A DNA stretch of 64,000 nt from Isoetes taiwanensis (lineage: Eukaryota > Streptophyta > Lycopodiopsida > Isoetales > Isoetaceae), in the NCBI GenBank assembly GCA_021234155.1, contig JAJEKV010000050.1:2737842-2801841 (forward strand), given 5' to 3'. The notes below the pieces were generated by a model that searched no databases, was not told the DNA's origin, and saw nothing but the letters and a program-made list of their open reading frames with translations. The translations under genes and the position numbers were made by a program. Positions 1 through 64,000 of this stretch are shown here, piece by piece (within the stretch, counting starts at the first letter, position 1; each line of letters opens with the position of its first letter).

Positions 1-1110
1 ATCAAATGGAAGAGTTTTGGAATAACAATGCTGCAACACCTTTGGGTTAATGGAAGGTGGATCTGCTGGACTACGTTCAAGGACAGAATTCAGGCTCCTG
101 GAGAAGGAGACCGTAAAGTATTGAAGGAAATTTTATGGAATGCTACCAATATATCTGGTACCACGGGGCCTTGTGAGAAATGGCTACTTGATGGGCAAAC
201 ACATTATAGCGTGGCTAAGATTTATAGTGCTATGTGCCAGGACAGTCCCCTAAAAGCTGAGGAAAGGCTAGGGGTGAATAATTTAGTAGCTAAAAATGTT
301 TTAGGGAACTCGTGGAAATCTATCTGTTCCAGAAAGATCCAGTTCTTTAGATGGATAGCTTTGTAAGGGGGACTCAGTACAAAGGAAAATTTGTTTAACA
401 AAGGTATCGTAGTGGATGATAAATGTCCACTTGGCTATCTAGCCACAGAATCCACTTGGCTGTCCTCTGCCCATGTGTAGCGGAGTTCTGGCAGTGGGTT
501 TGTCCTATTATTGGGCTTATGATGCACCAACTGGTATGGCCAGAGATGATATTGGTTTCAGACAAATGCTGCATAGAAGCCTCCTTGGTAAATCTGGCAC
601 TCTGGGTGATTTGGAAACATCAGTGTGGGGTAGCTCTGGGTGGTCAAGAAGTCTCTATCATGAAGCTAAAAAACTCCTTCAATCTGGAAGTTGCTCTGAT
701 GGCTTTGTCACATCATAGAAACAAAGGCAAGGAGTACAATAAGGGGCTTGATAGATTAGGGACCCTGGTGGGGTTCTATTCCTTCTTTAAAAGCCATTGG
801 GTGGATAATGACAACTCTGCTGATGAAGTGGCCACATTCAGTGGTTCAGATTCCTTAACTATCCAGGTTTAAGAATTGCTAAGGGGATCTAACATTGGAA
901 TGGAGCTGCCTCTCTCTAAGTGGGAGAAGAAGGGTGCTTTCCCTTATAGTACCCTACAGGTGGAGAAGATGAGGAGATGCTCTCTATAGTACATGTGTTT
1001 TGACCCCCCTGAACATCCTTGTTGTTCTGCTTACCCTTAAAGGGTATCTGTTGTATATAACTTTTCAACTTTCTATACATATACATAACTTACCCTCAAA
1101 AAAAGAAAAA
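1..1110 (+). mobile_element. L1-type LINE, 3' part (RT zinc-binding region and A-rich tail)
   Basis: Broken reading frames at 28-366 and 423-872 carry the C-terminal region that follows the reverse transcriptase in plant L1 elements. The first frame ends in an SICSRKIQFFRWIAL-like segment, the usual WK.IW....P.K..FF.W zf-RVT core. It is followed after a stop by a HLAVLCPCVAEFWQW segment like the H..F.C.....W end of that domain. Both frames are interrupted by stops, so the copy is dead. The 3' end is an A-rich tail at about 1100-1112. The 5' part lies outside the window. Family assignment rests on motif order only. Confidence 0.65.
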
Positions 1111-1112
1111 AC

Positions 1113-3140
1113 ACCTGCAGAAGGTGTATGATACCGTGTTAATATGTTTTCTAAATATTCATGTAGTGTACACAACATATGCATGATACAGGAGTACTAT
1201 ACACATGTATACAACCCCTGCATAAGGTCTACGATTAAAAAAATCCAATTTTTTTAAAATGTTCCCATTATAATGAAATTGTGCTTCCAATGGAGAGAAT
1301 TGCTAGACTCTCTATGTGCTCTTGTAATATAGATAGATATGCTAAATGCTTAGATACCATAGTTATGTAGTCATGGTAGCTTTACGTTAGCATGTTCATG
1401 TTGAATATTACACATTGTAATTTGGTAGCACATGAATGCGATATGTTCTCTTATGATATCATTGGTATTGGTGGCATTGCTCTATCTTATTCTTGATATA
1501 AATGCATGGGAAATGCATGTGAGCTACATTTCCAAGGCTGGCACACCCATCCAAATCGACCCACAACATTCTGCATTATGTTGATCATAAATTCGATTTG
1601 TCCATCTCGTCCCGTCCAGCTTAATTCCAACCCGCTTCAAGTCATTTACATGTATTCCAGGTTCAATAGAGTTCTGGCTCCTCCGAGCAAAACAATTTCT
1701 CGGATATTGTTGTTGTCAAGATTTCGTTTACTCAGTACAGGCTCTGCCCTACTATCTACAACTCTAAAGCTTACTCCTAGACTTCTCATAATAATCTTGG
1801 TTTAGTTCTTCATCCTTTTATATCCTTTGATACTCTTAATTCAAATCATTTACTTCTGATTATTTTCTTCGACATCAATATATACCAAAATAACCAGGGG
1901 GATTTCATTTGAATGCATAAATGACCATACCTAAAACCATTTACCATACTCCTAAAACCATTTTGAAACCTTAGGCGCAACTATATTTTATATTTCAAAA
2001 TCATAGGCGCCCCCAATCATAAATGACGATAAGTGAAAGAAGAGGTCATAGGATCGACAAATCCAACGACCGAGGTAGTCCAAGGTGCACCATGTTTAGA
2101 ACAAGCTAAGCAATCTAAGCATCCCCTGGTGTAAGTGACAGACCATCCACTTGAGAATTCCTTCAAGCATGGAATCCCTTGCAAATGCTTGTGCTCAAAA
2201 GGATTCGTTTCTAGCTTCAAGAAGTCAATCTGTAGATTTTAAGTTCTTTGAAGGTCCCACGCACCTGAAGGACATGGTGCACGTTAGAAGATGCATAGTA
2301 GTGCAGTTAATTTGACATATCATCACTATTTCTATCATAACTCCTAGTTACAGATGGATTTTAGCTTGATGACCCAATTCGAAAACCTTATTCAAAACAT
2401 CTTTCCAGCAAAGTAAAATTTATCTGAAAAGGATCTCTGTTCACCCAAAGATCAACCAATAAAACAACCCAAAAATTGCTCCTTCTGCCTCCTTCGGAAA
2501 AACCTCAAATAAACATATGCCCTTTGCTTTCATCATGAACTCTATATAAAATTTTCATACATTGTATATATCAATCATCACATATGTATGTATTTTTATC
2601 TCAATCATCATTCATCATTTATCTATTTGTCTGGACTTCTTGAAGTAATTTTTTGGGCATCTAATCCATCTTTCATTTCCAAACCAAGATGGGAGCATCT
2701 AAGATGGGATAATTTACTGACCGCATTACCACTCCCTCAAAGTTTACTGCTCCCCCTCAAAGTTTATGGCCTTTCTTCATAGGACATTCCTTTGTCGCGA
2801 AAAAAATTCAAGTGGAGGTCATTCCCATATAAAGAAAGGCGGAAGTTTCAAGCTGCTATTCAAGCAATATAATAAAAGGATTTTGGTTCTTTTTATTTGA
2901 CAATTTGGTTTCGTTTGATGGCTATAGATCCTTGAAACCTGCGCTCCAGTTCACTAATACTATTCTGTATTCAATAGTCCATCAACCAAACCTCGTCCAT
3001 CAAAAACACAAGCGTCAACCACAACCACAACAAAATAATCAATAGGGACAAGCACTTCAAAACGATTATAGGGAGAATTTGTACACGTCATGTGCACAAA
3101 AATGCACAAATCAATTTGATTTAATTCAGGTCAATTTTTT
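1113..3140. other. No recognisable gene
   Basis: AT-rich sequence with only short, unconvincing frames on both strands (for example 1506-1805 plus, 2017-2220 minus). I see no splice-linked exons, transposon termini or RNA gene. It lies 3' of the minus-strand gene at 3217-5597 and 3' of the L1 copy. Confidence 0.5.
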
Positions 3141-3201
3141 ACAATATTGGGGCTTTCGCCTTCTGGAAATGACAATATTGGGGCTTTCGCCTTCTGGAAA
3201 A
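3141..3201. repeat. Tandem duplication of a ~31-bp unit
   Basis: Two adjacent, nearly perfect copies of a unit beginning acaatattggggctttcgcc occupy 3141-3171 and 3172-3201. They lie just past the predicted stop codon of the minus-strand HNH-like gene, so they would fall in its 3' UTR. Confidence 0.85.
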
Positions 3202-3216
3202 TGCTTCGCGGTAACC

Positions 3217-5597
3217 TTAATCTTCTATTAGCTCCAAGGGTGGTAGGATGGCACCCACGAGAACACCAGCAAAGGTGTAAGGCTATAAAATGGTGCAAAA
3301 TTAAAAGTAAGAGTTGGAACTTTAAGAAGAGAAAGAAAATAGAGGAACAACATACATGTATCCAGCTAAAGCTATACCTCGGGCTTCCCTTTGTTGCGAT
3401 GGAGTACAAGATACTTTTTGCCATGCCTTACAGCCGAGCTTTGGAGTTGTGAGCACATTGTGCATTGAGGATAAAACATTTGATCAACTACTTTTGATAG
3501 TAGCCTTCTTCTCTTTGTTATATGAAGGACGTTTGGTGGTATATGATCTGCAATGCTATGTGGACCAATAAGACATTTGAAAGGCATATTAAAACCTTCT
3601 CATCTTCTAAAATCTACTATGACACCAAAGTTTCTGAGATATGGAAAGCTCACCTGTGAATGCCAAAGTAGTATTATGATTAGTATAATGGAACTATGAC
3701 TATGCTTAATCTCAGTTACGAATTATCAAAGGATTAACTGTGAGTTAGGGCTAGGTTTTGAAGCATGGTCTGAAGCTATGATGCTCCAATTTCCATCTTT
3801 ATGGCAATACATTCCACGAAAAAAATGGCAGATAAACCAAGCCGCATATGCATATAAATCCACCTTGAGTGACGCCATCAACTGCTGCAGTTTGAGGAAT
3901 CACAAATTAAAGCTCACAACCAGTTTCATATCGATGCAGTTGGATTCAACAATTTGAGAGGAGAGCATTAACTTAGCCAATATGCTCCACTGAAGAAGCA
4001 TGCTGTTTCTCAAATACATTTGCAACCGTTTTAACATTCACCCCTGCCTCTCTACCTCTCTATTTAAGAATTGCTATTTCTTGCACAACTGTCAAAATTT
4101 TTGATCGTATCTTTGTTTACTGGAATTGGCTGAATTCTTAAGTACTACTTTGCCATCCATTTGAACCCACAGAACCTCCCTTCTCCAATCACGAGCGACC
4201 TGAAACTATGATTTCCTGTTGAAAAAGCAATGTCTGGCAACATTTGGTACCAGAAACCAGCTATAAAGGCATGGATCATATAAAGGTTGATAATAAACAA
4301 AAGAAAGATGGCAATATAAATTGGAAGCGTGATTAGGCCCCCAGAGCTTTAAAGTTTCGTCCTTTAATCGAAATAGTTTTATTAGTTTTATTACCATCTC
4401 ATCAGGGTCCAGTACTATAGGACGTTATCACTCCTGCTTCAACACCCCCCATCACTTGCTAATTTGTTTTCCAGTTCTAGAAGTGTAAAGTTGATAGGCA
4501 TACAGTTGCCCACTTCTAGCCATGGCCATGACCATTGGCCAGACATAAACATAACTCTGCAAAATGGCTGGCATAAAGACTGATGATTGCTGCCACCAGA
4601 TTTTAAACACTAATAACAATATCCTCTATGACCATAACAAAGCACTTCAACCATGGGATCTGGCAATATCATACGAGAGGATTGAAGAAAATTGACCAAT
4701 GATATGTATGCTCACTTGTTTCATTTGGAATGATCAAACAAGCTGTGTTTCAGTTAGGTCCATTTGAGAGGAACTTCATATAAATTTGATGTATTTAGAA
4801 AAGCCATGTTACCTTTCACCAGTCTTCCTTCCACAATGATGGCAACCGAAACGTTTGAACAGGACTTCAATCAAGCTCTTCGCCATGGGGCCAGCATACC
4901 GATAGCTACTTGCTAAGACATTAAGCAGGAGCTTATTAGAAAAACCGTACATGGGAATTGGAACCTGATGCATAGAAACACATACCAGGTATACCAACTT
5001 TTGCCCGCGCCCCAGGAAACCTAAGATCACTTGGCATGAGACAAGAGTACTTGCCTCCCAACAGCTGCAGCAAAGCAGAAATAATAAATACACGTCACAG
5101 GCCCAAATGTAACAATCATGCAGGGTTCCTCACCTTGAAGGCTAATAATCCAAAAGCAGATGGCATGGAAAGTTCCACTATAACATTTTTTCTGTCATTT
5201 TCTTCCTTTTGACCAGGCAACAAAAACATTCTTGTTTTGTGGGAAACCTGCATTAAAAGAACTTTACGAGACATATCTTGTGTTTCTAAAAGGAAAGTGA
5301 AATGATCCGAACCTGACTAGCTGCAATAGAAATACATGCAACTGCGGTACCGCCGAAGAGTGGGCCAAGCACTGGGGTTGCGCAAGATACTCTGCAAAGC
5401 TTTCCTGCATACTTTTGAGGAAGAACTCTCAGGCTAACGCTACTTTAACAAAGAAATAAACGTGAAGAAGATAAAAGAAGTTGAGAAGCATGTACTTGTG
5501 CAAGAGGTAAAGATGCTGCAAACACAGCTCCACAGGTTATGACCTCAAATCGTATTCGACGGAGGCACTCTTCCCAGCATTCTTCCCTGCTCACCAT
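3217..5597 (-). CDS. Conserved multi-exon gene with C-terminal HNH-like signature; one in-frame TAA
   Basis: Exons on the minus strand: 5597-5313, 5247-5134, 5064-4986, 4912-4813, 3555-3378, 3282-3217. All five introns are GT-AG and all phases match, giving 274 codons. The start ATG is at 5597. Exon 1 encodes MVSREECWEECLRRIRFEV and then a segment containing VLGPLFGG. Exon 4 ends with FKRFGCHHCG. Exon 5 opens with SIADHIPPN and contains FYPQCTMCS. The last exon encodes PYTFAGVLVGAILPP and a stop. The order CxxC, ADH, CxxC resembles the treble-clef HNH nuclease pattern, so zinc binding is likely, but catalysis is only inference. I recall a similar uncharacterised plant family but no name. One TAA (5447-5445, codon 51) interrupts exon 1. 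No GT-AG intron in phase removes it, so it is a pseudogenising mutation, a sequence error or a wrong start. The 1.26-kb intron 4812-3556 holds nothing recognisable. Confidence 0.7.
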
Positions 5598-6279
5598 CGC
5601 TGTGTAAATGTGTGCCTATAGATAATACGTACCGGATTCGATATAGAACAAGGCTCGGATATACCGGATTTTACACTAAACTATGTTATTTTGTATAGGA
5701 ATTTTTCGGCCATCCGAAAGTTTAAACTGAAAATTTTGAATTCCAACCGGAATTTTAAGGGCCTAACCCCCACTTTTTCCAACAAGAATATATGAGTGTG
5801 CATTTTTTTTAGCACACCAGCCTATGGGGGGGTGTCCATTGGCTGCGCACTTAAGCGCAGAAGTAATATTGCAAACATGTAAGCATTTTAATAGCTATGC
5901 ATATGAAATGGCAACATGCCCAACAAGATTGCCTACATGAAAAACTAAATCGCTTGCTAATCTTGCAATGCCACCTCAAGTTATAAGGTGTCAAAGTGGT
6001 GGGGGTACTGGTACCACCAGGGCTGAGGTGGCAGCCTTGTAGGATACCAGGGTGCCCATTGAAGGCTGCCACGATCGTCCATAAAGAAACTCCAAGGACA
6101 AACAATATTTTTTTTAAATAAACTTGAAAAATATCCTTTAGCATCAATCTTGAATTTGACAACAATGTTTAACAATTACCAAAATGTTCTTGTAATCGTT
6201 TTAGCATAGTAAAACTGCAATTTACAAATCTGAAATAGAAGGACATTTGCCAAACTGAAACATTTACAAACATCTAAAC
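5598..6279. other. Upstream region without a gene
   Basis: Sequence 5' of the HNH-like gene. It contains A- and T-rich runs and short frames only. A stretch near 5630-5760 repeats CCGGAT/CCGGAA-type words, reminiscent of the small hAT-like element at 29.45 kb, but no terminal repeats were found. No promoter motif stands out. Confidence 0.4.
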
Positions 6280-7290
6280 AAAAGAACGATTTTGCCATTG
6301 ATATCTCAAGGTAATACAAAGAAATGTATTATGATACTCGAAGTTGAAGTTCGTTCTAAGTTCCGCATCTTTGTGAATGTAAATAGCCATCTTATGACAT
6401 CGTGTTCACAAGCTCGAAGAAAATATCTTGCATCATTTAGATATCCCGCATGTGCAAGAAGATCAACCTTGCGCTTAATTTGATTAATGCTAGGAGTAAG
6501 TTCATGTTCTTCTATCATTGACCCAAGTAACAACAACCTTCATCATTGGGGCCAGCATGGCTACATGCGTGAAGAATGCTAGTAAGAGGCGCATCATTTG
6601 GCTTAATGCGCATTTTCGCATGCCATTGAGGCATTCTTGAACCAAGTCGACATTATGCGCCTCGCATAACCGCAAGTATTTCAGCCCATAAAACCACATT
6701 CTTGTTTGGAGACTCCACAAATAACCACCTTGCCATGTCCGGTTTCAACACTTGATAGACATATCAACAAGAGGCCATGACCACTATGTCGACAAGTCCA
6801 TTTCTTATGATCTCATCATGAAAAGCTTCCATACCCTAAGTCCCATGTCATCGTATGCCTTTAAAATACTTCGAAATGTCTGTCTCTAATCTTAGACTTT
6901 TATGGTGCATTTCTTGAATGTTCTAATGCACTGAGCCCATCTCCATGTCGAGTATAACCTACAATCACTCCAACACGATATCTTAATTTTGCGCCTATTA
7001 AATATATTTTGTGCCTCCTCAAGGTACCACGTTTAGAGTATATATCAACAAGGAAGCTACCAACAAGGGGATCTAATATAAGACCGCTATTAGTGAGCTG
7101 GCTGGGAACTAAAATTCCATATTCAATTGCTCCCATGATGGCACATGCTTTGAGGATGCTTAAAAACATATGCTTTGAGGATGCTTAAAAACATATTGTT
7201 GTCTGGCTTTAAACCTTCAAGCTGCTTATTTTCATAGAGAATCAAAGCAATTTGGCAATGCCCATGTTGCACATAACCCGCAATCATTGC
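6280..7290 (-). pseudogene. Decayed pentatricopeptide repeat (PPR) gene
   Basis: Fragments in shifting frames read as successive PPR motifs. At 7169-6900 there is FLSILKACAIMGAIEYG, then LTNSGLILDPLVGSFLVDIY and VGYTRHGDGLSALE. At 6720-6502 and 6536-6306 there are ECLNGMRK-like and LLGSMIEEHELTPSI segments followed by KVDLLAHAGYLNDA. These match the typical plant PPR phrases ILKACA, GSFLVDMYSKCG and HYACMVDLLGRAG. PPR proteins act in organelle RNA processing and editing. Stops and frameshifts break the gene everywhere and no continuous frame exceeds about 90 codons, so it is a relic. A short duplication at about 7145-7195 repeats the ILKACA-coding part. Confidence 0.75.
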
Positions 7291-8460
7291 GCACCATGAC
7301 ACTACATCGTGCTTCGTAATGCCAAATATTATTCGTGCAAGCTCTTCACAAAGGTTATCATCATCTCTTCAATCCAGATTACAAAAACCAAAGATAAAGG
7401 ATTAGGGAAGGCAAATAAATATCTCTATGTTTTTCTTTCCTTAAATCCTTCACAAAATGAAAAAAGCCTGGATGAACCTGGATGTCTCTATGCAATCCAT
7501 GCGATTGTATTGTCTTCTCGGCATCTTCTACAAAAGTCAATCAGAATTTCAGAAAGCTTATTCTCTGGCTTCTTAAGATACAACAAAACGAAGACCATAT
7601 AAGAGTCATTTTGTAGTCCTCCAAGCATAGTCGATTATAATACAAAACTATTGTAAGCAAACCTGTAGTGAAGCGTAGACTTCAAATGACACGAGACAAA
7701 TTCGTAATAATTTTCATGTATAAAGTAAGAAGCTAGTTTGGTGGAAGCATCTATGCAAAGCCATATCTCAGAGAAGCATTTGCCATATCTCAGAGAAGCA
7801 TCATCCACTCTCTCGTCGCATTCCATCCATGGGGCCAAAAGGGGCCAGGATATGCCAGAAGGGTTAAAATCCGAGATGGGTTGAATCAAAATCAACTATC
7901 TGTATCTTTACCTCCAAAATGAGCCTGGGAACAGAGATTGTCTAAGCTCTGCATAGAAGTTCCGCAGCCCTAATTAGGCTGTCCACGCAGCCCTAAAAGC
8001 TCTACGCAGCCCTGATTAGGCTTTCCACGGAGCCCTAATTGGGCACGGCACCTTACGTGGCCACCCTCCCTAACCAAGCCTACAACATTTCTTGCAATTC
8101 TAGCCTATCCACGTAGCACCTCCACCTCATCAAAAATGATGTGGCATTATTTTCGCCATTGGATTCTTTTTTTTCTAAGATCTACGACCAAGAAAATTAG
8201 ACAAGGCGAAAAAATAATAAAGATGTCATTCGTCACAATCATCCAAAGGCCAAGCATCCATTTCTGAATTGCAAGGAAAGCTCATATTTTTGGCTATGAT
8301 AATGCCCCCTTCAATCTGGTTCTGGTGAGTACTCCGGCGTTCATAGGTTTTTGGCCATGGCAGATAAATGCCCATAGAATCTTGGTTCTTTATTGCGAAG
8401 AGATCCCAGAAATAGAAAACCTAGCGGCGTTCAGTAAAACTTCCATACTGCCCTAGACTT
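7291..8460. other. No gene; short cagccctaatt repeats
   Basis: No convincing coding region. At about 7960-8045 four degenerate copies of a 25-30 bp unit containing cgcagccctaattaggct occur in tandem. The rest is AT-rich with short frames only. Confidence 0.45.
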
Positions 8461-8660
8461 TGTCTTTCCCATGTAGGGCAGATGACTGCGTAAAAGCAAG
8501 GCTGATAGTGATGCTCAGCGCTGAACGTTTTATTCAGCAACGTATTCACATGCAACCAGGTGTTTTTATCATCAGAACTCCCAGATCCCAGCGAAATAGA
8601 AAATCAGCGAATGATTTTGGGGCAAGCTGCGCAGGAAAACTTCCATACTGCTCTAAATTT

Positions 8661-8689
8661 AGTGCTGAATCAGCACTTTCCTTATAAAA
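8661..8689 (+). promoter_or_regulatory. TATA box with 17-bp palindrome upstream
   Basis: A perfect palindrome, AGTGCTGA-a-TCAGCACT, lies at 8661-8677, and a CTTATAAAAAG TATA-like element begins at 8681. The transcript would run toward the F-box fragment at 9216. A related half-palindrome, CAGCGCTG, occurs near 8518. Promoter function is inferred from spacing only. Confidence 0.4.
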
Positions 8690-9215
8690 AGCCCCGTCAT
8701 GTGAACGACCCATTACTTCAGGCTTTGATTTGCCACGGTCATTTCTTTCCGTGATTCTGGTTGCCCCTTTGTTGAATTTCTTTTCCCAATTTTTGCTTAA
8801 GAGGTCTCTTTTCCTGGACTCATGTCTTTCTAAAGTACCAGATTCGAGAGGTCTTTTTGGTTATGGGGTAGTTATTTATGTTTGCTCTCGGCTTGCCCCA
8901 CAATTTTAGGGTCGGATCGATGAGTCCCAATGTGCTTGCTTGACCCATCTGTATTTTGCTCTACCCTTTTGTTATTTCGGGTTCAGAGGTTATGGTAAGA
9001 CTTTGGTTTAAGACCTCAGGAAGAAAGGCTATGCACTTCGATTACAACAGGAAAAGGTACTGTCTTCGCCTGAGCTATTGTTTCTTGGAAAACCTTGCAT
9101 TGTTTCCTATCTGTGGCCATAATTCTGGGTTGATTAACTAGAGACAAACCATGGTTTGCTACCATTTCGTTTGGGTGCTTAAAGGCCTCCCTGCTTCTTT
9201 TATTTAGAGTATAAA

Positions 9216-9530
9216 ATGTTGATTGAACGAGGTGCACAACTTGAACAGCACAGGGTTTGCCCATTTTGCAAGGAAAAAATGTGGAGCATGGCAAAGGCCG
9301 AAATGATTCCACCCAGTGCTCAGCGAAAGCTTGCTTCGTGTGAAAGTGAAGACATCATCGAGTACTTTGTCTGCCTTAATGGACATTGGCATGGATTGTG
9401 TATGTTGCTACCCCTTTTAAATTGTGAAAATGATTCTGGTGAAGAATATCAAGATGTGAGGAAGATCCTGTATTATACGTTGCGTTTGGAGTTGCTTTCA
9501 CATATATTTCTTTTTCTACATAAACAGTAG
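9216..9530 (+). pseudogene. EID1-like F-box protein, C-terminal fragment
   Basis: The frame encodes LIERGAQLEQHRVCPFCKEK, MWSMAKAEMIPPSAQRKL and EYFVCLNGHWHGLCMLLPL. To my recollection this matches the cysteine/histidine-rich C-terminus of plant EID1-like F-box proteins (CPFC..KVWSM..A..IP.SA..RLG...EYFVC.NGH.HG.C). These are SCF substrate adaptors linked to light and ABA signalling. The F-box half is absent upstream: 8690-9215 is open only in short frames. After the conserved block the frame drifts into unrelated residues. It could be the last exon of a gene whose 5' exons I cannot find, but a 5'-truncated relic is more likely. Confidence 0.45.
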
Positions 9531-9599
9531 CTTTAGTTGAACTAACTCTTGCTTTTGAATTTTGGAGGGAACTGACAGATGTATAGCTCTTTGTATGGC

Positions 9600-10545
9600 T
9601 TTAACTTGTATGCTGATGATGTTCGAACCCTTCCAGCCTGCTTTAGCATTCACAGGAGGGATTACTAGAGCTACTAGCACTATTGCAACATGAAGCATTG
9701 GCTTGGTTGTAGCTGGGCGCACTGTCAAGGCGGTATATAGTTCAGAACTTCTTGCAAGTGGATGGATAGGTCTTATGGCAGGTTGTCTTCATACCATAAC
9801 TGGCCCTGATAATCTTGCTGCTTTAGTGCCCCTGTCGATCGGCCGCACAAGAGTTGAGATTGTTGTTGTAGGAGCTTTATGGGGTTGTGGTCATGATGCA
9901 CTCCAAGTTATATATTTAATTTGCTATTTCTTTTGTTGAAGGACAGATTACATATAGACCTGTTTTGCACATGAGGAGCAAGAGTTGTAGGCATCACATT
10001 GCTTGCCATTAGCACAATGGGAGTTAAGGAGGCTCAAGAGGCTGCAATGCCTTGTTTAGCAGTTGGCTCTTGTTAACAGACAAGTATTCTCCAGGCTGAT
10101 GATGAGAATATGGGGAAAAAGAAAAAACTTGGACTTGCAACTTTTGCTACAGGAATTGTTCATGGATTGCAGCCAAATGCCCTACTTGTAATTCTTCCAA
10201 CATTAGCATTTCTTTCAAGGATTGCTGGCATTGCCTTTATTTCATTCCTACTAGAAATTGTGGTTGCTTTGGGTAGTTATACTACATTTGTTAGTTCTTG
10301 CAGTGAGGTGCTGCGGAAGAGGGTTCCACATATAAATCAGAGGCTTTCTTGGGGCTCATCTTTTATTGCCATTGCAGTTGGTACATCTATTCTTTGCAGT
10401 GAACTATTTTGGTTTCAGTCTGTTCTGAGTATGTCTTCGGTCATCAAGGCACGCAAATCCAATGGCAACAGATTTTTGTCTTTGTGCATTACAATCCATT
10501 TCATTTGGAGAGGCCTTTCAGAATTCTGCCTACAATTTTGGTTAA
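9600..10545 (+). pseudogene. Decayed chloroplast-type UreH/NiCoT-like membrane transporter
   Basis: A run of fragments in changing frames matches the plant high-affinity nickel-transport/UreH-like family. At 9703-9939 are ASGWIGLMAGCLHTITGPDN and ALWGCGHDALQ. At about 9980-10070 is GITLLAISTMGVKEAQEA in another frame. At 10110-10440 are LGLATFATGIVHGLQPNALL, FLSRIAGIAFISF and SEVLRKRVPHINQRLS. The family has six or so membrane segments and histidine motifs for metal. Here the first motif reads HTITGPDN where HxxxGPDH is usual. At least three frame changes and a TGA near 9690 make it a pseudogene. No introns are visible across conserved blocks. Confidence 0.7.
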
Positions 10546-10559
10546 GTTCATGATATGCA

Positions 10560-11287
10560 GGATGCCAATTCAACTTAAAGAAGTCTCTACATATTTATTT
10601 TTATATATTATGTGTATATTATTATCTGCTGGCATCTACCACTAGGGGCGAAAAAATTTCCGTGCTTCAAAAATTTGATATAAAAGCTTATATATGGCAA
10701 CAACTCTAAACTAATCCTGGCTCAAAACTTTTTTCCCAAGAACAAATTTGCAGACATGCAGGCCTGTTTTTGGAGGCCCATTCAACTTAAGAAATCCATA
10801 CATATTATATATTATATTATATGATGATATATACAATTATCTTGTTATTTAAGGACAATATTAGGTCGATGGTTGTTTGTTAGGTTTGGTATAAAGTTGT
10901 TATAGTGTAAAAGGGTCCTTGTTCCAAAGCACGAGAGGGATCTTGAATCGTCATTCTAGATCGATTTATTGGTTCCAAGCAACCCAAACAGTAACTATTC
11001 TGCATCTAGTTTGCATCTAGACCACCCTGTGGTAGGTTTAATATGACTCATTATCAATGAATATCTAGCATGCATATGTGACATGCCCACAAATTGACCC
11101 ATAGTCTATTTAGCATAGCCCATTGTATCATGCCATAATCTAGAAAAGTTGTAGACTTGCTCGAATTCTCCAATGTTTTGAGTTGTATAGTTTTATAGGG
11201 TTATTTCTATTGTGGGACAAATTTGCCGCAAAATATGTAGTGTGTGCATGTGAGTATAAGAGTCAAAATTCAAGTCACAACTTCAAC
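10560..11287. other. No gene; AT-rich
   Basis: Runs of tatatta and related words at 10590-10640 and 10800-10830. No coding or element signal was recognised. Confidence 0.45.
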
Positions 11288-11885
11288 AATGTCATCGATC
11301 CGCGTAGCGGATCGAGATTCTTGCGCTGCATGCATTGCATGCCTCGCATGCATGCATCGCATGCATTTTTAGGCCGTTCATCAGGTTGGGGGATTGCTAT
11401 TTATTGAAGAGTTCTTCATCGACTTTTCATCGGCGCTTTCTCATCTCTCAACAGTATCCATGGCTTCTATTCTTTGATCTCATGTGGAGGAGGGGCTTCT
11501 TCTTGCATGCGCTATTCTTTCTTGGCCATTCCTATCCTTTCTAACCTCTTCTATCTTTGCCTTTTTGTCCGGCATAGGACAATTTTTCAACTTTTCTCCT
11601 CGGATCTAGTATTTGAAGTTCTCTAGTATCGGGATGTTGTTGTTTTCATGCGAGTCGCAGAGCAAGAATGTCATCGATCCGCGTAGCGGATCGAGATGCT
11701 TGCGCAAGACGAGCATGCATGCATTGCATGCCATGCATGCATCGCATGCATTTTTAGGTCGTTCATCAGGTTGGATCGCATGTATTTTTAGGTCGTTCAT
11801 CAGGTTGGGGGATCGCTATTTATTGCAGAGTTCTTCATCGACTTTTCATCAATGCTTTCTCATCTCTCAACAGTATTCATGGCTC
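11288..11885. repeat. Direct repeats with perfect hairpin CGATCCGC-gta-GCGGATCG and CATGCATG clusters
   Basis: A roughly 180-bp segment at 11288-11465 recurs at 11668-11885. Each copy starts with the perfect 8-bp-arm hairpin CGATCCGC-gta-GCGGATCG, then a run of CATGCATG/GCATGCAT words, then ttcttcatcgacttttcatc and caacagtat. The second copy has an internal duplication of the taggtcgttcatcaggttgg block. A 43-bp leader containing gggatgttgttgttttcatg precedes the second copy (about 11627) and occurs alone at about 12344. No transposase or terminal repeat was identified. Confidence 0.8.
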
Positions 11886-12107
11886 CCATCCTCCCCCCTT
11901 TAAAATTGTTATTTATATGTTCATATTTGTTATCATTGTCGCATGGCATGCGTGAACAGCCCCTCGCTTTTCAAGGTTTTTTATTTTTCACTCTTGTGTT
12001 TTTAGTGTTTATGATGTGCAGGTGCAAGGGTGGTGCGCAGCTCCGATTTTTGTCTCGAAATGTGGGTTTTTATGGGAACGTTTAGCAGCCTACGTTTGTC
12101 TAAGCCT

Positions 12108-12192
12108 TTTGCCGAGGGCTTATCGCTAGGGTTTTTCCTCGAAAACTCGGAAGGGCGAGGTTTTTTAATCCCGGCGATAAGCTCTCGGCAAG
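12108..12192. other. Long imperfect hairpin (possible small-RNA precursor or terminal structure)
   Basis: TTGCCGAGGGCTTATCGC on the left pairs with GCGATAAGCTCTCGGCAAG on the right with one mismatch in 18. A shorter inner pairing is CCTCG/CGAGG. The fold spans 85 nt with an internal loop. No gene encloses it. Function is unknown. Confidence 0.6.
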
Positions 12193-12935
12193 TACACTAG
12201 CCAACATCTGTAGCAACATTTCATTTTTTCGGGTCCAGGTGTGATAACTGGATATTCCTTATGTTTTTTAGGTAGCTTGCGTGCAGCTACCCACTCTATA
12301 TCATTGTAGTCAAACTGTTCAGATGAATGAAAAGCCTACCTATCGGGATGTTGTTGTTTTCATGCGAGTCGCAGAGCAAGAATGCATCAATAAAATACAA
12401 TTGCATCAAATTCTCCTTCCTTTAAGTCAAAAACCATAATCAATATCATATTTAAAATTCAATGGTCATTATACTAGGCATAGTGTTTTAAGTTAATAAC
12501 CATTGAAATAATGCTTCAAATATTTATTGTAGCAAAGGGAATCCAGAAAACACTGTAGCAACCAAATAGGAAATTAGGTTGCAAGCTGCATCTGATCTAT
12601 CACTGTATATTCAAATTTGTGTTCTCTATGGTTTTTCAACACTGATTTCGATGGTTATGGGTGCTAAGGTTTAGCTCGGTGTGGCCGAGTTCAGCATCTT
12701 ACCATATTTAAATAACTTTTGCCTCCAATAGCTACCACCTCATTATAATATAATAGTAATTTTGACCTTTAATAATCCATGGGTCATTTAACATGCAATC
12801 ATTGTAATTTCGACCAACATATATATGATCTAAACTTCCCTTTGCATGTGTACTGGTCCTCCTGCATATATACACAATGACTGCATAAGTTTTCTGAAAT
12901 TTTTCCTAGCACAAATTATGCAATGACCATGATTT

Positions 12936-14179
12936 CTAACATTCCTCCTTCATTGCATAATCTGTCACCTTCAGAGAGTTTCTAAACTGAATAAATTTTC
13001 CTTCAGACAAACCTTTTGTAAATATGTCTGCTATTTGATCTGAAGTGTTCACATACACCATTTTGATGTATTCTTTTGAAGCCACGTCCCTAATGAAATG
13101 TATATTCAGCTCAATGTGTTTTGTCCTTTCATGGTCTACTGGATTTTTCACTATGGCTATACAGCTCTGACTATCAGTGAAAATTTCAGTAGGATTGTCT
13201 TGCTTACAGTTTAACTCCTCCAATAATCTTCTTAACCATGTAATTTCTTTTGCTCTATACTCTACCTCAGCAAATGACGTTGCTATGGCACTTTGTTTTT
13301 TGCATCTCCAAGCAACTACTCCTCCAGCCAAGAAAATAGCATATCCTGATGTTGATTTCCTTGAACTTAGATCATCACCCCAGTCAGCATCACTGTAAGC
13401 ATACAAATTAAGATCATCTGAATCAAATGCTATACCAAGATCTCTTGTATCTTTAAGATACTTTAGCACCCTTTTTCCTGCTTGCCAATGTTCTCTGGTT
13501 GGGTCATTGCATTTTCTGCTTAATATGTTGACTATGTAGGATATATCAGATCTGCTATTATTTGCCAAATACAGCAAGCAGCCTATTAGAGCTCTATAAG
13601 GCACATTTTGCATTTCTTGTTTTTCTTTCTCAGACAAATTTCCTTCTGCTGTCAATTTGTGACCAGGTACCACAGGAGTTTTGACTGCATTTGCCTCCTT
13701 CATATTGAACCTGTTTAGCATGTTATCTAAATGTCTACTTTGCTTAAGTCTCAGAATTTTCTTCTCCCTATTTCTTATTACCTCTATTCCCAAGAATTGC
13801 TTGAGTTCCCCTAAATCTCTCATTCTGAACCTTGCATGTAAAATATTCTTACAAATGTTTAGAACCTTTGTGTTGTTTGCCACCATAATGCAATCATCCA
13901 CATATAGTGCAATGATGCAATATTCCTCATCTAGTTTATATCTGTATAAATTCCCATCATTGTGGAAATTCTCAAATCCCTGCTCTTTAAGATAATTGTC
14001 CACGCATGAGAACCATTCTCTTGGAGCTTGTTTTAGACCATACATTGCCCTTTTAAGCTTCGAAACTTGATCATTCCCTTGTTTAAAACTTAGAGCTTAT
14101 TTCATAAAGATGCTTTCTTCTAGTTTGGCATTTAGAAAGGCTGTCTTAACATCCATATGATGCAATTCTAAGTTTAAAG
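12936..14179 (-). mobile_element. Ty1/copia retrotransposon, 3' half of pol (RT and RNase H)
   Basis: The 369-residue frame reads MYGLKQAPREWF, then YVDDCIMV (RT catalytic YVDD), FLGIEVIR, YRALIGCLLYLANNSRSDIS and the RNase H end YSDADWGDD...KSTSGYAIFL, HIELNIHFIRD and TSDQIADIFTKGL. This is copia order. Upstream (14045-14179) the frame continues with a TAG to the HHMDVKTAFLN block. The element resumes at 22763 after an 8.6-kb insertion. LTRs were not identified; the 3' LTR should lie in 12.3-12.9 kb, where I see no clear boundary. Confidence 0.92.
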
Positions 14180-14247
14180 TTCCCCATTGTACTCTGTAAC
14201 TTTCTCTGGATAATAAAGGCTCAAGTCCTCAAAAAAAAAAAAAAAAA
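14180..14247 (+). mobile_element. 5'-truncated L1 3' end with poly(A)
   Basis: Fifty-one bases containing ggataataaaggctcaag are followed by 17 A residues, a typical L1 3' end. They lie directly beside CTAAGTTTAAAG (14168-14179). The same 12 bp recurs at 22763-22774 on the other side of the whole insert, as expected for an L1 target-site duplication inside the copia ORF (ALNL|ELHHMDV). Confidence 0.7.
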
Positions 14248-14930
14248 CCCTGACCGAGCTAGCCTAGGCAACAGCCCACTAGCCCTTCAAACTACCTCAG
14301 TCAATCCCTTGGTAGCCTTATCAAACCAAACTATGACTGAGCTCATCATAGCCGGGACATCTTAACTCTGGAAAACAAGTTATTTAACTTTAATCATTGT
14401 GTCTCTTAGCATTTTCTGCCATCACCAAATCCTTAGGATTATAATAATGTTGGATTATTGCCTTAGGTTTGGCCTACAATAGGTTAAACTAACTCGCTTA
14501 GAAGTCTCAGACATTAATTGTACAAAAAATGCGTTAACTTATTACTATGCCTTTTTAAACTCCTATACTAGGCTTACTAGTCCTATTGGACTTTAATTTC
14601 TTTGGTTATTCCCATCGTGATTAATTTATTTAATGACTCCAGAATGAAGATTTTTATACTTTGAGACCATATACAGTCTTATATTTCACCTCTTTAATCT
14701 ATAAGGTCTCTCTTACCTACTGGTGTTCTTATGTCTTTCCATATTATTCCTACTCAATGGACATGCAACATAGGTAGAATCATTCTATACCAAGTATGCA
14801 CAAGAAAATAATGTTGACAATCAGTATTGTCAAAAACCAAAATATATTCAGAAAGAAGATTTACCACTAGTTTGACTGCAATTATACGTTAATATTATTG
14901 TAAAGTTTAGCAACAGTAGAGTACTTTTAC

Positions 14931-15275
14931 CAGCTGGTTTAAACCTGTATGTTTCATTCTGCTCCACAAAATACAGTTCACGGCTATAACTAAGAAGCCA
15001 AAGGTTGATAGAAGAAACCTTTTAAGTTTAACAAAATCAGGTTGGTTCAGCACCATTACCACTCCAATAGTAACAATGTTATACGATATTTCAGCAAGTA
15101 AATACTCATCCCATCCCTTTAAGCAGAAGCCATACATAACAGCAAAAAGAAGACAATGAGAGATGAACCACCACGTACCTGCAGCCAACCATGCAAACAT
15201 TAGCAGTAGACCTGGTAAAGATGCAAGGGCCAAAAGGTACATTGGGTGGTTCATGGCTCTTCGCCCTTCACCCAT
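14931..15275 (-). CDS. Exon of a small multi-pass membrane protein (left repeat)
   Basis: Starts MGEGRRAMNHPMYLL and ends at a GT donor (CTG|GTAAAAG, 14931). It has about three hydrophobic stretches: residues about 11-52 (LLALASLPGLLLMFAWLAAG then WWFISHCLLFAVMYGFCL), about 65-78 (IVTIGVVMVL) and about 88-107 (FLLSTFGFLVIAVNCILW). Conserved in both 2.1-kb repeats with only three residue changes (C39F, Q79R, G111D; left residue first), which suggests a recent duplication. No family was recognised. It probably belongs to the same spliced gene as the acidic exon at 16000-15686. Confidence 0.5.
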
Positions 15276-15685
15276 TGTACATCTTTTTGCCCTTGTATTA
15301 GTAACTGCTAAAAAGAGAAAGCTTAGAAAGTAACTACTGCTGTAAGAGAACTTTTTATGTTCTTATTGTGTAACCTACACCATGTTCTTGTTTACCATAA
15401 CCTGTCGATTCAAGTTTACAAATTACAGGTGCTATTAGGCGAATAGCAAACCCTTAGTTAGCTTAACACTTAACTGTGAACAAAGGGAACTCCAAACTGT
15501 TCCAGAAACTTTTGGCCACGGTTTCCTTCTCCAAGATATTCTGAAATCTTATTTTTTCATAAACTGCTACTTTATTCCTTATGTACCTCTTTTATGATCA
15601 TGGATACGTCCAGGCTCTGTTATTCTTTATAGGAAATCAGGGTATCTTCAATATTATTTGTAAACTTTGTAGGAAGACCTCATAC

Positions 15686-16000
15686 CTGATTTTCTTCTTC
15701 ATCAGATTGATTTAATTCGTCCATTTGTGTTTCAGGAACGAACTGCTCACTAGCATTATTTCCCTTGTAATAACTTGTTTGCCTACGATTCATATTTCCA
15801 GCTTTCTTGTGCATGTAGCCTGAACCGCCATCAAAGCTCCTTTTATGGTCATACCCTCTTCCTGATCCTCGCCTATCCATGTTTAAGGCCTTGAATCCAA
15901 CACAGCATTCACAATCATATAACTCTTTGCAGGTCTGCACTGGGTAATCCGGAGGCTCTTCTTCCTCTTGGTTAGAATCACAATCTGAGAAATACCCCAT
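15686..16000 (-). CDS. Acidic/basic low-complexity exon upstream of the membrane exon (left repeat)
   Basis: Encodes MGYFSDCDSNQEEEEPPDYP, then RRGSGRGYDHKRS and DELNQSDEEENQ, and stops at a consensus splice donor CAG|GTATGAGG (15686). A longer frame in the right repeat starts earlier at MTFRKQPIVIAAPAH. The left copy has lost about 20 bp there. In the right copy a different indel breaks the frame after EPPDYPV. Each repeat is therefore damaged at a different place. Function unknown; the RGSGRG region could bind RNA, but this is speculation. Confidence 0.45.
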
Positions 16001-16384
16001 TCTGGGAGTTGTCGATTATCGGCTGCTTCCTAAATGTCATACTACTGACATTCTAGGGTTCCTAAATCCAATAAAAACCTTGCGTATCAAAAAGCCCACC
16101 TTTCTTAAATAACTTATCAATCATATGGAAAATGCCTTTACCGACCCAAGTGTTCCTAAAAACAATTTTTAGCCATTGCATGTACACATACCAATATAAA
16201 CCATATGTGTTATAAGGTAAAAGCCTTTCCACATAACCATTTAAAAACTATCAATACTATATTTCCAATGCTCATGTTTCAAGATCATCTAAATCATTGG
16301 AATTATTATTATAGGTAGTCTAATATAAAAAAAACCCTGCCTCCTACCGTAGGCTTGCTTCAGACCCCTACAAATTATTGCAAA

Positions 16385-16430
16385 TACTGTAACATGAGGG
16401 TGGGAGTACCCCTACTTGTTACAGTAGGGG
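16385..16430. other. Overlapping inverted repeats near the 3' end of the PLE core
   Basis: CTGTAAC and GTTACAG form one 7-bp stem. Overlapping it, GGAGtACCCCTAC pairs with GTAGGGGTcCTCC (12 of 13 matches, short loop). The two stems are mutually exclusive. The structure lies downstream of the RT stop codon on the minus strand. Confidence 0.55.
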
Positions 16431-16566
16431 TCCTCCACAACCCTATGTTTATTTCAGTAGTTAATATCCCGAAAATTTTATTTACCTTTAAACTTTTAAC
16501 ACTTATGATCTTGTTGAGCATGTTACTCCATACCAATAGCTAGGGAACAATCATAAGTGACATACC

Positions 16567-18591
16567 TTAGTAAAATTTCAGTAGACTTAGAAGAGTGTCC
16601 TTGTCGTATTTTAGTCCCGGGAATACATTATCTTGGATATATTTGTAAACCCGCTTTTGTAAACCTCTCTTGTCAAACCCATTATTGGTGAAACTATCGA
16701 CCAGTGCCTTGATATCTTGGGCAGCCAATACTGGATTTGTATTTATATACATGAAAGGCATGATCTGTGAAACAATGACATTCCTGGCCTGCATGTATGG
16801 TCTGCAACCACTTGCATGTATGAACTTAATAGCCTTAAACGGTACTAGTTCCCTTTTATCAAATTTGAAAGTTTGAAACAGTCCTAATGCTTTGTCGAAG
16901 ACCTGTATGGTCATGTTAAGAAAGTTGGCCTTGCAGCCCCATATATGATCAGGGTGGTTATTAGAATATATGGTCTCATCTTTAATCCCTGGGGAGTTAA
17001 GATCATAGATTTGTAGTTCCACTTCCTCAGACCCTACATTTTCTTTAAGGAACTTCTTAATTCCTGGGCAGTTAATAGCCAATAGATCATCCATGTACCT
17101 AAACACATGTCTGAAGGATTTGATATCTTCATATCTGCCCTGCATGGCCAGACTTTTGATGAACTGCAGTTCGAACCAAGCCAGATACAAATTGCACCAA
17201 CAGGGGCTGCAAGAGAATCCCATGGGAATTCCAGAAATTTGCTGCCACAAACCCTTACCTACTTTTACACAGCAGTTGTTGAGCAGCCAGGTATTGATTT
17301 TAACAAACTTTTGTTGGGTAATCAAGTCCCAACATTTACTTTGGGGAGCTGTCTTAAACCATCTGGCTACAAACTCGCCATTATTAGATTTTTTGATCCA
17401 TAGATTGCATTTTTTATTTCTCTTTCTCATGAACCTCCAAGTGAGTCCAGCAATTTTTTCCATGACTTCACATATGCCATTACTTCCAAGTAAAGGGATA
17501 CTTTCATAACATCTAGTGATGTCTGCTACAAATACATCCTGGATTTTGTGAGGTAGATTAAGAGCTACATCGTATACGGAATTGACAATCCAGTTACAAT
17601 TTATCCTGCCAGGTAGGAAAGTGTTAATGCAATCACATGCATCCTTGGAGATCTCAGGCCAGTTACTCAAAATAGTATTAAGGGTGGCTGTAAGAATGAG
17701 GGCTATTTCAGAGTAGATTGTACCATGGGCGTTTGTGATCCACCTGTAGGACTGTTTGTGTACTTTGAATATTCCAAGAAGATATGGGAGTTTATCAGAC
17801 TCGAAGCTGATGTAGTCAAAGTATTCCCTCATATTATTCTTTAATTCCATGACCAATTCGTCTATGGTAGTAACCAAAGGTCTGAAATCAGAACTGTCCA
17901 ATCTTTTGAGAGCTTCATCCCTAATATGTTTAGGACATATGAAGCATGGGTTATTAGCTGCCTTGTCAACCCCTGAAACATATAGGTTCTTGGCCAGCCA
18001 TTCTAAATTTTTAACCACATCATGGTCATTTAGTGCAAATTTTCTGGTGATATCACTTCTGCATCCATCTTGTATTTCACTTCCCACATGTTCAATAATG
18101 TCAGCAATTATTTCCTCTTTCAAATCATCCTGGATGAAGGGGAACTGGTACCTATGAAGTTCAAATATATTCTGGCATGTATTTCTGATCTCAGCTTTCA
18201 TGTCTTTCCATTTGAGTGCCTTATCAGGAATATGGCTCAAACCTTTTTTCAACAGATTTCTAAGTACCTTATTGTGTACAATATCTAAATCTGTGGTTCT
18301 GACGTGCCCGATATCCATGTCTACAAATCTGGTTAAATTTGGATTTGTGCAGGGGCAATTAGGCTCTTTGTCCTCTGCAAACACTGGATACGGTTTATAG
18401 CAGATCTCTTTGAGGTTTTCAGTATACCTCCAAGCAAACATAGTGTCCTCCATTATTTGTGCTCCAGCTTCTCCCAATTTGGCTGTCATATATCTATGCA
18501 CAATTTTAGGAAAACAGATACTATCCAAAATTTTGGAAAGGGAAAGACAGTGGACTATCTTCCTTTTACAGCTCATATTCACTTCATTCAT
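16567..18591 (-). CDS. Penelope-like reverse transcriptase
   Basis: An intact 674-codon frame. RT motifs are in order: a LPYLLGIFKVHK block near residue 268, motif A VFVADITRCYES at 353-364 (Asp357), motif B GIPMGFSCSP at 454-463, motif C FRYMDDLLAI at 497-506 (Asp501/Asp502), and FLNMTIQV at 557. Upstream, GHVRTTDLDIV (95-105) and LLKKGLSHIP (113-122) match the N-terminal region preceding the RT in PLEs. The IPMG form of motif B fits PLE rather than LTR or LINE RTs. The C-terminus ends LLSLLKFY without a GIY-YIG domain. EN-lacking PLEs use free 3' ends such as telomeres; that this one does so is inference. Both catalytic aspartates are present, so the element may be young. Confidence 0.88.
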   Translation of the reverse strand: MNEVNMSCKRKIVHCLSLSKILDSICFPKIVHRYMTAKLGEAGAQIMEDTMFAWRYTENLKEICYKPYPVFAEDKEPNCPCTNPNLTRFVDMDIGHVRTTDLDIVHNKVLRNLLKKGLSHIPDKALKWKDMKAEIRNTCQNIFELHRYQFPFIQDDLKEEIIADIIEHVGSEIQDGCRSDITRKFALNDHDVVKNLEWLAKNLYVSGVDKAANNPCFICPKHIRDEALKRLDSSDFRPLVTTIDELVMELKNNMREYFDYISFESDKLPYLLGIFKVHKQSYRWITNAHGTIYSEIALILTATLNTILSNWPEISKDACDCINTFLPGRINCNWIVNSVYDVALNLPHKIQDVFVADITRCYESIPLLGSNGICEVMEKIAGLTWRFMRKRNKKCNLWIKKSNNGEFVARWFKTAPQSKCWDLITQQKFVKINTWLLNNCCVKVGKGLWQQISGIPMGFSCSPCWCNLYLAWFELQFIKSLAMQGRYEDIKSFRHVFRYMDDLLAINCPGIKKFLKENVGSEEVELQIYDLNSPGIKDETIYSNNHPDHIWGCKANFLNMTIQVFDKALGLFQTFKFDKRELVPFKAIKFIHASGCRPYMQARNVIVSQIMPFMYINTNPVLAAQDIKALVDSFTNNGFDKRGLQKRVYKYIQDNVFPGLKYDKDTLLSLLKFY

Positions 18592-18960
18592 ACGTATCCT
18601 ACCTTGACAATCCTTGACGATGGTCCTGGTGACCTGTTATCAAATATCATTTAGTATATTTGTTAGTCCTTCTCTCACTGAATTCCCTTTAATTATATTG
18701 AACTCCACTTGGCTTCCTACCAAGTGATGGGATGGTAAAATAATGCAGAGCATGGATCAGTGGCATGCTTGCGTTCATTGTCAATAGCAACCTTCGAAAA
18801 CTTAGAAGGTGCAGACCAGTGTTTCATATTCCTTTATTTTATTAGTCATGGTAACAATAGAGTCCTAATCAAGAACTAATATTGTTTAGAAAAACTCTAG
18901 TATTTAATATAGTAGTACTAGGATAGTAAGCTTCAAGATATTCAAATGTATACCTTTTTA

Positions 18961-20498
18961 TTAGAACTTCATATTTTGAGCGACATCTCCAAAGTCCTTA
19001 TTTTCTGGTTGTAGAATTTGCTTTGTGACAGATTTGTCCATAGGATTAGGTGACCCTAAGTGCACAATTGCCGAGTTGTCTGCAATACTTGAGGTGCTTC
19101 TTTCAGGTGCCACTGTAATACGAGGTGGTACATAGCTTCCACTGCTGAAATTAGATGAAGTTCTGGTAACAGTCTTGTTCTTTTTGGGTTTTCCACTGCT
19201 GGCTCCCTGTTCCTGTGTCAGCATAAATTTGACTGGCTTAATACTTTTTTCTGCAATTTGAGCCATTTTACATTTAGGGAAATTAAGCTTTAAATCCCCC
19301 CAAGGGTCATTTGCTAGCTCCAGCGCCATACTGATAAGAGTTTTTCGAACCTCTAAATAGGAGATGTATGCAATAATGCTGTCTCTTAATGTAGTTGTTA
19401 ACAGTTTGCGCATTGATACCATTTGAGCAGTGACTGACATATCAGGGAAAACCTGATCTAAATTGTTGAACATATACCAAACGGCATGATCCAACCATGT
19501 CATGTTATCCTTGCAGCTGTTTCCTTTGTTTCTAGGTTCGCAGCCACATTTGAAATAGGGGCACATTGTTCTCCATACCCTCTTCAAGTAGAATGCATCC
19601 CTTGGAATAGTTGGATAGGCCATATGACCCTTCTGCCTAATGTAGATGAATTCATCCTTGCTACATGATTTGTCAAAGAACCTGTGATCAATCTTAAGTT
19701 TAATTTTCTCTTTGATAATGATTTTCTCCATTTTTTCAGCGGCCATTTTTGCTACACGTTCCTGCTCTGGTGTGATATTCCCCAACATAATCCATGCCTC
19801 TCTACTGATTGGAGCAAGAGCCCCAAAATTTTTTGTACGCCATATACCATGGTTGCAAAACATAGCATGTCCTTCGACTAGTCTTTCAGAGATAATAGGG
19901 AACAGATGGCAGTTATGTAATGTGAAACAAAATTCCTTGTCTTCATCACTGATGTTGGAATTTAGAGTGCTATTCATAGCCTGCTTCTCTTCTTCTGTCA
20001 GTAGAGATTCACCAAAGGGGTCCTCCTCCTTAGTATTACTGTTGACCTGGATTGATGTGCAAGCTGTACTTTTGGATATACATGAGTTTTTTATTTTGTT
20101 TGCTTTTTCCAGGGCTGGAATACAGTGAAAAAATAAAGCTTTAGCTTGATCTTCTTCCATAGTTGACTGGTAAACCTTATTGGGCAGCTCGTCATAGATG
20201 GCATCAATAATTGCTACAGCATCATCCCAATTGTCCCCTACTTTGTTCAATTTAGGAACCATATCTAGCCATGCATTAAACCCCAGATGGGAAATGGCTG
20301 ATAACTGTTCAGGTTTTCTGGTGGTCTCCTTCTCCAGCAGGATCATATGAATATTCTGATTTTTGATACAACTGAGCAAAGTTTGGACTGCATAATTAGG
20401 GCATGCAATTATGCTTTTTCCATACCCCATTGGTCCGAGTACACTATTCCATGTTGGTGGGATAAATTCCACTTCATTCTGTGATTCATCATTATCCT
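18961..20498 (-). CDS. PLE ORF1 (unknown function)
   Basis: Open from a likely splice acceptor (TGCATAG, just before 20498) through DNDESQNEVEFIPP to a stop at 18961, about 512 codons. No ATG opens it, so a 5' exon is expected. Visible features: GPMGYGKS near the N-terminus, which fits the Walker A pattern but lacks an obvious Walker B; a Cys cluster CPYFKCGC...C about two thirds along; a Lys-rich stretch (EKMEKIIIKEKIKLKID); and a Ser/Thr/Pro-rich tail. It lies about 370 bp upstream of the RT, the usual place for a PLE ORF1. Not recognised beyond that. Confidence 0.6.
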
Positions 20499-21312
20499 AT
20501 GCATTTCAAGACACATAAGTTAGTGGAGAACCTTATCCAAATATCAAACAACCAAAAGAGTAGGCTCACAATCTTCCAAAACAGTAAAGATGCCTCACTA
20601 GTAGAACCAATGATTTGAAGTTTCTAAAAAAAAACCCTGACCGAGCTAGCCTAGGCAACAGCCCACTAGCCCTTCAAACTACCTCAGTCAATCCCTTGGT
20701 AGCCTTATCAAACCAAACTATGACTGAGCTCATCATAGCCGGGACATCTTAACTCTGGAAAACAAGTTATTTAACTTTAATCATTGTGTCTCTTAGCATT
20801 TTCTGCCATCACCAAATCCTTAGGATTATAATAATGTTGGATTATTGCCTTAGGTTTGGCCTACAATAGGTTAAACTAACCTGCCTAGAAGTCTGTACAC
20901 AGTGTACAAAATGCGTTAACTTATTACTATACCTTTTTAAACTCCTATACTAGGCTTACTAGTCCTATTGGACTTTAATTTCTTTGGTTATTCCCATCGT
21001 GATTAATTTATTTAAAGACTCCAGAATGAAGATTTTTATACTTTGAGACCATATACAGTCTTATATTTCACCTCTTTAATCTATAAGGTCTCTCTTACCT
21101 ACTGGTGTTCTTATGTCTTTCCATATTATTCCTACTCAATGGACATGCAACATAGGTAGAATCATTCTATACCAAGTATGCACAAGAAAATAATGTTGAC
21201 ACTCAGTATTGTCAAAAACCAAAATATATTCAGAAAGAAGATTTACCACTAGTTTGACTGCAATTATACGTTAATATTATTGTAAAGTTTAGCAACAGTA
21301 GAGTACTTTTAC

Positions 21313-21657
21313 CAGCTGGTTTAAATCTGTATGTTTCATTCTGCTCCACAAAATACAGTTCACGGCTATAACTAAGAAGCCAAAGGTTGATAGAAGAAAC
21401 CTTTTAAGTTTAACAAAATCAGGTCGGTTCAGCACCATTACCACTCCAATAGTAACAATGTTATACGATATTTCAGCAAGTAAATACTCATCCCATCCCT
21501 TTAAGCAGAAGCCATACATAACAGCAAAAAGAAGAAAATGAGAGATGAACCACCACGTACCTGCAGCCAACCATGCAAACATTAGCAGTAGACCTGGTAA
21601 AGATGCAAGGGCCAAAAGGTACATTGGGTGGTTCATGGCTCTTCGCCCTTCACCCAT
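21313..21657 (-). CDS. Membrane-protein exon, right repeat copy
   Basis: Same as the exon at 15275-14931: MGEGRRAMNHPMYLL start, three hydrophobic stretches and the CTG|GTAAAAG donor. It differs at a few residues (FLLFAVMYG, MVLNRPDF, MKHTDLNQL). Confidence 0.5.
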
Positions 21658-22068
21658 TGTACATCTTTTTGCCCTTGTATTAGTAACTGCTAAAAAGAGA
21701 AAGCTTAGAAAGTAACTACTGCTGTAAGAGAACTTTTTATGTTCTTATTGTGTAACCTACACCATGTTCTTGTTTACCATAACCTGTCGATTCAAGTTTA
21801 CAAATTACAGGTGCTATTAGGCGAATAGTAAACCCTTAGTTAGCTTAACACTTACCTGTGAACAAAGGGAACTCCAAACTGTTCCAGAAACTTTTGGCCA
21901 CGGTTTCCTTCTCCAAGATATTCTGAAATCTTATTTTTTCATAAACTGCTACTTTATTCCTTATGTACCTCTTTTATGATCATGGATCGCCCAGGGCTCT
22001 CGTTATTCTTTATAGGAAATCAGGGTATCTTCAATATTATTTGTAAACTTTGTAGGAAGACCTCATAC

Positions 22069-22448
22069 CTGATTTTCTTCTTCATCAGATTGATTTAATT
22101 CGTCCATTTGTGTTTCAGGAACGAACTGCTCACTAGCATTATTTCCCTTGTAATAACTTGTTTGCCTACGATTCATATTTCCAGCTTTCTTGTGCATGTA
22201 GCCTGAACCGCCATCAAAGCTCCTTTTATGGTCATACCCTCTTCCTGATCCTCGCCTATCCATGTTTAAGGCCTTGAATCCAAACAAAGATTCACAATCA
22301 TATAACTCTTTTTGTGTCTCCAGACTGGGTAATCCGGAGGCTCTTCTTCCTCTTGGTTAGAATCACAATCTGAGAAATACCCCATTCTGGAAGTTGTCGA
22401 TATATGCGCGGGAGCAGCAATTACTATCGGCTGCTTCCTAAATGTCAT
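22069..22448 (-). pseudogene. Acidic/RGG-like exon, right repeat copy, frameshifted
   Basis: Begins MTFRKQPIVIAAPAHISTTS, an N-terminus lost from the left copy, and runs to EPPDYPV. It then shifts frame because gtctggagacacaaaaag replaces the left-copy gtgcagacctgcaaag. The original frame resumes at GFKALNMDRRGSGRGYDHK and runs to the same CAG|GTATGAGG donor. Confidence 0.5.
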
Positions 22449-22762
22449 ACTACTGACATTCTAGGGTTCCTAAATCCAATAAAAACCTTGCGTATCAAAA
22501 AGCCCACCTTTCTTAAATAACTTATCAATCATATGGAAAATGCCTTTACCGACCCAAGTGTTCCTAAAAACAATTTTTAGCCATTGCATGTACACATACC
22601 AATATAAACCATATGTGTTATAAGGTAAAAGCCTTTTCACATAACCATTTAAAAACTATCAATACTATATTTCCAATGCTCATGTTTCAAGATCATCTAA
22701 ATCATTGGAATTATTATTATAGGTAGTCTAATATATTAAAAAAAAAAAAAAAAAAAAAGGAA

Positions 22763-23548
22763 CTAAGTTTAAAGCATTAGCTAATGCCAATAATACCCTG
22801 ATGCTTGTGAGTTTTACAATAGGTGAATATGTGTCTTCATAGTCTACCCCTTGTTTTTGTGCGTATCCCTGAGCCACCAGTCGAGCCGTATGCTCCTTTG
22901 TTCCATCAGCACCTATTTTTATTTTGAAAATCCATTTGCCTCCTATTACATTTCTGTTTTGTGGAATTTGAACCAATTCATAAGTCTCAGTGTCCAGAAA
23001 AGATTTAAGTTTCTCCTTCATGGCTTCTTCCCATTTTCCTTTGTCTTTGGAGTTGAGTGCTTCATCTACATTTCTAGGAACCTCTTCATCTTCAATGACT
23101 GCCATAATTTGATCATAATCATGACCTATATTTTCTATTCTTTTACTTTTCCCACAAATATTTCTCCCATATAAGGCATTGTCAATGTTTGCTTCTTCAA
23201 CCAAATTCTGTATTTGGCTTTTCCTTCTCTTTTCTATTGGCTTGTCTTCCCTTGCAACTTCAGGTATAGTTGTGTCTGACTCTGTTTCCTTTTCATTATT
23301 CTCATACTCATCTCTGTATCCACTTTCTGACCCATTATCTGAATCAATATCTAGATTCTTAGGTTCAACCTTCTGCATTTCATTTGTCTCCTTCGATGGC
23401 TCCAGAAATTTCTTATTGAATCTATGTTTATAGAAAATCTCCTAATTGAACACTACATCTCTGCTGATAGTAATTGTTCTAGACTCAGGAATGTATATCC
23501 TATAACCTTTGCTTTCTTGATCATATCCAAATCTCGCACTCTGCATAG
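22763..23548 (-). mobile_element. Ty1/copia, integrase C-terminus and RT start (5' part)
   Basis: Reads GYDQESKGYRIYIPESR and ISRDVVFN, then a TAG and an acidic linker, then KWEEAMKEKLKSF, NVIGGKWIFKIKI, LVAQGYAQKQGVDYEDTYSP and LLALANALNL. This is the copia integrase tail and RT N-terminus. It joins exactly to the sequence at 14167 once the insert and one 12-bp duplicate are ignored. Gag, protease and the integrase core are missing: at about 23548 the sequence changes to a plus-strand LINE. Confidence 0.9.
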
Positions 23549-23551
23549 AAA

Positions 23552-24300
23552 ATGATTCGTTATTTATTGTTTTTTTGGTTCTTTTTTTGGGTCAAACCTC
23601 AGATATTGAATGCTCTTAACAATTTCCATGCTTCTCATTATGGCATCATGGCCAAACTGTTTGGAGCAATTATAGAGAAGAAATTGAGCTCATGGGTGGA
23701 AGATGCTGGGATAAGGGCCATAGGGCAGGCTGGTTTCCGGAAGGATCACGCAACGATAGACCATCTAATAACTCTTAGAGTGTTGGCAGAAGGATCCAAG
23801 GGGCACGGACGTGCTCTTTACTGTTGTTTTGTAGACTTCACAAAGGCATTCGACCGAGTGTCAAGCGGAAAGTTGGGAGAGAGAATGCAGGATATGAAGG
23901 TACCTTCTAATCTGACACAGGCAGTAGCAAGGCTCTATGAGAAGGTATTAATTCAGCTTTCTTTTCCTTTAGATGGGCCCGAAAAGATTGGAGTGAAGCA
24001 GGGATGTCCGTTATCCCCGACTCTCTTTGGAATCTTCATAGACAAGCTAGAAGAATGGCTCAATGTGGCTGCTGGAAATGGGGCTCAACTGGGACAATAT
24101 GTGCTAAAAATCCTCCTATATGCAGATGATGTGGTGCTGATAGCACGAACTAAAGAGAGCCTTCAGCAACACTTGTTAGCACTAGAGCAATTTTGCTGCT
24201 CAACAGGGATGAAAGTAAATAAATCAAAGACCAAGGTAATGGTTATAGGAGCACGAGAAAATATAGATATGGTTCTAGATGGGGAAAGCTTGCACATGTG
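23552..24300 (+). mobile_element. Non-LTR (LINE) reverse transcriptase fragment
   Basis: A 249-codon frame with AGFRKDHATIDHLITLRV, CFVDFTKAFDRV (motif A), GVKQGCPLSPTLFGIFIDKL (motif B), LLYADDVVLIA (motif C) and FCCSTGMKVNKSKTKVM. It is truncated on both sides, abutting the copia 5' break at about 23548 and ending at GESLHM. It is related to the LINE copies at 39.6-44.1 kb. Confidence 0.9.
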
Positions 24301-24559
24301 AATTTCTTTATTTTCAATGATGAATATATGTTTCCACTACCATGGCAAATTTTGTTTCCACCGTGGATATTTTGTCTTGGTCATCATCGATGTTTGGCAA
24401 ACTTTGAGGTAAAAAAAAGCTTTTCCTATTGATATGACAACTTTCTGGTTGGAAACTTGAAATATCCGAGTATCCAGGGGATATTAGAAGATTTTCTATC
24501 AAAGTTTAAAGGTTTCCACAATACTGTAATCATCATCAGTGCAGTTTAAAGGTGATAGA

Positions 24560-24985
24560 CAAAGAGATATATCTACATCAGATGAAATAATCCTAGATAT
24601 AATAGAAGAATGTGTATGCAGGCAGCCCTAAGATAACCTCAAAGTATCATGTAGCTACTTATAATCACTAGATGTAATAGAAGAATGTATATATAGTTGG
24701 GATAATCTCAAAGTATCGCGTTAATCCATAATCTTTATGACACATCTTCGCTTATGCATTTCTCATTTGGTGAACTACCCAAGTCACTAACAATAATAGT
24801 TAGTTAGTTGCTAGGTAGTAGTTTTTGGTAAGCGATAGAAGAATCTCTTGGCTGTTGTATTTCTCAATTGATGGCCCAATCTTAAAGTATCACGTAACTA
24901 CCAAAACCACTAGCTATAATAGTTAGCTAGTGGGTAGTAGTTTTAGTTAGTAATAGAAGAATGTGTATAGTTAGCCATGGGATAA
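24560..24985. repeat. Degenerate tandem repeat (units about 110-190 bp)
   Basis: Words such as aatagaagaatgtrtat, tctcaaagtatc and ataatagttagttag recur at 24598-24640, 24667-24720, 24790-24850 and 24900-24975 in the same order. No coding frame. Confidence 0.65.
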
Positions 24986-25719
24986 GTACCCCGTTAATTC
25001 GTAACCTTTGGCTTTTGCGTTTCTCATTTAATGATACTAAGACCTCTCTCACATGCCCGCAGATTATTCGTAGGGTGGGGTTGCCATGTTCCGCGCACTT
25101 AAGAGGCGTGCACCCATTAAATTGTCAAAAAATGGTCCACTGGCATCAATCCAAGTGTCATTGGATACCTAATCAGATATGCCATAAGCTTGTCGAAAAA
25201 TTGCCCTTAAATTATCTATGGTTAAAAAGTTATGGGCCTCCAAAGTAAGTGCCCCCATCGCCATACACCTTGCCTTGCATGCCATGGCTGTGGCCTACTT
25301 TCGCGCCCCCCAACGGCCTCCTGTCGCTATCTAGGTAGCCAGCTATCGCGCTGGCGTGTTCCAGCCTTCGCTACTATGGAAACCTAAGAACGCCATGGGC
25401 GTAACCCTCTTTTGCGACCCAAGGGGCCATCTCACGTGCCTTCGCCTACTGGCGTCGTGGTGGTACCTCACTCGACGGGCCTCACGTTGTGCTCGCGGTC
25501 GCGCAACTCGAAATCCCCATCATGGCCCAACGGTCCACTGAACGAGGGTGCAGGGACCATCATTCGCTACTATTTCTGGCCCCTTTTCGAGCTTTCGCCA
25601 AACAAATCTCTCCTCCAGACGTTCGATCTACTCCCAAATCGGACTTCTCCGCAGGATTTGAGAGGATTATAGATTCCAGCACCTCACACAAATCGGCAGA
25701 GCCTTCATCATGCCAATCT

Positions 25720-26205
25720 TGGCTATAAAAAGTGTTGCGCTTTCTTTCGATTGACATCCCAGCACCTCATCTCCTCATCTCCCGGCATTCCTGCATCCGA
25801 TCAACTCCGAACTCAAGGTAATGTTTGTTCTTTGCATAGACTGTGGTTGTGGGTTTCAGTTTATCTAATTCGTCTCCGTTTGATTTGCAGCACTATGGAA
25901 GGGCATTGGAGGAAGGGCCAAGGCATTGCAAGGGGTGGTTACTGCAAGCCCCCTCCAGGGACACCCTCCCCATCGAAGAAGAGGGAGTGCCAGTATTCTG
26001 ATGCGTCTGTGCAGACAGAGGAGCTTGGCTCCTTCACTCTGAGGAGATCTCTGCTGCCGCCGGATCTAACCTGAAGGTGGTGGTCACACCAGAGATCTGT
26101 GATCAGATCCAACATGCAAAGGGCGAGCATGATCTGGTGCACTGCAGTGTCACGGTTGCTGAGGGGGACAATGTAAAATTTGAAAGTCCTGTTAATCAGG
26201 AGACC
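25720..26205 (+). CDS. Small TATA-driven two-exon gene (hypothetical)
   Basis: GGCTATAAAAAGTG at 25723 is a good TATA box. A GT-AG intron fits 25817-25890 (AAG|GTAATG ... TTTGCAG). The first ATG after it (25895) opens MEGHWRKGQGIARGGYCKPP, then PSPSKKRECQYSDASVQTEE, ending at 26074. A second frame continues LKVVVTPEICDQIQHAKG to FESPVNQET and a stop near 26207, so a frameshift may have split one longer protein. It converges on the 3' end of the pogo-like transposase and could be an accessory ORF of that element. Not recognised. Confidence 0.4.
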
Positions 26206-26693
26206 TGAGCTGATGAATGTTGGTGATCCTTGGCTAAATGGACGACCCTTTGAAACCTGCCCTTCTATGTTTTTTTATTTATGTTTTGTTGTATTTTGAA
26301 AGAGTGCCATTTTGCAATAGTGTTTTGTGAAGGCATTTTGTGGAAGCAACAATGTATTTGCCCGAGAGGCACTTTGAATGGAATATATTATTGCAATTAC
26401 AAAATCTGATACCACATACAGTTTTGTCTTTATCTTTCTATCATGGCTTCTTTGGCCATTAAGTAGGCTATATCTTCTATTCTTCTACTGTCTCGTCCGA
26501 GTCATAATCACGCTGCATTAATTGACAGGATTTAGTAATAAGGCACACAGGTTTGTCCCAAATCACAGGCCAGCAGATGACATACCTTATCTGTAACATT
26601 CTGGTTCAAGGAGATGGCTGGTGTAGCCTCTTGGACCTGCATACACAGAGGTGTTACCAAATGCTATATTGAATGAATCGTATATAAAAAGAG

Positions 26694-29204
26694 TTATACC
26701 TCTGCCACGTCTGCTCTCCAAACCCTGAAACCCTCATCCATGCCACGTGTTGTTGCAAGGACTTGGGCATCTACCCCTATTTCAGCCATTTCCCTAATGT
26801 GCCTGGCCTTGTCAATTGCAGGCACACCTTCATTTCCTGGCCCTGTGTTGGCTGCAGCATATTTAATCCAACCTTGTGTGTCCATCCTCAAGGAGCGTGC
26901 AAGAGGGCTGAACTGTCTTTGACTACTGGCAAGATCCCATCTCTTCAAGGGGCTCCTAATGTTGCTTACCTTGTTTGTTGTAGGTCTGACCAAAGGAATA
27001 CACCCCTCTATGTTGATTGACTGAGGGTTAACCTCATCTCCCTCACATAAGTGAGTGTCTTCGAGACTGCACTCCACATCTTATGTATCTAGTAGGTTGT
27101 TTGGTTGGCTGCTCGGAACATAGGCCTCAGAATTATCCTCATCCACATTATGTCTACTGCAATGAGTAGGACTTAAACCATGTCTGCCTTTCAGCTTGAG
27201 CCTAACAGCCAGCCTCCTTTGCTTTGCAGCCTCGTTCAGTGGTCTTTGGCAACCAAATACAGCCCGAACTTTTGATTGGCCAGCTGGATACATGAAATCC
27301 CTCAGCCTCTTAGTGGAGGCCTCATACAAGGCCTCTGCTTGCTTTCTACTCTCCATTTCTGCCCTGTTTGCAGCAGCCCTTCTGCTGGCCTCCTCTTTCT
27401 CTACCCTCCTCTTTGCTGCCTCAATCTTCTTGAGGGCTACCTGCTTCCTCTTAAGCCTTTCAGCCTCTTCCCTTCTTGTCTTCTCTGTTGCAAGAGCTTG
27501 GCAGAAGCCATCACTGCTGATATGAACTCTACCATGCAGATTAGGAGCAATGCCTCTCCTTCTCGAGGATGTCCCTTGTGTACTTGGCTCTGCTTGGACC
27601 TGTGAGGTTTGGCCACAATCATTTCCTACAGGCTGGTGGAGGCCTGCTGCATGGTCCCATGTGTAGCACCAGCATGGTCACGTGATGCCTGGACATGCTC
27701 TTCCCATTGTAGATCCACTTCTTGCATGTTGTAGCCCTCTACACCATGCCCTGCACACAGCCCTCGAATTGCTCCAATGGTTCATGCAAGACATTAGGTA
27801 CAACATTCTCATGCAAGACATTAGGTACGACATTCTCATGTTCATCTACAACCTCAGTTGATGGTTGTCTAATGGGTGGTGCTGGCACATACACGTCTTC
27901 CCTTGCAAACCTTGATCCTTCCCTTCCAGGAACCACTTTTGTTGGGTTAAATGGCCATATAACCTGCCTTTATGTTGGACACGGTTAGACCAGCTGCAAT
28001 GTCCTGGGAAATGAGTTTAGCTATGTCTTCCCTCTTTGGTTCAGTCCCACCCTTCCTCACCATATAATCTGCCATTAGTCTTTTGAATGCAGCTTTGAAT
28101 GGTGCAAAGAAAGATACATCTAGTGGTTGTAGCCTATGCGATGTGTGAGCAAGTAGTAGGGCAAAATGTTTACCCATCTCTTTGGCAGCAAGGATGACAT
28201 CCAGTTCCACATGGCTACCATGGCCATCCAGCAGTATGAGATGAGGTCGATCAGGTGACACCCCTCCAGGGACTCTAAACTGAAAATGAGATAGCCATGA
28301 CTTAAACAATTCAGTGGTCATCCAAGCTGATTGCTGCACTGCCTGAATTGCTCCCTCTTCACACCTTGCTATGTTGTCTTGCCTCATCCTTGTAACCCTT
28401 GAAAATATAGAGATTAGGCAGCCTAAACCCTTCTGCATTGACACACACTAAAATAGTCACCCATTCCCTTGTATTCATAACTTGCTCGCTAACCCTATTC
28501 TCCCCTTTCCTGGCAATTATCCTCAAACCCTTTACTTTCCCAGCTTAAATCCCTGTCTCATCTGCATTCCAAATTCTTGAGGGGGGAAAGCTGAACTCAT
28601 CATATACTTCTTTCAGCCCTGTGTAGAAGCCATCCAAGTTGGCTTGATTCATTGCCCGGGCACGTGAAACCTCGAATGTTTCGGCACTCCTAAGGGAGAT
28701 CTCAGGGTGCCTTTGCTTGAAAAGCTTCCACCATTTGCTCCCTGGCACACCATCAAAGGCCGACTTACCCTCCCTCGCCATCTCTACCGTGATGCTCCTT
28801 TACAAACGCCCGAGTCCGCCCATTCTTCCGTCTCGCCGCCTATTGCCCAATCAACCAATTCCTTCTCTTGGGCCGGTGTAGGGATCCGGGGGGCTTTGCA
28901 TTCTTCTTGGAAATCCGCCCATACAGCCAATCCCTGGTAGACGACTCTTGTATGCCTGACCGTCTAGATGCCTCTCTAATTGAAATTCCATTCTCACTTA
29001 CCTCGTCAAGTGCTGTCGACATCTCTTCCTCCGTCCATTGTCCTCGCTTTGTTGGTCTCCTTGGCATTGCAGGTGCAGATCCGCTAGCTGATGCCCCTTT
29101 CTTCTTGGCTTTGGGCGCACAAACCCGCTTGCTAGCCACTGCCGTTGATATGCCAGTGCTGGAACTGTGGCATCGATATGTGGTCGGGCCCTAGTCGACA
29201 CCAT
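26694..29204 (-). pseudogene. Pogo-like (Tc1/mariner) transposase, decayed
   Basis: Minus-strand blocks in order: helix-turn-helix N-terminus at 29139-28840 (RRPTKRGQWTEEEMSTALDE ... GISIREASRRSGI); CENP-B-type segment at 28781 (WWKLFKQRHPEISLRSAE); first catalytic Asp in IWNADETGI, followed by an in-frame TAA; ENRVSEQVMNTREWVTILV; after a frameshift DNIARCEEGAIQAVQ, then second Asp in LILLDGHGSH and third in HRLQPLDVSFFAPFK (28444-27947). After another shift, a coiled-coil-like C-terminus with repeated NVVPNVLHE, Lys/Glu/Arg-rich helices (27500-27350) and one TAA at 27083-27081. This is the DDE_1/pogo architecture. Several stops and shifts make it inactive. Terminal inverted repeats were not found. 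Confidence 0.82.
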
Positions 29205-29360
29205 CGCTCTAGTGTGCAGGGAAAACAGGGGACAGGCTTGATTCTTGGCCGGATTGAGAAATTGTTGATGGAATTGCTCGAGTCGGTGGGTAATCTTGAT
29301 AATCCATCTCGTTCGAGGCGATTATGGCTGGAATTAGCTCGCCAATTCCAACCCCCATGC

Positions 29361-29414
29361 CTCGGGATGGCCACGATAGGGGGTACTCTCGGGATGGCCA
29401 CGATGGGGGGTACT
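29361..29414. repeat. 27-bp tandem duplication
   Basis: Two copies of ctcgggatggccacgatrgg gggtact (29361-29387 and 29388-29414), differing at one base. Located between the transposase 5' end and the hAT MITE. Confidence 0.8.
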
Positions 29415-29450
29415 CTGGTGCGCGAAAGATGGGTCCTTGGTACAGCCAAC

Positions 29451-29665
29451 TAGTGTTGGGCAAATTCCGGGGTAGAGAAGGTTTGTTCCGGTTGAAACTA
29501 AGAATTTCCGTTTGGCTTAGCGCATTGTAGGAAAAATTCCGGTAGTTTTTTATGCATATTTGTATAAGAGTAATACAAATTTCCGATTGGGAACTGGAAA
29601 TATCGGCTATTTGATGAAAGAGTAGGAAAATTTCCGATTGGGTTTAAAAACTTTGCCCAACACTA
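29451..29665. mobile_element. hAT-type MITE, complete
   Basis: A 215-bp element with inverted termini TAGTGTTGGGCAAA / TTTGCCCAACACTA (one mismatch inward). It is flanked by 8-bp duplications cagccaac (29443-29450) and cagccagc (29666-29673), seven of eight identical. TAGTG...CACTA ends and 8-bp TSDs are hAT hallmarks. The inside repeats aatttccg words and has no ORF. Confidence 0.88.
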
Positions 29666-29679
29666 CAGCCAGCGTGGGT

Positions 29680-30457
29680 TCAGGGGTGACGAACGAGCAT
29701 CACTTGCCACGCATTGGGAGGGGGAATGGGACATCGAGGTAAGGGTACTTTGGTACCACAGGGTATGGTACTTCCGCGGAAGCAAGCAACCCCTCCTAAC
29801 GATTAAAGCTCAAGCAATGAACACATCTTGCATCCGTTAATGTCTTCAAAAAAGCGCACATCTTATCCGTTAATGTGCCAATGCACTGACAATCCTAAAA
29901 CAACATTGACAATCCTAGTGACTAGGTTCATCACTCTTGTGCATTCTTTTGCTCTCAAACAAAGTTTAATGCCAGGTTTTTTAAAAACCAAGACATGTTA
30001 TCCTTGTTCTTGTTCATGTCCAGGGCAGACCATGTGTGCTTGTAAGGAAGTCTGGAATTTCCTTGCTCTTGGGCAGATAAAACACATGTCAAACTTGGAG
30101 TCTAGAAGAGGAGTTCATGAATAATGAGGGAACTCCAAATACTTGACATTGCGACACTAATTTCAGTGGAATCGAAGTTGGCAGCATCTCATAGGCAGAA
30201 CTTCAGAAGCATCTCAATTTTCCAAGTTTTGGCCATAATGAAACTATACATTGTATGTATAATAATAAAGTACAAGATCTAGGATGAGCTCATTCGCACA
30301 AAGCATCAGTTATTGCTATTTACAGTTTGCCTGATTATTGCCCACATCGCTAGCTTCAACATTAAATGCTCACATTAAAATGCTGGAGCATTATACTATA
30401 CGTCTAGGAAGGACTTTATAGACTTCCTGATATATAATATCTGATACTCTGAGGTGA
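29680..30457. other. 3' flank of the phosphatase gene, no other gene
   Basis: AT-rich with one weak plus-strand frame (29828-30124). Probably includes the 3' UTR of the minus-strand phosphatase. No element termini. Confidence 0.45.
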
Positions 30458-32199
30458 TCAATTTACAAGGCTAGATCGACAAACAGGCACATCAAGCCTA
30501 GAGCTGCAAAGTTCCCTGCCACATGATGATGAGAATTTACCATTTAAGCTTTCCACAAGCTGCCTGCTGTTTATGCCTTCTGCAAGTTGCCTGCTGTTCA
30601 GCATTTTATTTCCAGGAGGATATGTAGTGAGCCAAAAGGAGACTTTTGCCAATGATGCAGATGCCCGCACTACACCAACAAAATTTCTTGCTGCTATTAA
30701 ACGCAAGCGGTATAGGACACCCATTTCTGTCCAAAACTCATTGCCGATGATACCAGCATCCTCAATACAGTTATACCCAACCAAATCAGTACTATTTATG
30801 AGGACAAGATTGTCTTCCTCAGATATGCTGTCATGGCTATCATCAAAGCCCTTTGTAGCAATAGAACAACTAGCTGACTTATCAATGCCTTGTTGGTCAA
30901 AAAGCAATCTCGGGCTCATAAAAACCTGGTTGACACCCTGACCATCCACATTATGAAGTCTGCTGTATTCTTTAACTGCCTATAATTGTAATAACCAAAT
31001 AATTACTATATCAGAAAATTCGTAAAAATTGTAAATGCACTAACCTGCCATTGGGATGCTGCAAGTTGCACACGAGGCCGTTTGGATCTTACGTATTCAA
31101 AGGCACTACGAGGTGTCATACCTTTGTGTTCAATCTGATAACATGCACAAGGATAAAAGTATCAGGGCAGCATGGGACTTCTACCATCAAAGAGAAGATA
31201 TGATACATCAAAAATTCCAACTTGAAAGTCTTTCTGTACCAGATAGCATAAAACAACTGTAGTACTTCTCCCGCGCCCAGCTTTACAATGGACATAAGTT
31301 CTCTCTCCACTCTGCGCGTTTTCTGCAAATAATACATGTCTGAATTTTCTAACTAGAAATCCCTAGCTTAAAGAAAACATATGATAGTAGCCAAAATAAG
31401 AACATCATAAAAGCAAAACATCATCCCGGAATAACTGACCATTGATGAAGTCAACAGCACATTGAAGGTCTCCCATAGAAGGGGCAAATAGGTAATCCCT
31501 TGTAGGAATTACAAGATGTTTAATGCCTTGATTCTGCATTCCAACTTGTGTCAGCCATATGTAGAATGCTCAAATGTGATGCGCTGCAAGAGTACCTTAT
31601 ACAGTGATGTGTGCACCAAAGTTTCATAGGACTCATTCAAAGTTACTACAGCTTTTACGCCAAGACTTCTTAAGTGAGGCACATCCCTAGGAAATGGCAC
31701 TGCACCGAGCAACAAAAACTGCACAATACAAAGGCCATAACAATTAGGTTAATCTAAAATAATTAGTTGCAAGTGTATAATCGTAACCTCTAATATTCAT
31801 ACATTTTCAAAGACAATATCCTGATCTGTTTAAATCTGCCATTGCACTTTAGCATTCAAAATAATGAACGTAACTAGACCATCAGACATCCAAAGAAGCA
31901 CTTGTGATGTTAGGGTTTTCAAAGAATTTGCATAAATACAAAAACTGGCAATAATCATACCAGAAAAAGATTCTTGTGGACAAAAGACAAACCTGGTCTA
32001 TTTCATCCCACCAATGAAACTCTGCTTCAAGCTTATTCCGAACGATATTATACAGTAAAGTTGGATAAAACAGTGCTCTAGCTCCAGCACCAACAAACAC
32101 TCGTTTTGCCTCCTGCTTAGAAATTTTGAGACTAGAAACCCCAAAGTCATCTGCCTTCTTGAAACAGTCCTCTGTTTTTTCTTCCACCAAACAGACCAT
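30458..32199 (-). CDS. PTPMT1: PTPMT1-like phosphatidylglycerophosphate phosphatase / dual-specificity phosphatase, complete
   Basis: Six exons: 32199-31993, 31718-31596, 31533-31440, 31322-31240, 31134-31045, 30979-30458. All introns are GT-AG with matching phases, giving 373 codons including the stop. An in-frame TGA lies just upstream of the ATG at 32199, so this start is the first possible. The N-terminus has GAGARALFYPTLLYNIVRNK and EFHWWDEID. The phosphatase domain has LLLGAVPFPRDV, general-acid candidate Asp123 in IPTRDYLFAPS, and the CX5R loop HCKAGRGRS (Cys154, Arg160). It ends its core with RSKRPRVQLAASQWQ. Plant homologues remove phosphate from phosphatidylglycerophosphate in mitochondrial cardiolipin synthesis; family knowledge, not tested here. 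The 173-residue last exon extends beyond the core and contains the duplicated words NSRQLAEG/NSRQLVES. No lesion was seen. Confidence 0.93.
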
Positions 32200-32229
32200 T
32201 TTGTGATCTTGCACCTCTTCTCAATAGAC

Positions 32230-33110
32230 AGATCAAGAATGTTCTTACAGGCCTCTAAAGCCAATATAATGCATCAAGATCCAGTAATAACGGGTTAATT
32301 GTCAAAGCCCCTTCCCAAGCAAGCATATAATTAGGTTCCTCGGTTGCAGGCTCTCCGAGACTCAAAAGGGCATACAGCGACTGCTCAAATCAAGATCAGC
32401 ATGCCAACCCAGTGCAGGCCACAAATGATAATCCATTTGCAAGGCAAACCAAAGGGGCTCACATAAGACCTACAACTGTCAACCCCTGTTCAAAAGTGAA
32501 AATTCTTTGAAGGAAAACAGGTCTGAAGAGAAATAAACTATGTCTAGTAGAATTCCTTGGTACCCAATTCTCGATTTCCGGCGATTGCAAGCAAAAGACC
32601 TTAAGCTTGGAAAGAAAAGATCGGATTACAAGTTAAGAAGATCCGACGAGAAAGGTAATGGCCACTTAGCTCCAAGGCAAGGAAGGAAGACGAGGATCTG
32701 GATTTTGCATCTGATGAGCTTAAATCCGGAAGAGGGCAAGCAAAATCGATCCAGCCCTTTTGCGCCGCGCTGTTTCTTTGTTTCTTTTTCCTCTTTCGCC
32801 GTAAGCCTACGTGGGTCCTTTTTCAGACGTGTCAGCCGCGCCTGTCCGTCTTATTTATCCACGTATAAAGCTTTTGTTTTGTTTGCTACATTTCTTTACA
32901 TAGTAATAGTAAAAGAATACCAATCGACAGCCCCCATTCGCTCGGGAAAGTGGACGGACCAGATGTTAGATGCTTTGTTGTTCTTAGTTTCTATTCTAAA
33001 ATATCTCTTAACCTATGTAATTGTAATAGAGGAAATAAGAGGCCTACTTAGAAATGGCAAATTTCCTTGTGCTATGATTTTGTGAATGATTTGGCGGAAA
33101 ATAGGGGCTA
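32230..33110. other. Likely 5' UTR and promoter region of the phosphatase gene
   Basis: No protein signal on the minus strand upstream of the ATG. The plus frame 32540-33085 is basic and unconvincing. The region separates the phosphatase from the plus-strand frame at 33399 and could hold a shared promoter. No TATA box was confidently placed. Confidence 0.4.
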
Positions 33111-33398
33111 GGGTTTTTTTGCCATTTTGTTTACCTGTGTCAGGAATTTGTGGCGCTCGACGTTGGAGCATGGCGACCGCCTGATCGTGGAGTCCATGTG
33201 TTGGGGGAGATGGCGCCCATGCCGCACGGCCAGATGCTGGTCCCTATAGTTTGAGCGTGGTCCGCATATGGGATGCCAGGAATAGCCCGAAGTCTCTGCC
33301 GGATTCTGTATAAAGCCTGGCTTCCAGGGCTGTCGATGCACATTGGATTTGCTGCTATGGCTTCTCCGTCTTCTTCATCTGGTATTGTAACTTCATAG

Positions 33399-33845
33399 AT
33401 GTTTCTTCGTAGACTGGCCAGGGGTGTGTCCAAGGGCTCTTTGGATGCTGAGGTGAGGCCTCCTGAGAGTAGTGCAGTGGCAGCATGTCGTGGCTTATGG
33501 AAAGGTTTCAGCTTGTCTGAAGATGCCAATGTGCACAAGAGCAATTATGAAGAGGTTCCAAGGACTGCTGCTGGCGATGGCCCTCAGGCCAGTCATGAAT
33601 TTGAGGTCATAAATTCGTCTGAGGCCCATGTTCTTCCAGGTGATGTTGTTCCAGGTGCAGATAAGGCAGAGGTGTCTCCTGTATTTAAGTTCACTGGGAA
33701 GCTTCCTGTTTTTGAAGACAGGGGGCCTGGGAGGCAGGTATTTCCTGGAAATAAGAAATTGGCAGTGAGAAAGAAGGTGTTGAGAAGCCTCGAAGAGCCC
33801 CTGTTTCACAGAGAGATCAGCCCTCTTCATTGGATGTTAGTGTGA
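33399..33845 (+). CDS. Hypothetical ORF, 148 codons
   Basis: A frame beginning MFLRRLARGVSKGSLDAEVR and containing SPVFKFTGKLPVFEDRGPGR. It is open on both sides of the obvious low-complexity regions. Upstream (33105) the ggggctagggttttttt sequence resembles the start of plant L1 elements, so this may be remains of a LINE ORF1 (gag-like). No motif was recognised. Confidence 0.3.
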   Translation: MFLRRLARGVSKGSLDAEVRPPESSAVAACRGLWKGFSLSEDANVHKSNYEEVPRTAAGDGPQASHEFEVINSSEAHVLPGDVVPGADKAEVSPVFKFTGKLPVFEDRGPGRQVFPGNKKLAVRKKVLRSLEEPLFHREISPLHWMLV

Positions 33846-33996
33846 CTATTAGTATAGGTGGAGTGGATGTGTGGGACGATGTATACAATTCTGTATATAG
33901 GTTTCTGAATACGGAGTGCTTTAGTGGAATCGTGAGTTTAGAGAGAGGTTTAGACTTGGATCACCTTTCATGTGCAATGCATCTTTAGAATTGGCT

Positions 33997-34940
33997 GTGA
34001 ATAGAATAGAATAGAATAGAATAGAATAGAATAGAATAGGGTTTTTAGCGTCCACGGAGACCAATTGGCCTATGGGACCCAAACAAAAAGAGAGCAGCAA
34101 GCATATTACAGGACAGTTCAATACCGTCCCGTAGGACACAAACGAGTCCGTGCATCCATAACCTCCTGGAGGTATGACCCCAACAAACCCACCGGACGCC
34201 GTGAGTCAATAATCGATGCAACGGCTGGCCGGGCACTAGTAATCGAACATATCGCCTCGGATATGGGCAAATCTTTGGCGTGTCCGGAGGGCATGACATT
34301 CATCCTCAATCGCTACCGGTGGCAACATCGGCAAAGCCTTTGCTCGTGCTTCACGAGCCCAACGCCTGTTTCAATGCGGAGGCGATGTGCCCCGTCTTGA
34401 ATGGAAGCTATAAGCCTGCGTTTCTTCATGGGTAGCTGGGTGTACAAGTATCGGTGTGGGCCTCTTGTGAGCCTAGGGTTGACTTTGTGGCGATAGTGTG
34501 CCTTTAACATGCGTCGAGCCTCTCGCATCCCACGACTTGGGAAGGAAAGTAGCATCAAGGTATAGTTTAAGTGCCTCGCGATCTTTCTTTGTCCCCGACG
34601 GACGACTGCTTTTGCACACACCCCAAAGCGTGAGAACCAGCGAGCCCGCTTGTCTTTCCGGCCAGGATTTCGGGCGTTGGGGACCCATTGCCGCGGGCCA
34701 AAAGCAAAGGCGGGGCAAGCGTGTATCAGCCATAGCGACCACCTTTTGGAAGTAAACGATATGGCGTTCCAATGCAGCCCGTTGAAGGGGTAAAAAGCCT
34801 GTCTCCTGGAGTAGGATCTGGTACGGAACTGTGGACTTCACCCCCAGGGCCCGTGCCAAGAAGGCCTTCTGCACCTGCTCGAGGTCATTCCAGGTGTGAA
34901 TGCAAGATTGAAGACGTATATGGGATGGGACACTCACAAG
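33997..34940 (-). mobile_element. LINE fragment (RT thumb to 3' end) with (TATTC)n tail
   Basis: Minus frame 34937-34473 has LEQVQKAFLARALGVKSTVP and LPRLCFWPAAMG, equivalent to VEKVQKKFLRTELGTKVQTP in the copy at 40.9 kb. It shifts frame to HRLRIETGVGL...CRCCH and IEDECHALRTRQ, the family's C-terminal Cys/His region. The 3' end (minus) reads TGGTCTCCGTGGACGCTAAA then a TATTC repeat (plus strand 34001-34039, agaat units). It is 5' truncated and dead. Confidence 0.75.
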
Positions 34941-36890
34941 CCAGCTGGTGCCGTTATTCTTTGCAAGGCACTGAGGGATACAAAGCTACACTATTATGAG
35001 GATGTTGGGATACGGTCTCAAGGACATGGGGAAGATGCATTATAGGCACCATATGAAGTCTGTCACTGCTGAACAGATTGAACGTGGAAAGGACTTGTAT
35101 GCCCTTTATAGAGCTGGTGACATCAAGAATTGCGTCACACTTGATAACAGGAACTTGTTTGCAAAAGCCAAGCATTTCCAGGCCTACCATGGAAAGCAAC
35201 TGCATCTCTGATTCAAACCGTTTGCAGCACACTTCGCACCGAGAAATTTGTGTTGAGTGGTGCTTGGGTGCTTCCATCCAACACAACGTTCATTTCAGAG
35301 CAGCACTTGGAGGCTGCGTGGCGTCTAACCCTCAATCCAGAGCATGCCTCTCATGGTAATGTTAGAAACATTGTGTATGGCCTTCCCCCTAGAATAGTCC
35401 CAGTGGAACGGATTGGAAAGTGTAGGAGGAGATTTTGGGATGTCAAAGCTGTGGTTGATGTCCAAGAAGATCGCGCTATGAGGATAGCAGGCAAGAATGT
35501 AGAGAGGAAGCAATTGAGCCCCCTGCAGACACACACTTGGCTGCCTGCCCTGCTTACATCCCCCTTAATTTTGGAGATTGCTCCTTTTCTGCTCAGTAAG
35601 TAGAGGTACCTTTACGTTTACTCATGTACAAAGTGTTTGGCTTTTATGTAGGCGCAGCTAGAGACGTTGGGAACGCTATGAGTGAGGGCGATAAGGATGT
35701 TGTTTTCAGCCCACTTGTAATGTAGATAAAGAGTCAGATGAAGCGATTGCAAGTACACACATGTTGCAGATGAGAATAGGTCTGAATGTTTCCACCTTCA
35801 CGTAGATTTAGATCTGCTGGCAAAAGAGACCATGATGAGCATCAAGGAATGCATAACTGCTATGGGCAACACCGTTCAATGCTTGGATGAAGCATTGCAT
35901 TGCTTGGATTTGGAAGATTTGAAAATCTCTTTGAAGCAGTACAGGGTTTTCCATGGTTACATGAATTTGATGCGAGCTCTCCTCATAAAACACAACAATG
36001 CACTTGAGCGTCTTGGGAGAACTTACTTTCGCACCATGCAGGCTTGAAATGCTTGTCATAGCTCATGTGGATATGGTTTAGGTTATGTTTTATGCTGGTT
36101 TTGTGTTATGCTATTGTGCAGACCGTGTGTCCTTTATGGAACTTCGTCTTGAAGCTCCTTTCACTACTTTGCTAACTCCTGTTGTTCATATCTGTAATGT
36201 ATAATGGCGGTGCACCCTTTATAAAATATCACATTTTGAATATATGCCACTTGGCACATCTTTTTTCAAATTAACTGTTTAATGTGGATGCAATGGTGTT
36301 ATTCCTTTTCTTAATGTGTATGGCTTGAAGTATACCATGTATGTGTGTACGTATTAATAGCATATGGGGTGCGCAAACTTATACATGGGGCTGATGTGTA
36401 GCCCTTGATTTGACATATTCATGGAATTATGGTTGGAATTAATGGTCCAGAATGAGCAATAAGGGATGAGCAATAAGGAATGAATATATTCCTTAAATGG
36501 ACGCAATAATGTCTAGCATGGTTGGGCATGCTTTGAAATTCGTAGCTATGTCTACCAAATCGATTACGGTTGCAAATACTTTTTTCAAAATTCAGTTTGA
36601 TTTGGACCTTTGGTTTTAAGGACTTTCTCTAATGTCCACTGAAGTATCTAGGGGTCGAGAAGATATATTATTATGGCATCAAGCTTACAATAAAACAAGG
36701 TGCTGCGCACGGAGGGTTGCCCTCCATAGCCGGATGATGAAGTGGCTTAAATAATACTTCAAAGTCTTTTATTTTTTGCAATCAATTGAAATTGCTACTT
36801 CAAAACAATAGAATACTTATACAATGACTTTATCCGCAATCTATCTCCCTCATTTGTCTCAGGCTCTCCTGAACATGCCAATGTTGAGCA
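34941..36890. other. No recognised gene; weak plus-strand frames
   Basis: Frames at 34996-35211, 35250-35603 (contains HASHGNVRNIVYGLPPRIVP and GKCRRRFWDVKAVVDVQEDR) and 35832-36047 (contains MMSIKECITAMGNTVQCLDE) look more protein-like than neighbours but match nothing I know. They could be exons of one degraded gene. Confidence 0.35.
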
Positions 36891-36894
36891 ATAG

Positions 36895-37212
36895 ATGTCT
36901 TGTGATAAAAATATTTGTCACGCCATAGCTCATGGTGAATCTATCAGCAACTCTGACCTCAGGGCGAATGTTGCTAATGTGTCATTAACAATGGTAAATA
37001 ATAACGATGTTGTTAGTGATATAAGGCATATGGAAAGAACTATTAACAAATCTCAATATAATGTACTAAAGAATGGTCATGAAGATGATGATGTTGCAGC
37101 AACTGATTATAGTGATAAAGTTATACAACAAGAAAGTGACCAGGCACCTCTTCCATACACACAAGGATGTCAGGAAGTAGCCTGTAAGTTATATGATTTA
37201 GAACCTCTTTAA
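36895..37212 (+). CDS. Hypothetical ORF, 105 codons
   Basis: Starts MSCDKNICHAIAHGESISNS and is acidic and Asn/Asp-rich in the middle (NGHEDDDVAATDYSDK). No domain recognised. It stops 320 bp before the L1 insertion at 37535. Could be one exon of a lost gene. Confidence 0.25.
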   Translation: MSCDKNICHAIAHGESISNSDLRANVANVSLTMVNNNDVVSDIRHMERTINKSQYNVLKNGHEDDDVAATDYSDKVIQQESDQAPLPYTQGCQEVACKLYDLEPL

Positions 37213-37534
37213 AGTGAGTGCAGAAAGCAGTTGAGATTGTTCTATTCAAAGCGAAAACACCCAACTATAGATGCTATTTTCAAGAATTAACAGAACCACT
37301 AACCAGGATTCAGTATGTAGCCATAGCCAAATCAATCATCTGTGTGCTTCTCTTCTTATCTCATTTTGAATCCATCCATATTACTCAGAATTTCTATCCT
37401 GTTCCAATCACTGTTTCTACAATTTCCTAAATGTGCAAAAACTACATTGATAGGATTCTGCAGACAGGGGGCATCAAGAATGCCTGAACCCATTCCATTT
37501 TAGATCATATCATTGATTAAGAATACCATGGTTT

Positions 37535-38603
37535 CATTGTTAGATTCCTGGCACACAGTCAAAACTTTATTTCACATCAGTCCAACTGCTTGTGTACAGT
37601 TGACTGCACCTTGTTGGTGGATCCCTCTGGTAGACAATCAACCACTTTGCTTTACATTGCACCCATTGACTCAAAGACGTTGGAAAAGTGCTGGAATCTT
37701 AACTATTGCAGCATGGTATGACTCGAGCCGATTCTTCGACATGGGAGGCTTTTTTCGTTAAAGTTTCTATTGGGGCGATGAGATAGAGTTCTTTGGCAAA
37801 AAGTTGCTGATTTTCTACAGCCTATTCTGCCACACCAAGAAGATATTTTGGTATGGGTTTGTCATGAAGAAATTAAGGAGTGCAAACTTGTGAACTCTAT
37901 GTATCGCTTGTTGCTTGATCTCGATATTCTTCCTCCGCCTAATAAGTGGTCTCTTCAACTTCCTCCTCTTCAATGGCGAAGGTGTGGTCTTGGGTATGGG
38001 ACAAGCTACTTCATCCTAAAGTGGCAGTTCTTTGGTGGCGATTCTTCATAGGTGTCTCGCGGGTTAATGTGCTTGTCCATAAGTTTAACCCTAGAATATC
38101 AAATCAATGTCCAGTATGCAAGCGTGGATCTGAGACCATTGAGCATTGCTTTTTCATGTGTGAACACCTTAGACAGGTATGGGACTGGTTGTTTTCCCTT
38201 TTTCAGGTTTCACTAACAAGTCAACAACTGCTTTTGGCAATTTACCCAAGTACTTGGACAGAGTTACAAGGCCAGGCTTTTCATCTAGCAGCAGGATGGT
38301 TGCTTTGGACTATCTGGAAAAGACGAAGATTGGTAATCTTCAAAGGTCTGGATGTGGCAGATAATCGTGTTCTCCAAGAAGCTCAAGGTTACATTGTAAA
38401 GTCGTATCATTGTTCTTCACTTGCCCCTCGCAATAGGCGATTGATTTTTGAGGAGTATTTGGATGTGCACTCTTATGCTTAGGCAGGTTGCTTCACTCGG
38501 TGGGTCTCTGCTTATCCGCTGAGATTTTATTCCTGTCTCTGCATTTATACTTGTATTTGACTCTTTGATTGAATAAAGTCTGACGTCCTTCAACAAAAAA
38601 AAA
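37535..38603 (+). mobile_element. 5'-truncated L1-type LINE with 15-bp target duplications
   Basis: Flanked by AGAATACCATGGTTT at 37520-37534 and again at 38604-38618, and ending in poly(A) preceded by GAATAAAGTCTGACG. The frame at 37946-38482 is the RT zinc-binding domain: WSWVWDKLLHPKVAVLWWRF, NQCPVCKRGSETIEHCFFMC and HLRQVWDWLFSLF, ending EEYLDVHSYA. The RT core and endonuclease are absent, as usual for 5' truncation. Exact duplications suggest a fairly recent insertion. Confidence 0.93.
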
Positions 38604-38701
38604 AGAATACCATGGTTTGGTTCAACTTTAACAGCTAACGCTTTTAACATCCCTTTTATCACCCACTAATATGATGTATCTGGTGATGAACCTGCAAATA
38701 A

Positions 38702-39190
38702 CACTACAAGAGGATCAGAGTTTGGCGTCAGAAAAATCGTCAAACAAATTGAATGGTTATGTCCTGACGAATATCCTGACGATTAAATTCCTGAAGATAT
38801 AGCGTCAGATAGATAGATAGATAGTAGTTTTAACGTCACGCCACTAGGCAGCATCCAACTGGACATGTGACCACACACCACACTACATTGCTTGGTTGGG
38901 TCCTGCCCCCAACCACCTTACATTGCGTCTGTTGGGATTTGACCCCCAATAGTACCGAGTGCGATTCTGGGCGGTCTCGAACTCGAGACCACATTGTTGT
39001 GTTACCACTAGACCAAACACCCAGAGCAAAACATCAGACAAATCGTCAGAAATGAAACGTCATCATATCGTCAGCAAAATCGCCAGAAAGATTGTCAGTT
39101 TTTTGCGTCAGGTGTAACGTCAGATTGTACGTCAGAACAAACGTCAGAGCATGCGTCTGAAAAAACGTCAGCAAAAACGTCAGAAAAAAT
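38702..39190 (+). mobile_element. CACTA-type transposon terminus with CGTCAG subterminal repeats
   Basis: CACTACAAGA at 38702 matches the canonical CACTA terminal repeat. It is followed by TTTGGCGTCAGAAAAATCGTC. At least ten CGTCAG or CTGACG words occur between 38726 and 39183, densest at 39107-39183, as in subterminal repeats of En/Spm elements. A SINE sits inside. The opposite terminus (TCTTGTAGTG) was not found, so only one end is present. Confidence 0.65.
38812..39030 (-). mobile_element. tRNA-derived SINE inside the CACTA end
   Basis: On the minus strand, TGGTCTAGTGG fits a pol III A box and GAGTTCGAGACC a B box about 35 nt later. They are followed by CGCCCAGAATCGCAC and, after about 120 nt, GTGACGTTAAAACTAC and a TATC repeat (plus strand gatagatagatag, 38812-38825). 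The 3' end resembles that of the local LINE family. A related head lies at 48.86 kb. Confidence 0.75.
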
Positions 39191-39607
39191 AATACATTTT
39201 TCATAATAATACATTTTATAATAAATACATTTTTCATCATAACAATTGATCTAGAAGCCGGTTTTGAATGAAATTGTTGCATTGGAAAGCTCTCTTATAG
39301 ATCTCTTTCTTGGTGTATAATCAAATCAAGTTTGATTAAGTTATCTAGTTGAAAAGCATAAACCTTTTGGCTGTCTGGGGGCTGCTCCTTCATGGCCTAG
39401 AATAGTAGGAAGCTCTCTAGCTTTTGATGGCCTAGTATGGCGGGAAGCTTTCCGACTCAACTTGTAATGGATTGGACCTAATGTTTGGACCTAATTCTGG
39501 CTGAAATCTAAGAGCTAGGCTTGTCACTCTATAATCTCTAAGACATCGTCTATTCTATACATTGGAACATGATGATAGGATCTACTCTTGCCAATACGTA
39601 ACATGAG

Positions 39608-41640
39608 TTAATCGTGGCACTTCTGCAAGAAGGAGATGTTATGCTGATGGGAGATTTTAATGGGAGAGTTGCCAATAAACAAGCAGCAATTGTGAGCTCG
39701 GAAGGGGATCCGTTGTGGTTGGAAATGCTAGATGAATCGGAGGTAAAAGAATATGGGTGGCATCGTGAATCTCTTGATAAAATAAGATGGCCCACACCAC
39801 AAGGGAATCATGTGCTTAACATGTGCAGTGGCTTGGACTTGCTTATATATAATGGTATAAGCAAATTTCCGCATTCTGGTAAACTAACATGCAGGGATGC
39901 TAGTGTTGTCGACTTGGTTTTGGCTAGGACATGTCTTGCAAAGCAGATGTTGGATTTCCATATAGGGGAAGCAATGCCTCAGATAACGGATCACGCACCT
40001 TTATTAGTTGAGCTGCGGGTTAGAAATGTGCATCAAAAAGTAAGTGATCATGTGCCATATGGACATAGGATTTATATGCAATATAATAAAGCGGAGGAGT
40101 ATGGGAAATTGTGTGAACAAAAGACATTGGAAATAGAATGGCCAGAAGATGCCAGGTGCCATTAGTGAGACCCTTGCCCAAATGGTCCTGGAAATTGCTG
40201 CCAAATGCTTCATATCGCAGAGAAAATTGAAAGGCATCCCTTGCAATGCATGATTTGATAGGGACTGCAAGGCAAAGAGAGCAGAGTTTAAGAAAGCGAA
40301 CGATATAGAAAGGCAAAAATTAAAGAAAGAGTATGTGAAGTTGACCAAATCAAGAAAGAAACAGTACATCTATAAAAAGCAGCATATGATAGAGGAGTTA
40401 TTGGTTAAACCTAAGCAATTTTGGAACAGGTTGAAGCCTAATGTAAAACAATTGGACATTGATGCATTATTAGGACAAGTACGCAAGCTATATCATGTGC
40501 CTAGTATTCCTGATGTGGAAGAGATCACATATCCCATTGTTGATGAATGCAAGTTCACCCCGGAAGATCTTGAAGAAGCACAGGGATTAGTGGCAGAAAT
40601 GTTCAAATGTGGGGACTCCGTTCATGCGATGCTTTTAAAACTGTTAAATGCGGCGGTAAGAGATGGTTTTCCTCGCACATGGCAAGTTAACAGAGTTATT
40701 CTATTATACAAAGCGGGAGATGATAAAGACCCAGGTAACTATAGGATGATTATGGTTTGCAGCTTCTTTGCAAAATTGTTTGCTACCATGTTAAACACTA
40801 AAATTAATATGTGGGCTGCTTGTTCAGACAGTACTGTTATACGGGTGTGAGGTTTGGGGGCCGGGATTGGCAGCGGGTACATGGAAAAAGGTAGAGAAGG
40901 TCCAAAAAAAATTCCTTAGAACGGAGCTAGGCACAAAGGTACAAACACCATATGACATGATGCTTGCTGAATGTGATATGATGCCTGTTGAGGCAGAAGC
41001 TTTGTGTAAACTGCTTACGTATCTTTGCAAGATACGATTTGGAGGGGATGATGATAACTTGCCGCGTTTGGCAATGGAGGAGACAAAATTGAAGGGTTGG
41101 TATGCCGACGCTGAGGAGTGGATGTGGAAATGGGGGTTAAATACTCACGATCTATATGTGCACCGCAAGGATATTCGAACATGGTAAAAAGAGCGTGTCA
41201 CTATGAAAAACTGGAGTCCCCCGAGATTAAGAAGGATTTCTACATACGATGTATCAATCCAAAACTTCAAGAGGCTAAGTACCTTCGAGAAAGTATATCT
41301 CTGAAGCTTAGACATTTAATTAGCAGAATGAGACTCAGCTCACATAGACTTGGAGTAGAAATTGGCAGATGGAGTGGAATCCCGCATGAAATGAGGCATT
41401 GCAAAGCATGTAATATGCAGGAAGTTGAGGATGAACAACATGTGCTCTTGAGGTGCCCCGCGTATCTGGAAATTCGAAACAAGTATAATATTTCAGCATC
41501 AACCTTGTTGGCATAGGGAAATTTTTTACTTGAGGGAACAACTTGGCAAATAAGAGAGGAGTTGAGATTAATGCATTAATGTATCTCTCTCTCTCCCTCC
41601 CTCCCTCCCTCCCTCCCTCTCTCTCGCTGTCGCGCGCGCG
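39608..41640 (+). mobile_element. LINE copy A: APE endonuclease present, RT core deleted
   Basis: Frame 39614-40165 has the endonuclease motifs MLMGDFNGRVANKQA and ITDHAPLLVEL. Frame 40335-40850 continues to the RT entry (VNRVILLYKAGDDKDPGNYR, MVCSFFAKLFATML). It then jumps at about 40820 from NMWA to LVQTVLLYGCEVWGPG, so motifs A, B and C of the RT are missing. Frames 40867-41187 and 41118-41516 give the thumb and the C-terminal region (RLSSHRLGVEIGRW, MRHCKACNMQEVEDEQHVLL). The 3' tail is TCTC and CCCT repeats at 41583-41630. The element is internally deleted and non-autonomous. Confidence 0.85.
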
Positions 41641-41699
41641 CTTATGTTTAGTAAGCGCATATACATGAATATGGCAAAGAAAAAGGAGTATAAAAAAAC

Positions 41700-44135
41700 A
41701 TGAAGAGAGGATAAAAGAAATTTCATGGCCAGCTGATTTGGGCGGTCTTGATACCAAGCTTACATCAATGTTGATTGATGTGGCTAGTGATTGCTTCCTG
41801 TCGAAAGGATGCAATGGATGGTACGATCAAGAATGTACGGGTAAAAGAATGGAGTATAGGCATGCTGATGCCACATGCAAACCTAGAGTAAGGGAAGAAT
41901 ATAGGAAGTTGGTCAGACGAAAAAAATGGGCATACCTGAAACAGAAGCAGGAACACTTTGTGAAAGAATTGATTGAGGATCCTAAAAGGTTTTGGAGTAA
42001 GATAAAAGGAAGAAAACAAATGGTGAATACATTAGATGTAGAAAAGCTGGTAAAACAGGTACGGAAGCTATACCACATTGAGGGTTTGAATGATACCATG
42101 CAAGGAAATGGCGAAATACTGGTGTTCTCAGAAGAAGAGGTGGAAATTGGTATTAAAAAACTAGCATGTGGAAGGCAGCAGATACTCTTGGCCTTGCGGC
42201 AGAAATAGTTAAGTGGACATGACCGGATGTGGCAAAGATGATTACAAGAGTGATGAATAAAACATTGATAAGTGGCTTCCCATCTACATGGCAGTACAAT
42301 CGAGTGGTACCGATTCATAAAGCAGGGGATGTGACGGACCCAAATAATTATAGGATGGTGATGGTAAGTAGTCTGTTCTCCAAACTTTTTGCTACACTAT
42401 TAGAACATAAGATGAGCGCATGGACAGAGGAGAATAATGTTAGAGCATCAGGCTAAGCAGGTTTTCGACGTAACATGTCTATAATAGATCATCTGGTTAC
42501 TTTTAGAGCAGTCACAGATTCCATAAAAAAGACCAAAAAACCACTCTTTGCATGTTTTGTAGATCTGGCCAAAGCTTTTGACATGCTACGCAGGAAAAAT
42601 ATATGGGAGTATATGGAAAATATTGGTGTTCCTCATGGGCTCAAAAATGCAGTCGCTATATTATATAAAAAGGTAGTAGTTGGATTATCCTTCCCATTGA
42701 ACCAACAATGTTAAGAGGAAATTGTTAGTAATATAGGGGTGAAACAGGGGTGTCCCCTGTCGCCTATACATTGACCAACTTGAAATGTGGTTACATGAGC
42801 ATGGAGGAGAAGGAACCACAATAGCTGGATATGTACTAGTGCTGTTGTTGTAGGCTGGCGACATTGTGATCTTTGCCAGGAGTCAGAAAGGTATGCAAAA
42901 ACACCTAAATGCTTAGGCTTGTGATAGAACAGAGATGAAGGTGAATTTGAGAAAAACGAAAATCCTTATATTTGGGATAAGAGTACATGATTTTCACTTC
43001 TACTACAAAGGGGAAGAGGTAGAGATTACAGACACATATAAATACTTGGGGTTGGTTGTGAAACACAGCTATAGCTGGAATAATGCAGTTGAGCAGAGGA
43101 CAGATGCTGGGATTAAGGCTTTTTACCTAATGCAAAGAGTATGCAATAAAAAAGGGATTATTGACTGGCATCTTAAAAAAAAGCTTTATAGCTCCCTGGT
43201 ACGTTCTGTCATTTTATACGGATGTGAGGTATGGGAACCAGGACTATCTCTAGATATGTGGACTAGAGTAGAGAAGATTAAAAAAAAAATTCTTGTTAGT
43301 AGAACTGGGAGTTAAAATGCAAACACCATACCAGATGATGCTTGCTGAAACAGGGTTGTGTGAATTGGAAATTGAAGCATTATTGCATTAGAAAAGTTCA
43401 AGATATGGATCATGATAGGCTGCCTAGAAAGGTTCATAGTAGCCTAAAAGGGTGGTTTGCAAGTGTAGTTGCATGGTTGAGACGATATGACATGACATTA
43501 GATGAGATACCAGATGAAGCAGACAAATTAAATGAATATGTTTACAAGAAAGCACGCGATAAAGGTTGGAGGAATCCTGGCACCAAGATGGCTTTTTACA
43601 GGAAAATGATTAACCCATAATTGAAAGAGGCCACACACTTAGCTGGCGGGCTTTCACATTTTAAACATCATCTTGTCTCTAGATTGCGCCTTAGTTCCCA
43701 TCATTTAGGCGTAGAAGTGGGACAGTGGGGGGATGTCCCAAGACATAGGCGCACATGCAAAGTCTGTGGTGATGATGTGATTGAGGATGAGATACACTTG
43801 TTACTGCATTGCCCAACATATCAAGCGCTGAGTCATAGATACATGATATCCTCAGAAATGCCCCTACAGGCTTTCTTTGACATGCCACCTGCGACCGTTG
43901 GATAGTTTTTAACAGATGTCATGAAAGTGAGAGAGATGTCTATAAAGAATTATAACAGTTTGTTAGATAGTTATGAGAAAGAGGGAGATATAGACTAATG
44001 ATATGTTCGAAAGGATCATTAGATGTTTAAAACTGTACTTGTGTTGATGTTCATCTTCTAGACCTGATGGTCTCACAGACATTAATAAAACATTACCTTA
44101 TCTTATCTCTCTCTCCCTCCCTCCCTCCCCAGTCG
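41700..44135 (+). mobile_element. LINE copy B: RT and C-terminus with multiple lesions
   Basis: Same family and orientation as copy A, directly downstream. Frames 41738-42208, 42229-42456, 42475-42714, 42935-43315 and 43342-43905 give, in order, the pre-RT region, NRVVPIHKAGDVTDPNNYR, CFVDLAKAFDML (motif A), GVKQGCPLSP near 42740, a destroyed motif C (stop then AGDIVIFA instead of YADD, about 42850), MKVNLRKTKILIF, the thumb, and RLSSHHLGVEVGQW...CKVCGDDVIEDEIH. The 3' end is GGTCTCACAGACATTAATAA followed by TCTC/CCCT repeats. The endonuclease is mostly missing. Confidence 0.87.
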
Positions 44136-44139
44136 ATAT

Positions 44140-45750
44140 CATGATGCAAGGTCTATGGGGACATCTAGTGTCGCTTCAGTTCAATATCTGGCAGATGTCG
44201 CATCTACCATGATGTGTCTGTAGTGACGCATGTGTCACATTGTCCAACGTGACACAGACATCACTAGACCCTTTTGATGGTTGTGATCCTACTCACTTGC
44301 GATACAAAGTATCATGGTTAGAAGTGCATTGGCTCCAAGTGATACTTGTACTCATAGAGCAAATCCTCATCTTTGGGAATTGAACCGAACTTTACATTAT
44401 ATAATGTATTATAGATAGATAGATTTGTATTATAAATTTTTAAGGTGGTATGCAGAATTCCAAATCTAATGCAACTCTTCTAAAATTTAATGCAATTCTT
44501 TACTTGGAATTAGTCCATCTAAAGCTCTAAGACTATAAACCTCTTGCCATGGCCTTCATATTTTTGCTTCCAATAACTAATGTTGGCCAGACTTAACCGA
44601 TTCTTCTCATTGTTTTTTATGCTTGGATTTAATGCTATGATCATTACTGGAGCTAAAGGCTTAGGAGGAACTCTATTCCCTCGTAGGCTCAGGTCTAGAG
44701 CCAAAAAGAGGAATTAGCTAGACTTCAAAGATGGGAACGAGTGGCCATTATACTGGATGGATGATCTACTAATCCATGACTTGATTACATATAGTGAGAT
44801 TCGGAATTTATGTGCTACTTGTGCAAGAGAAGCGCTAGAGAGAGAGGCAGAAAAATGGCTAGAGTTCCCGAGCTCATAACCTGAGCTCCATATGTCAGAA
44901 TCAGATGATCCTGGGTGCTTTGGAAAGCACGTGCAGAGAGTTTCATAGTGGTATTTGATTCAGCCCTGATCTATTAAGTGAGTATCTGCTTTTTGCACTT
45001 TTAAATTCGGGTGCCACTTTTTGTCATGCATGCACTACTGCAGTGTGACAGTAAGATACTTTTTATCATAACTCTTGATCCAGAACTCAGTTTTTGGATG
45101 ATTGTTAATGCTTTGCAAAGTTCTCTTCAAGGACTTTCTGATAATGTATAATATGGCCATAATTAGTTAAGTTTTCTGAGTCCAAACAACATTTTCATGG
45201 ACTAATTTAGTAAGCTTTTTGAAAAGTTATGATGGGATCTGCAATTCTGGGTTATCGTATTCGTTTCATTTTATATGTTTTGCCTAGATTGATTTGATTG
45301 CATTAATACATCTTGTGTTTTATCATGGAAATCCAAGAAGATCTAGTATTAAGGCCCTTCGTTAAAAAGGAGATTATAATCAATGCAGAAAAAAGCCTTA
45401 TGTAATTAAATCGAGAGAATCCCACGCTTCATTTTTGAGTTTAATGGACTAGTTCTAGTGTTTTTGGATTGCCCCTGTTAAGGGGGCAATTCGTTAGGGG
45501 GAGGGTTGGTTTTGGCATATTCTGGTATATCAGGGGTATATCTGATAATCTGACGGCCGTCATTACTGATTGTTTTTCCGGCGGTGAAAAACTTTTTGGT
45601 TTTTTTGCGTATGAATATACGCTAAGGTTTTCCGTGTTTTGGACGCCAAATTATTTTTCCGGCGATCGGAAACTCGTTTTTTTTGTTAAAAACTATTGGT
45701 TTTTTTAACCTTTGGGTTAGAGATTCCTTTTTTTAGAATTTATCTTTGGG
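44140..45750. other. No gene; small inverted repeat at about 44232
   Basis: TGTGTCAC and GTGACACA lie 10 bp apart near 44229-44254 inside a longer imperfect palindrome (gatgtgtctgtagtgacgc / gtgacacagacatcact). A (ATAG)n stretch lies at 44413. 45460-45720 is G/T-rich with repeated ttttccggcg words. No coding signal. Confidence 0.45.
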
Positions 45751-45764
45751 TTTTTTCACTACCT

Positions 45765-45773
45765 ATATAAGGC
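45765..45773 (+). promoter_or_regulatory. TATA-like element
   Basis: CTATATAAGGC in a promoter-like context. The downstream frames 45936-46244 and 46261-46557 are not recognised, so any transcript is hypothetical. Confidence 0.3.
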
Positions 45774-46329
45774 AGATACATTTGTTCCCATTAAAAATTT
45801 GCTCCTAATATTTCTGGGCTGAGACGAGCCCACAGTTGGCCACGTCTATTTATTTAGTCCTTTCTAAAATAAGAGGACAAAAAATTATTGCTGCCGCACG
45901 TTTTTGTTCTTATCTAGTTTGAACGAATCCGCTCCGTGGAATGCTCTGATCTCCACTTCCTAGCCGCGTACAGAGGAAGGGGACGGCCCTGCTCTGACCA
46001 GTGGTCGGATCCCCCTCCCCTCCCCAGGAGCTCCGGCCTCAGCAAAAAAAGGTTTTGGACATGGCTACTCGGTTGCAAACAGAAATCAAGAGCTGGAGTT
46101 AAACTTATATGGTTGGGCAGTCCCACCTACGTATTTCTTCTCGAACGAAAATGGAGTCTCTGGCATTCCAGATGCGCCGCTGTTGCTGAGGAAAAAAATT
46201 TTGTAAGGATCGCAGTTCCCCCAGCAGGGCATTGCAACAAATGAAAATTGGTGTTAATCCTTGCAGAGGAGCAGCCTTGACGTGGATGCGTTCAAAGCCT
46301 ATAGGGTCATAACACAAGCAACAAGGCTA

Positions 46330-46640
46330 GAATGCAACGGCTTTAGATCTGCAGAGTCTTCAGCAGATTTGCGACGATCTGCAGGGCTTTCAGCGGATTT
46401 ACACAGATTTGCAGGGGATGGTATTTGCAGGGACCTCCATCGCCATAGCCTGGCCTTGCAGGAAAGAGCTCTGCGCAGCAATCTCTGCCATAGCCTAGCC
46501 TTGCCAGAATGGCAAAAAATTTGCAAGATTCGCAGGGCTTCAAGGGATCTACTTTGAACTCGCAGGGCCTTAAGAGATTTGCAGGGCTTGAAGCCTTGAA
46601 GGGATTTACAGGCATTGCAATGGATCTGCAACATATTTAC
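46330..46640. repeat. Degenerate gatttgcagggctt tandem array
   Basis: About fifteen loose copies of a 12-15 bp unit containing ttgcagggctt or tttgcaggg occur on the plus strand. All frames through it are open and repetitive (for example a minus frame rich in CKSLQ/CKSLK), which I read as a by-product of the repeat and not a protein. A TATA-like site lies 560 bp upstream. Confidence 0.6.
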
Positions 46641-46979
46641 AGGGGTGAGGTAGGCCACGTCTTGCCAGCTTCACGGCCTGAAGTTTCCTTCCAAGGAACA
46701 TGGTCGGGCCCTGTTTTACTCCGCCATGCCCTAACTCTCGCAGAGGTACTTCTGTCTGTAAGCAGGGAAGGTGGGAATTTTGATGAAGGGGATTCCAGGG
46801 CCTGCCAGGTTTTTTTTTGGCCCCGAAAGCTTGTGGCTAGGGATTTCTTGCAAAAAACTGGAGACAAGAGGCAAGGAAAAGAGCAGAAGGCAGTGAAGTG
46901 GCTTGACTCGAGTTTGGGTTCGTTGGTCCTGCAGACAGGGATTTGGGTGTTGATTCAGAAGAAGACAGCATGCGTGTGA

Positions 46980-48340
46980 ATAAGGGAGCCGAACTTATTA
47001 GATAGGAGACGACAAATGCCAATATTGAAAGATTGATCTGGGAACAGAGCTCTTTTGGAGAAACATACTGATTCGTTCTCTTTGTTAGTATTGATCTTTT
47101 ATTGATGCATTGCTATGCCCAGTGCTGACAAATTTTCTTCCACGCAGCGACATTTCTGCAAGGCTCATGCCGGATGGCCATGCACCTGAATGTATTTGAA
47201 CGAATAATTCCGTCTCCAATGCATTTGCTTTTAAATTGAAGGCGTGAAGGGACGTGATCCGTAGGTTTCAATGTGGTGAGTTATCACAAAGATTTATCCA
47301 CACAAGTTGTGTAAATTTCATAAATTTTTTTTTAAACTACAGTGTTCAAAGCCTTTTTGAGCTTATATCTATCATAAGCAAGGTGTTCAAAGCATTTCTA
47401 AGCTTATATCTATTATTAAGCAACGTTTGGAAGATATTGATTCATATCGGATCCCTCAATTGATGGTAAGTAGCAGTTCACTTCCTGTTGTCATTATTGG
47501 TAAATGCAAATCCTAGGTCATTATTAATGGGTCCTTTCTTTTTTGAAGTACGAGGATGATGAAGGTGACGGGTTACGCTTGCAAGTGATAGTGATCTAAT
47601 AGATCTCAGTAAATTTTGCTAGAGTTTAGGATAAAAGGTAAAAGAACATGCCATGTTGTCTTTGTTAAAGTTTGATAGTGTCTTGGTTCCGACATTCAAG
47701 AATTTGTGTTAAAACCGACTAGTTCCAAGACGCTGTGGTTTGACGCTTTTGCTAGACAGTCAAGATCGATCATTGGGAAGGGAGTTGGTACTAAATTTAA
47801 AATGAAGAATAAGGAGGGTTGGGGATCATCATATGGAGTTTACATTCTTTGCGGCAATGGTTGGCAAATGTGGGCGATGAATTACCTTTGGTACGACCTT
47901 TTATTTGTTCATACTATGCCCACTAACCCCTTAACTCAAATTATTGATGTGAAAGCCTAAGGCTTCTCGTCTTGCGGTAATATATTTATTCTGCAACATC
48001 ATATTACCTTGATAATTTGTTCTCAAGAACCCACTAGATCATAGCGGAAGAAGGCCGCTACTTTGATCCATATTGTAATGACAAAAATTGTATTTGGATG
48101 GAAAAATATGTGCATAAAAAACGCAAAAAGTTGCATTAAATTCCGTTGGTGGCAATTTGAGCTATAGAGGGTTGTCTCGAATTCCACCAATGGCAATTTG
48201 AACCAAAAGAAAGCTGTCCATTTTCGATGTATGCAACTATGCGAAAAAAAAGCTTTGAGTTGTTCTGTAAAGTAAATGGGATTCTCGCCAGGACTTTAAT
48301 ATGATATTTGTTTTCTTCTGATGTTTCTTAATGCTTTGGA
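46980..48340. other. No recognised gene
   Basis: AT-rich; a short duplication (gtgttcaaagc...agcttatatctat) at 47341-47415. The frame 47706-47960 (KPTSSKTLWFDAFARQ start) has no recognised domain. Confidence 0.4.
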
Positions 48341-48345
48341 TGCAG

Positions 48346-48624
<279 letters not shown>

Positions 48625-48639
48625 AAAGCTATGTTAGAG

Positions 48640-48862
48640 ATAAATGTTCGCCCGCAGACCCTTACGCGGGGTAAGGACCTGGCGAGCCCCGGCAACATTG
48701 CGGGTTCAAGTCCCACCTGTACTTGAGTTGTCATGTTAACCAAATATAGAAAGGTGACCCAACAGTTCAAAGTGCGATTCTGGGCGGTCTCAAACTCGAG
48801 ACCTATAGTTACTAGACCTAGTGTATTACCACTAGACTAAACGACCAGACGCATGAAGATAC
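48640..48862 (-). mobile_element. tRNA-derived SINE, second copy
   Basis: The minus strand starts with AGTCTAGTGGTAATACAC (A-box-like), then GGTCTCGAGTTTGAGACC (B-box-like) and CGCCCAGAATCGCAC, as in the copy at 39.0 kb. It continues to GGTGGGACTTGAACCCGCA near 48715. On the plus strand gggttcaagtccc also reads as a B box, but no tRNA fold fits around it. Confidence 0.65.
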
Positions 48863-49429
48863 ATTTATAAAGCTTTATTCATAATAGCATTTTGGGGGCA
48901 ATCCACAGTGCTTTGCACCTTGTTTCTTTGAACCTTTATGTATTGGAAAGGAAAACTATTCTTCTATTGCGCATGTAAAAAGATCGTTGTGCATGTATAA
49001 GCTGAAGAAACATAGTTTATGAGATGGATATGGCTAAGCAATTTTCTTAAAAAATAAGCTTTGGCATTTCTTTTCCAGAATAAGTTTCTCAGATGAACAT
49101 GCTTTCATAATTTTTTTCCCAAGATAAGTAGGATCATCAAGCTTGGGTGCATAAAAATTGTGACGAGACTTAATTTTATTTTCTAAATAATACCTATGAG
49201 ATATCAAGCAACAAGTCTTAGGCCGAGATTCCACTAGCGACGATGGCCTTTCTTTCTTTTACTGCAACTACTAGGTCATAGCGTGCAGCTAGCACTCATC
49301 AAGACTCCATTAGCATGGAACAACTTCCATACAAATGAATCATGATGCAGATTCATGCTTTTGATGGATGCTTGTCAAAATCTTACCATGCCCAAGGCCA
49401 TGATCATTATAAAGTTAGTGGGGGAAGGA

Positions 49430-49541
49430 CCCACCTCAACCATGTACAGTGGTGGGGCAGGTCTACCTGGGTATGTGTCCCATAAGTTTTGGCTTCTCGC
49501 GGACATTAAAAACTCCATCCATCCATCCATCCATCCATCCA
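49430..49541 (+). mobile_element. SINE/LINE 3' end with (TCCA)n tail
   Basis: GGTGGGGCAGGTCTACC ... TCTCGCGGACATTAAAAAC is followed by six TCCA units (49515-49539). The GACATTAAAAAC end and simple-repeat tail match the local LINE and SINE family ends. The 5' part is not recognisable. Confidence 0.5.
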
Positions 49542-49559
49542 AAAACTTAATAAAAGACA

Positions 49560-50998
49560 CATCTATTGTTTATATATTGACCATATCATTGTTCTTAAAT
49601 ATGTCTACAATGCATCATGCACCTTAGCATAACTTGAAGTAATGCCCTACTATAGGATGTGATATTCAAATGGAGCATGCAGTCTTACAACGCAATTATT
49701 AGTTGTTAGTTCATGTTTCCTAAATAGATTAGTTCAATCAATAGTTGTTAGTCAGCTCAAACCACTTTAGTTTATGAACATGCTGAAGAATATAGATTGA
49801 GAAAGTGTTATCTATAAAAAGCGAGCAAGAAATCATTGATTTAAGCCTACATATTTAGCTAAATAGACTAGATATATAGAGATAATAACAAATAGACATA
49901 CTTATAATAAACAAATTCAAGCCATGGACTAGAGGTTATAAACATAGCTTGTAACTTAATCCATAGATAACTCTAGGGACTAAGTCTTTGAATTACACAA
50001 GGGTGTTCACATTATAGGGCCATACACGTTTGTATATGTTAGGATTTCTGGGTCTCCAGATGTAGGGTATCCCTAGGGACCAAAGGCATTTTTTGGTGTC
50101 AAATTAATGCATCATGTAGCTAGAAGAGGGTTTTGTAGAAGTTTGGCTAAGGCTATGTATTTTTCCAACCCTAGCACATCCCTCTGAGAATCATATAATA
50201 TATAAGCATTAACCAAGATAAGCAAGTTGCTTGAGCAATTCACATGAGGTTGGTAACTTATGTCTATACTTAGATAGACTCAAGTATATGAACCATAGGT
50301 CTAGACATAACCTCAAGCTAGAGTTTCATTCCATGAAGGCAATAAGCACTTTGACGTATTATATCTTGAATTTTTCCGCGCCGCAATCTACCATAATATT
50401 TTGTTGCCACGTTTTTCTTAAAGACCTCCGATGCTTTAACCTGTTGCGACCTCCTATGTCGGTGAACAGTCTGGCAAGGTAATGAAATGATACAACTGGC
50501 GGTGGACAGCTTGATCCGGCATTGGCATATATAAGAAGCGATGCCCACTCTATAATTATGAAATTTTGCTCAAATCGGCTCTGCTCCAGTCGATGTCATT
50601 CGATTGCCCCCAAGTAAGTCTACTCTTACTTCCTACTTAGATTCCTTCTTTTTTTATGCAATGTTTTCCTTGAACCTGGCATAAACTCTTGGTATGGCCG
50701 CTGCTACGGCGTTGGTCTGTGCAATAAGGGCATAAATACAGTCTTGCTTGAGAGTTTTGTTGAAAAATCTTACTTTTTTGTGGAATCAAAACATGAACAG
50801 AACATGAACTGGAGATAAAATGTTCCAGAAGTCTCTCACACTTTTGGAAACACTGACATCTACAAGGACATACAAAAACAGAGCAAAAAAATAAAATAGG
50901 CTTTGCTCTGTGTAGAAGGCGACGTTTGGAACTGGCTATGGGCATGGTTAACGGGGAAGGAAAAAATAGGGCTACGATGATTTCATGGTCTTAAGCGA
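49560..50998. other. No recognised gene
   Basis: AT-rich intergenic sequence; frames such as 50637-50945 (minus) show no domain. Confidence 0.4.
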
Positions 50999-51072
50999 AA
51001 GGCAGAGGGCCGAAATGGCCAGATCTAAAGGCAGAGGGCCAAGACGACCATATCCGAAGGCGGAGGGTCGAA
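50999..51072. repeat. 28-30 bp tandem repeat, 2.6 copies
   Basis: Three successive starts of aaaggcagagggccgaaatgg-like units at 50997, 51027 and 51056, the last truncated by the MITE at 51076. Confidence 0.75.
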
Positions 51073-51075
51073 TTA

Positions 51076-51273
51076 GGGTGCTTTCCCATGGGCCTCTGAT
51101 CTCAAGGTTTTCTTGAGGTCGAAATCAAGGCATGCAGGTTCCCGTGGGCGCCTCGACCTCAAAGACTCAGGTTTTTTGACCCGAATCAAAAGTAATCACC
51201 AAGCATTTCTCGACGCTCAGGTTTTTGACCTGGATCCAGATCTTCGGGTCGCCAATCTCATGGGAAAGCACCC
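51076..51273. mobile_element. PIF/Harbinger-type MITE (copy 1)
   Basis: Inverted ends GGGTGCTTTCCCATG / CATGGGAAAGCACCC, flanked on both sides by TTA (51073-51075, 51274-51276). A 3-bp TTA duplication and short TIRs are typical of Tourist-like MITEs. 198 bp, no ORF. Confidence 0.88.
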
Positions 51274-51342
51274 TTAGCCCTTGGGTATCTTCCAAACCTT
51301 GAGATCGGGTTACTTTCTCAGGCCTGACCCGTCGCGCATTTA

Positions 51343-51668
51343 GGGTGCTTTCCCATGAACCAGTTTGAATGGACAGACCTGGATGCGATGCCTGGATTCA
51401 TAATTTCGATGTTCCCATGAATAGCAGACCTCAAGATTTGGCACCACGAATCTAAGCCGATAGATCTGAAAGCCAAATCTAGCAGCAAGAATCTGAGCTG
51501 ACGGAAGGAAACTCAGGTCAAAACCTGGGCTTCAAGAAATAGTTTCGGAGTACTTTGCCACTCAGGTTCTAAACCTGAGCCACTCAGGTAAGGCTTTCAT
51601 GGGAACACCGGAAGTTTAGACCCGACCTTCAGGAAACCTGAAGGTTTTCTGTCCATGGGAAAGCACCC
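51343..51668. mobile_element. PIF/Harbinger-type MITE (copy 2)
   Basis: Same ends (GGGTGCTTTCCCATG / CATGGGAAAGCACCC) and TTA duplications (51340-51342, 51669-51671), 326 bp. The inside has several small palindromes (cctgaaggttttc-type, actcaggt...acctgag). A third, degraded end (ttagggtgctttatctta) lies at about 52020. Confidence 0.88.
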
Positions 51669-52419
51669 TTAGAAGCACAAAATAACAAGCAGAATAGCCT
51701 TGGTCGCTGGATTTGGCGCAGAGCTCAAACTAGTCGGCATCCGTCATCTGTTTGTGAGGAATACGGCATGAAATACATGAACACATGTTAAGTCTAACTA
51801 CTAACGAATATTCTGGTAGGCAATAAATATTCTGGCACCACACACACAAAAGGCACACACTTGATTGTTCGCAATCTACATTACTGGAACAAAGGGCATA
51901 TTTGAACTGTAAAAGAAAGATAAGATTCGACAAGAGAAATGATTATAAACTTGAACAAATGGGGTCTTTCATTAAAAAGGCACTTTTACGTAGCTAAGTG
52001 ATTATTCAAACACTTCATCTTAGGGTGCTTTATCTTATGGGTGCTTTTATGTATTATATTAAAACCTTTTATGAGCTTTTACAGCAGTAATGGCCTCGAC
52101 GGTGCCGCCAGGCAAGGCGGTGGACTCACGGAGGGTTCAAGGCAAGCTCGACCAAACGGCCTTCTCAAACCCACAATCCACAATCCAAAAACAATCAAAC
52201 CCTGATCCCGACCTGTTGTTAGCAGCCAATGCTAGGACTAAACAAGGCCTCAGCTCTTGCGGTTTAAGGGGTATCCTCGGGTCTTAGTCCAGATCAATCA
52301 CTTTTTTGTACAAGGAAAACTCTGCAAGCTTTAAATGACGGTGCTCTTATCCGCACCTTATTTAGAATTATGAATTCTATACAAATGCTAGGCATTCAAT
52401 TCTAACTAGGAATTGTGTG

Positions 52420-52657
52420 GGTATTATTATGACTTCAGTTCGTAGGTGTATAATTCCGCGCAACTTCTAATTAGAATTCATTATAATTCTATATGGGACC
52501 CTAGTTATCTCGACAATATATGCCGACCTAGTTATCCAAACTAACTGTAGGAATTCATTTATTATCCATGTTGTCTGTATTAACCTTAGGAATTGAATTC
52601 TTGGTGCAATTGAATAATTAGCCACATTAACCTTAGGAATTGAGTTATGATCCACAT
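52420..52657. repeat. Dispersed AT-rich repeat, copy 1
   Basis: Shares long collinear words with 56975-57310: gaattcattataattctatatgggacc, gttatc.cgacaatatatg, gtaggaattcatttattatcc-type, and an internal tandem of ttaaccttaggaattga. It directly abuts the inverted-repeat element at 52658. Possibly a decayed LTR or MITE family. Confidence 0.7.
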
Positions 52658-53102
52658 TAACCAACACACAACCATTAATATTATAAACACAAACCATTGC
52701 ATCCAATGCATTTAAATTAAAATCCCCCTGAAACCCCCTTTGGTTTGGGTGCATATTCACACGAGGGGTTACTCCGGGCAACGAGAGCTGTCGGATGGGT
52801 ATATTTGCCCTTTATTCCAAGATCTGGACCGTACATAGCGATCCTCGTTTGTGGGGTATGAATGTATAAGTTTTTGTATACTGTATATTAAGGTTTACAA
52901 AATACTATAAGGTTTGAGAGAATGTACTTAATGATGTTAATTTTGTACAAGTATTATAAATTTTTAGGGGCTCTCGCTGCCCTACGTAACACCCCCGTGT
53001 GAATATGCACCCAAACCAAAGGGGGTTTCAGGGGGATTTTAATTTAAATGCATTGGATGCAATGGTTTGTGTCAATAATATTAATGGTTGTGTGTTGATT
53101 AT
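52658..53102. mobile_element. Long-inverted-repeat element (foldback or MITE)
   Basis: Arms 52658-52791 and 52970-53102 are inverted copies about 133 bp long with few mismatches. Key words: aaccattgcatccaatgca and accccctttggtttgggtgc on the left, their complements on the right. The loop is 178 bp. Outer ends CAACACACAACC / GGTTGTGTGTTG. No convincing target duplication. No ORF. Confidence 0.85.
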
Positions 53103-53120
53103 TATATTGAAAAAAAATTT

Positions 53121-53135
53121 GGGCCCTTCGGGCCC
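53121..53135. other. Perfect GC hairpin next to A8
   Basis: GGGCCC-ttc-GGGCCC, preceded on the plus strand by aaaaaaaattt. On the minus strand it is a GC stem followed by a T run, and on the plus strand it is followed by CTAA, loosely resembling a Helitron 3' end. Neither reading is proven. Confidence 0.4.
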
Positions 53136-53139
53136 TAAC

Positions 53140-54395
53140 TAAAGCAAACATAGATAAACTTTATGTGTATTGGTTACTACACTGATAATATGCACTTGAG
53201 AAATTATTTCCTTCTAGCTTGTTAGCACGTCCGAGGAGATCCATATTAATTTAATATACTAGTGGAGTCTCCAAACTAAACATATTTGTAAACTATGCAC
53301 TTGAACAATTATATTAAACTTGAGAATACACCATTTCAATGTGTCTAATAAAGCAACTGTCTGTACAATAACCTCTCCAGCTTGTTTCCTCATGAGAAAC
53401 TTTTGTAGCTTGTTCCAAAGCAATAAATGTGCCAATGTTTTATCTGATTGTCAACACAACAGTTCTCAGCTTTCACATTCTAATAGAGTTAAAGAATTAT
53501 AAGCCACGCAAATATTGGTTGAATTCCTGCCAAACAATGTGTGAACAATGAAATAAAAGAAATGAATAACAATATTAAGAGATCTCAAAAATGGTGAAAC
53601 ACACAAATCTTACCTTCAGCATGACAATAACATCGGTCTAGGTGTCCACCATAGGTCCACCATAGGTGCCTGAATGATCTACAATTTCATACCACCATAT
53701 GTAACAGTGGCAACAGAAGAATCAGAACTTAAGGTTTTACCAAAGCACTTGCAAAGTAATTGTGTGCAATAGCTTGCCATATGAAAACATCCTGCTTTGC
53801 CGCCACTACTTCGACTACCTAAATTTCTTCAAATATGTTTCAGAGCTTGCTCTTGTGTTGCACAACCTGCAAAAGCTTCCGCTTCCTAACCTGGTTTGTT
53901 GCCGACTGCCATTTGCAGAAGAGGATTTGCCGCTTGAAGAGCTTGAATCTCTGGCCTTGTGCATTTGATTAGGAGAAGCATGGTGTGCATTTGATCAGGA
54001 GAAGCATAGCCAGTCTGTGCTACAACACCTGATGATGATAGCAGAAGAGCGAAGTCAAGTCCCAGTTACTTAAACAAACAAACTTTTCTGCGCTCCCAAG
54101 AATTGAAGACAAGCTCCCAAGAATTGAAGACAAACGTTTGCAATAACAAAGGTGGATTAGGCACCATTGCACCAAGTCCAATGAAGCCTACTTTAGAATG
54201 GGCCATGTTGATTCACCTATGCAGGTCACAGAATCTGATTCACACAATAAATTCACACAATAATTCACACTGGGCACTTTAAATTGACACAATAAGATGT
54301 ACTCTTCGTTTACCCATTATAGTTAAAAATCACCTGGAAAATGCATGCTTCACAAGTCTCAATTTGCTTTGGAATAAGCGAACAGAAACCAAATA
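53140..54395. other. No recognised gene
   Basis: AT-rich. Short duplication of gtgcatttgatyaggagaag at 53959-54003. The frame 53762-53968 has no recognised domain. Confidence 0.4.
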
Positions 54396-54397
54396 GC

Positions 54398-54740
54398 TAA
54401 CCTTTCCTTTCAATTCCGGTGAGGAAATCCATCGCTAACCTTTCCTTTCAATTCCGGTGAGGAAATCCATCGCTCCAAAAACTACTCTGTGTCTTTGGCA
54501 AGGATAAAACCAGCTAATTCCAGGATAAAACCAGGCTAATTCAGTTGAAAATATGGGAAAATCCATCGCCCCCATCGTAAAAAAGGGCTGAGCTCTTTCT
54601 TTGCAATAGTAGTGTCTGATCCAGAAAACGGTGGCCCTAGACCTGGCCCATCGATCTGGGGGCTCAAATTAAAAACAAGAGGCAAAGATTCTGGCCCATC
54701 GATCTGGGGGCTCAAATTAAAAACAAGAGGCAAAGATTCC
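54398..54740. repeat. Two adjacent short tandem duplications
   Basis: A 36-38 bp unit (gctaacctttcctttcaatt...gaggaaatccatc) repeats at about 54398-54472. A 49-bp unit (ctggcccatcgatctggggg...gcaaagattc) repeats at 54643-54740. Confidence 0.85.
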
Positions 54741-54979
54741 TAGGCCTTTCTTTGTACTGTGCTACTCACAGAATGTTGGCCGGAATACAGATTCGGCAAT
54801 TGTTGATTCTATTTTTGACTGCCATTTGTGACCCCTGTGTGCCAGTGTGTTATATTCGCCGGCTTCTTCCTGTTCTACTCAAAATTGCAAAGCTAGCAAA
54901 ACAAAAGCATACCTGCGTTGTGCTCTCGTTTATACCACATCCACCCTGATCATGATCTTTCCTTTCAAAGAAGTTCAAT

Positions 54980-56131
54980 TGTTAGAGCCTGAACTCTAAC
55001 CTTGCAAGAAGGATGAAAACCCCAACAATCCAAGCTCAATCTATCAGAACAAGGCAATGCACAACACAAAGAATCATCATCTCCATAGCTAGATCAAACA
55101 AAATACTCTCTCCCAATACACCGTCTCTCTGTTCTCTCTCTGCTCAGATAGTACAATGATCATAATGCCCACAATGCATACGTGCAAATATCCTGCACGC
55201 GTGCATGCGCGTATATCACTCTATATACGGTATATGATGAGTGTGGTGAGTGGTGACAAGTGTGGTGAGTGGTGATAAGTGTGGTGAGTGGTGATGAGTG
55301 TGGTGACAAGTGTGGTGAGTGGTGATGAGTGGTGGTGTGGTGGTGATCACCCCAACATTGGCGACCACACGGTGGGAAAATGTGCCACTCCGTGGCGGAG
55401 AACCCACAACAAACCGTACTAATATGGTCCTTGGGACATGTCCCCAAATGACACATTTACATGTATGTTTTAGAAAGAAAATAAGTGTGGTGAGTGATGA
55501 CAAGTGTGGTGAGTGGTGATAAGTGTGGTGAGTGGTGATGAGTGTGGTGACGAGTGTGGTGAGTGGTGATGAGTGTGGTGAGTGTGGTGAGTGGTGATCA
55601 CCCCAACAGTGGCGACCACAGTGGGAAAATGTGCCACTCCGTGGCGGAGAACCCACAACAAACCGTACTAATATGGTCCTTGGGACATGTCCCCAAATGA
55701 CACATTTACATGTATGTTTTAGAAAGAAAATAAGTGTGGTGAGTGGTGACAAGTGTGGTGAGTGGTGATAAGTGTGGTGAGTGGTGATGAGTGTGGTGAC
55801 GAGTGTGGTGAGTGGTGATGAGTGTGGTGAGTGGTCGCCAAATTGTTAGAGCCTGAACTCTAACCTTGCAAGAATGATGAAAACCCCAACAATCCAAGCT
55901 CAATCTATCAGAACAAGGCAATGCACAACACAAAGAATCATCATCTCCATAGCTAGATCAAACAAAATACTCTCTCCCAATACACCGTCTCTCTGTTCTC
56001 TCTCTGCTCAGATAGTACAATGATCATAATGCCCACAATGCATACGTGCAAATATCCTCGCGGCGTGCATCTTGGCGTATATCACTCTATATACGGTATA
56101 TGATGAGTGTGGTGAGTGGTGACAAGTGTGG
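54980..56131 (-). mobile_element. TRIM-like small LTR retroelement with minisatellite core
   Basis: Direct repeats of about 287 bp at 54980-55265 and 55844-56131, both starting TGTTAGAGCCTGAACTC (plus strand). On the minus strand, the sequence after the 5' repeat is ATTTGGCGACCACTCACC, which looks like a primer-binding site of the TGGCGAC type used by some plant gypsy elements. The core has gtgtggtgagtggtga minisatellite arrays and two copies of a ~150-bp block (cgtggcggagaacccacaac, tggtccttgggacatgtccc) at 55340-55495 and 55590-55740. No gag or pol. Target duplications could not be fixed because the inner LTR edge runs into the minisatellite. Confidence 0.65.
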
Positions 56132-56362
56132 CCAACATCAACGGAAAAGTTCCAAGGGAAAAGATCTGATGCCCTAAACCCCCCTATGAACAAAGAACTC
56201 CATGCTTGAACTCCATGCTTGAATCTAAAAGTAACCAAAAGGGCATGGTTTGTGTATTGGGCGGGATGGAATCCGCACTGAACTAAATTATTTCTTTGGA
56301 TCCGGAGACAATGCGGATGCTTTCGGCGAAAAGCGATGATGAAGAAGATTAAGTTCCCAATA

Positions 56363-56748
56363 GATAACCCTAAAATGGGTTATCCGATGAAGGAAGGAAG
56401 GACGTCCACGGCGGGTTATGGGACCAAGTACATAAGGGACGAAGTCCTTGGTTTGTGTATTAAACCAAAGCACAACGTGATGGAGATTAAAAACCCCGTT
56501 GTTGGGGATGACTATTCGCTCACCGCACTTGCACAAGCAACAAGCATACCTTCATACCGCCGGCCACCAAAGCTTAAGCAACTCCGGACGTAACCTCTTT
56601 GGATCTTTGGAAAATGGAGACAATCGCTGGATGCTCGAAAAAAATGTTGATCGCCCCGAGGTGCCTCCTCACCCATCCACAGGCGTGATCTTTCAAGAAG
56701 ATCAATAAGCCATCCTTCCCAAATGTGATAACCCTAAAATGGGTTATC
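56363..56748. repeat. Pair of identical 22-bp palindromes 342 bp apart
   Basis: GATAACCC-taaaat-GGGTTATC occurs at 56363-56384 and 56727-56748. Between them a basic frame (56336-56593, contains GYGTKYIRDEVLGLCIKP) is open but not recognised. Confidence 0.7.
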
Positions 56749-56974
56749 TCGAGCCTTGCATGTAGGGCAAAATCTGATACAATAATAAAAATACAATATA
56801 ATAACGAAATATATGATATATTTGTCTAAACCATTGGATATGGGCATTAAAATTAGTTCAAACGTATGTGCACTCTAGATATACTAATTAGTATGCCTCA
56901 TCAAATACATTCATGAAATCATATAAAAACCTTAGGAAAAATAGTATAAAAATACAAAAGAAACCCCCTGTTAT

Positions 56975-57310
56975 TATGCTACATATTATTATGACTTCGT
57001 ATATTTCCGCTTAATTGCTAGTTAGAATTCATTACAATTCTATATGGGACCCCAGTTATCACGACAATATATGTCTGCCTAGTTATCCATGTTAACGTTA
57101 GGAATTCATTTATTATCCACGTTGTCCACATTAACCTTAGGAATTGAATTCTTCATGCAATTGAATAATTAGCCACGTTAACCATAGGAATTGAGTTATG
57201 ATCCACGTTAACCTTACGAATTGAATTCTTCATGCAATTGAATAATTAGCCACGTTACCATAGGGATTAAGTTATGGTCCACATTAAGCTTAGGAATTGA
57301 ATTTTCCACA
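56975..57310. repeat. Dispersed AT-rich repeat, copy 2
   Basis: Collinear with 52420-52657 but with more internal units: attgaattcttcatgcaatt then gaataattagccacgtta repeats two to three times at 57130-57260. No ORF. Confidence 0.7.
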
Positions 57311-57496
57311 AGACAATAGCATGGGTTCAAATCTCGTGTGTTCTCAAACTACTAAATAGCGCATGCGTTGCATATATTCATCGAAAATATCACAAGTACA
57401 CCCATAAATCTTTCACATTAATCAAGCTTCACGTGAGCATTGCATTATCAGACATTGGACATTAATTGGGGTCCAACTGTGCAGGTTTTGAACGAA

Positions 57497-57935
57497 AGAA
57501 ATGGTCGCGGCGGCCAAGGCCGCCGCGATAAATTTCTTGTAATAACAAACTAGCTTAACTATAACAAGTTGGTGAACTAGCTAAAATGAAAAACTGAAAC
57601 CCATGAATCAACTCAAAGCTTAATTGGCATTCCCACTACCAGACCACGGACTCAAGTCCGCGAACTTTACCTAAACCTTAGATGGCATGTTGCTTAATTA
57701 CAAATTGCTATGGTGTTCCCCTGTTTATGTGGGGTGGGCATGATCGTACGCAAAGCTTAATTCATGGACTCAAGTCCGTGAATTATATGTAGCCCATCAT
57801 ATGCCCTCTATATGAAGCCCATCATAAGATTAGCTTTCATTTTAGTTTCATGGGTGTGGGGGGATTTAATAAGAGACACCCCATTATAGTTACAAGAAAT
57901 TTATCGCGGCGGCCAAGGCCGCCGCGAACATTTCT
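57497..57935. mobile_element. MITE with palindromic GC-rich terminal repeats
   Basis: The ends are inverted copies of about 46 bp: left 57497-57543, right 57889-57935 (agaaatg.tcgcggcggcc ... gataaatttcttgtaa). Each arm contains its own palindrome GCGGCGGCC-aa-GGCCGCCGC, so each end can fold alone as well as pair with the other. 439 bp, no transposase. The inside holds two ggactcaagtcc palindromes (about 57649 and 57767). Target duplication not evident. Confidence 0.82.
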
Positions 57936-58578
57936 CTTTCCCGACTCCCCTGCATTTGGAGAGGCGAGTTATTCATGGATGGCCAAGCAAACATTTCCCT
58001 ATATTGACTTACTTATAGATTTGAATTATGGGTAGTAAGAATATACAGGTTTTAAACCTACAGTATTGCCTTGCCAAATGTTTTTGTTCAAAATATGAAA
58101 AATTCCACTTTTGAAGCCCGCACCCCGCGTAATGGCCTACCGAGGGACATTACCCCTACCATAAAATGTCTACCTCAATTGTGGAAGAAGCCTTTGGCAC
58201 TAGGGTCATTAAAAAGAAGAAAGTTGCACCACCATTGACGTAACCCAAAGGTTGGCAGATATCGGGGTTGAATATCGACCACTGTTGGCGTATATGGGGT
58301 TTGGATATCGACCACAGTCTGTTACTCGGCTATGGCAATGCCGTTCTCTCGTATGACACATCGACTATTCTTAAGCTCTATAATATGAACACATTGTGGC
58401 CTTTTCAGTTGTGGCCTTTTCTGCTACCATCTTGTAACCTTTTCAGAAAATTTTGGCTGATTCTACTTGACCCTGCCTAAATCAAAGGTCTTGATGCCCT
58501 TTGCATATTATATAACAATACAACCATGGAATGTCACTCATCGCAGAACTAGAAAATTTAAACCGAGTTGTCTTTCTC

Positions 58579-60076
58579 TTACGGGGATACAAAGGCCTGC
58601 AACTCAAAACTCATCTATAGTTAGAAGCAGGAAGGAGCAATTTCTCAATGACAACTTAAACTATCCATCTAGAATATCACTTACTTCCATGGTCAGTACC
58701 TTGATATGTTTAGCAAGTTCTATACCAGATTTATATTTTACCAATGCAAATTTTGCACAAAAGAAGGAGTCTTAACTAATTAAAAAGTTAAAAAAGGAGT
58801 CGTCCTAAGAAAAAAGTTGAAGGAAATTAACCTGGAAGATGGTGGCATGGCCAGGATCAGAGAGATGAGCAATAAGGTTGTCAATGGGGCCAGTGCCAGT
58901 GTAGAGGGACTAGAAGGAGGCACCCAGAACAGCCAACATAGCCAATCTGCCATTCTTAATCTCCTTGGTTCTGAGCTCCTTAATCTTCTCTGGAGATCCA
59001 TAGCCCCATCCAAGAGGGTCAAACCAGAAACCACCAGGGTAGCCAACATCTGTACTTGTAAGCTTGTTGTTTGGGAAAATAGGATCTCAGATAATGTGAG
59101 CCCCGGTTTGATAATGTGAGCCCATCTTCTTCCTTCAGCCCAGGCAAACGGAATTATCTCTATTATAAACAGAGTTGTGGAATCTGTGAAATATTCTTGC
59201 TCCCCTGCGGTGAACCATGATGGGGTGTTCAGGATTCCTAGCTTGGTCAGAGCCTCATGAATCAAAATTCCTGCAGCCCCTAACATTGCCCATCTGCAAT
59301 GCACTATCTCTGACTGCACTAGCCATTTCAGACTCTCTGGAGAGGAAGCTGCATTCAAAATTGGGGGAAATGTCATTATTCCTGTTTATGTCAAAATTCT
59401 CTTTTATTATAGATCAGTTGCTAAGGGACTTACCCAGCCTAAGAGGATCAAATCCAAAATCTGCTGGTAAACTGCATCGCATCATTCAACAAAATCCATT
59501 TAGAATTCTTCAAAGTTCAAACAAAAGCTAGGTTCTCTTTTGTTGATTATACAGTCTGCATAACTTGACGAACTCCAATCGATAGGCCAATTTAATTATT
59601 ACCTGCCGTCAAGCCATCCTGGTGGAGTGCTTCTGGGGAATCAGAGGGGCCTCTCTATGATAGAAGCTACTGTAATAGCAAAAGAGCCATTTGATTGAGC
59701 TTGAGGTGGAGCTTTATTGACCCGAATACCTCTTCCCGCAAGAAATGAACTCTTGGCGGATCCTACATCGCCATATCTCTTCCGAGCCGCATGACACAAA
59801 AATTTACGTCAATTTATATCCAAGAAAGGGGCCAAGAAACCTGCAAATGGAGATGAGTCTGTATATACAGAAATTTATAACTCCTCAACCAATTCTGATC
59901 AATCGACAGTGCATTCAACCAATCTCGATCAATCGATCAAAAGGATACAGATAATGCATTCAATTAAGGAAAAAGAAACTAGTAAATGGAGCCGGATCCG
60001 GGGATAAGTACCTGGAAGAAGAAGCGGGAGCAACTGCGGCTGTTAAACCAGATGATGCACAAACTACGGCTGCCAT
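58579..60076 (-). pseudogene. LHCA2: Photosystem I antenna protein Lhca2, pseudogene copy 1
   Basis: Exons with GT-AG borders: 60076-60012 (MAAVVCASSGLTAAVAPASS), to 59603 (transit end and mature start), 59471-59434 (LPADFGFDPLRLG), 59348-58832 and 58596-58579 (AFVSP, stop). Exon 4 carries [69 protein letters not shown] and [13 protein letters not shown], diagnostic of Lhca2. This protein binds chlorophyll a/b on the PSI antenna belt. Lesions: TGG to TGA in PLWFPGSTPP (exon 2), a frameshift between KPG and the FPNNK block (about 59100), and CAG to TAG before SLYTGTGP. Introns are retained, so it arose by DNA duplication. Confidence 0.9.
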
Positions 60077-60651
60077 AGCTTGCTCTCCTTACCGGATTAG
60101 CAAGGAGCTATGCACAAATTATAAAGCACCATAGGCATAGCTGTCTCCAGGCGAATTCCGACAGCAAAAAATAGCCACAAAGATCCGACAATGTGGCAAG
60201 AAGAGCTTGAGCAAAAAACAGCCACAAAGATCCAGCAATGTGGCAAGAAGAGCTTGAGCATGGCTGCCATAGCCCGATCAGATCAAGCTGAAGCGGCCGC
60301 CATATGTTTGAAGGGATTGCTGAAGCGACCGCCATATGTTTGAAGGGATTGTCGAAAAGAAAAACGTGGCACTAGGATTGCGGCGGAGAACCATGAAAAT
60401 AAAAAAAAAAAAAGAAAAAAGAAAAATTTCAAACACAATTACATATGTGTTGATAATATGAACACATTGTGGCCTTTTCAGTTGTGGCCTTTTCTGCTAC
60501 CATCTTGTAACCTTTTCAGAAAATTTTGGCTGATTCTACTTGACCCTGCCTAAATCAAAGGTCTTGATGCCCTTTGCATATTATATAACAATACAACCAT
60601 GGAATGTCACTCATCGCAGAACTAGAAAATTTAAACCGAGTTGTCTTTCTC

Positions 60652-62148
60652 TTACGGGGATACAAAGGCCTGCAACTCAAAACTCATCTATAGTTAGAAG
60701 CAGGAAGGAGCAATTTCTCAATGACAACTTAAACTATCCATCTAGAATATCACTTACTTCCATGGTCAGTACCTTGATATGTTTAGCAAGTTCTATACCA
60801 GATTTATATTTTACCAATGCAAATTTTGCACAAAAGAATGAGTCTTAACTAAGCAAAAAGTTAAAAAAAAAGGAGTAGATCCTAAGAAAAAGTTGAAGGA
60901 AATTAACTTGGAAGATGGTGGCATGGCGGGATCGAGAAAAGATGAGCAATAAGGTTGTCAATGGGGCCGGTGCGGTGTAGAGGGATGGAAGGAGGCACCC
61001 AGAGCAGCCAACATAGCCAATCGCCATTCTTAATCTCCTTGGTTCTCGAGCTCCTTAATCTTCTCTCGAGATCCATAGCCCCATCCAAGAGAGTCAAACC
61101 AGAAACCACCGGGGTAGCCAACATCGCACTGTAAGCTTGTTGTTTGGGAAAATAGGATCAGATTATGAGAGCCCTGGTTTGATAATGTCGCCCATCTTCT
61201 TCCTTCAAACCCGTGCAAACGAATTATCTCTATTATAAACGAGTTGTGGAATCGCGGAAATATTCTTGCTCCCCTGCGGTGAACCATGATGGGGTGTTCA
61301 GATTCCTAGCTTGGTCGAGCCTCGGGAATGAAAATTCCTGCAGACCCCTAACATTGCCCATCCGCAATGCACTATCTCTCGACCAGACCGCCATTTCGGA
61401 CTCTCTCGGAGAGGAAGTCGCATTCAAAATTGGGGAAATGTCATTATTCCTCGTTTATGTCAAAATTCTCTTTTATTATAGATCAGTTGCTAAGGGACTT
61501 ACCCAGCCCAAGAGGATCAAATCCAAAATATGCTGGTAAACTGCATCATTTAATAAAATCCATTTAGAATTCTTCAAAGTTCAAACAAAAGCTAGGTTCT
61601 CTTTTGTTGATTATACAGTATGCATAACTTGACGAACTCCGATCAATAGGCCAATTTAATTATTACCTGCCGTCAAGCCATTCCGGTGGAGTGCTTCCGG
61701 GGAACCAGAGGGGCTCTCTGTGGTAGAAGCTGCTGTAATAGCAAAAGAGCCCTTTGATTGAGCTTGAGGTGGAGCTTTATTGATCCGAATACCTCTTCCC
61801 GCAAGAAATGAACTCTTGGCGGATCCTACATCGCCATATCTCTTCTGAGAGCTACATAGACACAAAAATTTACGTCAATTTATATCCAAGAAAGGGGCCA
61901 AGAAACCTGCAAATGGAGATGAGTCTGTATATACAGAAATTTATAACTCCTCAACCAATTCTGAGCAATCGACGTATACAGTGCATTCAACCAATCTCAA
62001 TCAATCAATCAAAAGGATACAGATAATGCATTCAATTAAGGAAAAAGAAACTAGTAAATGGAGCCGGATCCGGCGATAAGTACATGGAAGAAGAAGCGGG
62101 AGCAACTGCGGCTGTTAAACCAGATGATGCACAAACTGCGGCTGCCAT
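60652..62148 (-). pseudogene. LHCA2: Lhca2, pseudogene copy 2
   Basis: Same five-exon layout as copy 1: ATG at 62148 (MAAAVCASSGLTAAVAPASS), transit region with KSSFLAGRGIRINKAPPQAQ (61865-61656), then exons 3-5. It lacks the copy-1 TGA but has lost one G before PLWFPGSTPPEWLDG. The main exon is broken by many 1-2 bp changes, for example NGRLAM becomes a frameshift at GGCGATTGG and [11 protein letters not shown] at CTCGAGAACC. Most changes sit where copy 1 has CAG or CTG and this copy has CG. Some may be sequencing errors. Confidence 0.88.
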
Positions 62149-62559
62149 AGCTTGCTCTCCTTACCAGATTAGCAAGGCAGCCCCCTGAGCTATGCGCAAA
62201 CTATAAAGCAACATAGGCATAGCTGTCTCCAGGCGAATTCCGACAGCGAAAAACAGCCACAAAGATCCGGCAATGTGGCAAGAAGAGCTTGAGCAAAAAA
62301 CAGCCACAAAGATCCAGCAATGTGGCAAGAAGAGCTTGAGCATGGCTGCCATAGCCTGATCAGTTCAAGCTGAAGCAACCGCCATATGTTTGAAGGATTG
62401 CTGAAGCGACCGCCATATGTTTGAAGGGATTGTCGAAAAGAAAAACGTGGCAATAAAAGGGCAACTAGGATTGCGGCGGAGAACCATGAAAATAAAAAAA
62501 AAAAGAAAAAAGAAAAATTTGCAAACACAATTACATATGTGTTGATAGAATCAAACACT

Positions 62560-64000
62560 ACAAATTGTAGTTATAGAACCATCAAATTTGTGTTGTCTCG
62601 TCTGGTCTAAGAATCCTAGGGAAGTTGACCCATCAAAACAAAACATTGAGCATCAATTTGGCTACCTAACAGAAATAAAAGGGCATGGTTGAATGAGGTC
62701 CAAGAAAACGTTAGTGCATCATCTTGGCTCCGCATATGGGATCTATAAACATTGGGATAATAGAATGTTGTAGTTAATGTTTTATTTTGTTAGAGAAGAA
62801 AGACAAACAAAAAAGGAGAGACCTACCTTTTTTCCGCTGGAAAAATATTCTTTTGCACGAATCTGGTGTTGCCTCCTCCGTTTCAGCATCCGAGCTTTTT
62901 TGCGACCATTTTTTTTCCTGCTTAATAGTTGCCGCCGAGATTTGGCCTTCATCTAGTCAATTTCTTTTCTTACACAGATCACATTGCAGATTCATTGGGG
63001 ACTCGGGAGATGTCACATTTACATCGAAGTCCATGACCTTGAATCGACCTGCAGGTATGTAAATCACATTTTTGTTTAGTGAATTGTCTTGAGGCCTATT
63101 TGTTGAAGTGTTGAAAATATGTGAAGGCTTTTCTTGTTGCTATTCTGTGAATGGGAAAGATACCTGTAGTCCACATGTTTTAGATATTATCGTTTGGTTT
63201 CAAATTATCAACTTCTTTCCTTTGCAGGAGGGTTGAATTATCCATCAAGTTATTCAAACTCGATACTTATCTCATGATTGATTGCAACGTCTCCTTCCTT
63301 TCTCGTGGATGCATTCTGGTTGAGTACAATGGAATGCTGCGTCTTGTAAAAAGGTTAGAATGAAAGAATAAGGAATGAGACGATTTTATCCTTGTCTACT
63401 AGGGATGAAATCATAGGAATTGCTATAAGTGAACACCTACTATCTATCTACAATTCAGGGCAGTCTTTTTTTGCAAAAACAACAGTACAGATGCAATTAA
63501 CGTTTGTTATATATGATAGACATTGATGTTTTATGTTTGTGTTATATTTTTGTCTTGCTGAAACTATAGAGAAACATGCATGTGAAGCCAAACAACATGA
63601 CTAGAGATGGTGGTTACAGAGCAAGGAAAGAATGGGAGTTTGTTTTGATCAAGCTTGTAGTCTATGTGCATTTAAAGGTATTGAACATTTTACAAGATTT
63701 TGGACAAAAGATGATTCTCACTTGCTAAAAAAATTTCCCAGAATCCAGCTTCAGCCTGGCACTCCGACAGTGGTGAGTGTTCTACCCAGTATTTGGTTCT
63801 CAAAGACCATCGTTGGACGAGAATGATAGGCCTAATATTGCAGAAATTTTTGGTCCTCAACAGCCAGTGCCAAAGATCAGATATGTTACATTTACCTTCC
63901 AATACTGAGAGAATCTCCAAAAGGCCTAGACCTGCCTATACTTTGTGATCAAGTACAAGCTATTCATTCCGAGGGAGGGATGACAACCACATCTATGACC
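62560..64000 (+). other. Possible exons of an unidentified plus-strand gene
   Basis: The frame 62787-63050 ends at a good donor (CCTGCAG|GTATGT), and a strong acceptor (ttctttcctttgcag, 63213-63227) follows. A further frame lies at 63632-63826 (contains HFTRFWTKDDSHLLKKFPRI). I recognise no domain and cannot link them reliably. The gene, if real, runs off the window. Confidence 0.25.

Follow-up and report, generated by a model that had tools for sequence, protein, structure and literature searches.

The window, as we call the whole 64,000-nucleotide stretch analyzed, contains on its minus strand a retroelement whose two long direct repeats each carry an RNA of ~174 nt. Judged by covariation and by broken reading frames, what is conserved in this RNA is its structure and its sequence rather than an encoded protein. 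We give a somewhat better than even chance to one joint reading: a two-ORF, apparently endonuclease-less (EN-less), Penelope-like element (PLE) in whose repeats exon A, a coding exon, precedes the structured RNA, together with the splicing, transcription start, RNA function, and A-tract priming proposed below.

Architecture of the element

The following features define the element body.

20626..22744, minus strand: 5' direct repeat (pseudo-LTR-like), from self-BLAST of the locus
14239..16334, minus strand: 3' direct repeat (pseudo-LTR-like), from self-BLAST of the locus
18961..20496, minus strand: ORF1 exon, 511 aa; acceptor AG at 20498-20497, phase 0
16567..18633, minus strand: reverse transcriptase (RT) exon; acceptor CAG at 18636-18634, phase 0; motifs DITRCYESIP, GIPMGFSCSP, and YMDD

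The ~2.1-kb direct repeats described in a sequence-only reading of this DNA were confirmed. They are 97.1% identical over 2,126 alignment columns, with the minus strand as element sense, and enclose ORF1 and an RT ORF of 689 aa. Direct repeats surrounded the body in 16 of 17 self-compared loci, most of which had been chosen for having two repeats; the exception, L004, had a single repeat in its stretch. At C907:30.93-30.94 Mb, three repeat copies of like orientation, spaced by 6,788 and 6,777 bp, suggest a tandem.

In Pfam searches, RVT_1 was matched by all 16 related RT proteins at E values up to 0.1 (best, 1.5e-7), and the window RT itself scored under the cut-off for this family. Its motif order (DK[GA], K.HK, motif A with CYxSIP, G.PMG, Y.DD) resembles that of PLE RTs. 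GIY-YIG was not matched in 16 RT and 11 ORF1 proteins, and the 11 ORF1 proteins matched no Pfam family. Protease, integrase, and RNase H were not matched in ORF1, the RT, or their relatives, where RVT_1 and weak chance matches were the only hits; this speaks against a Copia or Gypsy LTR retrotransposon. PDB profile searches found no RT, and the AlphaFold model of the RT alone was unusable (mean pLDDT, 35.7). No relative of the RT came from a single scan of viral contigs or from a single phage search, which gave two phage matches at E of 6.

The element resembles EN(-) PLEs, and by RVT_1 and motif order its RT is a candidate member of the PLE/telomerase branch. EN(-) PLEs are listed for Selaginella, Pinus, and Picea (PMC9033089) and have two ORFs without an endonuclease (PMC6431247), as found here, and the tandem-like repeats are also shared. 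The structured RNA in the repeat and an ORF1 without a Pfam family set the present element apart. EN-containing PLEs (Penelope, Poseidon, and the Anolis element of PMC11167929) are alike in pseudo-LTRs, tandem copies, and RNA structure in the repeat, whereas neither GIY-YIG nor a hammerhead was found here. The repeats are about ten times as long as the 218-bp pLTR reported in PMC3846280.

A coding exon in each repeat

Exon A is acidic and RG-rich, and its two copies in the window are as follows.

15686..16000, minus strand: exon A, 3' copy, open; starts MGYFSD, ends EENQ; phase-0 donor at 15685 (frame, donor, and dN/dS)
22069..22385, minus strand: exon A, 5' copy, with a disrupted frame and an intact donor (frame and donor reading)

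Both copies have the donor CAG/GTATGAGG (slash, predicted splice site). The 3' copy gave dN/dS values of 0.22-0.25 against two relatives. Values of 0.17-0.25 were obtained in six of nine pairs, with dS ranging from 0.07 to 2.57 and above 1.5 in three of the six; in the remaining three pairs, dS was saturated. The CAG/GT donor was kept in L013, L014, and L016, which share 54-55% RT identity with the window; in L005 and L007, the 3' copy has an altered donor. Among nine diverged sequences, mean pairwise column identity was 0.65 in the 20-column block at the donor and 0.35 and 0.02 in the next blocks. A tblastn search did not find exon A in L015. By these substitution and donor patterns, exon A is a genuine coding exon under protein-level selection, with a phase-0 CAG/GT donor in most copies. 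The acidic/RGSGRG exon with a donor in each repeat thus stands as first described, although most likely not as part of an accessory protein; the damage reported for both copies applies to the 5' frame, and the 3' frame is open.

Of 17 loci, 15 (all but L005 and L011) had a yAG/GAY acceptor where ORF1 begins, and of 16 loci, 15 (all but L002) had a CAG acceptor where the RT begins. No conserved Met was found near either start, although 7 of 16 RTs have Met at residue 16. Since ORF1 and the RT lack a conserved start Met and have phase-0 acceptors in nearly all loci, exon A is probably the N-terminus of the element's own ORF1 protein and perhaps, as a shared N-terminus, also that of the RT. In L002, a frameshift was observed just past the ORF1 acceptor.

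A structured RNA in place of a membrane-protein exon

The second exon proposed earlier overlaps the structured RNA in both repeats.

14910..15362, minus strand: "membrane exon" frame, 3' copy; overlaps the structured RNA, judged non-coding (frame counts, indels, and dS)
21292..21744, minus strand: "membrane exon" frame, 5' copy; judged non-coding (frame counts, indels, and dS)
15130..15303, minus strand: structured RNA, 3' copy; three-way junction plus small side hairpin (cmsearch, 195.8 bits, this sequence being in the model; MFE z, -4.97; covariation)
21512..21685, minus strand: structured RNA, 5' copy, within the predicted exon A-ORF1 intron (cmsearch, 189.7 bits)

The sequence-only reading took this frame for a spliced membrane-protein exon, accessory or host-captured. 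The frame of 151 codons, with hydrophobic segments, is indeed intact in both window copies. When one copy per locus was counted, residues 24-78 were open in 10 of 55 copies, nine of them from further loci, interrupted by stop codons or frameshifts in 44, and unanchored in one. This tally is preferred over an earlier stop-free tally (6 among the 150 listed of 151 matches), which also counted stops ahead of the supposed exon. The close relatives L025-L028 all carry a stop in the frame, indels that are not multiples of three run through it, and the two window copies differ by zero synonymous and three nonsynonymous changes. Where the frame is open, dS was 0.13 and dN/dS 0.65, as against 0.69 and 0.06 for ORF1 in the same pair. 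Its dS was four to five times below that of the neighboring coding exons, which argues for constraint on the nucleotides themselves. No Pfam family was matched above the cut-off, and RNA covariation accounts for the conservation. The broken frames, the frameshifts, and the dS rule against a membrane protein, which we regard as highly improbable: by these measures, the "membrane exon" is no gene, and its open frame merely overlies a structured RNA that is itself conserved. What stands of the original description is that the element is PLE-like, that its repeats are very long, and that each of them has a coding exon with its donor. As a caution, a long open frame found in a repeat may simply reflect an underlying structured RNA.

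The RNA has 52 pairs, of which 26 showed two-sided changes among 16 sequences; in that set, 94.5% of cells were paired, compared with 39-50% when the structure was slid. Among 53 distinct sequences, 22 of the 52 pairs showed two-sided compensatory changes, a count that none of 500 shuffles reached, and 22 pairs were also changed on both sides in the most distant set, of 17 sequences (16 from RT-list loci). There, both outer helices were weak, with 47% and 70% of their cells paired, and the number of further pair types was unexceptional (145 of 500 shuffles). GU cells (223) outnumbered AC cells (45), which favors the element-sense strand. A bistable switch, in which a local hairpin excludes the long fold, was rejected: pairing was 96.4% and 98.7% in the first two sets and 76.3% in the set drawn mostly from RT-list loci, where 353 of 500 shuffles were as high.

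Copies of the segment unlinked to any RT had been named as evidence against a PLE gene. The loci examined did not bear this out: the RNA was found near the RT in 16 of 20 RT-list loci, in a 1.4-kb stretch 0.5-1.9 kb downstream, with all strong matches in element sense, and in all four whole loci chosen from the RT and ORF1 lists; it was not seen in the examined stretch of L113, L114, L115, and L122.

Candidate roles of the structured RNA

Other PLE pseudo-LTRs carry hammerhead ribozymes, according to PMC11167929 and PMC6431247, and the present RNA, like the hammerheads of PLE pseudo-LTRs and retrozymes, is a conserved three-way-junction RNA in a terminal repeat. It might thus be a self-cleaving ribozyme of a non-Rfam class that replaces the hammerheads and cuts tandem transcripts into units. 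The junction, with its near-invariant internal-loop residues, would be compatible with catalysis, whereas its sequence and size differ from those of hammerheads, and no hammerhead core was seen in it by eye. Rfam gave no relevant match for window positions 14000-23000 or seven relatives, with no hammerhead up to E of 5 and 3, respectively. The conserved region also exceeds known small ribozymes in length. We consider a ribozyme unlikely. Control of splicing, in which a donor-like CAG/GTACGT folded into a helix would leave part of the transcripts unspliced, could account for CAGGTAC, paired in helix 6, being retained almost throughout the first set. This motif, however, is altered in 7 of 17 distant-set sequences (L116, L119, L120, L121, L124, L128, and L130), in which the fold mostly persists, and this role appears quite unlikely. 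A translation, stability, or export element, active in the 3' UTR copy too, would fit an RNA that is present in both repeats and stays in the 3' UTR of any read-through mRNA. No tie to translation was found, however, and the RNA lies ~1 kb upstream of the ORF1 exon; we judge such an element very unlikely.

The reading we prefer is a packaging or RT-recruitment signal that, in the 5' repeat, would mark unspliced RNA. Transcription would start within the 5' repeat, and splicing would join exon A to ORF1 or to the RT, giving A-ORF1 and A-RT proteins and taking out the 5' copy of the structured RNA with the intron. Because this copy lies inside the presumed 5' intron, it would survive only in unspliced RNA, and the full-length transcript retaining it may be the one chosen by the element proteins for reverse transcription. 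Against this mechanism, the 3' repeat also has the structured RNA, and only spliced mRNAs that stop upstream of this second copy would lack it. In retroviruses, the packaging signal (psi) lies behind the major splice donor. The putative arrangement here would be analogous in that a structured RNA sits where only unspliced transcripts would include it, although the element class differs, a second RNA copy lies in the 3' repeat, and packaging is putative. For intron retention by PLEs, PMC3846280 weighs an antisense against an unspliced sense template and leaves the choice undecided; a conserved RNA within a presumed intron would be a direct, mutable handle on this question.

Insertion into T runs

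The ends of the element and its surroundings comprise the following features.

14248..14398, minus strand: conserved 3'-end region of the repeat, 3' copy; predicted stem-loops, GGG, then T run (RNAalifold on 23 distinct sequences, without shuffle control)
20635..20785, minus strand: conserved 3'-end region, 5' copy; then T9 and the body (RNAalifold and junction reading)
14231..14247, minus strand: outer 3' T run, 17 T
22738..22758, minus strand: outer 5' T run, 21 T
14180..14230, minus strand: 3' end (51 nt, antisense) of an older repeat, with an A tail that suggests a LINE or SINE and in which the element sits (97-98% matches elsewhere in the genome)
14168..14179, minus strand: 12-bp duplication CTTTAAACTTAG flanking the older insertion, which lies in a Copia ORF; second copy at 22763-22774 (0 of 300 shuffles as long)

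The 3'-end region is 82-86% identical to several distant copies. Outer T runs measured 11-24 on the 5' side (nine of nine loci) and 11-29 on the 3' side (all six loci with a readable run), and inner junctions had about 8 T (range, 5-9 at 16 junctions). A further 39 loci were read by eye, a second junction pattern having misread some of them. They gave 10 inner junctions of 8-10 T, 16 outer runs of 11-28 T, one locus that was cut off (L052), and 12 without a recognizable end, among which runs shorter than the required minimum of at least 6 T would be counted. In L043, the outer run is 6 T, one G, and 7 T.

The 12-bp duplication and the 51-nt tail were rejected as a PLE tail or mRNA-primed end, that tail and the one at L014 being common genomic repeats. 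Four sampled places carry the 51-nt end behind 15-17 T without the element, and at seven sampled places of the window and L014 tails, the element was absent from the 451 bases fetched; the duplication therefore belongs to the older insertion. An empty-site relative of L014 has 28 T and no element.

The copies thus sit in long T (poly(A)) runs, as if the terminal U8 paired with an A-tract, an idea drawn from the T runs in general and from the two insertions traced to older repeat tails. The RNA 3' end (stem-loops, GGG, U8) would pair with an A-tract in the genome, for example a poly(A) tail left by an earlier retro-insertion, and the 3' end of that A-tract would then prime cDNA synthesis. Terminons, as outlined in PMC6431247, likewise have a 3' fold followed by a short stretch that can pair with a telomeric-repeat target. 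Here, by contrast, GGGT8 makes up this stretch, insertion sites are T/A runs, and no two tandem TTTAGGG/CCCTAAA units were found in 131 sequences (the window, the loci, and fetched flanks). Insertion into T/A runs would extend base pairing between 3' end and target from telomeres to poly(A) tails. A tentative and rather doubtful extension is an EN-less PLE lineage that parasitizes the poly(A) tails of other retrotransposons through U8; its intron would never be lost because the intronic RNA selects the unspliced template. Among the other copies, some have tails that are similar to one another.

Layout and genomic copies of the element

The minus-strand, putatively Penelope-like element (PLE) in the window is bounded by a 21-T run (22758-22738) and a 17-T run (14247-14231), and its two direct repeats are 97.1% identical. 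Its host site is a Copia ORF, with RVT_2 on either flank. In element order, its parts are as follows:
20626-22744, minus strand, 5' repeat, including a structured RNA (21512-21685)
18961-20496, minus strand, ORF1 (511 aa)
between ORF1 and the 3' repeat, minus strand, RT ORF (689 aa)
14239-16334, minus strand, 3' repeat, including a structured RNA (15130-15303)

In the search of the same genome, 65 of 4,829 first-look candidates were scored for the RT (66 rows listed, 49 stop-free) and 84 of 3,807 for ORF1. ORF1 is a conserved protein with the stretch KCxCxPxxKGNxCKxxMTW; 11 ORF1 proteins were assigned to no Pfam family (best E 0.049), and the single PDB match, a Copia VLP protein, was insignificant (E 0.72). 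The RT profile had no RT among its PDB matches. In the same genome (G000), repeat copies in a single orientation with near-constant spacing were observed on C907 (30.92-30.94 Mb) and C919 (10.87-10.88 Mb), suggesting that the element forms tandem arrays. Next to the Copia sequence, the plus strand carries a LINE-type RT frame (23549-24301; RVT_1, E 1.1e-28).

A structured RNA in place of a membrane-protein exon

The sequence-only reading had assigned an intact membrane-protein exon to each repeat (open frames 14910-15362 and 21292-21744). When 25 repeat copies from 13 elements were aligned, the bases were conserved at this frame, yet indels broke it. With one copy taken from each locus, 55 in all, the frame was open over residues 24-78 in 10 (the window, L003, L014, L029, L030, L031, L033, L042, L058, and L063), broken in 44, and unanchored in L034. 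Between the window and L004, dS was 0.13 in the membrane frame, 0.51 in exon A (the acidic, RG-rich exon of each repeat), and 0.69 in ORF1, with dN/dS of 0.65, 0.22, and 0.06, respectively; the window-L003 comparison of the frame gave dS 0.11 and dN/dS 0.80. The broken frames, the indels, and the low dS relative to exon A and ORF1 contradict a coding role, and the membrane exon was rejected. On sequence evidence, the region is instead a structured RNA.

The RNA of the window has a folding energy of -67.4 kcal/mol (z -4.97). Its complement also folds well (z -4.39); the element-sense strand is favored because GU cells (223) outnumber AC cells (45). The consensus fold consists of a long helix, a three-way junction bearing a 3-bp side hairpin (GGC/GCC, replaced by GGU/ACC in four distant copies), and another long arm that contains the near-invariant sequences ACCUUUUGGCCCU and, in nearer copies, UUGGCUGCAGGUAC. 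Two-sided changes were found in 26 of the 52 pairs with 16 sequences, in 22 with 53 distinct sequences (of 55), and in 22 with 17 sequences (16 drawn from RT-list loci); in each set, none of 500 shuffles reached the value, in tests that are inflated by kinship among the sequences. Sliding the partners lowered pairing from 94.5%, 94.9%, and 85.1%, respectively, to 36-52%. In the 17-sequence set, the count of further pair types was unexceptional (reached in 145 of 500 shuffles), and helices 1 and 2 were weak, with 47% and 70% of cells paired.

A covariance model built from 11 sequences matched in all 17 sources, including L013-L016, which were absent from model building. It also matched in 40 of 40 further loci, whose preselection by the membrane frame makes this presence circular. 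For a fairer test, 1.4-1.45 kb downstream of 20 RT-list loci was inspected; one, C1051, already had a known frame match further off. The RNA was detected in 16 of the 20, always in element sense (E 6e-16 to 1.2e-41), with six weak antisense matches at places of sense matches, and was not detected in the downstream stretches of L113, L114, L115, and L122. In most of the loci sampled, the segment is thus linked to an RT. In the window, the only element-sense matches were the two known copies, with two weak antisense matches at the same places. Rfam gave no relevant match for window 14000-23000 up to E 5 (three at chance level) or for seven relatives up to E 3 (one at chance level). Among the literature matches listed, which lie largely outside subscription literature, titles and abstract starts describe neither Isoetes PLEs nor a comparable RNA, and "Penelope" is absent from the main text of two Isoetes genome papers.

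Exon A as a probable start of ORF1

Translated from 16 loci, exon A starts with M-G-[YF], is RG-rich in the middle, and ends in VPETQ...Q, followed by CAG|GT in the majority of copies. Defects in some copies comprised frame breaks, a start missing from the stretch read, or, in the 3' copies of L005 and L007, an altered donor; L015 gave no tblastn match. In six of nine pairs, dN/dS was 0.25, 0.22, 0.17, 0.22, 0.18, and 0.17, with dS above 1.5 in three of the six; dS was saturated in the remaining three. Across nine diverged repeats, column identity was 0.65 in the donor-holding block and 0.35 and 0.02 in the next blocks. The low dN/dS and the prevalent donor confirm the acidic exon proposed earlier.

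A yAG|GAY sequence precedes the ORF1 opening in 15 of 17 loci (exceptions L005 and L011; L002 has a frameshift just behind), and CAG| precedes the RT opening in 15 of 16 (exception L002). No conserved Met was found near either start in the loci read, although 7 of 16 RTs have Met at residue 16. The exon A donor and the two acceptors all have phase 0, so joins to ORF1 and to RT would both be in frame. The acidic C-terminal end of exon A runs on into the acidic ORF1 start, and exon A is probably the start of ORF1. Splicing of exon A to ORF1 or to RT would yield two proteins sharing an N-terminus, and the 5' structured RNA, then intronic, could tag unspliced RNA. The weak point of this model is that the 3' repeat holds a second copy of the RNA; spliced mRNAs would keep it unless they end upstream.

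Element ends and target sites

Outer 5' T runs were 11-24 long in nine loci, and outer 3' runs were 11-29 in the six readable ones (the window, L001, L002, L003, L014, and L015; L005 lacks the end, and L009 and L016 leave the stretch). Inner junctions of the same loci had 5-9 T at 16, and two were not found. In 39 further loci, 10 inner ends had 8-10 T and 16 outer ends 11-28 T; one was cut off, and 12 were unrecognizable.

The 51 nt behind the window T run are a repeat (40 out of 550 candidates were scored, with identities of 97-100%), which at four sampled places stands behind 15-17 T with the element absent. L108, with a left flank nearly that of the L014 site and 28 T but no element, looks like an empty-site relative of L014. 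These places and L108 trace two insertions, the window copy and L014, to T runs that are the A tails of older repeats; other insertions share long T runs. A 12-bp duplication (CTTTAAACTTAG) at the window site (0 of 300 shuffles as long) is assigned to the older insertion. L015 has a similar 10-bp duplication (0 of 300 shuffles), and in five other loci no duplication exceeded chance.

A second conserved region at the repeat 3' end (14248-14398 and 20635-20785) has predicted stem-loops just before GGGT8 (no control), a candidate RT-initiation structure. Terminons carry a terminal fold followed by bases able to pair with the target (PMC6431247); in an Anolis PLE, internal initiation of reverse transcription was shown, and its authors hypothesize that a protein-binding RNA motif lies in the ORF's first 172 nt (PMC11167929). 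The predicted stem-loops and the T/A-run sites fit this logic.

External 3' flanks beyond the outer T run are alike between some copies (the window, L003, L014, L015, L041, and L051), perhaps through repeated hits on the same older repeats. In the window (20589-20625), L003, L008, and L015, the body begins, directly after the T8 of the 5' repeat, with a possible short hairpin (..TTGGTTTTACCA..).
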